A stretch of DNA of 36,441 nucleotides from contig NZ_FOIT01000003.1 of NCBI RefSeq assembly GCF_900110815.1, positions 254,906 through 291,346 on the forward strand, read 5' to 3'. The position numbers were made by a program, and so were the translations under genes. The stretch is from Aliicoccus persicus (GTDB lineage Bacteria; Bacillota; Bacilli; Staphylococcales; Salinicoccaceae). Below the pieces are notes generated by a model. The model had not been told where the DNA came from, ran no database searches, and saw only the letters and a program-made list of their open reading frames with translations. Below are positions 1 to 36,441 of the stretch, one piece after another (the first letter of the stretch is position 1; the number at the start of each line of letters is the position of its first letter).

Positions 1-99
1 TGTGGCTTCACAAGTTTACACTAGAGCTCCTACCATAAAGTTGTGGCTTCACAAGTTTACATTAGAGCTCCTACCATAAAGTTGTGGCTTCACAAATTT
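1..99. repeat. 41-bp tandem repeat array, truncated by window start
   Basis: Two full periods and a partial third: the word tgtggcttcacaa starts at 1, 42 and 83, giving an exact 41-bp period. The conserved core AAGTTGTGG...CAAGTTTAC is shared with the nine-copy array at 6985-7353 and a solitary copy at 14604-14640, so this is one dispersed family. It lies downstream of the autolysin gene and its terminator. No coding potential is seen. Confidence 0.85.
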
Positions 100-131
100 A
101 TGCAAAAACCCAACCAACAAAAACCAACAAA

Positions 132-160
132 AAAACCACCACCCGTGAGGGTGGTGGTTC
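132..160 (-). terminator. Intrinsic terminator of the autolysin gene
   Basis: A perfect 11-bp stem (134-144 with 149-159) closes a GTGA tetraloop. Read on the minus strand it is followed by a run of seven T. It begins 15 bp past the stop codon of the reverse-strand autolysin gene. Confidence 0.9.
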
Positions 161-174
161 AGAATATCATTCAA

Positions 175-3100
175 TTATCTCAAGTTGTATCTAGAATAGT
201 ATTTTCCATCTAAGCCAAGTTGCTCGTAGTATCTATTCATCGACTTCGCATTATGCTCTGTCCAAGTAATATCCGTTGCGTACTGGTGCGTACCTGGATT
301 TTCTGGATTCCAACGCATAGAATAAAGTGTGTTTTGACCGCGTTCTAAGTAATTTCTAGCTATAAACTGCGCGCCACCAACAATTGCTTTTTCTGGTGTA
401 TCCCAGCCCATGTTTTGTGCACGTTGCGCGCCACCCATTAAAGCGTTGTTGTCAACTGCACCGATGCCGAACATGTTGTAGTAAGCTGTACCTTCCTCGC
501 TTAAGTTACCACTCGAGTCGAGTTTAACACCGCTTGATAATCGACTTGTACCATGACCTGTTTCAAGGAACGCATGTGAAATTAAGTAAATCTCGTTCAC
601 ACCATACTGTTTAGCCGCTTGTGAGAATGCTTCGCCTTGGTTCGATAAAACCCCTTGATTCTGAAGTAATCTTTCATTCAAGATTTCAGGGTCAATATCT
701 TGAGCCTTAGCTAAATCTAAAAATGCATATTTTAATTCTTCTGTGTTGTAATACTCTGGATCTAAGAACTTCACAACTTCTTCAGCTGAGGCGTCTCTCC
801 AAGATGTACCTAAGTTGTACTGTGGTTTATAAGATAAAGCCACTTGCTTATCTAACATATCTTGTAATGAGAAGTTGATATTTTTATCTGAGATGATTGA
901 TACATCATCGATAAATTCTACTTTATCTTTTGGTGCTTCTGGTCGAACTGGTGCGGGTGCTGAAATATCGCCACCAACGCCAACCGATACGAAGCGGAGG
1001 TCGTTTTCGCGTACCCAACCTAAGCGTGGTCCATTTTGTTTTTTAGAAACACTATAGTAATTTACGTTGTTATGTTTGTAAGTTTCACCTGTGTACAACA
1101 TTGAGTTCGAGAATGGGCGACTTGAGATCGCACCATCTGAAAATACGCTGTAGTAGATGTTTACATCATCGCCAACACGTACTGCGTTTGAACCAAGTGC
1201 AGGAGATTCATTTCCAGCATCTGGTGTAGTCGGTGTTGTCGGAATTACTGGTTTAGATGGTGTAGGTGGCTCAAAGCGTAAATCTTGCTCACGTACCCAA
1301 CCTAAACGTGCACCGTTCTGTGTACGAGAAACACCGAAGTATTTCACGTTATCAAATGTTACAGTTTCTGTTGCAAACAAGTTGCTTGAAGCGAATGGAT
1401 TCGCTGAAATTGATGCACCAGAGTAAACGCTAGAGTATAATCTCACGTTGTTTGCATTGAACTTAACGGATTCAGGATTCACGCGAGATACGTTTGTGTT
1501 CGGGCGATTCACTGGTTTTGTCGGTGCTGGTGTTGACACTTCCGGTGTAGTCTCTTCCGGACGAGTTGCTTCAGGTTTTGGTGTGTTTGCTTTGTTCGCA
1601 ACTGATAAGTCGCTTGCTTTCACCCAACCTAAACGTGCACCATTTACTGATTTAGAAACACCATAGTATTTAACATTGTTGTGCGTATAAGTTTCAGTTA
1701 CATAAATATCGTCTTTACCGAATGCACTACCATCCAATGATTTCGATTGGTTGAATACAGTTGATAATACTTTTGCACCATTGTTGAACGTCACTTGATC
1801 TTTCACTTGTGGCGTTTGTACTGGTGGTGTCGGTGTCGGTTTTGGATCCGGTTTTGGATCTGGCTTCGGCGTTGGCGCCGCCGTGTTACCCGCATTGATG
1901 AATGCAAGGTCGCTTGCTTTCACCCAACCTAAACGCGCACCATTCACTGATTTAGAAACACCAAAGTATTTTACTGAATCATGTGTATATGATTCGCTAG
2001 CGAATAAGTTATCTTTACCAAATGCATCTGGAGAGTGGTAGTTGTTTTGGTTAAACACACTCGATAAAATTCTCGCGCTATTTTTAAGAACAACTTCATC
2101 TTTATGGCCCGTTGAAGGTTTTTCAACTTTAGGCGGTGTCGGAGCAGGTTTTACGTTTACATTTTTCAGTTCATCTGCTTTTACCCAACCGATGCTTGGA
2201 CCATTCGCACTTGTTGAAACACCGAAGTATTTCACGTTGTTACGTGTAATTGTATCTGTTGTGTAAAGTGTCTTACCAACATGTGGTGTCGCTTTTACAC
2301 CATTTGCTGCAGAGGAATACACACTTGCGTAAATTTCAACTGAACCGTCGAGCACTTGAACTGGAGTCGCATCAACTGATTCAACACCAGTGTTAACGAC
2401 TGGAGAAGTTTCAGGTTCAGGATCCGGTGTTGTCGGTTTCGGATCCGGTTTTGGATCCGGCGTCGGTTTCGGAGTTGGCGTAGGAGATGGTGCACTGCTT
2501 GTTGCAGTCACATCGTCCTCATGCATCCAACCGATTGTGCCACTTGCGTTTTCTAACAAGTAGTATGTGTCGTAGTTATAAACCGCTGTACGCTTTACGT
2601 TAAACGATTGGCCAGCATACTGTGAACCGTTCGATGTTCTTACATCTTGTACTGAGCCGTAAACACCACGATTATTACTGTTCACCGTAATGTTCTGGTT
2701 TGTCGTACCTTCTTCAACTGGTAAGTTGAGTGAAGGATTTACACGAGAATGATAAAGGTCGTCGTATTTACCACCGATTAATCCAACGAATTCATCGTAA
2801 GAGTAACCGAATTTTTCAAAGTATTGGTGTGGGTCTGGTGAAGCTGTTCCACCTAAGATATGTGAAACGCCTTCGTGTGACCAGATTGAACCGTCACCAT
2901 TTGAACTATCTGCATCAGTTGCAGGTAATTTATATTTGTATAGTAGGTTTGCGACATAATCCGCATAGTTGTTGATGGATTTCGCAAAGTCGTGTGCATT
3001 GTCGTGATGCACTAATTCAATTTGGATGTGGCGTTGGTTTGAGTAACGACCCGCACCCCACGCTAAGTTATCCGTGTCCGCAATTTCGATAATGTGATCT

Positions 3101-4302
3101 TTATCGACGAATGCGTGAACGAATGCATTTTGCCAGTTGCGTGACATGTATGAAATTTCATCATGGATCGTTGAATCTGGATTACCCACATCATGGATAA
3201 CGATTCCGTCAGGCTTACCTTTACCATCTTGATACGCATACTCAGGTAAGTGTGCGATATGGTCGTAAGTCACTGCTGGCGCGTTAAATCCGTTACGATC
3301 GATGTAGCGGTTGATATCAGAAATAGCGTTTGAAAGTGTTGTCGTTTCGCTTTTACCCCAAGTGTAAATTTCATCCGCTAATTCTTGGTCATGCGCACTT
3401 AACATTGCAGCAACATCTTGGTAGAACGCTTCATCTACTTCAAGTGTTTCAGCATCTTCTTCAAGGATTAATGCTTTTTCTTCATCCGTTAAGTTTTCAA
3501 TCGCAGATTCGATTGCAGCTAATTCTTCTTCAGATAGCGGAACCTCTTCTTCTGAAACTTCTTCAGCAACGATATCTTCTTCAGTTTCCACATCAGTATC
3601 GTCTTCAGCGACAACATCTTCTTCCGTTTCCACATCAGCATCGTCTTCAGCGACAACACCTTCTTCAATATCTAATTCAGTGTCGTCTTCAGCGACAACG
3701 TCTTCTTCCGTTTCCACATCAGTATCGTCTTCAGCGACAACGTCTTCTTCAGTATCTAATTCAGCATCGTCTTCAGCGACAACGTCTTCTTGAGTATCTA
3801 ATTCAGTATCGTCTTCAGCGACTACGTCCATTTCAGTTTCTAATACAACATCGTCTTCAGCGACTACGTCTGCTGGTTCAGTTGCTGGTACTTCTTCGAC
3901 GTCTTCAGCTGGTGCTTCGTACTCTTCAATTGTGACATCATCTCCGAGTAGATCTACGTCTACTGGTTCTAAGTTATCGACTGTTTCTGTTTCTTCAGCG
4001 ACTTCTTCTGTCACTACTTCAGCCGATTCTTCTTCTATGTATGTATCAAATTGAGCATCGCTGTCTTCTTCAACAATCTCTATGACATCGCTCGCTTGAA
4101 TCAAATCTTCTTCTACAACTTCTTCAGAAACTACCTCTTCTGTTGTCTCGACCGTTTCGACTACATCATCACCGATGTTTTGAATATTCTCATCCGCTTC
4201 ATCATTTATATCGTACTCATCCGCGTTTGCTGTGTTATGAATAGTTAACAACGCAGTTGTCGATAAAATAGTCGGAACTATAAATTTACCTTTTTGCATC
4301 AT
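175..4302 (-). CDS. atl: Bifunctional autolysin (amidase / glucosaminidase) with GW modules
   Basis: Peptidoglycan hydrolase of 1375 aa, exported and held at the surface by GW modules. Order: signal peptide (1-27, ending TANA); acidic Glu/Asp-rich region (28 to about 280) with roughly eight 14-aa repeats starting VVAEDD (146-247); Amidase_2 domain (about 366-508) with likely zinc ligands H370, H476 and D490 in IVIHD, WSHEG and SPDPH; six SH3-like GW modules ending in GW(M/V)..(D/E)(D/E)(V/L), separated by Pro/Lys/Asp linkers; C-terminal glucosaminidase (about 1188-1375) with catalytic-type Glu1247 in FLETGHG. This is the domain order of staphylococcal Atl. I chose the ATG at 4302 because GGAGGG lies 8 nt upstream; an in-frame start 17 codons earlier has no ribosome site. 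The acidic repeat region replaces the usual Atl propeptide and is the unusual part. Monocistronic. Confidence 0.95.
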   Translation of the reverse strand: MMQKGKFIVPTILSTTALLTIHNTANADEYDINDEADENIQNIGDDVVETVETTEEVVSEEVVEEDLIQASDVIEIVEEDSDAQFDTYIEEESAEVVTEEVAEETETVDNLEPVDVDLLGDDVTIEEYEAPAEDVEEVPATEPADVVAEDDVVLETEMDVVAEDDTELDTQEDVVAEDDAELDTEEDVVAEDDTDVETEEDVVAEDDTELDIEEGVVAEDDADVETEEDVVAEDDTDVETEEDIVAEEVSEEEVPLSEEELAAIESAIENLTDEEKALILEEDAETLEVDEAFYQDVAAMLSAHDQELADEIYTWGKSETTTLSNAISDINRYIDRNGFNAPAVTYDHIAHLPEYAYQDGKGKPDGIVIHDVGNPDSTIHDEISYMSRNWQNAFVHAFVDKDHIIEIADTDNLAWGAGRYSNQRHIQIELVHHDNAHDFAKSINNYADYVANLLYKYKLPATDADSSNGDGSIWSHEGVSHILGGTASPDPHQYFEKFGYSYDEFVGLIGGKYDDLYHSRVNPSLNLPVEEGTTNQNITVNSNNRGVYGSVQDVRTSNGSQYAGQSFNVKRTAVYNYDTYYLLENASGTIGWMHEDDVTATSSAPSPTPTPKPTPDPKPDPKPTTPDPEPETSPVVNTGVESVDATPVQVLDGSVEIYASVYSSAANGVKATPHVGKTLYTTDTITRNNVKYFGVSTSANGPSIGWVKADELKNVNVKPAPTPPKVEKPSTGHKDEVVLKNSARILSSVFNQNNYHSPDAFGKDNLFASESYTHDSVKYFGVSKSVNGARLGWVKASDLAFINAGNTAAPTPKPDPKPDPKPTPTPPVQTPQVKDQVTFNNGAKVLSTVFNQSKSLDGSAFGKDDIYVTETYTHNNVKYYGVSKSVNGARLGWVKASDLSVANKANTPKPEATRPEETTPEVSTPAPTKPVNRPNTNVSRVNPESVKFNANNVRLYSSVYSGASISANPFASSNLFATETVTFDNVKYFGVSRTQNGARLGWVREQDLRFEPPTPSKPVIPTTPTTPDAGNESPALGSNAVRVGDDVNIYYSVFSDGAISSRPFSNSMLYTGETYKHNNVNYYSVSKKQNGPRLGWVRENDLRFVSVGVGGDISAPAPVRPEAPKDKVEFIDDVSIISDKNINFSLQDMLDKQVALSYKPQYNLGTSWRDASAEEVVKFLDPEYYNTEELKYAFLDLAKAQDIDPEILNERLLQNQGVLSNQGEAFSQAAKQYGVNEIYLISHAFLETGHGTSRLSSGVKLDSSGNLSEEGTAYYNMFGIGAVDNNALMGGAQRAQNMGWDTPEKAIVGGAQFIARNYLERGQNTLYSMRWNPENPGTHQYATDITWTEHNAKSMNRYYEQLGLDGKYYSRYNLR
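3600..3860 (-). repeat. 42-bp in-frame repeats encoding the VVAEDD acidic segment
   Basis: Within the autolysin N-terminal region, about six well-conserved and two degenerate 42-bp units encode 14-aa repeats with a constant VVAEDD followed by variable TELDTQED, TDVETEED or similar. The units are alike at DNA level (cgtcttcagcgacaac recurs), so copy number could change by recombination without a frameshift. Confidence 0.85.
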
Positions 4303-4432
4303 GGAAACGACCCTCCAAATAAAATTTTCTCTAAGCAAGTATAGCGACAACACGGCTTTAATGCATCAAAATATCTGTTTTATAAATAAAATGTAATACT
4401 AATGTAATAAAGCTCAACGTTTGTAAAGAACA

Positions 4433-4462
4433 TTTGGAAAAAATAGTGGTTTATCGTATACT
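4433..4462 (+). promoter_or_regulatory. Possible promoter of the polysaccharide operon
   Basis: TTTGGA (4433-4438) and TATACT (4457-4462) are separated by 18 bp, 26 bp before the first start codon. The -35 is weak, so this is tentative. Confidence 0.4.
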
Positions 4463-4488
4463 TTAGTGTATTAATTACACAGAAGAGA

Positions 4489-5697
4489 ATGTTAAAAATT
4501 ATGAAGATTTTAGTGATTTCCCAGAACTTTTATCCAGAAATTGGCTCTGGTGCAAACCGAATAAAAAATTTATATACGCAGCTATCAAAAATCCATGATG
4601 TCGATGTTTTGACGACAACACCGACATATCCGAATCAAAAGATGTACAACGACAAGAAATATTGGAATGAACCAGAAATCAATGATAGCAGTGATATTCT
4701 GCGCATACCGATGAAGCTGAAAAAGCAGAGCAAATCGATGTTTATGCGCCTCTTGTATTACGTCGAGCTAAGCTTGAAAGTTCGCGTATTTCTCATGAAA
4801 AAACAGAAGAAATATGATGTCGTGTATGTCACAAGCCCGAACATCTTTTTAGCATGGGTCACGCTGTTTTTTCAAAAGAAAAAAACCGGCATCACCCGTG
4901 TGCTAGAGATTCGAGACTTATGGCCGGATAGCGTAAGTAAAATCGATAAGATTAACATCAGTTGGATCTATGGTTTCTTGAAATATTTAGAGGGTAAAAT
5001 GTATCGATTGGCAGATAAAATCGTCATTAACAATGAGGGTTTTAGAAAACATATCGAATCATTTTCGCCGCGCACGCCGATCTTCTACCTCCCGAATGGT
5101 CTGACAGATCAAGAGACTGAGGCGATTGTAAAAGGCGATGAGTTCAAAGTGCTCTATACCGGGAACATTGGATTTGCTCAAAGTTTGGAACAGTTGATCG
5201 ATGTTGCGAATTTGCTTGAGAAAGCGAAAATTACTTTCAATGTCATCGGGTATGGTGTCAATGCGCATGCGTTTCGTGATTACATCAAAATGCAAAATTT
5301 TAAGCATGTGACGATGTATGATGAATGCAGTCGTGCCGAAGCGCTCGAGCAGATTAAACAGCATAATGTACAGTTGAGCTTGTTGAAAACAGATGATGTG
5401 TTTATGAATGTATTGCCTGGGAAAATTGTTGATGGCATCGGTTGTAATACGGTAGTCGTCTCGAACATCGGCGGCTATGCGAATGCACTGCTTAAGGAAT
5501 ATGATGCTGGTGTTGCCATTGAAGCGGGCAGTGCAGAAGACATCGTCGATGCAATCCAGCACATACATGATAATCCGAAGGAAGAGCTCAAGTATCGTGA
5601 AAATATGCAACGATTATTGAATGATGAATTCCTGTGGTCAAAAAATATTTACAAACTGAATAGATTTTTATCGAGGGATGCTCTAGATAATGTATAA
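4489..5697 (+). CDS. Glycosyltransferase family 4 (surface polysaccharide)
   Basis: A 402-aa GT-B enzyme of the WbuB/WcaI-like GT4 group, expected to transfer an activated sugar to a lipid-linked or polysaccharide acceptor on the cytoplasmic face of the membrane. The N-terminus (KILVISQNFYPEIGSGANR) has the donor-independent opening fold with the early Gly-rich loop; LEIRDLWPDS in the middle and VLYTGNIGFAQSLEQLID (about residues 220-240) opening the second Rossmann domain are typical of this group. A second ATG at 4501 (398 aa, starting MKILVIS) is the better family match, but neither start has a strong ribosome site. First gene of a three-gene operon with a co-polymerase-like and a CapB-like protein. 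The sugar specificity cannot be read from the sequence. Confidence 0.88.
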   Translation: MLKIMKILVISQNFYPEIGSGANRIKNLYTQLSKIHDVDVLTTTPTYPNQKMYNDKKYWNEPEINDSSDILRIPMKLKKQSKSMFMRLLYYVELSLKVRVFLMKKQKKYDVVYVTSPNIFLAWVTLFFQKKKTGITRVLEIRDLWPDSVSKIDKINISWIYGFLKYLEGKMYRLADKIVINNEGFRKHIESFSPRTPIFYLPNGLTDQETEAIVKGDEFKVLYTGNIGFAQSLEQLIDVANLLEKAKITFNVIGYGVNAHAFRDYIKMQNFKHVTMYDECSRAEALEQIKQHNVQLSLLKTDDVFMNVLPGKIVDGIGCNTVVVSNIGGYANALLKEYDAGVAIEAGSAEDIVDAIQHIHDNPKEELKYRENMQRLLNDEFLWSKNIYKLNRFLSRDALDNV

Positions 5698-5730
5698 TTG
5701 ATTTAAAGAATTTGTATAAGGAGTACATAT

Positions 5731-6246
5731 ATGTATTTTTTAAAGAGAAATTTATTGAATATTTTAATATGGATGTTATTGTTTGCAGTCTTAGCTGTGG
5801 TGTTCAATATATTAGTGCCAAGCCATTCGTACTCGTATGAAGAGTATTATGAAGTGGAAGGTTTAGAACTTGAAGCGATTGCGAATGTAAACATTGAGCT
5901 GAATGACACCGTGAACCAAGAACATGGACACAAAGCAGTTGAAGTTGTGCAATATGGGGACACAGAATACGTACAACTATTAATGCATGAAGTTCAAAAT
6001 AGCGAGATCAGTTCGATCCGCAATGATGTGCAGCGTTTACTGCTTGATGAATCTGTACAGTTCACAGATGGACAAGGCATAGCAGTGTTTTTTAATGGTG
6101 GTTATTTAACGAAGTTCATCGTCATTGCTGCAATGAGTGTGCTCGGGTTAATCGTTGGACTGGCACTTGCGTTGAATCGTTCGAACTTGCGAACGGAAGA
6201 AGATATCGAAGCGTATACGAATGAAAAAATTATAGGTACATTTTAG
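5731..6246 (+). CDS. Short Wzz/CapA-like polysaccharide co-polymerase
   Basis: A 171-aa membrane protein with one transmembrane segment near each end (about 8-30 and 128-148) and an external loop of about 95 residues between them, the topology of chain-length determinant/CapA-type co-polymerases. After the second segment, RTEEDIEAYTNEKIIGTF matches the cytoplasmic tail of these proteins, where an E-D-[IV] and [IV]-[IL]-G-x-[IF] pattern recurs. The loop is at the short end for the family. Good ribosome site (AAGGAG, 8-9 nt before ATG). It lies 33 bp after the glycosyltransferase and 12 bp before the CapB-like gene, the usual CapA-CapB order. Assignment rests on topology, tail motif and context. 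Confidence 0.7.
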   Translation: MYFLKRNLLNILIWMLLFAVLAVVFNILVPSHSYSYEEYYEVEGLELEAIANVNIELNDTVNQEHGHKAVEVVQYGDTEYVQLLMHEVQNSEISSIRNDVQRLLLDESVQFTDGQGIAVFFNGGYLTKFIVIAAMSVLGLIVGLALALNRSNLRTEEDIEAYTNEKIIGTF

Positions 6247-6258
6247 GAGGGGACAACA

Positions 6259-6888
6259 ATGGCGAATGAAAATCCAGCAGTTAGAGAGCTGAATGAACAA
6301 ACAATCGTTGATCTGTTTAATGCCTCTCTCGTAATACAAAATGCAGTAGAAAAAAATAATGTGGAAATAGTGTTGATGACTTCAGTGGCGTCACGAGAAA
6401 AAGTTGCGAAAGCAGCCGTGCACTTGGCGAAGTTGTTGCAATCCAATAAAAAGTCAGTCTTGATTTTGAACTTGGACTATCAGACGAGTGAGTTTATTGA
6501 GTCATATTTCACAGCACCAGAAGAAAAGAAAGAATTTATTGAAGTCTTGGATTCAGAAGATTACTTGAGTGAAGCAATTTTCAAAACTCAATATTCTGGA
6601 CTGGATTTCACGGTGATTGAAGAATACGATGATCGAGAATTTATCAATTTGATGTTATCTTCAGATTTGAAAGAACGACTCGTGCCAATTCGCGAGTACT
6701 ATGACGTTATTTTGTTGGTCGGTCCGAATCACAAGACATTTTTGAAGTATGGGAATATCTTTAACTTAGCAGATGCAGTTATACCAGTTGTTGATGCGAA
6801 GAAAAATAAAGGCAGTGAACTGAAGCAACTGGTCGACGAGTATCGTGGATTTAATTTAAGAAACCTCGGTGTGTTAAGAGGGAAATAG
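6259..6888 (+). CDS. CapB/CpsD-like BY-kinase homologue lacking a P-loop (probable pseudokinase)
   Basis: A 209-aa soluble protein with the fold pattern of bacterial tyrosine kinases of the CapB/YwqD/CpsD type: IVLMTS (37-42), then the position of Walker A, then VLILNLDY (67-74, equivalent to Walker A') and YYDVILLVGP (147-156, equivalent to Walker B). The Walker A Gly-x-Gly-Lys-Ser/Thr is absent: the segment reads SVASREKVAKAA. The second Asp of the Walker B (normally IIDTPP) is also lost, and there is no C-terminal tyrosine cluster. It is therefore unlikely to bind and hydrolyse ATP normally. Its position right after a CapA-like protein suggests it still docks to that partner as a structural or regulatory subunit. 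Ribosome site GGAGGGG 8 nt upstream. Last gene of the operon. Confidence 0.72.
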   Translation: MANENPAVRELNEQTIVDLFNASLVIQNAVEKNNVEIVLMTSVASREKVAKAAVHLAKLLQSNKKSVLILNLDYQTSEFIESYFTAPEEKKEFIEVLDSEDYLSEAIFKTQYSGLDFTVIEEYDDREFINLMLSSDLKERLVPIREYYDVILLVGPNHKTFLKYGNIFNLADAVIPVVDAKKNKGSELKQLVDEYRGFNLRNLGVLRGK

Positions 6889-6900
6889 AATAAGTATCTT

Positions 6901-6957
6901 GAGAATCACCTCGGGTGTTGAGCTTTTATCCTCAACGGTCGGGGTGATTTTTTTGTT
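6901..6957 (+). terminator. Intrinsic terminator of the polysaccharide operon
   Basis: Outer stem AATCACC...GGGGTGATT and inner stem GTTGAG/CTCAAC around a short loop, followed by a run of T, beginning 13 bp past the stop codon of the CapB-like gene. Confidence 0.85.
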
Positions 6958-6984
6958 TGTGTGGATGTTTGGGTTGGTTATCAT

Positions 6985-7353
6985 AAAGCTGTGAGCTCTC
7001 AAGTTTATGAGAGAGGCGTTTGCGTAAAGCTGTGGTTTTTCAAGTTTATGAGAGAGGAGTTTTCGTAAAGCTGTGGTTTTTCAAGTTTATGAGAGAGTCG
7101 ATTGCGTAAAGCTGTGGTTTCTCAAGTTTATGATAGAGTCGCTTGCGTAAAGCTGTGTTTTCTCAAGTTTATGAGAGAGGCGATTGCGTAAAGCTGTGGT
7201 TTCTCAAGTTTATGAGAGAGGAGTTTTCGTAAAGCTGTGGTTTTTCAAGTTTATGAGAGAGTCGATTGCGTAAAGCTGTGGTTTCTCAAGTTTATGATAG
7301 AGTCGCTTGCGTAAAGCTGTGGTTTCTCAAGTTTATGAGAGAGGCGATTGCGT
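6985..7353. repeat. Nine-copy 41-bp tandem repeat with an internal 164-bp duplication
   Basis: Units start with aaagctgtgg at 6985, 7026, 7067, 7108, 7149, 7190, 7231, 7272 and 7313, an exact 41-bp period. Most units contain a short inverted repeat, TTTYTCA-agttta-TGAGAGA, 7 bp with G.T pairs tolerated. Units 2-5 are repeated as units 6-9 with only two differences, so four units duplicated together recently. 41 is not a multiple of three, and no open frame is kept across the units. This array fills most of the gene-free stretch 6889-7478. Confidence 0.9.
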
Positions 7354-7427
7354 CACCCTGTGAATCCACAGAGTAACGACAACTCTAATTAACTGATAAA
7401 AATCCTATTAATCCATATTTCTCCCAC

Positions 7428-7470
7428 AAAAAAAGCATACAGAGTACAAATAATTGTCTCCACATGCTTT
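7428..7470 (-). terminator. Intrinsic terminator of the P/E-rich surface protein gene
   Basis: On the minus strand AAAGCAT (7464-7470) pairs with ATGCTTT (7432-7438) and a run of T follows. It starts 8 bp past the stop codon at 7479. Confidence 0.75.
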
Positions 7471-7478
7471 ATAAATTT

Positions 7479-8354
7479 TTAGTTTGGTCTGTTTCGAATC
7501 ATTAAGTATGCAAATGCAAGTATTCCGAGTAATGCGAATGTCCCGATTGTAATGTAGATGAATGGGCGATATCCACTCGTTGAAGATGGAAGGATTTCAT
7601 CGATAGGTTCAACTTCCTCTGTGTCCTCAGCGGAATCAGATTCTTCTGTCGATTCCTCAACCTCAGGCTCTTCCTCAACTTCAGTTTCTTCTTCTACCTC
7701 AGGCTCTTCCTCAACTTCAGTTTCTTCTTCAACTTCAGGCTCTTCCTCAACTTCAACTTCCTCGGTTTCCTCTTCTTCAGTCGTTTCTTCTTCCTCTGCA
7801 GCAGCTTCTTCCTCAGCTTCACGTTCTGCCTCTTCTTGCGCAAGTCGTTCAGCTTCAGCCTCTTCCTCAGCTAATCGCTCAGCTTCTTCGGCTTCTGCAA
7901 TTGAATGGCTGATTCGAGTGAGTTGTGCTTCAGATGGACGACCATCTCTAACTGTCGTGCCTGTTAAACTGCCCATACGTTGATATAAATAGAGCATGCG
8001 CTCGTTGACTACGGGCGTTTCTTCAACAACTGGTGTTTCCTCAACTTCTGGCTCTTCTTCTACTTCAGGTTCCGGATCAGGCTCCGGCTGTGGATTCGGT
8101 GTTGGTTCTGGTGTAGGATCCGGCGTTGGATCCGGCGTCGGGTCTGGTGTTGGCTCTGGTGTTGGCTCCGGTTCCGGCTCTGGTTCCGGCTCAGGGTCTG
8201 GAGTAGGTTCTGGCTCCGGCTCCGGTGTCGGTTCCGGCTCAACTTGGTCCCCATTATCGCCACCATCAGCCTGCGCAAACACTGTAAACTGCACGCCTAC
8301 AAATAGAATAGAAATTATAAATATAAGACTAAAAATTTTATTAAAAGATTTCAC
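7479..8354 (-). CDS. Pro/Glu-rich surface stalk protein with C-terminal anchor
   Basis: A 291-aa low-complexity secreted protein. N-terminal signal peptide ([20 protein letters not shown], cleavage likely near FAQA); a stalk of P-x-P-E/D repeats ([11 protein letters not shown] type); a short non-repetitive middle ([16 protein letters not shown], then [16 protein letters not shown]); an Ala/Glu-rich, probably helical stretch; E-V-E-E repeats; then LPSSTSG, a hydrophobic segment of about 20 residues and the basic tail RNRPN. The tail resembles a sortase signal, but LPSSTSG is not a proper LPxTG, so it may simply be membrane-anchored. A GTG start at 8354 is preferred for its weak GGGA ribosome site; another GTG four codons earlier (8366) has none. 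No catalytic domain; likely spaces or decorates the cell surface. Function unknown. Confidence 0.75.
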
Positions 8355-8366
8355 GTTGTTTCCCAC

Positions 8367-8663
8367 TTTCTAAAAACTCATATCCATGTACATAAGTTCT
8401 TTTATCATAACTTATTTTAAATTTATAAACAATAAAGATACCGATAAAGACCATGGCAACGCAGTTTGAAATCGAAATACAAGTTAAGCAAATCAGTCTT
8501 CTATTAGATCACTTTGCATTTTTAAAAACGTCTCATATCAAAACAACACGCAGACAACCCAAGAAAATGTGTAATATTTCCCTTCCTTGTTCGGGTTTAA
8601 CTTTATTTTCTACTAATTTCATAGTAGTATGTTAATAGCTTAAAAGATTGGAAGGGTTGTTAC
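8367..8663. other. Divergent intergenic region between two envelope genes
   Basis: About 300 bp without a convincing gene. It must hold the promoters of the reverse-strand stalk protein and the forward deacetylase. A 60-codon open stretch at 8453-8635 has no ribosome site and no recognisable features. The deacetylase has a good ribosome site (GGAAGG, 8650-8655). I see no clear -35/-10 pair of high quality. Confidence 0.5.
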
Positions 8664-10148
8664 ATGAAGAAAATCGTAGTGCTGTCACTCGCTTTTGCAG
8701 CATCCGTAATATTGTCTGGATGCAACAGTGACGAAGATGATGCGGTGTCAGAACTGAATGGTTCGAAGAATGTAGCCAGTGAATTTTCAGCAGGTGAAAA
8801 CAACATTCAAAGCCAACCAAAAACTGAAGAAATAGCAGCACGTCATGAAACAGTGAGAACTAAAGAAGATGGGACGGATTATGTCTCAATCGTTGAAGAA
8901 ACTGAAGATTACATAATTAATGTAGAAATCCCTCATTCAGACTCTAGTGATGTGACAACTCAAATTGAGAGTGAACTGGACAGTCTCGAACGTCGTTTCA
9001 AACGTTCAATTGTCGAAGGACAAAAAGACTTAAGTGAGCTCGAGATTGGTTTTGAAAAAGAAACGTTAAACGATGAATTGATAGTATATACACAGACGGC
9101 AGAACTAAAAAATACGAATGCGGATCGTACATTTTTCCAAACGTTCATTGAATATAATGATGAACTGTTAGAATTTGAGGATATTTTTGACGATTCTGTT
9201 GAAGCGCGTGAACTTTATCATCATTATGTCTTGCAAGAACTTAAGAATGAAAATCCTGTGCATTTAAATGAGTCTTCACTCGAGCGCACGATGATTCGTT
9301 CAGATAATGCAATCGATAAAGTGTATCCGACGGAAGAAGGTCTCGTGTTTCAATTCAATACGCTTGAGGTCGGTGGCATGGATGTCGGCACACCAAAAGT
9401 ACTTGTAGATTATGCTAACGTTTCGCATTTGATGACCGAGAAGTGTCAGGAAATTTTAGGTGACGTTGCGGATGAATGGAAACTGACAGGTGCATTTGCT
9501 GGCTCACTTACACCAAGTGATTACGACGCTTTTTATCAGGTGAGAGATGATATTGACGAAGACAAACAGCTTATCGCCTTAACGTTTGATGATGGTCCGG
9601 CGCCAGGCACGACAGAGAACATTCTCGATACGTTAGCAGAACATGATGTGAAGGCGACATTTTTTGTATTGGGATCAATGGTAGAAGCATACCCTGAAAT
9701 TGCTAAGCGTATTGTCGATGACGGCCATGAAATAGCGAACCATTCGTATAATCACCCACAGTTGACAACGCTAAGTGAGGAAAACTTACAGTATCAAATT
9801 GGCTATACACAAGAATTGATTCAAGATGCGACAGGCACTTGGGCGATGCTGTTCCGACCACCTTATGGTGATACGAACCAGTTTGTAAGAGACACTGCAG
9901 GCATTCAGGAAGTACTTTGGAATATCGATACGCTCGATTGGCAGTCTCGCAATACGAACCTGATTTACAACAATGTGATGACGAATGTAGGTGATGGCTC
10001 AGTGATCCTAATGCATGATATAGTGGACGCAACGCCGCAAGCTGTAGTAAACTTGATGAACAATTTGGATAAAGACCAATTTGAATTCGTGACAGTCTCT
10101 GAATTGTATGAATATAGAGAAGAAGTCAGTTCATTTACTCAATACTAA
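8664..10148 (+). CDS. Polysaccharide deacetylase lipoprotein (PgdA/PdaA-like)
   Basis: A 494-aa lipoprotein (lipobox LSGC, Cys20) predicted to remove acetyl groups from N-acetylated sugars of peptidoglycan or another wall polymer outside the membrane. The C-terminal NodB domain (about 303-480) has all five CE4 motifs: TFDDGP (D309, D310), HSYNHP (zinc ligands H360, H364), RPPYG (398-402), DTLDW (422-426) and ILMHD (catalytic His451). The preceding 150-250 segment (FFQTFIEYNDELLEFEDIF, LVFQFNTLEVGG) resembles the DUF3298/RsiV-like domain that precedes NodB in pneumococcal-type PgdA. 36 bp separate it from the CAP-domain gene, so the two may be co-transcribed. Peptidoglycan GlcNAc is the likeliest substrate (lysozyme resistance), but this is inference; pgdA would be the nearest symbol. 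Confidence 0.9.
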   Translation: MKKIVVLSLAFAASVILSGCNSDEDDAVSELNGSKNVASEFSAGENNIQSQPKTEEIAARHETVRTKEDGTDYVSIVEETEDYIINVEIPHSDSSDVTTQIESELDSLERRFKRSIVEGQKDLSELEIGFEKETLNDELIVYTQTAELKNTNADRTFFQTFIEYNDELLEFEDIFDDSVEARELYHHYVLQELKNENPVHLNESSLERTMIRSDNAIDKVYPTEEGLVFQFNTLEVGGMDVGTPKVLVDYANVSHLMTEKCQEILGDVADEWKLTGAFAGSLTPSDYDAFYQVRDDIDEDKQLIALTFDDGPAPGTTENILDTLAEHDVKATFFVLGSMVEAYPEIAKRIVDDGHEIANHSYNHPQLTTLSEENLQYQIGYTQELIQDATGTWAMLFRPPYGDTNQFVRDTAGIQEVLWNIDTLDWQSRNTNLIYNNVMTNVGDGSVILMHDIVDATPQAVVNLMNNLDKDQFEFVTVSELYEYREEVSSFTQY

Positions 10149-10184
10149 AATTTAACGATTAATATAACCAAGGGAGAATTATTT

Positions 10185-11801
10185 ATGAACCTTAAAAGAG
10201 CTTCATTGCTTTCAATATTGAGTGGAACACTCGTTGCCTCAATGTTTGTTGGTGATGTCAATGCACAAGAAGATGGACAAGATGTAGAGAACAATGACGA
10301 GCAAGTTGAAGACCAAGTGGATGATGTAGAAAATACTGAAGATGCTGGTGCTACAGAAGAAGTAGAAGACGAAGCGATGCCAAACAATCCGCAAGGCGCA
10401 GAATTACGCTTTGATTTGAGTCGTGATGTTATACAATATGGGACAGAGTCACATGTGGATATCAATCTTAATTCAGTGACTGAATATGTTCCTCAAGCAC
10501 GTTTAGATACGACAATTGATTTCCAAAGCAATCAACTTGATAGAATTAATGAATTAAGAGCAGCAGAAGGATTATCTCCTGTTTCACTTAATCCTGAACT
10601 TTCTAAAGTTGCTTACATGAAGTCAGTCGATATGACAGTGAATAACTATTTCGACCACAACAAACCAGGATACGGTTCAGTGAATGAACAAATCCAATAC
10701 TTCACTGGAGAAGTAAACCCGTATACGAACTTAGCAGAGAACATTGCTTACTCTTCAGGTCATAATGAATTCCGTGACGTATATGGTTTAGAAGGATTAG
10801 AAATGGACGCGATGGGCTTCTGGGAAGAAAGTGAAACACACTATAACGAAATAATGGACCCAGAAAACACAGAAGTGGGTATCGGTGCATACAGCTTTTC
10901 TGTTGGAGATACAAACTATGTCGTATTCACTCACTTATTCACTGAAGATCCATTAGCTGAAGAAGATGGTGGTCAAGACGAAACTGGTGTAGATGATGGC
11001 ACTGGTGGCGTAGAAGACGGCGTTGACGATGGTACTGGCGGCGTTGAAGACGGCGGTCAAGACGAGACTGGTGTAGATGATGGTACTGGTGGTGTTGAAG
11101 AAGAGGACGAAACAGGTGGCGTGATCGATGATGGCAGTCAAGATGAGACTAGCGGAGAAGACGGTACTGGTGGCGTCGATGAAGGTACTGATGAAGTTAT
11201 CGATGAAGATTTAGAAGCTGATGCAGATGCCGATGCAGATGCTGATGCCGACGCAGACGCTGATGCAGATGCTGATGCCGACGCAGACGCTGATGCAGAT
11301 GCTGACGCTGACGCAGATGCCGATTCCGATGCGGATGGTACAGAAGATGATACAGGTGGCGTAATCGGTGATGAGTCAGACGCTGACGCTGACGCAGACG
11401 CAGATGCCGATGCAGACGCAGATGCCGACGCAGACGCCGATGCAGACGCTGATGCTGACGCAGACGCTGATGCCGACGCTGATGCAGATGCCGATGCTGA
11501 TGCCGACGCAGATGCCGACGCTGACGCCGATGCTGATGCAGACGCTGATGCAGATGCCGATGCTGATGCAGACTCAGATGCCGACACAGATACTGACGAA
11601 GGTACAGATACAGACGGTGACGCTGACTCAGATGAAACAGTAGAAGAAGATGATTCTGAAGAAGCGGTCGAAGGTACGATTCAAGGTGATGACGACAACA
11701 ACTTATTACCTGCAACGGGTCTTGCTTATGTCGGTTACGGTGCGATTGCACTCGTACTTGCTGGGCTTGGAGCATTCTTATTATTCTTCAGAAGAAAATA
11801 A
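10185..11801 (+). CDS. LPATG-anchored CAP-domain surface protein with Asp-Ala repeats
   Basis: A 538-aa wall-anchored protein. Signal peptide 1-27 (ending VNA); acidic linker; CAP/SCP-PR1 domain (about 115-253) with [50 protein letters not shown] and VVFTHLF; 12- to 15-aa repeats of the type [15 protein letters not shown] (264-340); two long (Asp-Ala)n tracts with occasional Ser; sortase signal LPATG (508-512), hydrophobic span and tail RRK. The Asp-Ala tract has the place and acidity of the Ser-Asp repeats of staphylococcal Clf/Sdr proteins, but the residue alternating with Asp is Ala. Bacterial CAP proteins of this type have no firmly known activity. Ribosome site AAGGGAGAA. Ends at a strong terminator. 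Confidence 0.92.
11214..11640 (+). repeat. Asp-Ala coding hexanucleotide repeat tracts
   Basis: Two tracts of a degenerate 6-bp repeat (GAY GCN), about 11214-11340 and 11374-11640, split by a copy of the DDTGGV-type repeat. Synonymous third positions vary (gat/gac, gca/gcc/gct), as in the Ser-Asp tracts of staphylococcal adhesins; the tract can change length by 6-bp steps without a frameshift. Confidence 0.9.
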
Positions 11802-11827
11802 TGCTAGACTTAATATAATGTAAACAT

Positions 11828-11864
11828 GAATGATGACTATCTAAATGGTCATCATTCTTTTTTT
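11828..11864 (+). terminator. Intrinsic terminator after the CAP-domain gene
   Basis: Perfect 10-bp stem GAATGATGAC / GTCATCATTC (11828-11837 with 11848-11857) followed by seven T. Confidence 0.92.
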
Positions 11865-11876
11865 GAGGTGAAATAA

Positions 11877-13286
11877 ATGTTCAATTTTAATAACACGATA
11901 TTATCACTCGGTGACGATTTTTATTCTAAAGAAAAAGTCGTACCAACTAAGGATCCGAAACTTGTCATGTTCAATGACGCACTCGCATCCCAACTAAATA
12001 TCCAAGATAAAAACCCAGAGGTTCTTGTCGGTAATACGATTGTCGATGGTGCGGCGATGGTTGCGCTGCCTTATGCGGGTCATCAATTTGGCACATTCAC
12101 GATGCTCGGTGATGGGCGTGCAATGTTACTCGGTGAGCATGTTGTCGACGAGGAACGCTTTGACATTCAATTAAAAGGTTCTGGTCGCACTGCGTTTTCT
12201 AAAGTTGGTGATGGTAAGCTGCCACTTGATGCAGCACTGCGTGAATTTTTAATATCTGAAGCGATGCATCATTTAAATATTCCAACGACGCGTAGTTTAG
12301 CGATTGTTGAAACGCCTTCGAAAATCATTCGTGAAGAGATAAAACCAGCGGGTGTCTTAACTCGTGTTGCATCCAGTCACATTCGCATCGGCTCTTTTGA
12401 ATATGCGGTGCGAAGTGGTGAAGGCAACTTGAAGAAGTTTGCAGATTACACAATTAATCGACATTATCCGGAAATAGAAGATTGTCCCGAAAAATATTTT
12501 GACTTCATATCAGCCGTTGTCGATCGTCAAGCATCTCTCGTTGCGAAGTGGCAAGCGGTGGGCTTTATCCACGGTGTCATGAACTCGGATAACGTACAGA
12601 TTGCGGGTGAGACGATTGATTATGGTCCGTGTGCTTTTTTAGATACGTATCATCCGGAGACAGTATTTAGCTCGATTGATACGAATGGTCGCTATCAATT
12701 TGGGAACCAGCCGAGTATTATGCAATGGAATTTAACGCGTTTTGCGGAAACTTTTATCGAGTTGATTACGGTGGAAACAGGGTTGGATGAAGAAGTCGTG
12801 ACTGGTCGACTTGAAGAAATTTTGGCTGAATATGCACATCTGTACAATGCATATTGGTTTGATTTGATGGGGCAGAAGTTAGGATTTAGTTCAATCGACG
12901 AACACGACAAAGAGCTGATTATCGATATGCTTGGGATGATGATTGAAGCAGAGATGGACTATACGTCGACGTTTACTGCGCTGACTGAAGGTAAGTTTGA
13001 TGAACTTAGTGGATTAAGTGAAACGTGGATTGAAACGTATAAAGAACGAGTTTCGGGTGAGGAGAATGCGCAAGATTTAATGAATGCTGCGAATCCGTAT
13101 GTGATTCCGAGAAATCATATCGTTGAGGAAGCGTTGTTTAATGCGTGGAAGCATGACGACTATGATTTGTATAACGAGTTGTTAGCTGCGGTGCGCGACC
13201 CGTTTAATCCGGATCACAACGAATATTTCATGACGCGCCCTGAACGTCACGTCGAGATGGGTCATATGACGTATTGTGGCACTTAA
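11877..13286 (+). CDS. selO: SelO family protein adenylyltransferase (YdiU)
   Basis: A 469-aa pseudokinase-fold enzyme that transfers AMP from ATP to Ser/Thr/Tyr of target proteins; linked to redox homeostasis in studied homologues. Family-diagnostic segments are present: YAGHQFGTFTMLGDGRA, FDIQLKGSGRTAFSK-x-GDGK (nucleotide-binding Lys and Gly loop), ALREFLISEAMHHL, VLTRVASSHIRIGSFEY, HGVMNSDNVQIAGETIDYGPCAF (the metal/catalytic Asn and Asp), and QPSIMQWNLTRFAE. Length matches bacterial SelO (about 480). The end reads YCGT with Cys third from the C-terminus, where vertebrate SelO carries selenocysteine; bacterial members normally have Cys. Ribosome site GAGGTG 6 nt before ATG. Monocistronic between two terminators. 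Confidence 0.96.
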   Translation: MFNFNNTILSLGDDFYSKEKVVPTKDPKLVMFNDALASQLNIQDKNPEVLVGNTIVDGAAMVALPYAGHQFGTFTMLGDGRAMLLGEHVVDEERFDIQLKGSGRTAFSKVGDGKLPLDAALREFLISEAMHHLNIPTTRSLAIVETPSKIIREEIKPAGVLTRVASSHIRIGSFEYAVRSGEGNLKKFADYTINRHYPEIEDCPEKYFDFISAVVDRQASLVAKWQAVGFIHGVMNSDNVQIAGETIDYGPCAFLDTYHPETVFSSIDTNGRYQFGNQPSIMQWNLTRFAETFIELITVETGLDEEVVTGRLEEILAEYAHLYNAYWFDLMGQKLGFSSIDEHDKELIIDMLGMMIEAEMDYTSTFTALTEGKFDELSGLSETWIETYKERVSGEENAQDLMNAANPYVIPRNHIVEEALFNAWKHDDYDLYNELLAAVRDPFNPDHNEYFMTRPERHVEMGHMTYCGT

Positions 13287-13290
13287 TAGA

Positions 13291-13316
13291 GGATGGCGAT
13301 TGTGCCGTCCTTTTTT
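13291..13316 (+). terminator. Intrinsic terminator of selO
   Basis: GGATGGC / GCCGTCC stem (one G.T pair) with a short loop, followed by six T, starting 5 bp past the stop codon. Confidence 0.85.
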
Positions 13317-13336
13317 GTTTTTGAACGGGATTAAAA

Positions 13337-13365
13337 TTGAAAATACGTGCAATTAGGAATACGCT
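13337..13365 (+). promoter_or_regulatory. Possible promoter of the M20 amidohydrolase gene
   Basis: TTGAAA (13337-13342) and TACGCT (13360-13365) with a 17-bp spacer, 37 bp before the start codon. The -10 is a poor match, so this is tentative. Confidence 0.35.
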
Positions 13366-13402
13366 TAAAGTAACATAAAATTTAAAAAGTGAGGTTACAA
13401 CA

Positions 13403-14593
13403 ATGTCTGTAAAAGAAAAATTGTTTCAATTGCTTGAAGATAAAGAACAACGCATGATTGAAATCCGTCGTCACTTGCACGAAAACCCAGAGCTCTCTTT
13501 TGAAGAAAAGAATACAGCTCAGTTCATCGCAGATTTTTATCAGGATAAAGATGTAAAAGTTACGACGAATGTTGGTAACGGATACGGAATCATCGTTGAG
13601 ATCAAGGGTAACGGTGAAGGAAAGACGATTGGACTTCGTGCGGATTTCGATGCGTTGCCGATCGTGGAAGAGGCAGATGTTGAATTTAAATCGAAAAATG
13701 AAGGCGTCATGCATGCGTGTGGCCACGATGGCCATACGGCTTATCTGTTAACGCTCGGTGAAGCATTGATTGAGTTAAAAGATGAGTGGCGCGGGACGAT
13801 CAAACTGATTCACCAACATGCTGAAGAAGTGCCACCGGGCGGTGCGAAATCAATTGTAGAATCAGGCATTCTGGATGATTTAGACGAAGTTTACGGTATG
13901 CACATCTTTCCAACGTTTGATACTGGCGTCATTAAAATTGTTTCAGGAAATGCGATGGCCGGTCGTTCAAACTTTGATTTAACGATTCAAGGAAAAGGCG
14001 GTCATGGTGCAGTGCCAAACAAGACGCGTGATGCGCTGATGGCGGGATCGTATTTTGTCACGCAAGTACAGACGATTGTGTCACGAAACATGAGTCCGAT
14101 GGACTCGACTGTTGTGTCTGTTACTGCCTTTGATGCGCCAGGTGGCTATAATGTAATCCAAGACAAAGTGACTTTGCGTGGAACGACGCGTTACTTGGAA
14201 GAAGAAAATAAAGAATTTATTCGCGAGCGCATGGAAGCGATGTGTCGAGGGATTGAGGAATCCTTCGATGTGACGTGCACGCTTGATTATGTGTATGATT
14301 ATCCAGTGGTTTACAACCATCCGGAAGAAGCAGCGGAAGTGAAACGCATTTTAGAAGGCGGTGTTGGAAACTATCTGACAGAAGTCGTCGATGGAGCACC
14401 TGGCAGTGGGTCTGAGGATTTCTCTTATTATTTATTGAAAACACCAGGTACGTTCATCAATGTGGGTGCTCGACCAGTTGGAATGGAAGATCCTTATCCG
14501 AACCACCATCCAAAGTTTGAGATTAATGAAGATGCATTGTTGATCTGTGCTAAAGGATTGGGTGATGTGGTGTTATCGAGGTTAGAAGCGTAA
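13403..14593 (+). CDS. M20 family amidohydrolase (N-acyl amino acid / hippurate hydrolase type)
   Basis: A 396-aa cytoplasmic metal-dependent hydrolase of the IAA-amino acid/hippurate hydrolase group, which cleaves amide bonds of N-acylated amino acids. Visible features: RRHLHENPELSFEE at the N-terminus; GLRADFDALPI (catalytic Asp); MHACGHDGHTA (metal-binding Cys/His); HQHAEEVPPGGA (metal-binding and catalytic Glu pair); the dimerisation insert starting GKGGHGAVP; and late GSEDFSYYL plus NHHPKFEINED. Full family length. Ribosome site GAGG 10 nt before ATG. No neighbour indicates a particular substrate. Confidence 0.92.
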   Translation: MSVKEKLFQLLEDKEQRMIEIRRHLHENPELSFEEKNTAQFIADFYQDKDVKVTTNVGNGYGIIVEIKGNGEGKTIGLRADFDALPIVEEADVEFKSKNEGVMHACGHDGHTAYLLTLGEALIELKDEWRGTIKLIHQHAEEVPPGGAKSIVESGILDDLDEVYGMHIFPTFDTGVIKIVSGNAMAGRSNFDLTIQGKGGHGAVPNKTRDALMAGSYFVTQVQTIVSRNMSPMDSTVVSVTAFDAPGGYNVIQDKVTLRGTTRYLEEENKEFIRERMEAMCRGIEESFDVTCTLDYVYDYPVVYNHPEEAAEVKRILEGGVGNYLTEVVDGAPGSGSEDFSYYLLKTPGTFINVGARPVGMEDPYPNHHPKFEINEDALLICAKGLGDVVLSRLEA

Positions 14594-14603
14594 GTCATTC
14601 TGA

Positions 14604-14640
14604 ATTGCGTCAAGTTGTGGCCCGACAAGTTTACGAGAGC
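14604..14640. repeat. Solitary copy of the 41-bp repeat
   Basis: attgcgtcaagttgtgg followed by cccgacaagtttacgagagc aligns with the array unit at 6985-7353 (gattgcgtaaagctgtgg ... caagtttatgagagag). It sits between the M20 gene and the convergent terminator. Confidence 0.7.
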
Positions 14641-14665
14641 TCTCCAAAACTCAATAAACCAAACA

Positions 14666-14706
14666 AAGAGCGGCATGTAACCAAAACTAGGTTACACGCC
14701 GCTCTT
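14666..14706. terminator. Bidirectional terminator between convergent genes
   Basis: AAGAGCGGC-x-TGTAACC pairs with GGTTACA-x-GCCGCTCTT, a 16-bp stem with one mismatch. T-rich runs flank it in both directions, so it can end the forward M20 gene and the reverse Ig-like gene. Confidence 0.9.
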
Positions 14707-14722
14707 ATTTTCAATATCAAAT

Positions 14723-15475
14723 CTACTGAACCGTTATGACTCTGGCCACTGCCGCAACTTCGCCATCTTCATCGAATGCAGAATAACCGATTGTGTAGTC
14801 GCCAGGCTCTTCGTTGTTCACGGTTCCTGTTGTGTATACTAAGTTGTTTGGAATCTGGTTACCTTCGGCATCGTAAACTTCAACGCCTTCAAACAGATCA
14901 AACTCTTGGCCTACGTTTATTGTCTCATCATCGACACCGACAAACTCAATATTTCCAGTCGCGTCTTGACTCAGCAATTCACCGTCGCCATCTTCGGTAC
15001 CATCTTCGTCACTCGCAACTTCACCGCTCAGCTCTGCTTCGGTCGGCGGTATCATTGGATACTCATCCGTCGGTTGATCGGACACGGTCACCGTTCTCGT
15101 GATGTTGTACCAACCACCATTGCTCGCTTCTGCTCGGTAAGTTAGGTAATACGTACCTGGCGATGATGTATCAACCGATCCATCAGTTATTGTAATGCTA
15201 TCGGTGACGTCACCGTCATTCGAATCAACGGCATACACTCCCTCGAGCTCATCGAACTCATCGCCAACCTCTACGTTGAATGCGCCAACGTTTTTAATGA
15301 TCGGGTAAGGCGTATCTACCGATTCAATTTCTTCTTCCATTGTAGGTCCTTCATAATCTGCATAAATGTTTGTCGTCATATGCTCAGCTTCTAAGTGTGT
15401 TTCAATCTCATCACTCGTCGCCGGCGATAATGGTAATAATGCGACTAATGCTTTAATAATAATATCCGCGCTCAT
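14723..15475 (-). CDS. Protein with two Ig-like (DUF5011-type) domains, no clear signal peptide
   Basis: A 250-aa acidic protein of unknown role. After a short hydrophobic N-terminus (MSADIIIKALVALLPLSP) it has two bacterial Ig-like modules: about 55-135 (NVEVGDEFDELEGVYAVDS, ending SPGTYYLTYRAEASNG and TRTVTV) and about 175-250 (FVGVDDETINVGQEFDLFEGV, ending PGDYTIGYSAFDEDG and RVITV). The V-G-x-x-F-D-x-x-x-G-V and P-G-x-Y-x-x-x-Y pattern is that of DUF5011/HYR-like repeats in surface proteins. It has no LPxTG, no GW and no convincing cleavable signal, which is unusual for such modules. I used the ATG at 15475 because GAGGTGG lies just upstream and overlaps an earlier TTG codon. Confidence 0.72.
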   Translation of the reverse strand: MSADIIIKALVALLPLSPATSDEIETHLEAEHMTTNIYADYEGPTMEEEIESVDTPYPIIKNVGAFNVEVGDEFDELEGVYAVDSNDGDVTDSITITDGSVDTSSPGTYYLTYRAEASNGGWYNITRTVTVSDQPTDEYPMIPPTEAELSGEVASDEDGTEDGDGELLSQDATGNIEFVGVDDETINVGQEFDLFEGVEVYDAEGNQIPNNLVYTTGTVNNEEPGDYTIGYSAFDEDGEVAAVARVITVQ

Positions 15476-15606
15476 GTTCCACCTCAAAAATTTTTCTATA
15501 AGTCTAATTTCAATACTTCTATTATAGTATTATATTTTATCATATTTTAAACACAAGCAGAAACATCTTACTAGTAATTGGTAAAATATGTTGATTATTT
15601 AAGAAG

Positions 15607-15640
15607 ATAAAAACCAGTCGCCGTTTGAACGGGTTTTATC
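15607..15640. other. Hairpin of unknown role
   Basis: GATAAAAACC pairs with GGGTTTTATC (one mismatch) around 14 nt. It lies directly next to the terminator at 15648-15681 and could be a second, weaker terminator or part of a leader. Confidence 0.45.
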
Positions 15641-15647
15641 CCAGAGA

Positions 15648-15681
15648 AAAACCCCAACCATTTGGCATGAATGGTTGAGGC
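15648..15681 (-). terminator. Terminator of the small hydrophilic protein gene
   Basis: CAACCATT / AATGGTTG stem extended by CC/GG, with TTTTTC after it on the minus strand. It lies downstream of the reverse-strand gene ending at 15867. Confidence 0.75.
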
Positions 15682-15866
15682 TATATAATAAAATCAACAA
15701 CATTTCGAGTAAGCAAGCTTCAAATAATTATTCTAATTCAAATTGGTACAAATTCTTCTTGATACACATTCAAATTTCACAAATCAAATTGAAGTCTAGC
15801 TCGTTTACAAATTAAATTAAAGTTCTTAAAAATCTTCCGAAATTAAGGTTTTCTAAAATTTTAAAA

Positions 15867-16070
15867 CTAGTGCTTGCCGACTCTGTTGTTGATGATATCG
15901 TGACCTTTAGTTAACATTTCTTCTCGAAGTTTATTGAATTGTTCGTTGCTTATATTGTGTTGCTCTTCATTGACATAATCTTGTGAATCAGCTTTCGTAT
16001 TATACATCGCTGAAGATTCATCTTTCACTTCGTGTGCAAGGTCATGGAATTCTCGTTCTTTGTTCATCAT
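15867..16070 (-). CDS. Small hydrophilic protein of unknown function
   Basis: A 67-aa charged protein (MMNKEREFHDLAHEVKDE...), mostly predicted helical, with no transmembrane segment, cysteine or signal peptide. The ribosome site GAGGTG lies 6 nt before the ATG at 16070; an earlier in-frame GTG overlaps that ribosome site and is not used here. It has its own downstream terminator, which supports a real gene. I do not recognise the family. Confidence 0.6.
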   Translation of the reverse strand: MMNKEREFHDLAHEVKDESSAMYNTKADSQDYVNEEQHNISNEQFNKLREEMLTKGHDIINNRVGKH

Positions 16071-16170
16071 GACAATCACCTCTCTTTAGTGAATAAATAC
16101 CCCTTTATATTATATTTAAACATTTACTTGCATTATCATACCTGAGTATGATAATTTAGTTGGTTGCTGG

Positions 16171-16320
16171 TCGCTAGTTCGGTGGTGGTTTAGGGGCTTG
16201 AAGTAGCGAAAAATGTGGAATATCGCTAACCCAAGTCTTTTTTCGAGCCCGAGTTAGCGAAAAATCTAAATAGTCGCTAACTCAAGGGCGATTTTTGTTC
16301 TGAGTTAGCTATTAATGATG
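16171..16320. repeat. 51-bp hairpin repeat, block A (arms TCGCTAACTC)
   Basis: Three units beginning TCGCTA at 16171, 16223 and 16274. Each has a 10-bp left arm, an 18- to 19-nt loop and the complementary right arm (GAGTTAGCGA or GAAGTAGCGA), then a spacer of about 12 nt rich in A. Unit 3 and the unit 2/3 junction pair best. Confidence 0.8.
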
Positions 16321-16364
16321 ATTAATTCTTTTTCCCAGTCCGAATTGTTTGTGAAAAATCTCAG

Positions 16365-16510
16365 ACTGCTACTTCACAACATTTTTAGGGCTTGAAGTAG
16401 CAGGCAAATCAAAAAGCTGCTACTTCAAAGCAATTTTTGAGCTCGAAGTAGCAGGTAAATCAAAAAGCTGCTACTTCAATGCAATTTTTGAGCTCGAAGT
16501 AGCAGGTAAA
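16365..16510. repeat. 51-bp hairpin repeat, block B (arms CTGCTACTTC)
   Basis: Three units starting at 16365, 16416 and 16467 (exact 51-bp period). Left arm CTGCTACTTC, loop of the type aaagcaatttttgagctc, right arm GAAGTAGCAG, spacer gtaaatcaaaaag. All three stems are perfect. Confidence 0.88.
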
Positions 16511-16558
16511 GTAGTGTGATCTATTTCTAGACCTAAATATATTTGAGATTATTCAACC

Positions 16559-16596
16559 CTGCCAATTCAAGCCATATTTTCTATATGAATTGGCAG
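16559..16596. repeat. Isolated hairpin with a different arm sequence
   Basis: Perfect 11-bp stem CTGCCAATTCA / TGAATTGGCAG around a 16-nt loop, lying between blocks B and C. Same architecture as the 51-bp units but an unrelated arm sequence. Confidence 0.8.
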
Positions 16597-16628
16597 ACGA
16601 CCGAAAAATTCTATGAGGAAATTTATCT

Positions 16629-16924
16629 CGTGCTTACTCACGATGAATTTCGGGGTCGAGTAAGCATGAAACCTGAAACCGTGCTTACTCACGATGATTT
16701 TCAGGCTCGAGTAAGCATGAAACCTGGAACCGTGCTTACTCACGACGAATTTCAGGCTCGAGTAAGCATGAAACCTGGAACCGTGTTTACTCACACCGGT
16801 TTTCTGGCTCGAGTGCGCACGAAACTAAAATCCGTGCGCACTCACAACGATTTTCAGGCTCGAGTGAGCACGAAACCAAAATCCGTGCGCACTCGGACGA
16901 CTTTTTCGTCGTGAGTGAGCACGG
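16629..16924. repeat. 51-bp hairpin repeat, block C (arms TGCTTACTC then TGCGCACTC)
   Basis: Six units starting at 16629, 16680, 16731, 16782, 16833 and 16884, all at 51 bp. Units 1-3 have arms CGTGCTTACTC / GAGTAAGCATG. Unit 4 has a left arm of the first type and a right arm GAGTGCGCACG of the second; units 5-6 have left arm CGTGCGCACTC with right arm GAGTGAGCACG. The loop consensus gatnnttttcaggctc is shared with the other blocks in part. Because 51 is a multiple of three, long repetitive open frames exist on both strands here; I do not regard them as genes. With blocks A and B this fills most of the gene-free stretch 16071-17049. Confidence 0.9.
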
Positions 16925-16996
16925 CCACCTAGAATCACCTCAATCAATGCAAAAAGCACCCCAAAATCAACCAAACCAATCGAAACCAAATCAAAA

Positions 16997-17029
16997 CAAA
17001 AAGCCACACCACTCAACAAGTGGTGCGGC
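16997..17029 (-). terminator. Intrinsic terminator of folD
   Basis: On the minus strand GCCGCACCACT pairs with AGTGGTGTGGC (one G.T/mismatch) around TTGTTG, then TTTTTG follows. 20 bp past the folD stop. Confidence 0.88.
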
Positions 17030-17049
17030 CGTCAAAACCAAATCAATTC

Positions 17050-17901
17050 CTATTCCAATCCATTATTCCATTTCGCAGCGAGCAATGTGTTGTTCAACAC
17101 CATTGTAATTGTTAATGGGCCAACGCCACCTGGTACGGGTGTGATCCAGCTTGCAACTTTCTCAGCGGATTCGAAATCGACGTCTCCAACTAACTTACCG
17201 TCAACAACTGTGTTACCTACATCAATTACAATCGCGCCTTCTTTTAAGTCGTCGCCTGTAATCAATCCTGGTTTACCAACTGCACTGACAACAACATCGA
17301 AGTTCTTTAATTGATCAACCATATTCTTTGTGCGTGAGTGCATCAATGTCACAGTTGCGTTCTCATTCGTCAACAACTTCGCAACGGGTTGGCCGACGAT
17401 GTGTGAGCGTCCAATCACTGCAACAGTTTTTCCTTCTAAAGATCCCGTATGCTTCAACAATTCCATGATCCCAAGTGGTGTACATGGCTTAAACGTACGT
17501 TGGCCTGTATACAAACGGCCGATGTTCACTGGGCTGAACCCATCGACATCTTTTTCTGGCGCGATTGCCTCAAGCACTTTATCTTCAGAAATTTGCTTAG
17601 GCAGTGGTACTTGCACTAAAATACCATGTACTTTTTCATCGTTGTTCAAACGTTCGATCTCTGCCAACAAATCTGCTTCAGACGTATCGCCATCCAAATG
17701 AACAATGTCACTTGTCATGCCGATTTTCTCTGCTGCTTTGTTTTTTGAACGCACGTAGCTTAAAGACGCACCGTCATCACCGACGATAACGACTGTTAAG
17801 TTTGGCGTCATGCCGTTCTCTTTTAGTTTTTCAACTTCCGCTTGCAAGCCCGCGCGGTAGTCCTTTGCGATTTCCTTACCATTTAATAATTGTGCTGTCA
17901 T
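17050..17901 (-). CDS. folD: Bifunctional methylenetetrahydrofolate dehydrogenase / cyclohydrolase FolD
   Basis: A 283-aa cytoplasmic enzyme that interconverts 5,10-methylene-, 5,10-methenyl- and 10-formyl-tetrahydrofolate. 10-formyl-THF is the one-carbon donor for PurN and PurH encoded across the divergent region. Motifs: [14 protein letters not shown] with the catalytic Lys of the YxxxK pair; [47 protein letters not shown] (nucleotide-binding loop); and VDVGN...GDVDF then [12 protein letters not shown]. Usual family length. Ribosome site GGAGG 8-9 nt before the ATG. Divergent from purE with PurBox-like sites close to its start, so it is probably controlled together with the purine genes. 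Confidence 0.98.
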
Positions 17902-17926
17902 GTAAAATCCTCCATTTTTAGATAAA

Positions 17927-17972
17927 ATTCACGAACAATAAGCATGCTGAATCACCCTAAACATTCGTAAAC
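17927..17972. promoter_or_regulatory. Inverted PurBox pair (putative PurR operator) between folD and purE
   Basis: ACGAACAAT (17931-17939) and the inverted ACATTCGT (17961-17968). The CGAA and TTCG cores start 32 bp apart, which fits the inverted PurBox pair with 16-17 bp gap known for B. subtilis PurR targets. A further TTCGCG (18004-18009), reading CGCGAACTT on the other strand, may be a third half-site. The pair lies 30-70 bp upstream of folD and 110-150 bp upstream of purE, so it could serve both. The stretch 17955-17985 also forms a CCCTAA/TTAGGG inverted repeat. Confidence 0.6.
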
Positions 17973-18081
17973 ACAAACATTAGGGAAAAATACATAAAAA
18001 AAGTTCGCGTTTTTAAAATATTAATGATAGACTGTATATGAAAATTATAGCACAGATTACATTGGAAATGAGGTCATATTT

Positions 18082-18564
18082 ATGAGAGTCGGCGTGATTA
18101 TGGGGTCGTCTTCAGATTGGGAAACGATGCGTGAGGCGTGCGAGATGTTGGACACTTTTAACATCCAATATGAAAAGAAAGTCGTCAGCGCACACCGTAC
18201 ACCAACTGAAATGTACGATTATGCACAATCCGCGAAACAGAATGGTATCGATATTATCATCGCTGGAGCAGGCGGTGCTGCACACTTGCCGGGGATGGTT
18301 GCATCACTGACAAACGTGCCGGTCATCGGTGTACCGATTGAATCGAAAGCTTTAAAAGGTATGGACTCACTCTTATCGATTGCACAGATGCCAGGTGGTA
18401 TTCCAGTGGCGACGACAGCAATTGGTAAAGCTGGTGCAAAAAATGCTGGGATCTTAGCCGCGCGCATGATCGCAGTGCACGACAAAGAAATTTACGCAAA
18501 ATTAAATGACTACGCAGATTCTCTCGTAGATAAAGTGCGAGGTATGCAAGATGAGCTCAATTAA
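18082..18564 (+). CDS. purE: N5-carboxyaminoimidazole ribonucleotide mutase PurE
   Basis: A 160-aa class I PurE that converts N5-CAIR to CAIR. Motifs [18 protein letters not shown] (active-site His), [12 protein letters not shown] and [10 protein letters not shown] are all present, and the length is normal. First gene of the purine operon, with ribosome site ATGAGGT 7-8 nt before the ATG. It overlaps purK by 14 bp. Confidence 0.98.
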
Positions 18565-19666
18565 AACAATTGGAATTATCGGCGGTGGTCAGCTCGGAAA
18601 GATGTTAGCGATGAGCGCACAGCAGATGGGATTCAGAGTAGCAACGCTTGATCCATCAGCAGATGCACCAGCGCGTTCTGTGTCACACACATTCATTCAA
18701 GAGCCGTTTTCAGACAAAGATGCACTTATTGAATTATGTGAACAGTCAGATGTCATCACTTATGAATTCGAAAACATCGATGGTGAAATACTGAATCATT
18801 TAACAGCGCACTATCATATTCCGCAAGGTGCAGAGACGGTTCTAACGTTGCAAAACCGCACGGCAGAAAAAGCCGCAATTAAAAATTCAGGCGCAACGGT
18901 CGTTCCGTACGAATCCGTTCAATCAAACAAAGACATCGAATCATTTGCCAGCACACACGACTATCCAGTCATCGTTAAGACGGACTCTGGTGGATATGAC
19001 GGAAAAGGGCAGTACTTTATCGACAGCGAAGAAGCATTACAATCCGTAAATATCCCATTCGATGACGCGGACTTTATCGTCGAAAAATATATCGATTTAA
19101 AAGCGGAAGTTTCGCTCACAGTTGGACGCAACACGAAGGGGCAGACGGTGTTCTTCCCGTTGCAAGAGAATTTGCACATCGATCAGATTTTGTACCGTAC
19201 AACTGTACCATCCCGTTTCAACTATCAAGAACAAGCATCAATTGAAGCCGAAAAGATAATGGAAGCATTGCACTTTGTCGGCGTGTTTACGATTGAATTT
19301 TTCATAGACCAAAATGACAATTTGTATGTGAATGAAATTGCACCGCGTCCACATAACTCTGCACATCATTCAATCGAGTCATGTAACTACTCACAATTTG
19401 ATATTCATATACGCGCAGTACTCGGAAAAAAATTGCCTGAGATTGAACTGCGCACACCGGCACTCATGATGAATCTACTCGGTAAAGATCTCACGAACAT
19501 TGGTGAGAATTTATATAACCAAGATAATTGGCATGTCCATGTCTATGGGAAAACTGAGAACAAGCCCGAGCGTAAGATGGGGCACGTGACAGTTTTAACG
19601 CAAGATATTTCTCGTTCACTACACGAATTACGCCCATTCTTTAAATCAGCAACAGACAACTATTAA
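18551..19666 (+). CDS. purK: N5-carboxyaminoimidazole ribonucleotide synthase PurK
   Basis: A 371-aa ATP-grasp enzyme that carboxylates AIR with bicarbonate and ATP to give N5-CAIR for Pur[17 protein letters not shown] opens the N-terminal fold; [15 protein letters not shown] is the ATP-grasp loop; [13 protein letters not shown] and [19 protein letters not shown] are the metal/nucleotide segment. Full length. Start overlaps the end of purE, with GAGGT about 8 nt upstream. In related bacteria purC follows; here purS comes next after 25 bp. Confidence 0.97.
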
Positions 19667-19691
19667 AAAACTCCTGGAGGGAATATTGATT

Positions 19692-19943
19692 ATGAAAAAG
19701 ATTGAATTGAAAGTGACATTATTAGAGCCAGTTTTAGATACACAAGGTGAGGCGTTAACACGTGCCGTACATAGTCTCGGACATACAGAAGTCGATAACA
19801 TTGAAGTGGGTAAGGTTTTAAACTTCACGATTGACGAAACAGATGAAGCGAAAATCGAAGAGACAGTGAAATCTTTAAGTGAAAAATTATTTACGAATGT
19901 AAATATTGAAACGTATACGTACCGTGTATTGGAGGAAAAATAA
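19692..19943 (+). CDS. purS: Phosphoribosylformylglycinamidine synthase subunit PurS
   Basis: An 83-aa subunit that bridges PurL and PurQ in the FGAM synthase complex and is needed for ammonia transfer. VLDTQGEALTRAVHSLG and VGKVLNFTID match the family, and the length is normal. The ATG at 19692 is used because CTGGAGGG ends 10 nt upstream; a TTG two codons earlier is too close to it. The stop codon overlaps the purQ start by one base (TAATG). Confidence 0.96.
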   Translation: MKKIELKVTLLEPVLDTQGEALTRAVHSLGHTEVDNIEVGKVLNFTIDETDEAKIEETVKSLSEKLFTNVNIETYTYRVLEEK

Positions 19944-20593
19944 TGAAAGTTGCAGTCATTCAATTTCCAGGATCGAGCAGTGATGTATTAAATGCAGCAA
20001 GACTCGCTGGCATTGACGCAGCACATGTCGACTACCGCGAGACGTCACTCGACACTTACGACGGGGTTTTAATCCCGAGTGGTGCAAGCTTCGGCAACTA
20101 CTTACGCCCGGGTGCGATCGCAGCTGTCGCTCCGATCGTTCCAGCGATCAAACAAGCCGCAGCGGACAACAAGCCGGTTGTCGGTATTCAAAACGGTTTC
20201 CAAATCTTAACTGAAATCGGTCTGTTACCAGGCAGCCTCGCACAAAACAAAAACGTGAAGTTTATTAATAGAAATGAATCAATCACAGTTTCAAACAGCA
20301 ACTCACCATTCACACAACAACTCAATCAAACAGTCGCATTCCCAATCGCACATGCTGTGGGTCAATATATGGCATCTGAAGAAACATTAAATCAGCTCGA
20401 AGAAAACAATCAAATCATCTTCACTTACACCAATAACCCGAACGGTTCGGCACTTGATATTGCTGGTATCACGAACGAAGCGGGCAATGTGCTTGGTTTG
20501 ATGCCACATCCTGAACGTGCCACAGATAAAATTCTCGGTTCAGACGACGGATTACAACTATTTAAAAATATTGCGAATTGGGGGCAACAGTAA
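19943..20593 (+). CDS. purQ: PurQ-like FGAM synthase subunit with the catalytic Cys replaced (probable inactive glutaminase)
   Basis: A 216-aa homologue of PurQ, the class I glutaminase that supplies NH3 to PurL. Length and overall sequence match ([61 protein letters not shown]), and the order purS-purQ-purL is standard. The nucleophile elbow, normally G-[IV]-C-N-G-F-Q, reads GIQNGFQ: residue 83 is Gln, codon CAA at 20189-20191. Other conserved points also differ: [14 protein letters not shown] for the usual PGGFSFGDYLR(S/C)[10 protein letters not shown] for (V/I)AHGEG-(H/R)Y, and FPGSSSD for FPGSNCD. The His189/Glu191 pair is kept. A glutaminase without its Cys should not hydrolyse glutamine, so it may be only structural, with PurL using free ammonia. 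The frame is intact, with no sign of decay. Confidence 0.88.
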
Positions 20594-22770
20594 TGATGCG
20601 TTTAACAGAGGCAACACCACAGGAAATTAAAGAACAAAAAATGTATCTTGATATGGGCTTAACAGAGTCTGAATACGAACAAGTTCAACAAATTTTAGGA
20701 CGCGATCCGAACTGGACGGAGACGGGGATCTTTTCTGTTATGTGGAGTGAACACTGTTCATATAAACATTCAAAACCATTCTTAAAGCAGTTCCCAACAG
20801 ATGGCGAGCAAGTGTTGATGGGACCTGGTGAAGGGGCGGGTGTGGTAGACATCGGCGATAACCAAGCGGTCGTGTTTAAAATTGAATCGCATAATCACCC
20901 GTCAGCTGTTGAGCCATATGAAGGTGCAGCAACGGGCGTCGGCGGTGTGATTCGTGACATCATGTCGATTGGTGCGCGTCCGATCGGTGTATTAAATTCA
21001 CTCCGTTTCGGTGAACTCGACAATCCAAATAATCAACATCTGTTAAAAGGTGTTGTGTCTGGTCTTGCTGGCTACGGTAATACTATTGGCGCAGCAGCTG
21101 TCTCTGGCGAAGTAGAATTTGATCCATCATATAATGGAAATCCACTTGTAAACGCAATGTGTGTCGGACTGATGACACACGATAAAATGCAAAAAGGGAC
21201 GGCAAAAGGTGTCGGTAACAAAGTGATTTACCTCGGTTTAAAAACAGGACGTGATGGTATCCATGCTGCGACGTTTGCATCAGAAGGATTCTCAGAAGAT
21301 TCAGAGTCGAAGCGTCCGACTGTACAAATGGGTGATCCATTCACAGGTAAGAAGTTGATGGAAGCGACGCTTTGGGCAATCGATCAACCAGAACTTGTTG
21401 GTATTCAAGACATGGGTGCAGCAGGACTGACATCAAGCAGTTCTGAGATGGCAGCTAAAGGCGAGAGTGGGATTGTTCTAAACTTAGAAAAAGTACCGGT
21501 ACGAGAAGCAGGTATCTCACCATATGAAATGATGTTATCTGAAACACAAGAGCGTATGTTACTCGTCGTTGAAGACGGTACAGAACAGAAGTTTTTAGAT
21601 GCATTCAAACGCTTTGAACTCGATGCTGCAGTCATCGGCGAAGTGACAGAAGGGGATACGTACTTGATCAAGTATGAGGATGAGGTCTATGCTGAGATTC
21701 CTGTTGAATCTTTATCGGAAGCACCGGTATACGTGTTAGAAGGTACTGAAATTGAAATGGTTGAACACACATACGACTACAACAACGAAGACTTAAATGC
21801 AGTATTTGAACAGTTACTGAACCACCCCACACTCGGTGACAAATCATCAATCTATCAGCAACTCGATAGTCAAGCCGGTGCGAATACAGTACAAAAATCT
21901 GGATTCGGTCCTGGTGTCGTACGCGTTGAAGGTACAAACAAAGCGGTTGCGATGGCAGTTGATGGTAAGAGCCGATACGTTTATGCGGATCCTTACAACG
22001 GTGGTAAAGAAGTTATCGCTGCAACATTCCGTACGATTATTTCAACGGGTGCATTACCACTCGCTATGACAGACTGCCTAAACTACGGCAGCCCTGAAAA
22101 AGGTGAAGTGTATACGCAACTCGAACTGTCAACACGCGGTATGGCAGAGGCGAGCCGTGTATTAAATACACCGGTTGTTTCAGGTAACGTGTCGCTGTAT
22201 AACGAGACTGAAACGTCATCGATTTTACCGACGCCAACAATCGGCATGGTGGGATTAATCGAAGATGTAAATACATTGGCAGATCGTGACATTAAACCTG
22301 GCGATGCCGTATACATCATCGGTGAGACAGGAATGGACTTTGCCGGCTCACAAATCGAAAAATTAATCGATAAAGAGATCAAACACACAACGCGCCATAT
22401 CGACCTTGATGTAGAATTCGCACGTGGCATGGATTTAAGAGAACGATTCATCAACCGTGAAATTACAATGCTCTCACCAATCGGTCGTGGTGGTATCGCA
22501 ATTAAGCTTGCGCAACTTGCAAGCCAGCATAACATCGGGATAGAAGCGACATTTGATTTCGATGGTCAGCTATTATTTAGTGAAACATCGTCACGCTACA
22601 TCGTCATCGCACCAAAAGGTTTAGACATTAAAGATGCAGTAGAAGTGGGCGAGTTAACAGCAGATACTTTTAAGTTAACGACGAATACGGTAACGATAGA
22701 ACAAACAGTCAAAGCGACACAAGCGCTTTGGGAAGGAGCTATTCCACAATGGATGACATCCGCGGAATAA
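20593..22770 (+). CDS. purL: Phosphoribosylformylglycinamidine synthase subunit PurL (small type)
   Basis: A 725-aa synthase subunit that makes FGAM from FGAR, ATP and ammonia. [42 protein letters not shown] (catalytic His region), GATGVGG-type loop, [53 protein letters not shown] and [13 protein letters not shown] are all present. Length fits the B. subtilis/staphylococcal small PurL that needs PurQ and PurS. The start overlaps the purQ stop (TAATG), with a second ATG directly after. The 3' end overlaps purF by 22 bp. Given the altered PurQ, whether this PurL has an efficient ammonia site is the key biochemical question. Confidence 0.97.
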
Positions 22771-24170
22771 ATGAAGAATGTGGTGTCTTCGGTATATGGG
22801 GACATGAGCGAGCAAGTGAATTAACTTATATCGCTCTACATTCAATGCAACATCGTGGACAAGAAGGTGCAGGTATCGTGTGCTCAAACAATGATTATTT
22901 GTTTGGGGCACGCGGTACGGGCCTGCTGACGAACGCATTGTCAAATGAACAATTACTATCGTTAAAAGGATTCCCACATGCAATTGGACATGTCCGATAT
23001 GCAGCAAAAGGGAGCAGTGAACTTTCTAACGTCCAACCGTTTCTATTTAAATCATCTCGCGGGGATTTAGGTATTTGTCACAACGGGAACTTAGTCAACG
23101 CACTGAACGTCCGTGCAGCATTGGAAGACGATGGTGCAATATTCCAAACGACGAGTGATGCTGAAATATTGGCACACTTAATTCGTCGAAGTAAACAAAG
23201 CACACATAAAGAACGCGTAAAATCAGCACTTAAACAAGTGAAGGGCGCGTTCTCTTATTTAGTGATGCAAGAACACGCACTGACAGTCGCGATGGATGAC
23301 CATGGTGTGCGTCCGCTCATGCTCGGCGAGCTCGATGGATGTTACTGTGTTGCAAGTGAAACATGTGCATTCGATGCAATCGGTGCAAACTACATTAGAG
23401 ACGTTGAACCAGGTGAACTCATTACGATCAATGACGATGGTATTGAGTTTGATCGCTATTCTGATATCGATAATCCGAATATGTGTTCAATGGAATACAT
23501 CTACTTTGCACGCGCGGATTCTAACTTCCGTGGACACTCAACATACCGCATTAGAAAGGCACTCGGTCGTAAGCTCGCAGAATCGCTTGGCCACATCGAA
23601 GCGGATATCGTCATCGGTGTACCAGATTCATCACTTGCTGCAGCAAACGGTGTTGCAGAAGTACTTCATATCCCTCAAGAACAAGGATTGATTAAAAATC
23701 GCTATGTCGGTCGTACGTTTATCGATAAAGGGCAAGAGGCACGCGAGCGTAAAGTGCGCATGAAACTTTCAACGGTGAAAGATATTGTCGAAGGCAAGCG
23801 CGTCATCGTCATCGATGATTCAATCGTGCGCGGCACGACGAGTAAATATATTGTGAAAGCATTGAGAGATGCCGGCGCACTCGAAGTGCATATGGGTGTC
23901 GCATCACCCCCGCTGATTCATCCGTGTTTCTACGGTGTAGACGTATCGACACATGCTGAGATCATTGCATCACAAAAAAGTATTTCAGAAATTTGTGAAG
24001 AGATCGGTGCGGATACGCTGACATATATGGAAGTGGAAGATATGCATGATGTGTACCGTTCATTTGGTTCACGTGGAGAATGTGCGGCATGCTTTACAGG
24101 TAACTATCCAATCGAAATTATTGATAACTTATTACCTCAACAAAAAGATCTGAAAACGAAAGGCGTGTAA
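22749..24170 (+). CDS. purF: Amidophosphoribosyltransferase PurF
   Basis: A 473-aa enzyme for the first committed step, PRPP plus glutamine to phosphoribosylamine. A short propeptide precedes Cys11 in EECGVFG, the N-terminal nucleophile after processing. [24 protein letters not shown] and RPLMLG mark the glutaminase half; [13 protein letters not shown] is the PRPP loop. The Cys residues in [19 protein letters not shown] and CAACFTG fit the four ligands of the 4Fe-4S cluster of B. subtilis PurF. The ATG at 22749 follows GGAAGGAG by about 9-10 nt inside the end of purL. So PurF, unlike PurQ, keeps an intact glutaminase site. Confidence 0.97.
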
Positions 24171-24173
24171 CGA

Positions 24174-25196
24174 ATGAGTGAACAATACAAACAGGCGGGC
24201 GTCGATATCGAGGCGGGTTATGAAGCGGTCGAACGCATGAAGTCGCATGTACAAAAAACGATGCGTAAAGAAGTGATGAACCCACTCGGTGGTTTTGGTG
24301 GCGCATTTGACTTATCACAGCTCAATATGAAAGCACCTGTACTCGTGTCTGGTACAGATGGTGTCGGAACGAAATTAAAGCTAGCGATCGACGCAAACAT
24401 CCATGGCACGATTGGTGTCGATGCAGTTGCGATGTGTGTTAACGACATCATTACAACTGGTGCTGAGCCACTATATTTTCTTGACTACTTAGCACTGAAC
24501 AAAGTCGTGCCAGAACATGTGGAACAGATCGTGAAAGGTGTTGCGGACGGTTGTGTACAGTCAGAATGTGCACTCATCGGTGGCGAGACAGCTGAGATGG
24601 GTGAGATGTACGGTGAGAACGAATATGATATTGCTGGGTTTGCTGTCGGTGCAGTTGAAAAGGATCAATACATAGATGGTCGCGCAACAGAAGCGGGCGA
24701 CGTCATCATCGGTCTCCATTCAAGTGGTGTGCATTCAAACGGTTATTCACTCGTGCGCAAAATTTTAAACGATAACAACACAGACTTAAATGAACGACTA
24801 GAAGATAAAACGCTCATTGAACATTTACTAGAGCCGACTAAAATATATGTCAGAGCCATCAAAGCATTAAAAGAAGAAGTGAGTATAAAAGCGATGAGTC
24901 ATATTACTGGCGGTGGATTTTATGAGAATATCCCAAGAGCCATACCTGAACACTTCGGTGTTAAACTCGATGTCTCAAATGTACGCATTCCAAAAATTAT
25001 CAATTGGTTAATAAACATAGGAGAAATTGATAAAAAAGAAGCGTATAATGTATTTAACATGGGTATCGGTTTCATCGTCGTCGTGTCATCAAACAATCAA
25101 GAGACTGCAATCGATGCCTTAAAATTAGCAGGGGAGGACCCTGTCGTTATTGGAACAGTAACGGACACTAAAGGAGTCGAAATTAATGGCATCTAA
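24174..25196 (+). CDS. purM: Phosphoribosylformylglycinamidine cyclo-ligase PurM
   Basis: A 340-aa AIR synthetase that closes the imidazole ring of FGAM using [19 protein letters not shown], the [10 protein letters not shown] segment, [58 protein letters not shown] and [13 protein letters not shown] are all typical, and the length is normal. 3 bp after purF, and overlaps purN by 11 bp. Confidence 0.98.
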
Positions 25197-25770
25197 AGAA
25201 CGGCCGGCAAAAGTATTGGTTTTCGCGAGTGGACGAGGGTCGAATTTCGTCAACCTCGTTAAACAGAGCAAGAAGTTCAACTATCGAGTCATTGCACTGA
25301 TCGTCGATAATCCAGAAGCACCTGCCATCGAAGCCGCAAAAAAATTAGATATACCGTACTATGTCGTCATGCGTCAAATGGATGAAACGAAAGCACGTAA
25401 TGAAGAGAAGATTAAAAGTTATCTTGAAACAATTCCGTTTGATTACATTGCACTCGCAGGATACATGCGTATTCTAACTTCAGAATTCGTCAAGCGCTAT
25501 AACAAGCGCGTGATCAACATCCACCCTTCACTCTTGCCAGCATTCAAAGGACCAAGCGCAATCGAAGATGCGTTTAACTATGGCGTCAGAGTAAGTGGTG
25601 TGACGATTCACTATATCGATGAAGGTATTGATACGGGTGAAATTATTGAACAGGAAATTGTCTATGTCGATGATGATGAAACATTAGAATCATTTAAGCG
25701 AAAAATTCATGAATTAGAACATGAACTTTATCCGAAAGTCATCCATCGATTAATCCAAAAAAGGAGGTAA
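25186..25770 (+). CDS. purN: Phosphoribosylglycinamide formyltransferase PurN
   Basis: A 194-aa enzyme that formylates GAR with 10-formyl-THF. [10 protein letters not shown] binds the substrate phosphate, LAGYMRIL and [13 protein letters not shown] carry the catalytic Asn and His, and [12 protein letters not shown] carries the catalytic Asp. Ribosome site AAAGGAG lies within the end of purM. 5 bp before purH. Confidence 0.97.
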
Positions 25771-25775
25771 ATCTT

Positions 25776-27254
25776 ATGAAGAAAGCATTGATTAGTGTAT
25801 CCGACAAACGTGGGCTTGAGTCGTTTGTCCAAGGACTTGTGGATAATGATTATACGCTCTACTCAACAGGCGGCACGAAAAAAGCGATTGAATCATTTGG
25901 TATTCCAGTAAAAAGCGTCACTGAACTGACAAACTATCCTGAAATATTAGATGGTCGTGTGAAGACACTCCATCCACATATTCATGCCGGCTTACTGGCT
26001 GATCGTGACAAACAAGAACATTTAGATACGTTAAAAGAACAAGATATTGAACTCATTGACCTCGTAGTCGTCAATTTGTATCCGTTTAAAGAGACGGTTA
26101 AGCAAGCGGGAATCAGTGAACTCGATGCGATTGAAAACATCGATATCGGTGGACCGACGATGTTGCGTGCAGCGGCAAAGAATTTCCGTTCAGTCGTTGC
26201 AATCGTCCATCCAGAAGATTACAAAGAAGTATTAACGCGCATTAAAGATGATGACCTATCACTCGCATTCCGTAGAGAACTGATGGTCAAAGTATTTGCA
26301 CATACGAATGACTATGACCAAGCAATCGTGAACTATTTCTCTCAAAACGAAGAGCAGCTGCGCTACGGGGAAAACCCACATCAATCGGCACGACTCATCC
26401 GTACGTCATTTGCACCGAACCAAATACTAAATGCAAAAATTCTACACGGGAAAGCACTGTCATATAACAATTACAGAGATGCAGAAGCGGCGTATAGTTT
26501 AGCGAAGAAATTTACAGGACCTGCAGCTGTTGCAGTGAAACATATGAACCCATGTGGCGTCGGTGTTGGAGAATATATTTCAGAAGCGTTCCAAAACTGT
26601 TTAGATGCAGATCCACAATCGATCTTCGGTGGTATCGTTGCACTCAATGAACCGGTTACAAAACGAGCGGCAGAGAAAATCAATGAAATCTTCATCGAAG
26701 TCGTGATTGCCCCAGGATTTGATGATGATGCACTTGAAGTGTTAAAAGAAAAGAAAAATATCCGATTGCTTGAACTCGACTTCACAGAAGATGAAGTGGC
26801 AGAGGAGTTTGTCAGCGTATCCGGTGGTTACTTAGTACAGTCATCAGATACAGGTAGTTTAGATGTGTCGACGATTGAAGTCGTCACAGAAAGAAAACCA
26901 TCACGTGAACAATTAAAAGCGATGGCACTTGCCTGGGAAGTTGCAAAACATGTGAAGAGCAACGCAATTGTACTTGCAAACGATAAGCAAACAGTCGGAA
27001 TCGGTGCGGGTCAGATGAACCGTGTCGGCGCATTGAAAATTGCGATCGAACGTGCAATTGAAATGAATGACTCAATCGTCATGGCGAGTGATGGATTCTT
27101 CCCTATGCCGGACTCAATCGAAGTCGCGCATGCGCATGGTATTAAAGCAATCATCCAGCCGGGTGGGTCAAAGCGTGACCAAGATGTCATTGATAAGTGT
27201 AATGAATATGGTATCTCAATGGTGTTCACCGGCATGAGACACTTCAAACATTAA
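25776..27254 (+). CDS. purH: Bifunctional AICAR formyltransferase / IMP cyclohydrolase PurH
   Basis: A 492-aa enzyme for the last two steps to IMP. The N-terminal cyclohydrolase half has [32 protein letters not shown] and VNLYPF; the C-terminal formyltransferase half has [30 protein letters not shown] (catalytic Lys-His) and a final FTGMRHFKH. Length is a little short of the usual 510 but all landmarks are there. Strong ribosome site AAGGAGG. Confidence 0.98.
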
Positions 27255-27268
27255 TAGGAGGCAAATAC

Positions 27269-28516
27269 ATGAATTTAGCAGTCATTGGCAGTGGCGGTCG
27301 TGAACATGCACTCGTAAAAAAACTTGCAGACTCAAGTAAAGTGAGTCAAGTATATGCCTTGCCAGGTAACATTGGTACGAAAGAAATAGCAATCAACATC
27401 GATGTAAACATCAGTGATTTTGATGCCGTTTTAGATGTTTGTAAAACGAATAAAATTGAATGGGTTATCGTCGGACCGGAAGATCCATTAGCGAATGGAA
27501 TCGCAGATTTTCTTACGCAGCACGACATCAAAGTGTTTGGCCCAAAACAAAAAGAAGCGCAGATGGAATCATCAAAAGATTTCACGAAACAATTGATGCA
27601 AAAATATAATATCCCAACTGCAACATTCCGCACGTTCACTGAAAAAGATGATGCAAAAGCGTATATCATGTCACAAGGTGCGCCAATCGTCTTAAAACAA
27701 GACGGGTTAGCAGCTGGGAAAGGTGTCATCGTTGCACAAACGCTCGACGAAGCGCTCACAGGACTAGATGCTTTAAAACCATCACTAAACAACCCATTAG
27801 TTATCGAAGACTTTCTAACAGGCGAAGAATTCTCACTGATGATTCTTGTCAATGGAGAATACTTCCATGCGTTCGAAATGATCGCACAAGATCATAAGCG
27901 TGCCTTCGACGGCGACACAGGACCGAATACAGGTGGTATGGGTGTGTACGCGCCCGTATCCCATATATCAGAACACACAAGGAAAAAAGCAATCGATACA
28001 ATCGTTGAACCTGTTACACAAGCGATGGTGCAAGAAGGTCTTGACTATTTCGGTGTCCTATACCTCGGAGCAATCGTCAATGATGCAGGCGATGTGAACG
28101 TCATCGAGTTCAATGCACGTTTCGGTGATCCAGAAGCGCAAATTTTACTTGAAATGATGGATTCAGATCTGTTTGAACTGATTGAAAAAACATACAACAA
28201 AGAACCGTTCAAGATCGATTGGAAAGACGGCTACCAAGTCGGCGTCATGCTGGCAAGCCAAGGCTACCCAGGTAGTTATAAAATAGGTAAACCCGTCGAT
28301 TACAGTGTTGTCCAAGCAGACAGTTTTGTCAGTGGACTCACAGAAATCGAAGACAAAACAGTCACAAGTGGTGGACGTGTGCTGTTAGTGACAGCCCATG
28401 GTGAAGACATGAAAACAGCGCAAGAAAAAGCGTACAACAATGTCAACAAAGTAAAATTTAATGGCAGTGATTTGTTCTATAGAAAAGATATAGGGAATAG
28501 GGCGTTGAAAAAGTAG
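27269..28516 (+). CDS. purD: Phosphoribosylamine-glycine ligase PurD
   Basis: A 415-aa ATP-grasp enzyme joining glycine to phosphoribosylamine. VIGSGGREHAL, GPEDPLANGIAD, IVLKQDGLAAGKGV, DGDTGPNTGGMGVY and EFNARFGDPEAQ are all present. Strong ribosome site AGGAGG. Last gene of the recognised purine operon; no terminator is visible directly after it, so transcription may run on into the small gene at 28578. Confidence 0.98.
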   Translation: MNLAVIGSGGREHALVKKLADSSKVSQVYALPGNIGTKEIAINIDVNISDFDAVLDVCKTNKIEWVIVGPEDPLANGIADFLTQHDIKVFGPKQKEAQMESSKDFTKQLMQKYNIPTATFRTFTEKDDAKAYIMSQGAPIVLKQDGLAAGKGVIVAQTLDEALTGLDALKPSLNNPLVIEDFLTGEEFSLMILVNGEYFHAFEMIAQDHKRAFDGDTGPNTGGMGVYAPVSHISEHTRKKAIDTIVEPVTQAMVQEGLDYFGVLYLGAIVNDAGDVNVIEFNARFGDPEAQILLEMMDSDLFELIEKTYNKEPFKIDWKDGYQVGVMLASQGYPGSYKIGKPVDYSVVQADSFVSGLTEIEDKTVTSGGRVLLVTAHGEDMKTAQEKAYNNVNKVKFNGSDLFYRKDIGNRALKK

Positions 28517-28577
28517 TTATTTTGTTATTTTGAAGTATATAATAGATGTTCATTAGATGAAAAAGGAGAGAGTTAGG

Positions 28578-28751
28578 ATGTATAAATTAAAGAAATATAA
28601 CAAAAAGTTAGTGAGTAAATCTAGTCTTATTTCTCTTGTACAACAAGATGACTTAACTCATTTTCAGAAACTATTTAGTGAATACGATGGTGGTAAACCA
28701 GTTCTTGATCTGATTTGGGAAGAAACTGAGCCAGTTGGAAAAGAAAAATAG
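28578..28751 (+). CDS. Small basic protein of unknown function
   Basis: A 57-aa protein (MYKLKKYNKKLVSKSS...) with a Lys-rich N-terminus and acidic C-terminus (IWEETEPVGKEK), with no membrane segment. The ATG at 28578 is 9 nt after AAGGAG; an ATG seven codons earlier overlaps that site and has none of its own. TATAAT at 28538-28543 may be a -10 of its own. It lies between purD and a terminator shared with the convergent Abi gene, in sequence more AT-rich than the purine genes. I do not recognise it. Confidence 0.55.
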   Translation: MYKLKKYNKKLVSKSSLISLVQQDDLTHFQKLFSEYDGGKPVLDLIWEETEPVGKEK

Positions 28752-28791
28752 TGTAAAAACATCGATAACAATTCAAATTTGATTTACTAAT

Positions 28792-28834
28792 AATCCCTCA
28801 ATCAGAGTTGATTCTGAAAGAGGGGTATTTTTTT
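28792..28834 (+). terminator. Intrinsic terminator after the small gene (end of the purine transcript)
   Basis: An AT-x-CCTC...TCAGA / TCTGA...GAGGGGTAT interrupted stem followed by seven T. This is the first clear terminator after purD. It abuts the stop codon of the reverse-strand Abi gene. Confidence 0.8.
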
Positions 28835-29843
28835 AATGGTGATCTATTGTACGGTACTGAATAAATCTAGCAATCCGTTCTACGATATCCTCTGGAAGAT
28901 TTAGTATTTGATAAATAGATTTCTGATTAATTAGCTGTGTTGGAGAATATGTATCTTTGTTTACAAAATGGATGATTACAAAAATGAACTCATCTAAAAA
29001 CCTATAAATTAAGTTAACATCTTGTGTATACATTAAGATGAGGTTAATAGCAGCTAACAAATCTTGTAGACCTCTATTATTATCCAAGTCATCTTGCTTT
29101 AATAATATAGAACCAAAAAAGTGTTTAGACGAAGTTGATTCAAGGTGGTTAATTATCTTTTCTTTAAAATCTCTCTTACCATGAGCTGCAAAATTTCTAT
29201 ATTCTCTTAGAAAGTGAAAAGAATGATGAAAATATCTTTCATGATGATTCTCATAAAGATTACTTCTAGAAAAATAATCTTTAAATAATTCTTCTTTTAA
29301 ATGTTTGGGTAGTATATTAGACCAAGAAATCACTGTAAAAAACGACACATCTTGAACAATAATCCAAGGCGGAATATTTTTCTTTTTTTCTTTAAAGTAA
29401 TGAGTAACAGAGTTTTCTTTACAATTTTCAATAACTTTGTGAATTTCATTTAAAGTAGATCCCCGAAAGCCTTTATAATTACAATAATTGTTCCTATCTA
29501 AATATTCATCATGGTAAACTCCGAACTCTCTAGCGATAATATGAGATAAACGTGAACGTAATGACTTCTCAATGTATAAGATATACTTAAAAATTAATGA
29601 AGAGATATCAGAGTACAAATAGTAAATGGTTGTAAAATCATTAAATGTTGTGTTGTCAATCATCGTATCTGATTTATCAGTTTCTAAAAAATGTTGTTTA
29701 AATCCGTTTATTAGTGAGTAGTAAGAATGATTCTTAAGAGCAAATATAGCATGATACTCATCGTCTACAATTATATTTTTTTCTTTGATTTTTTCAACTA
29801 ACTTGTGATACTCATGAAATGGTACTTCTTCTAATTCAGACAT
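28833..29843 (-). CDS. Abi_2 family abortive-infection protein (AbiD/AbiF-like HEPN RNase)
   Basis: A 336-aa cytoplasmic protein with the pattern of the Abi_2 family: N-terminal IIVDDEYHAIFALKNHSYYSLINGF (given in part), the helix YILYIEKSLRSRLSHIIAREFG (85-107 region), PPWIIVQDVSFFTVI (158-172), and a HEPN-type Rx4H motif in EYRNFAAHG (R216, N217, H221). HEPN proteins of this kind are RNA-cutting toxins; AbiF/AbiD proteins stop phage growth. Codon use is clearly more AT-rich than the adjoining purine genes, suggesting acquisition. The start codon directly follows the T-run of a terminator-like hairpin, and its only Shine-Dalgarno (AGGAGG) is inside the 3' arm of that hairpin, so expression seems to depend on read-through and unfolding. 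Convergent with the small gene at 28578. Exact subfamily (AbiF versus AbiD) needs a profile search. Confidence 0.85.
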   Translation of the reverse strand: MSELEEVPFHEYHKLVEKIKEKNIIVDDEYHAIFALKNHSYYSLINGFKQHFLETDKSDTMIDNTTFNDFTTIYYLYSDISSLIFKYILYIEKSLRSRLSHIIAREFGVYHDEYLDRNNYCNYKGFRGSTLNEIHKVIENCKENSVTHYFKEKKKNIPPWIIVQDVSFFTVISWSNILPKHLKEELFKDYFSRSNLYENHHERYFHHSFHFLREYRNFAAHGKRDFKEKIINHLESTSSKHFFGSILLKQDDLDNNRGLQDLLAAINLILMYTQDVNLIYRFLDEFIFVIIHFVNKDTYSPTQLINQKSIYQILNLPEDIVERIARFIQYRTIDHH

Positions 29844-29909
29844 AAAAAAACGGAGCCTCCTAAATTTAAATAAGAGGCTCCGTACCAGCTTCTCGCCAGC
29901 ATTTCAGTT
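29844..29909 (-). ncRNA. Probable small RNA upstream of the Abi gene (abiF-RNA-like)
   Basis: A predicted transcript of about 66 nt on the same strand as the Abi gene. From a start 6-7 nt after TATAAT it reads AACTGAAATGCTGGCGAG, a repeated GCTGG word, then a strong hairpin (CGGAGCCTC / GAGGCTCCG, loop of about 14 nt) and seven U, ending exactly where the Abi AUG begins. A short conserved RNA motif (named abiF) is known upstream of AbiF-type genes; I infer that this is a member from position, size and terminator, without having run a covariance search. It might act as an antitoxin RNA, an attenuator, or both. Confidence 0.65.
29846..29881 (-). terminator. Terminator/attenuator hairpin that contains the Abi Shine-Dalgarno
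   Basis: CGGAGCCTC (29881-29873) pairs with GAGGCTCCG (29859-29851), followed by seven T (29850-29844) and then ATG. The AGGAGG ribosome site lies in the 3' side of the stem, 12 nt from the ATG. It would also end read-through from the FlgT-like gene upstream, which has no terminator of its own. Confidence 0.85.
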
Positions 29910-29915
29910 ACTCTT

Positions 29916-29943
29916 ATTATAACAGTATTTAAATATTTTGCAA
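29916..29943 (-). promoter_or_regulatory. Promoter of the Abi-associated small RNA
   Basis: TTGCAA (29943-29938), 16-bp spacer, then TATAAT (29921-29916) with an upstream TG giving an extended -10 (TGTTATAAT). It is one of the best consensus promoters in the window and lies after the stop of the upstream gene. Confidence 0.8.
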
Positions 29944-29946
29944 CAT

Positions 29947-30372
29947 TTAGTTTGAAATATATTCTAAACTATCTCCAACCATTACTTGAGTATCTGTGTA
30001 TATTGAATTTAAATCGAGGATATCTTCTTTTACAATATTTAATTTATCTTGTTCAGTTCCAGAAATAGTATCCAGGCTATTTAATAATGCTCTACTGCTT
30101 GCTAAAGTAGATTCTACGGCGAGGCTCTTATAGTAAGTAGGCGTTTCACAATACGAAAATCTATCTTCAGTTTTTTTAACTATTAACTTTCCTTTATATC
30201 CTTCGAATTTTCCTAGAATTGAATCAGTGTCAGGGTCTTTTATAATTCTGCCTTCAGTATCAATGATATAGAATGTCTGTCCAATTTGAATGCCGTCTAA
30301 GCTACCAGCGTTAATAATCACTTCTGTTTCACTTAAGATAGCAGCGATTTTAACTTTTTTACTGAATTTCAT
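29947..30372 (-). CDS. Small protein with FlgT C-terminal-like barrel, next to the Abi locus
   Basis: A 141-aa soluble protein. The segment VIINAGSLDGIQIGQTFYI followed by GRIIKDPDTDSILGKFEGYKG and VKKTEDRFSYCE resembles the FlgT C-terminal small barrel (pattern: N-x-G-x-x-x-G-[IV]-x-x-G-x-x-[FY], then I-x-D-P-x-T-x-x-x-[IL]-G). The second half is helical and unassigned. No signal peptide or membrane segment, so a flagellar role is unlikely. Ribosome site AGAGAGGTA 8 nt before the ATG; a TATAAT (30417-30422, minus strand) lies upstream. AT-rich like the Abi gene, on the same strand, and ends 37 bp before the small-RNA start, so it may belong to the same acquired unit. Function unknown. Confidence 0.65.
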   Translation of the reverse strand: MKFSKKVKIAAILSETEVIINAGSLDGIQIGQTFYIIDTEGRIIKDPDTDSILGKFEGYKGKLIVKKTEDRFSYCETPTYYKSLAVESTLASSRALLNSLDTISGTEQDKLNIVKEDILDLNSIYTDTQVMVGDSLEYISN

Positions 30373-30594
30373 TTATGAAGTACCTCTCTCTTCAATCAAT
30401 CTTAAGTATTTTATAAATTATACCATTTTAAAAAAATCTTTTACACAGAAATTACTCTGTAAAAATTTAATATTTTATCTGTACTAAGGTGTTTTTAAAG
30501 AGATAAGTTTTAATTTTGTTTGCATCATTTTTACATACCATTTTCTTTGTTATACTATAAAAAAAATAGGCAAGTCTAAGTCAGGAGCATGTCG

Positions 30595-31152
30595 ATGAAA
30601 CGTTTAGATATATTGTTCATTGCACTCACTTTGTTCATCATCATCGTCGCCATCGACAGTGCGAGCTTAAATCGCAGTACATCTATAGAAAAAGCCGATG
30701 TCATCGTCTTACTAGGTGGTGGTGACGAAGGTCGTGTGCGTCATGCCGGAGAACTGTATACGGACGGTTATGCGGACTATGTATTCATCACTTCAGCGCA
30801 TGCCTCTGAAGTGGATTATCAACATCTCAACGCTGAAGAATATGGAATTCCTGATGAAGCAATCATCTATGACATCGATGCAAATTCAACATATGAAGAT
30901 GCAACACTTACATTCAATCTAATGGAAGAAGAGGGATTTGAATCTGCGATCATCGTCACGAGTGATTACCATATTAAACGAGCGCGCATGATTTTTGATC
31001 GCGTCAACCCGAATGACTATACACTTTACTTTTCAGGTGCGCAAAGTGAAGACGGAGAATGGTGGTATGAATCCGATCGCTGGCACATTTTATGGTTGAG
31101 TGAGTTTATAAAATATTGGGGCTATGAGCTTCATATGTACAATTATTTTTAA
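30595..31152 (+). CDS. YdcF/SanA-like DUF218 membrane protein
   Basis: A 185-aa protein with one N-terminal membrane anchor (about 5-23) and an external DUF218 domain: ADVIVLLGGGDEGRVRHAGELY, the DYVFITSAHA strand, STYEDATLTF and SAIIVTSDYHIKRARMIF are the family landmarks. DUF218 proteins are tied to envelope integrity and vancomycin tolerance in some bacteria, but their reaction is not settled. The ATG at 30595 is 7 nt after GGAG; an ATG two codons earlier is too close to it. A promoter TTTACA (30530-30535) and TATACT (30551-30556) with a short spacer is possible. Confidence 0.85.
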   Translation: MKRLDILFIALTLFIIIVAIDSASLNRSTSIEKADVIVLLGGGDEGRVRHAGELYTDGYADYVFITSAHASEVDYQHLNAEEYGIPDEAIIYDIDANSTYEDATLTFNLMEEEGFESAIIVTSDYHIKRARMIFDRVNPNDYTLYFSGAQSEDGEWWYESDRWHILWLSEFIKYWGYELHMYNYF

Positions 31153-31254
31153 AAACACGAATAAACAATAAAATATTAAAATTTTATTAAAATCTTATAT
31201 TACAGATATAGTATAATAGAGCGACACGATTCTTCCTCAAAAGGGGTGACATGC

Positions 31255-34068
31255 ATGGGTTATATATATGCCGTTTGTTCATTTATTGCTTTTAAATTTA
31301 ATCAATATGTTATCGCGCGTAAAATTTTAGTATTCGGCTTGACGAAAGAATTTAATGAGAAAGAACCAGCATTAAGTTTATATTTGCGTACAGATAACCA
31401 TGTAGGACTCATAGAATTGCTAGATAACATCCATCTTAATGAGAATTACATCGATTTGTTAAAAGCAATTGTTTATAGACATGAGAAAAACTATTTAAAA
31501 GCATATCAACTGATAAAAGATTCAGAGCATCCAGGCACACACTTTTTAAAAGTCCGTTTGCTTTATGAGTTAAAAGATATGTACAACTTAATCAAGCTTT
31601 CTAAATCAAACGTCGATGTGTTGTTGCACCTTACAGATCAGCAACAACAAACATTGCTGCGCTACCTTGTTGCGCGTAATCTATTTGATGAAGCGGAATA
31701 TATCATCCACTCAACAGAAGTCATCAATGAAGATTTAAGTCAAACATTTGAAGATGCGAAGGGTGATGTATATTATCGTTATTCGTGGACATCGTACCGT
31801 GCCAATATACTCGGTGTGAATCATGATATGCTCACTGTCAATGAATTGTATGAGCGTATCTCTAAACAAAACAAACAGATGCAAAACTTAGGTTTTGTTT
31901 TATTTGTGAATGAATACTATCTGAACAAAGAATATGTCCCGTTTATAAATGCGCATATCGTTCCTCATATTAACGCTATGCCAGAATCACTCCATTACAT
32001 AAATCCAAGTGCAATCTATGCACTTAATTTCAAGTTTGACGATGACACAGAAGAAGTGATTCAGATTCAAAGTCTATTAAATCAAATTCAACAAGGGTTG
32101 GATGCTGAACGACTGTTAAAAGAGTTAAAAGGATTACTTGAAACAACTTTATTAACCCATCAGCATGTCTTTACGTTTAGACGTATCCTTTTAGAAAATA
32201 AATTTGATATTACGAAAGGTTACTTCGTCGATCTACTTGAAAGTAATCGCAAGATGGAATCTGTCTTCCACTATGCACCGCTATTTTCGGATAAGAATAT
32301 TCAAAAGAATATCGATCAGGTTGTTGATGAAGTCTATCCACCACGTACGAAAAAAAGAATCTATAACGTCGTGACGAAACAACTGGTAAACTCTGATAGC
32401 TTCTTCACGTTACCAAAGTATTACCTTGAACATCTAGAAGAGAACAACTCGAGAGTAGAGCAATCGGTTGTATTATTTAAGCATTATTATAATATCGGTA
32501 AAGAAGATGACTTACGATTCTACATCATCGACAAACCGGTAGATAAGCGTGTCAAAGTACATATTAGAATTTCACAATATTTGTTTAAACAAAAGCGTTA
32601 CGATGAAGCATTGCATGAGATTGAAGCGGGGTATTTAGCAAATAATAAGCATGTGGATGTTCTAAGAGGTTTAATCCGTACGCATCATGTACTCGGCAAC
32701 GTTGATAAGCGTTTTGAGTTTGTTCAAGCGCTCAGAAAAATCAATAAGAGTCGTCTGTTTAAAAATGAGTATGAACTTGCTAAACAGGAAATGGAACTCT
32801 TCCACACGAAATGGGAGTTACCATCATCATTTCCATTAGCTACTGACTTTATGTCACGAGATAAGAAAATTTTATTCGTATTAAACAAAGCATTACCAGC
32901 TGTCAATGGGTATACGATACGTTCGAATGAAATGATGAAACACGTTGTCAGTGAGGGGTATAAGGTCGCTGCAACGACACGTTTAGGGTGGGCACCGGAA
33001 CATGAGGGATATGAAACACCAGATACGAGCAACGATGAGATACGCACCCACTACTTAGATCAGTCATCTGTATACTTAACAAACCAAACACCAGTCATCG
33101 ATTATTTCAATGCGTATGCACAAGCTTTAGATCAAGCGATTCAAATTGAAAGACCATCTGTGATACATGCAGCGTCTAACTTCCAAAATGCACTGCCAGC
33201 ACTCCAATTAGGCCGTGCGTACAATATTCAAACTGTATATGAAGTTCGCGGGATGTGGCACCATACACAAAGTTCTAAAAGCAAAGGGTTCATGAATTCG
33301 GATCGTTTTAAATTACATGAAGCGTATGAACTATATTGCTGTGAAATCGCTGATCGTGTTATTTGTATCAGTGAGTCGTTGAAAGAGTATCTAATTGAAA
33401 AAGGTGTCGATGATTCTAAAATTACAGTCGTTCCTAATGGTGTGGATACGACAAGTATCCAACCGTCAGAACCGGATCAAGAAATTATCGAAAAGTATGA
33501 TTTAGAAGATACAAAAGTTATAGGGTTCGTTGGTTCAATTACATCGTATGAAGGACTGCATTTAGTCATAGAGGCGTTAAAGCAACTCAATGATGATGTA
33601 TCAGTAACAGAACACTTTAAATTCCTAGTCGTCGGAGATGGACCGTATCGTGGACAATTGGAAACCTATGCCGAGTATTTAGATGTTTCCCACGATGTTA
33701 TACTCACGGGTAAAGTACCGCATGAAGAAGTATCGAAGTATTATTCAGTCATCGATATTGCACCATTCCCACGATTGAATGAACTCGTGTGCCAACTTGT
33801 GACACCAATCAAAACGTATGAAGCGATGAGCATGGCGAAATCAGTCATTGTGAGTGATGTTGGTGCGCTTAAAGAGATGGTTATTGATCGTAAGAATGGC
33901 GTTTACTTTGAAGCGGAGAATGTCGATGCGTTGGTTAAAGCAATTAAAGAAGTCATCCATTTAGATAATCTAGGTAACAATGCAAGAGAATGGGTAATAG
34001 ACAATCGTGACTGGACGACATTGACGAATGATATTGTATTACAGTATAGTAAAGAATCGGTCTCTTAG
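31255..34068 (+). CDS. Large glycosyltransferase with N-terminal helical repeat region
   Basis: A 937-aa two-part protein. Residues 1 to about 530 look all-helical and TPR-like (VIARKILVFGLT, YLKAYQLIKDSEHPG, KRYDEALHEIEAGYLANN), with no recognised catalytic motif. Residues about 537-937 are a GT4 glycosyltransferase: KILFVLNKALPAVNGYTIR, VVPNGVDTTSI, VIGFVGSITSYEGLHLVIEAL, FLVVGDGPYRGQLE, and PIKTYEAMSMAKSVIVSDVGALKEMV. The ATG at 31255 is 8 nt after AAGGGG. Followed by a terminator and then tagGH, so it probably builds or decorates a teichoic acid or other exported polymer. The acceptor and sugar cannot be told. Confidence 0.88.
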   Translation: MGYIYAVCSFIAFKFNQYVIARKILVFGLTKEFNEKEPALSLYLRTDNHVGLIELLDNIHLNENYIDLLKAIVYRHEKNYLKAYQLIKDSEHPGTHFLKVRLLYELKDMYNLIKLSKSNVDVLLHLTDQQQQTLLRYLVARNLFDEAEYIIHSTEVINEDLSQTFEDAKGDVYYRYSWTSYRANILGVNHDMLTVNELYERISKQNKQMQNLGFVLFVNEYYLNKEYVPFINAHIVPHINAMPESLHYINPSAIYALNFKFDDDTEEVIQIQSLLNQIQQGLDAERLLKELKGLLETTLLTHQHVFTFRRILLENKFDITKGYFVDLLESNRKMESVFHYAPLFSDKNIQKNIDQVVDEVYPPRTKKRIYNVVTKQLVNSDSFFTLPKYYLEHLEENNSRVEQSVVLFKHYYNIGKEDDLRFYIIDKPVDKRVKVHIRISQYLFKQKRYDEALHEIEAGYLANNKHVDVLRGLIRTHHVLGNVDKRFEFVQALRKINKSRLFKNEYELAKQEMELFHTKWELPSSFPLATDFMSRDKKILFVLNKALPAVNGYTIRSNEMMKHVVSEGYKVAATTRLGWAPEHEGYETPDTSNDEIRTHYLDQSSVYLTNQTPVIDYFNAYAQALDQAIQIERPSVIHAASNFQNALPALQLGRAYNIQTVYEVRGMWHHTQSSKSKGFMNSDRFKLHEAYELYCCEIADRVICISESLKEYLIEKGVDDSKITVVPNGVDTTSIQPSEPDQEIIEKYDLEDTKVIGFVGSITSYEGLHLVIEALKQLNDDVSVTEHFKFLVVGDGPYRGQLETYAEYLDVSHDVILTGKVPHEEVSKYYSVIDIAPFPRLNELVCQLVTPIKTYEAMSMAKSVIVSDVGALKEMVIDRKNGVYFEAENVDALVKAIKEVIHLDNLGNNAREWVIDNRDWTTLTNDIVLQYSKESVS

Positions 34069-34100
34069 AACACAACTTCAAATAGGAGTTGTGTTGTTTT
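34069..34100 (+). terminator. Intrinsic terminator of the large glycosyltransferase gene
   Basis: Perfect 9-bp stem AACACAACT / AGTTGTGTT starting directly at the end of the stop codon, followed by GTTTTCT. Confidence 0.85.
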
Positions 34101-34175
34101 CTGTTATTAATACTATAATACGTAAAAATCAGATATAATAAGTAATGAAAAAATAGAAAGCTAAGGAATTTTGAG

Positions 34176-34988
34176 ATGAGCCTATTTAGAATGTTCTTAA
34201 AAGAACAAAGAGAGAATTTGGGATTGATTTGGAAATTAAATATATATGATTATAAGACGATGTACTCAAGGCAGTACTTGGGTCCGATTTGGATCATTTT
34301 GATGCCTGTAATGTCTGCTTTAGTGCTTTGGCTTGTATTCGGACTTGGAATTCGTGGTGTACGTGAGCCGGTACAAGATATTCCATTTATTATGCATCTG
34401 TTAACAGGTATATTTTCATTTGGTTTTATATCATCAAGTATTACTGGTGGAGCCAGCGCAATATTAGACAAGCAAAATCTAATGACTAAAATGAAATTCC
34501 CAGCAAGTGTACTCATTTCTATTAAATCATTAGGGAACATAATGAATGTCACAATAGTTACTTCTATAATACTCATAGTTAGTATTTGGAATGGGTACAC
34601 GGATCCAATCACATACATTGGATTTTTCTATTTTCTATTTGCAACTGTCTGTTTCACTTATGCTATTGCTTTAACTCTCTCGGCTACAGTTGTTGTTGTT
34701 AGGGATGTAAAAAATATATTGGGAGCATTTATTAGATTAGCTTTTTTTATGTCTCCTGTAATCTGGTCACTTGAAAGTGCAAATCCATTGATGCAAGTAA
34801 TCACTGCCTATAACCCGTTTGCCTATTTGATTATGACGTATAGATATACATTTTTGTATGAGGATTTATATATATATGGAGGAGCTACACAACATATCTA
34901 TTTTTGGACATTAACAATATTTCTGTTCTATATTGGACTTCATGTTCATTATAGATTTAGAAATCGCTTTGTTGATTATATGAGATAA
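34176..34988 (+). CDS. tagG: Teichoic acid ABC transporter permease TagG/TarG
   Basis: A 270-aa ABC-2 type permease with about six membrane segments that exports undecaprenyl-linked teichoic acid together with the ATPase encoded next. YSRQYLGPIWIILMPVM near the N-terminus, MKFPASVLI after the second segment, and VRDVKNILGAFIRLAFFMSPV then NPFAYLI are characteristic. Same length as S. aureus TarG. Ribosome site AAGGA, about 9 nt before the ATG. 10 bp before tagH. More AT-rich than the glycosyltransferase gene before it. Confidence 0.94.
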   Translation: MSLFRMFLKEQRENLGLIWKLNIYDYKTMYSRQYLGPIWIILMPVMSALVLWLVFGLGIRGVREPVQDIPFIMHLLTGIFSFGFISSSITGGASAILDKQNLMTKMKFPASVLISIKSLGNIMNVTIVTSIILIVSIWNGYTDPITYIGFFYFLFATVCFTYAIALTLSATVVVVRDVKNILGAFIRLAFFMSPVIWSLESANPLMQVITAYNPFAYLIMTYRYTFLYEDLYIYGGATQHIYFWTLTIFLFYIGLHVHYRFRNRFVDYMR

Positions 34989-34998
34989 GGAGGTACAT

Positions 34999-35916
34999 AT
35001 GATGACTTATAAAGTTGTCTTTGAAAATGTAACTAAAGCATTTGAAGTAAAAAACAGTAACTTTAGTAAATTAAAGTCACTGTTTTATAGAAGTAAACGT
35101 GAAAGAGAAAATGCTAAGTCATTTTATGCCCTGAATAATATTTCATTTGTCGTCGAAGAAGGTGACTCAGTTGGTATTTTTGGGTTGAATGGTTCTGGTA
35201 AATCTACATTGCTGGACCTAATTGGTGGTGTGACGCAGCCAACAAAAGGGAAAATAACTGTCAACGGTACAATATCATATGTTGCTATAAGTGCTGGATT
35301 GGAAAATGATTTAACAGGTCTTGAGAATATTCGTTATAAATGTCTCATGCATGGACTTAACAATAGAGAAATCGATGAGTTATTTGATTCTATTGTTGAA
35401 TATAGTGAACTAGGTGAGTTTATTAATCAGCCCCTACGAGTATACTCTAGCGGTATGCGTTCTAAATTAGGGTTTGCCATAGCGATTCACATGGATCCTG
35501 ACATACTTATTATTGATGAGGCATTGTCTGTTGGAGATAAGACATTTGCCAATAAGTGTTTAGAATCTATTAAAGGATTCCAAGAAAGAGGGAAGACATT
35601 ATTTTTCGTTTCTCACTCTACTGGAACAACAGCAAAAATGTGTAATAAGGCGATATGGCTACATTTTGGAGAAATGAAATCGGAAGGTACAATTGAAGAG
35701 ATAATTCATGAGTATGAAAGTTTTGTTGAAGGATTTAATCAGCTAACAAAAGAAGAACAAGTACAGTTTAAAGATAAAATGATGGCATCTCAAACAAAAC
35801 CGTTATTGAAAATGCCAAAGTTAGAGGCTGTCAGCAGAAGAACATTATTAAATGCAACCATTCTGTACATTATCTTTATGCTTGCAACACTGTATCATAC
35901 ATGGGTTGTCATATAA
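34999..35916 (+). CDS. tagH: Teichoic acid ABC transporter ATP-binding protein TagH/TarH
   Basis: A 305-aa ATPase that drives TagG. Walker A GLNGSGKST (62-70), signature SSGMR (150-154), Walker B ILIIDE (169-174) and the switch His in VSHST (204-208) are all present. After the nucleotide-binding domain (ending near 240) there is an extension ending in a hydrophobic segment (283-303), which would tether the ATPase to the membrane. S. aureus TarH (about 264 aa) lacks this and B. subtilis TagH (about 527 aa) has a longer one, so this is intermediate. Ribosome site AAGGAGGT 5-6 nt before the ATG. Confidence 0.94.
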   Translation: MMTYKVVFENVTKAFEVKNSNFSKLKSLFYRSKRERENAKSFYALNNISFVVEEGDSVGIFGLNGSGKSTLLDLIGGVTQPTKGKITVNGTISYVAISAGLENDLTGLENIRYKCLMHGLNNREIDELFDSIVEYSELGEFINQPLRVYSSGMRSKLGFAIAIHMDPDILIIDEALSVGDKTFANKCLESIKGFQERGKTLFFVSHSTGTTAKMCNKAIWLHFGEMKSEGTIEEIIHEYESFVEGFNQLTKEEQVQFKDKMMASQTKPLLKMPKLEAVSRRTLLNATILYIIFMLATLYHTWVVI

Positions 35917-35978
35917 TAAAAACAGTTGTGTAATTATGAACTGTAACCTATAAAATAGACAATTTAATAAAAGCGTTA

Positions 35979-36441
35979 GTGGAATTGTCAAGAAAAACTA
36001 GACACAAGGTTAAGAGAATTTTGTTAGCTAATCCTTATCATTTAGAGACTCAAACTCTTTAGGGGACAGGAACCCAAGAGCAGAGTGTAGTCTTTTAGTA
36101 TTGTAGTATGTTTCGATGTATTTAAATATTTCTAATTGAGCTTGTTCTATTGATGAGAAGTTGGCATCATGAACAAGCTCTCTTTTTATAGTTTTATAAA
36201 AGGATTCCATCAATGCATTATCATAAGGATTACCTTTACGACTCATACTAGCTTTAAAATTATATTGGCGTAGTAAAGTTTGAAATCGACTACCTGTGTA
36301 TTGTGATCCCTGATCCGTATGAATAATTAAGCCTGGGGCTGGTTGTTCCTTGCCAACAGCCTGATTTAAAGCATCAATAACGAGCTGATCTTTCATACGT
36401 GTATCCATAGACCAACCCACAATTTTACGAGTAAATACATC
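35979..36441 (-). mobile_element. IS3-family insertion sequence, 3' end (cut by window edge)
   Basis: The element begins near 35979: tggaattgtcaagaaaaact then agacac has the look of an IS3-group terminal repeat, about 40 bp outside the transposase stop. The other end and any target duplication are outside the window. Confidence 0.65.
36028..36441 (-). CDS. IS3-family transposase orfB, C-terminal part
   Basis: The last 137 codons of a DDE transposase of the IS3 group (IS150/IS2-like), reading in from the window edge without a start. IIHTDQGSQYTG carries the second catalytic Asp; MSRKGNPYDNALMESFYKTIKRE carries the final Glu (given here as the family's S-x-x-G-N-x-x-D-N-A-x-x-E-S-F-F pattern); YYNTKRLHSALGFLSPKEFE is the usual end. 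No stop or frameshift within the visible part. 111 bp after tagH and convergent with it. Confidence 0.93.
   Translation of the reverse strand, partial: DVFTRKIVGWSMDTRMKDQLVIDALNQAVGKEQPAPGLIIHTDQGSQYTGSRFQTLLRQYNFKASMSRKGNPYDNALMESFYKTIKRELVHDANFSSIEQAQLEIFKYIETYYNTKRLHSALGFLSPKEFESLNDKD

Follow-up and report, generated by a model that had tools for sequence, protein, structure and literature searches.

Satellites of constant size and variable sequence, with repeats of 52 nt or of 20 to 21 nt, were described in Bacillus and other Firmicutes by Subirana and Messeguer, who term them enigmatic (PMC8161180). According to the part of that report available to us, one genome may carry several families that share a repeat length and have unrelated sequences, noncoding repeats of other lengths are few, a single repeat often holds short characteristic sequences together with their reverse, and 20 to 21 nt corresponds to two helical turns. 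Its authors suggest that the satellites either suit a protein for which the repeat size must be constant or act as RNA; their transcription in B. coagulans has been reported (PMC8161180; PMC8625621). The available parts of PMC2267715, on stem-loop families, and of PMC6749651 contained nothing that we found on 51- or 52-nt repeats. The arrays described here are of this published kind, with one or two lengths common to unrelated sequences in a genome (42 of 42 arrays), and the array studied here fits the published main class of 51 to 53 nt with its 51 bp, though 41 bp is commoner in the sample of its own genome. Compared with the Bacillus satellites, so far as the available text describes them, the present arrays have units of 51, 41 and 61 bp in a Staphylococcus-like lineage, inverted and homotypic arms that are conserved against free loops, loops and spacers that differ by 10 bp, matching sites between species, and a bias toward convergent genes. 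In the literature searched, which lay outside subscription papers and was available in part, we found no report of matched half-sites, of 10-bp differences, or, for the Staphylococcus lineage, of 41-, 51- and 61-bp classes.

In Escherichia coli, BIME arrays consist of alternating inverted repeats downstream of genes, and a role in DNA topology has been proposed for them; the present arrays are alike in this arrangement and differ in sequence and unit. REP and REPIN elements resemble them in having inverted conserved ends with a less conserved spacer, an extragenic position, some tandem clusters, and a preference for unidirectional or convergent ORFs (PMC3116915; PMC3733652). As those elements appear in the available parts of these papers, they differ from the present arrays, which have a fixed 51-bp period, occur in array form as a rule, and lack a Y1 transposase in all 10 array genomes.

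The window, a stretch of 36,441 nucleotides from Aliicoccus persicus, contains a 51-bp tandem array at positions 16172 to 16921 that comprises 13 units in a 9-nt core frame (Table 1). In each unit a 9-nt arm core and its inverted counterpart flank an 18-nt loop, a spacer of 15 nt follows, and the steps are mostly 51 bp. Tandem Repeats Finder reported 51-bp arrays at 16366-16510 (2.8 copies, 91% matches) and 16629-16888 (5.1 copies, 85% matches), and in a hairpin scan both the loop register (mostly 16 to 18 nt) and the spacer register (11 to 15 nt) paired. The 51-bp hairpin array of the original prediction is therefore real, with arms where it had placed them and able to pair across either loop or spacer; its count of about twelve units becomes 13, and its 51-bp period holds within blocks but gives way between them to spacings of 92, 91, and 71 bp. 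Arm sequence does differ by block, with several arm types over the 13 units, and the further hairpin that had been said to carry its own arm pair is unit 7. The switch of type noted inside the fourth unit of the last block was likewise found, the right arm pairing over 11 nt with the left arm of the following unit across the spacer (16811-16843). Unit 13 has an inner stem within its loop.

Table 1. The window array, unit by unit, and its neighbours.
Feature	Positions	Strand	Description
Small ORF, 67 aa	15867..16070	-	Other side of array from folD
Unit 1	16172..16208	+	Arms CGCTAGTTC/CGCTACTTC, type a, imperfect, 8/9 matched, loop 19
Units 2-3	16224..16310	+	CGCTAACTC-type arms (type C), 8/9 matched each
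Stretch between units 3 and 4	16311..16366	+	Flanking unit centres 92 bp apart; possibly a decayed unit
Units 4-6	16367..16504	+	Arms TGCTACTTC (type A), 9/9 matched, loop 18
Stretch between units 6 and 7	16505..16559	+	91 bp centre to centre; no unit recognised
Unit 7	16560..16595	+	Arms TGCCAATTC (type B), 9/9 matched
Units 8-10	16631..16768	+	Arms TGCTTACTC (type D), 9/9 matched
Unit 11, hybrid	16784..16819	+	Left TGTTTACTC, right TGCGCACTC type; 6/9 matched
Units 12-13	16835..16921	+	Left TGCGCACTC (type I), right TGCTCACTC type (F); 8/9 matched
Terminator-like hairpin after folD	17002..17030	-	13 pairs, then T-rich tail; outside array
folD	17050..17901	-	Reads towards array

The array is noncoding, as satellites are, and sits between folD and the 67-aa ORF; a 123-aa ORF at 16543-16914 that crosses the 51-bp repeats is probably spurious. 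At 16132-16155, upstream of the small minus-strand ORF, there is a perfect palindrome, possibly an operator, whose 10-bp arms enclose a loop of 4 nt. The best matches of FolD in the named genome collection were from Macrococcus and Staphylococcus (68 to 73% identical), and the folD neighbourhoods of 80 genomes of that collection had no period-51 array at a score of at least 80. Two Bacillus folD neighbourhoods carry arrays of 52 and 53 bp (L070 4976-5381 and L075 12636-12836), and the Bacillus 52-bp consensus includes TTCGGACAA and TTGTCCGAA. Elsewhere in the window, a gene at 28833-29843 encodes an Abi_2 (abortive-infection-like) domain, and repeats at 3560-3871, 7653-8240, and 11213-11584 lie inside predicted protein genes and have periods that are mostly multiples of three.

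Arrays of this class recur in the A. persicus genome, in its sister genus, and in more distant genomes, which sets aside a unique local duplication. About 32 such regions are present in the 2.06-Mb genome (8 contigs), where sequence searches with two blocks returned 20 and 23 matches, themselves included, and a two-unit covariance model built from 34 ungapped stretches of this genome returned at least 125 matches at E 0.01 (best 150 of 1044 candidates scored). Because only the best first-look candidates were scored (150, 131, 27, and 10 per genome in the own-genome, family, order, and class scans, with stricter filters in the last two), the match numbers are minimum values and matching genomes may have gone unnoticed. 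At least 9 of 33 genomes in the family match the model, including A. persicus itself and 6 of 6 in the sister genus (five that are 99% complete, with at least 21 to at least 94 matches, and one that is 80% complete, with at least 1); two genomes of another genus have one borderline match each. Within the order, where the threshold was E 1e-4, at least 9 of 157 genomes match, including G060, G079, and G057 from another family, and at least 3 of 398 do so within the class (A. persicus, G079, and G380), G380 being the one further genome beyond the order, again a lower bound. Arrays of the GAGTGAGC type occur in A. persicus, the sister genus, G060, and G079. Plasmid and phage records gave no array match by blastn.

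Some sites are common to several species. In 12 groups of sister-genus arrays the flanking ORFs match in two to four species (in one group the unit scan found no unit in one member), and no array gap was the same in A. persicus's own genus and the sister genus, where neighbourhoods were only loosely similar (L036/L191, L012/L223). At matching sites in two sister-genus species, a different 52-bp array adjoins the 51-bp array (L196 1411-1608 and L198 1911-2105), and the A. persicus loci L209, L211, and L212 join 41-bp arrays and 51-bp-type units.

The arrays lie preferentially between convergent genes. With genes called as longest ORFs, so that all such counts are approximate, the 33 A. persicus arrays were 18 convergent, 12 tandem, 2 divergent, and 1 not assignable, and the 28 sister-genus arrays were 16 convergent, 11 tandem, and 1 divergent; some of these intervals also hold neighbouring 41- or 52-bp arrays, and some of the sister-genus arrays in these counts are orthologous and hence not independent. 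Sampled gaps longer than 100 bp were divided 25/78/27 (convergent/tandem/divergent) in A. persicus and 27/94/34 in G006, one of the sister-genus genomes. The convergent excess was marked in both (18 of 32 arrays versus 25 of 130 gaps, Fisher P = 7e-5; 16 of 28 versus 27 of 155 gaps of G006, P = 3e-5), and divergent gaps tended to be avoided (P = 0.07 in A. persicus and 0.02 in the sister genus).

Nine arm cores recur across A. persicus loci and a tenth is found in one region; among the 32 regions, TGCTACTTC is present in 12, TGCCAATTC in 19, and TGCTTACTC and TGCTCACTC in 18 each, in addition to others. In a scan that did not require pairing, but did require closeness to ten listed cores and counted the T and C variants of TGCT[TC]ACTC as one type, the two arms across the loop were of the same type in 84% of 172 units, compared with 45% (and at most 57% in any of 500 shuffles) when right arms were shuffled within arrays. 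Across the spacer the figures were 73% of 131 and 44%. The unit scans used for arm and loop conservation, gap phase, hybrids, and array ends accepted a unit only if 6 or more of its 9 arm positions matched and its arms were close to listed cores, and the claim of arm matching thus rests on the scan that was free of the pairing requirement. In an alignment of the 34 two-unit stretches, which left out 9 odd-loop units and 5 singletons (two of these outside the family), 90.8% of cells were paired versus 73.9% in shuffles, a value that fell to 27 to 35% when the partner was slid by 1 to 3 columns and that is somewhat above the 86.6% of the spacer register; 131 cells had changed on both sides versus 46.8 in shuffles. 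Among 137 units with two exact types, 97 were pure and 40 hybrid, and 37 of the 40 hybrids join types one base apart, which makes a one-sided change followed by a matching change a plausible path.

The geometry of the units is rigid. Exact facing half-sites stand 27 bp apart across the loop in 133 of 137 cases (within 26 to 28 bp) and 24 bp apart across the spacer in 94 of 106 (within 23 to 25 bp), and 116 of 153 successive unit distances in A. persicus are exactly 51 bp. The 13 irregular gaps (41, 42, 70, 71, 71, 82, 82, 91, 91, 91, 92, 98.5, and 111.5 bp), which are few and of which some may share ancestry, keep the phase of 51 at a 10.2-bp period (V = 0.79, reached by 0 of 20,000 uniform simulations), with R values of 0.85 at 10.0, 0.71 at 9.5, and 0.43 at 11. 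Between lineages, loop or spacer length steps by 10 bp: two G060 arrays with arms GAGCTAGCG and the G079 array (GAGTGAGCG) have a loop of 28, a spacer of 15, and a unit of 61 bp; G060 array L189 has 18, 15, and 51 bp (8/9 pairs); and the G057 array, with GAAATTGCC-like arms, has 18, 5, and 41 bp (7 to 9 of 9 pairs). The G060 arrays L177 and L187, with poor pairing or another register, were left out of this comparison. Arrays may also have a defined end, as by an eye count GGC follows within a few bases at 16 of 32 A. persicus array ends on one side (including window 16922-16930); CGGC follows TGCTYACTC-type units, GGCT or GGCC follows several others, and the internal spacers of TGCTYACTC-type units read CGAAAC, not the end motif.

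Arrays of other sequence obey similar lengths. In stretches sampled by coordinate from three genera (400 kb and the window in A. persicus, 400 kb in G006, 200 kb in G015, and 400 kb in G010), all 42 of 42 arrays judged noncoding and with a period of at least 30 had units of 41, 42, 50, 51, or 52 bp. They form 24 sequence clusters, 12 at 41 to 42 bp and 12 at 50 to 52 bp, of which fewer are fully independent, since the window family accounts for two and two other A. persicus clusters share a TGTGCGG stretch. Arrays under 1.9 copies and those judged coding were dropped (6 of 23 in A. persicus, 1 of 8 in G006, 2 of 7 in G015, 1 of 14 in G010, 4 of 4 in G043, 1 of 1 in G002, and 3 of 3 in G039); a coding call was possible only for periods divisible by three, so the set may lack some noncoding arrays with periods of that kind. 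In the A. persicus sample, 41 bp was the commoner class (13 of 17 noncoding arrays). Nine of 12 arrays with 50 to 52 bp have 7- to 10-nt arms in the consensus unit, and the 41-bp arrays mostly have weaker inverted repeats. No such noncoding array was found in G043 (400 kb), G002 (103 kb), or G039 (200 kb), and the two in the more distant G060 (200 kb), of 45 and 40 bp, fall outside the pattern. Two more intergenic arrays of the window, at 1-100 and 6984-7353, have 41-bp units of other sequences.

The sister genus bears on whether pairing itself is what is kept. One type, TGCTYAYTC, makes up most of its arms, and two species have TGCTCACTT-like variants of it. Once units without clear loop orientation were excluded (29 of 117 in the sister genus and 19 of 146 in A. 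persicus), sister-genus arm positions 7, 9, and 10 varied independently on the two sides (51, 47, and 67 Watson-Crick pairs of 88, versus 52.9, 43.3, and 65.3 expected), and position 11 covaried (72 versus 54.9). The T/C choice at position 7 of TGCT[TC]ACTC arms in A. persicus is also nearly free (TA 15, CG 16, CA 12, TG 11). Arms in the sister genus agree far more than loops, at 0.82 to 0.86 versus 0.35 to 0.36 between different sites, 0.87 versus 0.56 between orthologous sites, and 0.91 versus 0.69 within arrays; the arm identities are upper estimates because the scan took arms near five listed cores, but it rarely skips successive units (one 101-bp step in twelve groups). The proposal that pairing is kept while sequence drifts, under selection or a copying mechanism acting on pairing, consequently stands in part: A. 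persicus arms match beyond chance, intermediates exist, and position 11 covaries, but three sister-genus positions are independent, and the arm sequence itself, not only its complementarity, is common to loci with unrelated loops.

Our leading explanation, which we hold tentatively and with somewhat less than even confidence, is that the arrays are helically phased, homotypic half-sites for a putative DNA-binding protein, mostly between convergent genes. The 9-bp inverted half-sites would be read in double-stranded DNA by one putative sequence-specific protein or a few related ones, which would engage both half-sites of each unit at set spacings (27 bp across the loop and 24 bp across the spacer, start to start) and stack along a single helical face from unit to unit, five turns of 10.2 bp making 51 bp. 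The need for both half-sites to suit one and the same protein, and not base-pairing, would then make the arms change in concert, and whole-unit tandem duplication would spread each arm version along an array. Such half-sites agree with the fixed geometry, the matched arm types, the conserved arms with free loops, and the 10-bp differences between lineages, as well as with the intergenic, mostly convergent sites and the sites that match between sister-genus species; from these we infer the putative protein, its mode of binding, and some function in the stretch between converging transcription units, for example to organise or insulate its DNA. Several points count against this reading. The several arm types in one genome would need a tolerant protein or several proteins, the equal-length arrays of unrelated sequence (24 clusters) are not explained by one sequence-specific protein, the irregular gaps are few, single units fold well as RNA and a hairpin would also give type matching across loops, and the phasing of A-tracts at 10.2 bp is weak. 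The unit length common to unrelated arrays may reflect some process that measures length, or else several proteins built on one architecture.

A neutral satellite, in which replication slippage duplicates 51 bp and arm complementarity is maintained by hairpin-templated correction (template switching at inverted repeats), is in our estimate unlikely. It would account for the near-copies within a block, mismatches included (e.g., four F/D units in a row), for hybrids that are mostly one step apart, and for different arrays side by side at some sites. Such correction should also symmetrise the edges of the loop, yet pairing between symmetric loop positions is close to expectation (the highest, at one sister-genus position, being 35 versus 27.6), which speaks against it, as does an arm sequence common to sites with unrelated loops; slippage alone gives no reason for lengths of only 41 to 42 and 50 to 52 bp.

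A selfish element of the REPIN kind, with inverted conserved ends, a free loop, a transposase acting in trans, tandem pile-up, and no benefit to the host, seems rather improbable. The absence of a Y1_Tnp domain from all 10 array genomes tells against it and against the original suggestion of a REP/TnpA-Y1 (RAYT) transposase, the one partial Y1 match being in the 80% complete sister-genus genome with a single array match. Several species carry their arrays at matching positions, which is also at odds with it, and it has no place for the rigid 27/24 geometry and the 10-bp differences. The anatomy is nevertheless REPIN-like, with conserved inverted ends, a less conserved spacer, tandem clusters, and compensatory changes as given in the available part of PMC3116915; copies are many and dispersed, the ORF preference is that reported for REPs in the available part of PMC3733652, and GGC follows closely at half of the array ends on one side in the same eye count.

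Less probable still are tandem hairpins acting in the 3' region of transcripts as weak terminators, RNase barriers, or small RNAs. Three single units do fold well as predicted RNA on both strands (-13.6 to -26.4 kcal/mol), the arrays are 3' and convergent in location, the 52-nt satellites of Bacillus coagulans are transcribed according to the available parts of the two reports cited above, and 15800-17100 has 3 terminator-like sites versus 0.8 in shuffles. The strong site (13 pairs) lies outside the array, however, and the two inside have 7 and 5 pairs. On neither strand are G-U mismatches in excess of A-C relative to independence: the two classes are equally depleted in A. persicus (G-T 28 and A-C 26, versus 76 and 76 expected) and number 46 and 71 versus 56 and 81 in the sister genus, so that neither is favoured and no strand looks selected as RNA. 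The independent variation at three sister-genus positions also argues against a transcript structure, and loop lengths of an RNA should not step by 10 bp. Rfam had no match at the gathering score in the window (best subthreshold E of about 0.5). An array of intrinsic terminators, which would have a GC-rich stem, a short loop, and a T run immediately behind, was rejected on the 18-nt core loop and the strong terminator-like site outside the array, and curvature by phased A-tracts on the weakness of the 10.2-bp signal (top harmonic in 4 of 44 arrays).

Overall, arms that covary in a tandem inverted repeat are not necessarily a sign of RNA or hairpin structure. The arrays give constant-size satellites a readable anatomy of half-sites, fixed distances, one-turn differences, matched arm types, and sites that match between species. 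If the half-site reading is true, insertion of a full helical turn would be tolerated and that of a half turn would not. On a broader and more doubtful view, which we offer as a possibility, Staphylococcus-like bacteria may carry a chromosome-wide system of satellite arrays whose units span four, five, or six helical turns. Its arms would be interchangeable recognition words evolving in matched pairs, and its arrays would serve as phased protein filaments to mark or insulate the intervals where genes converge.
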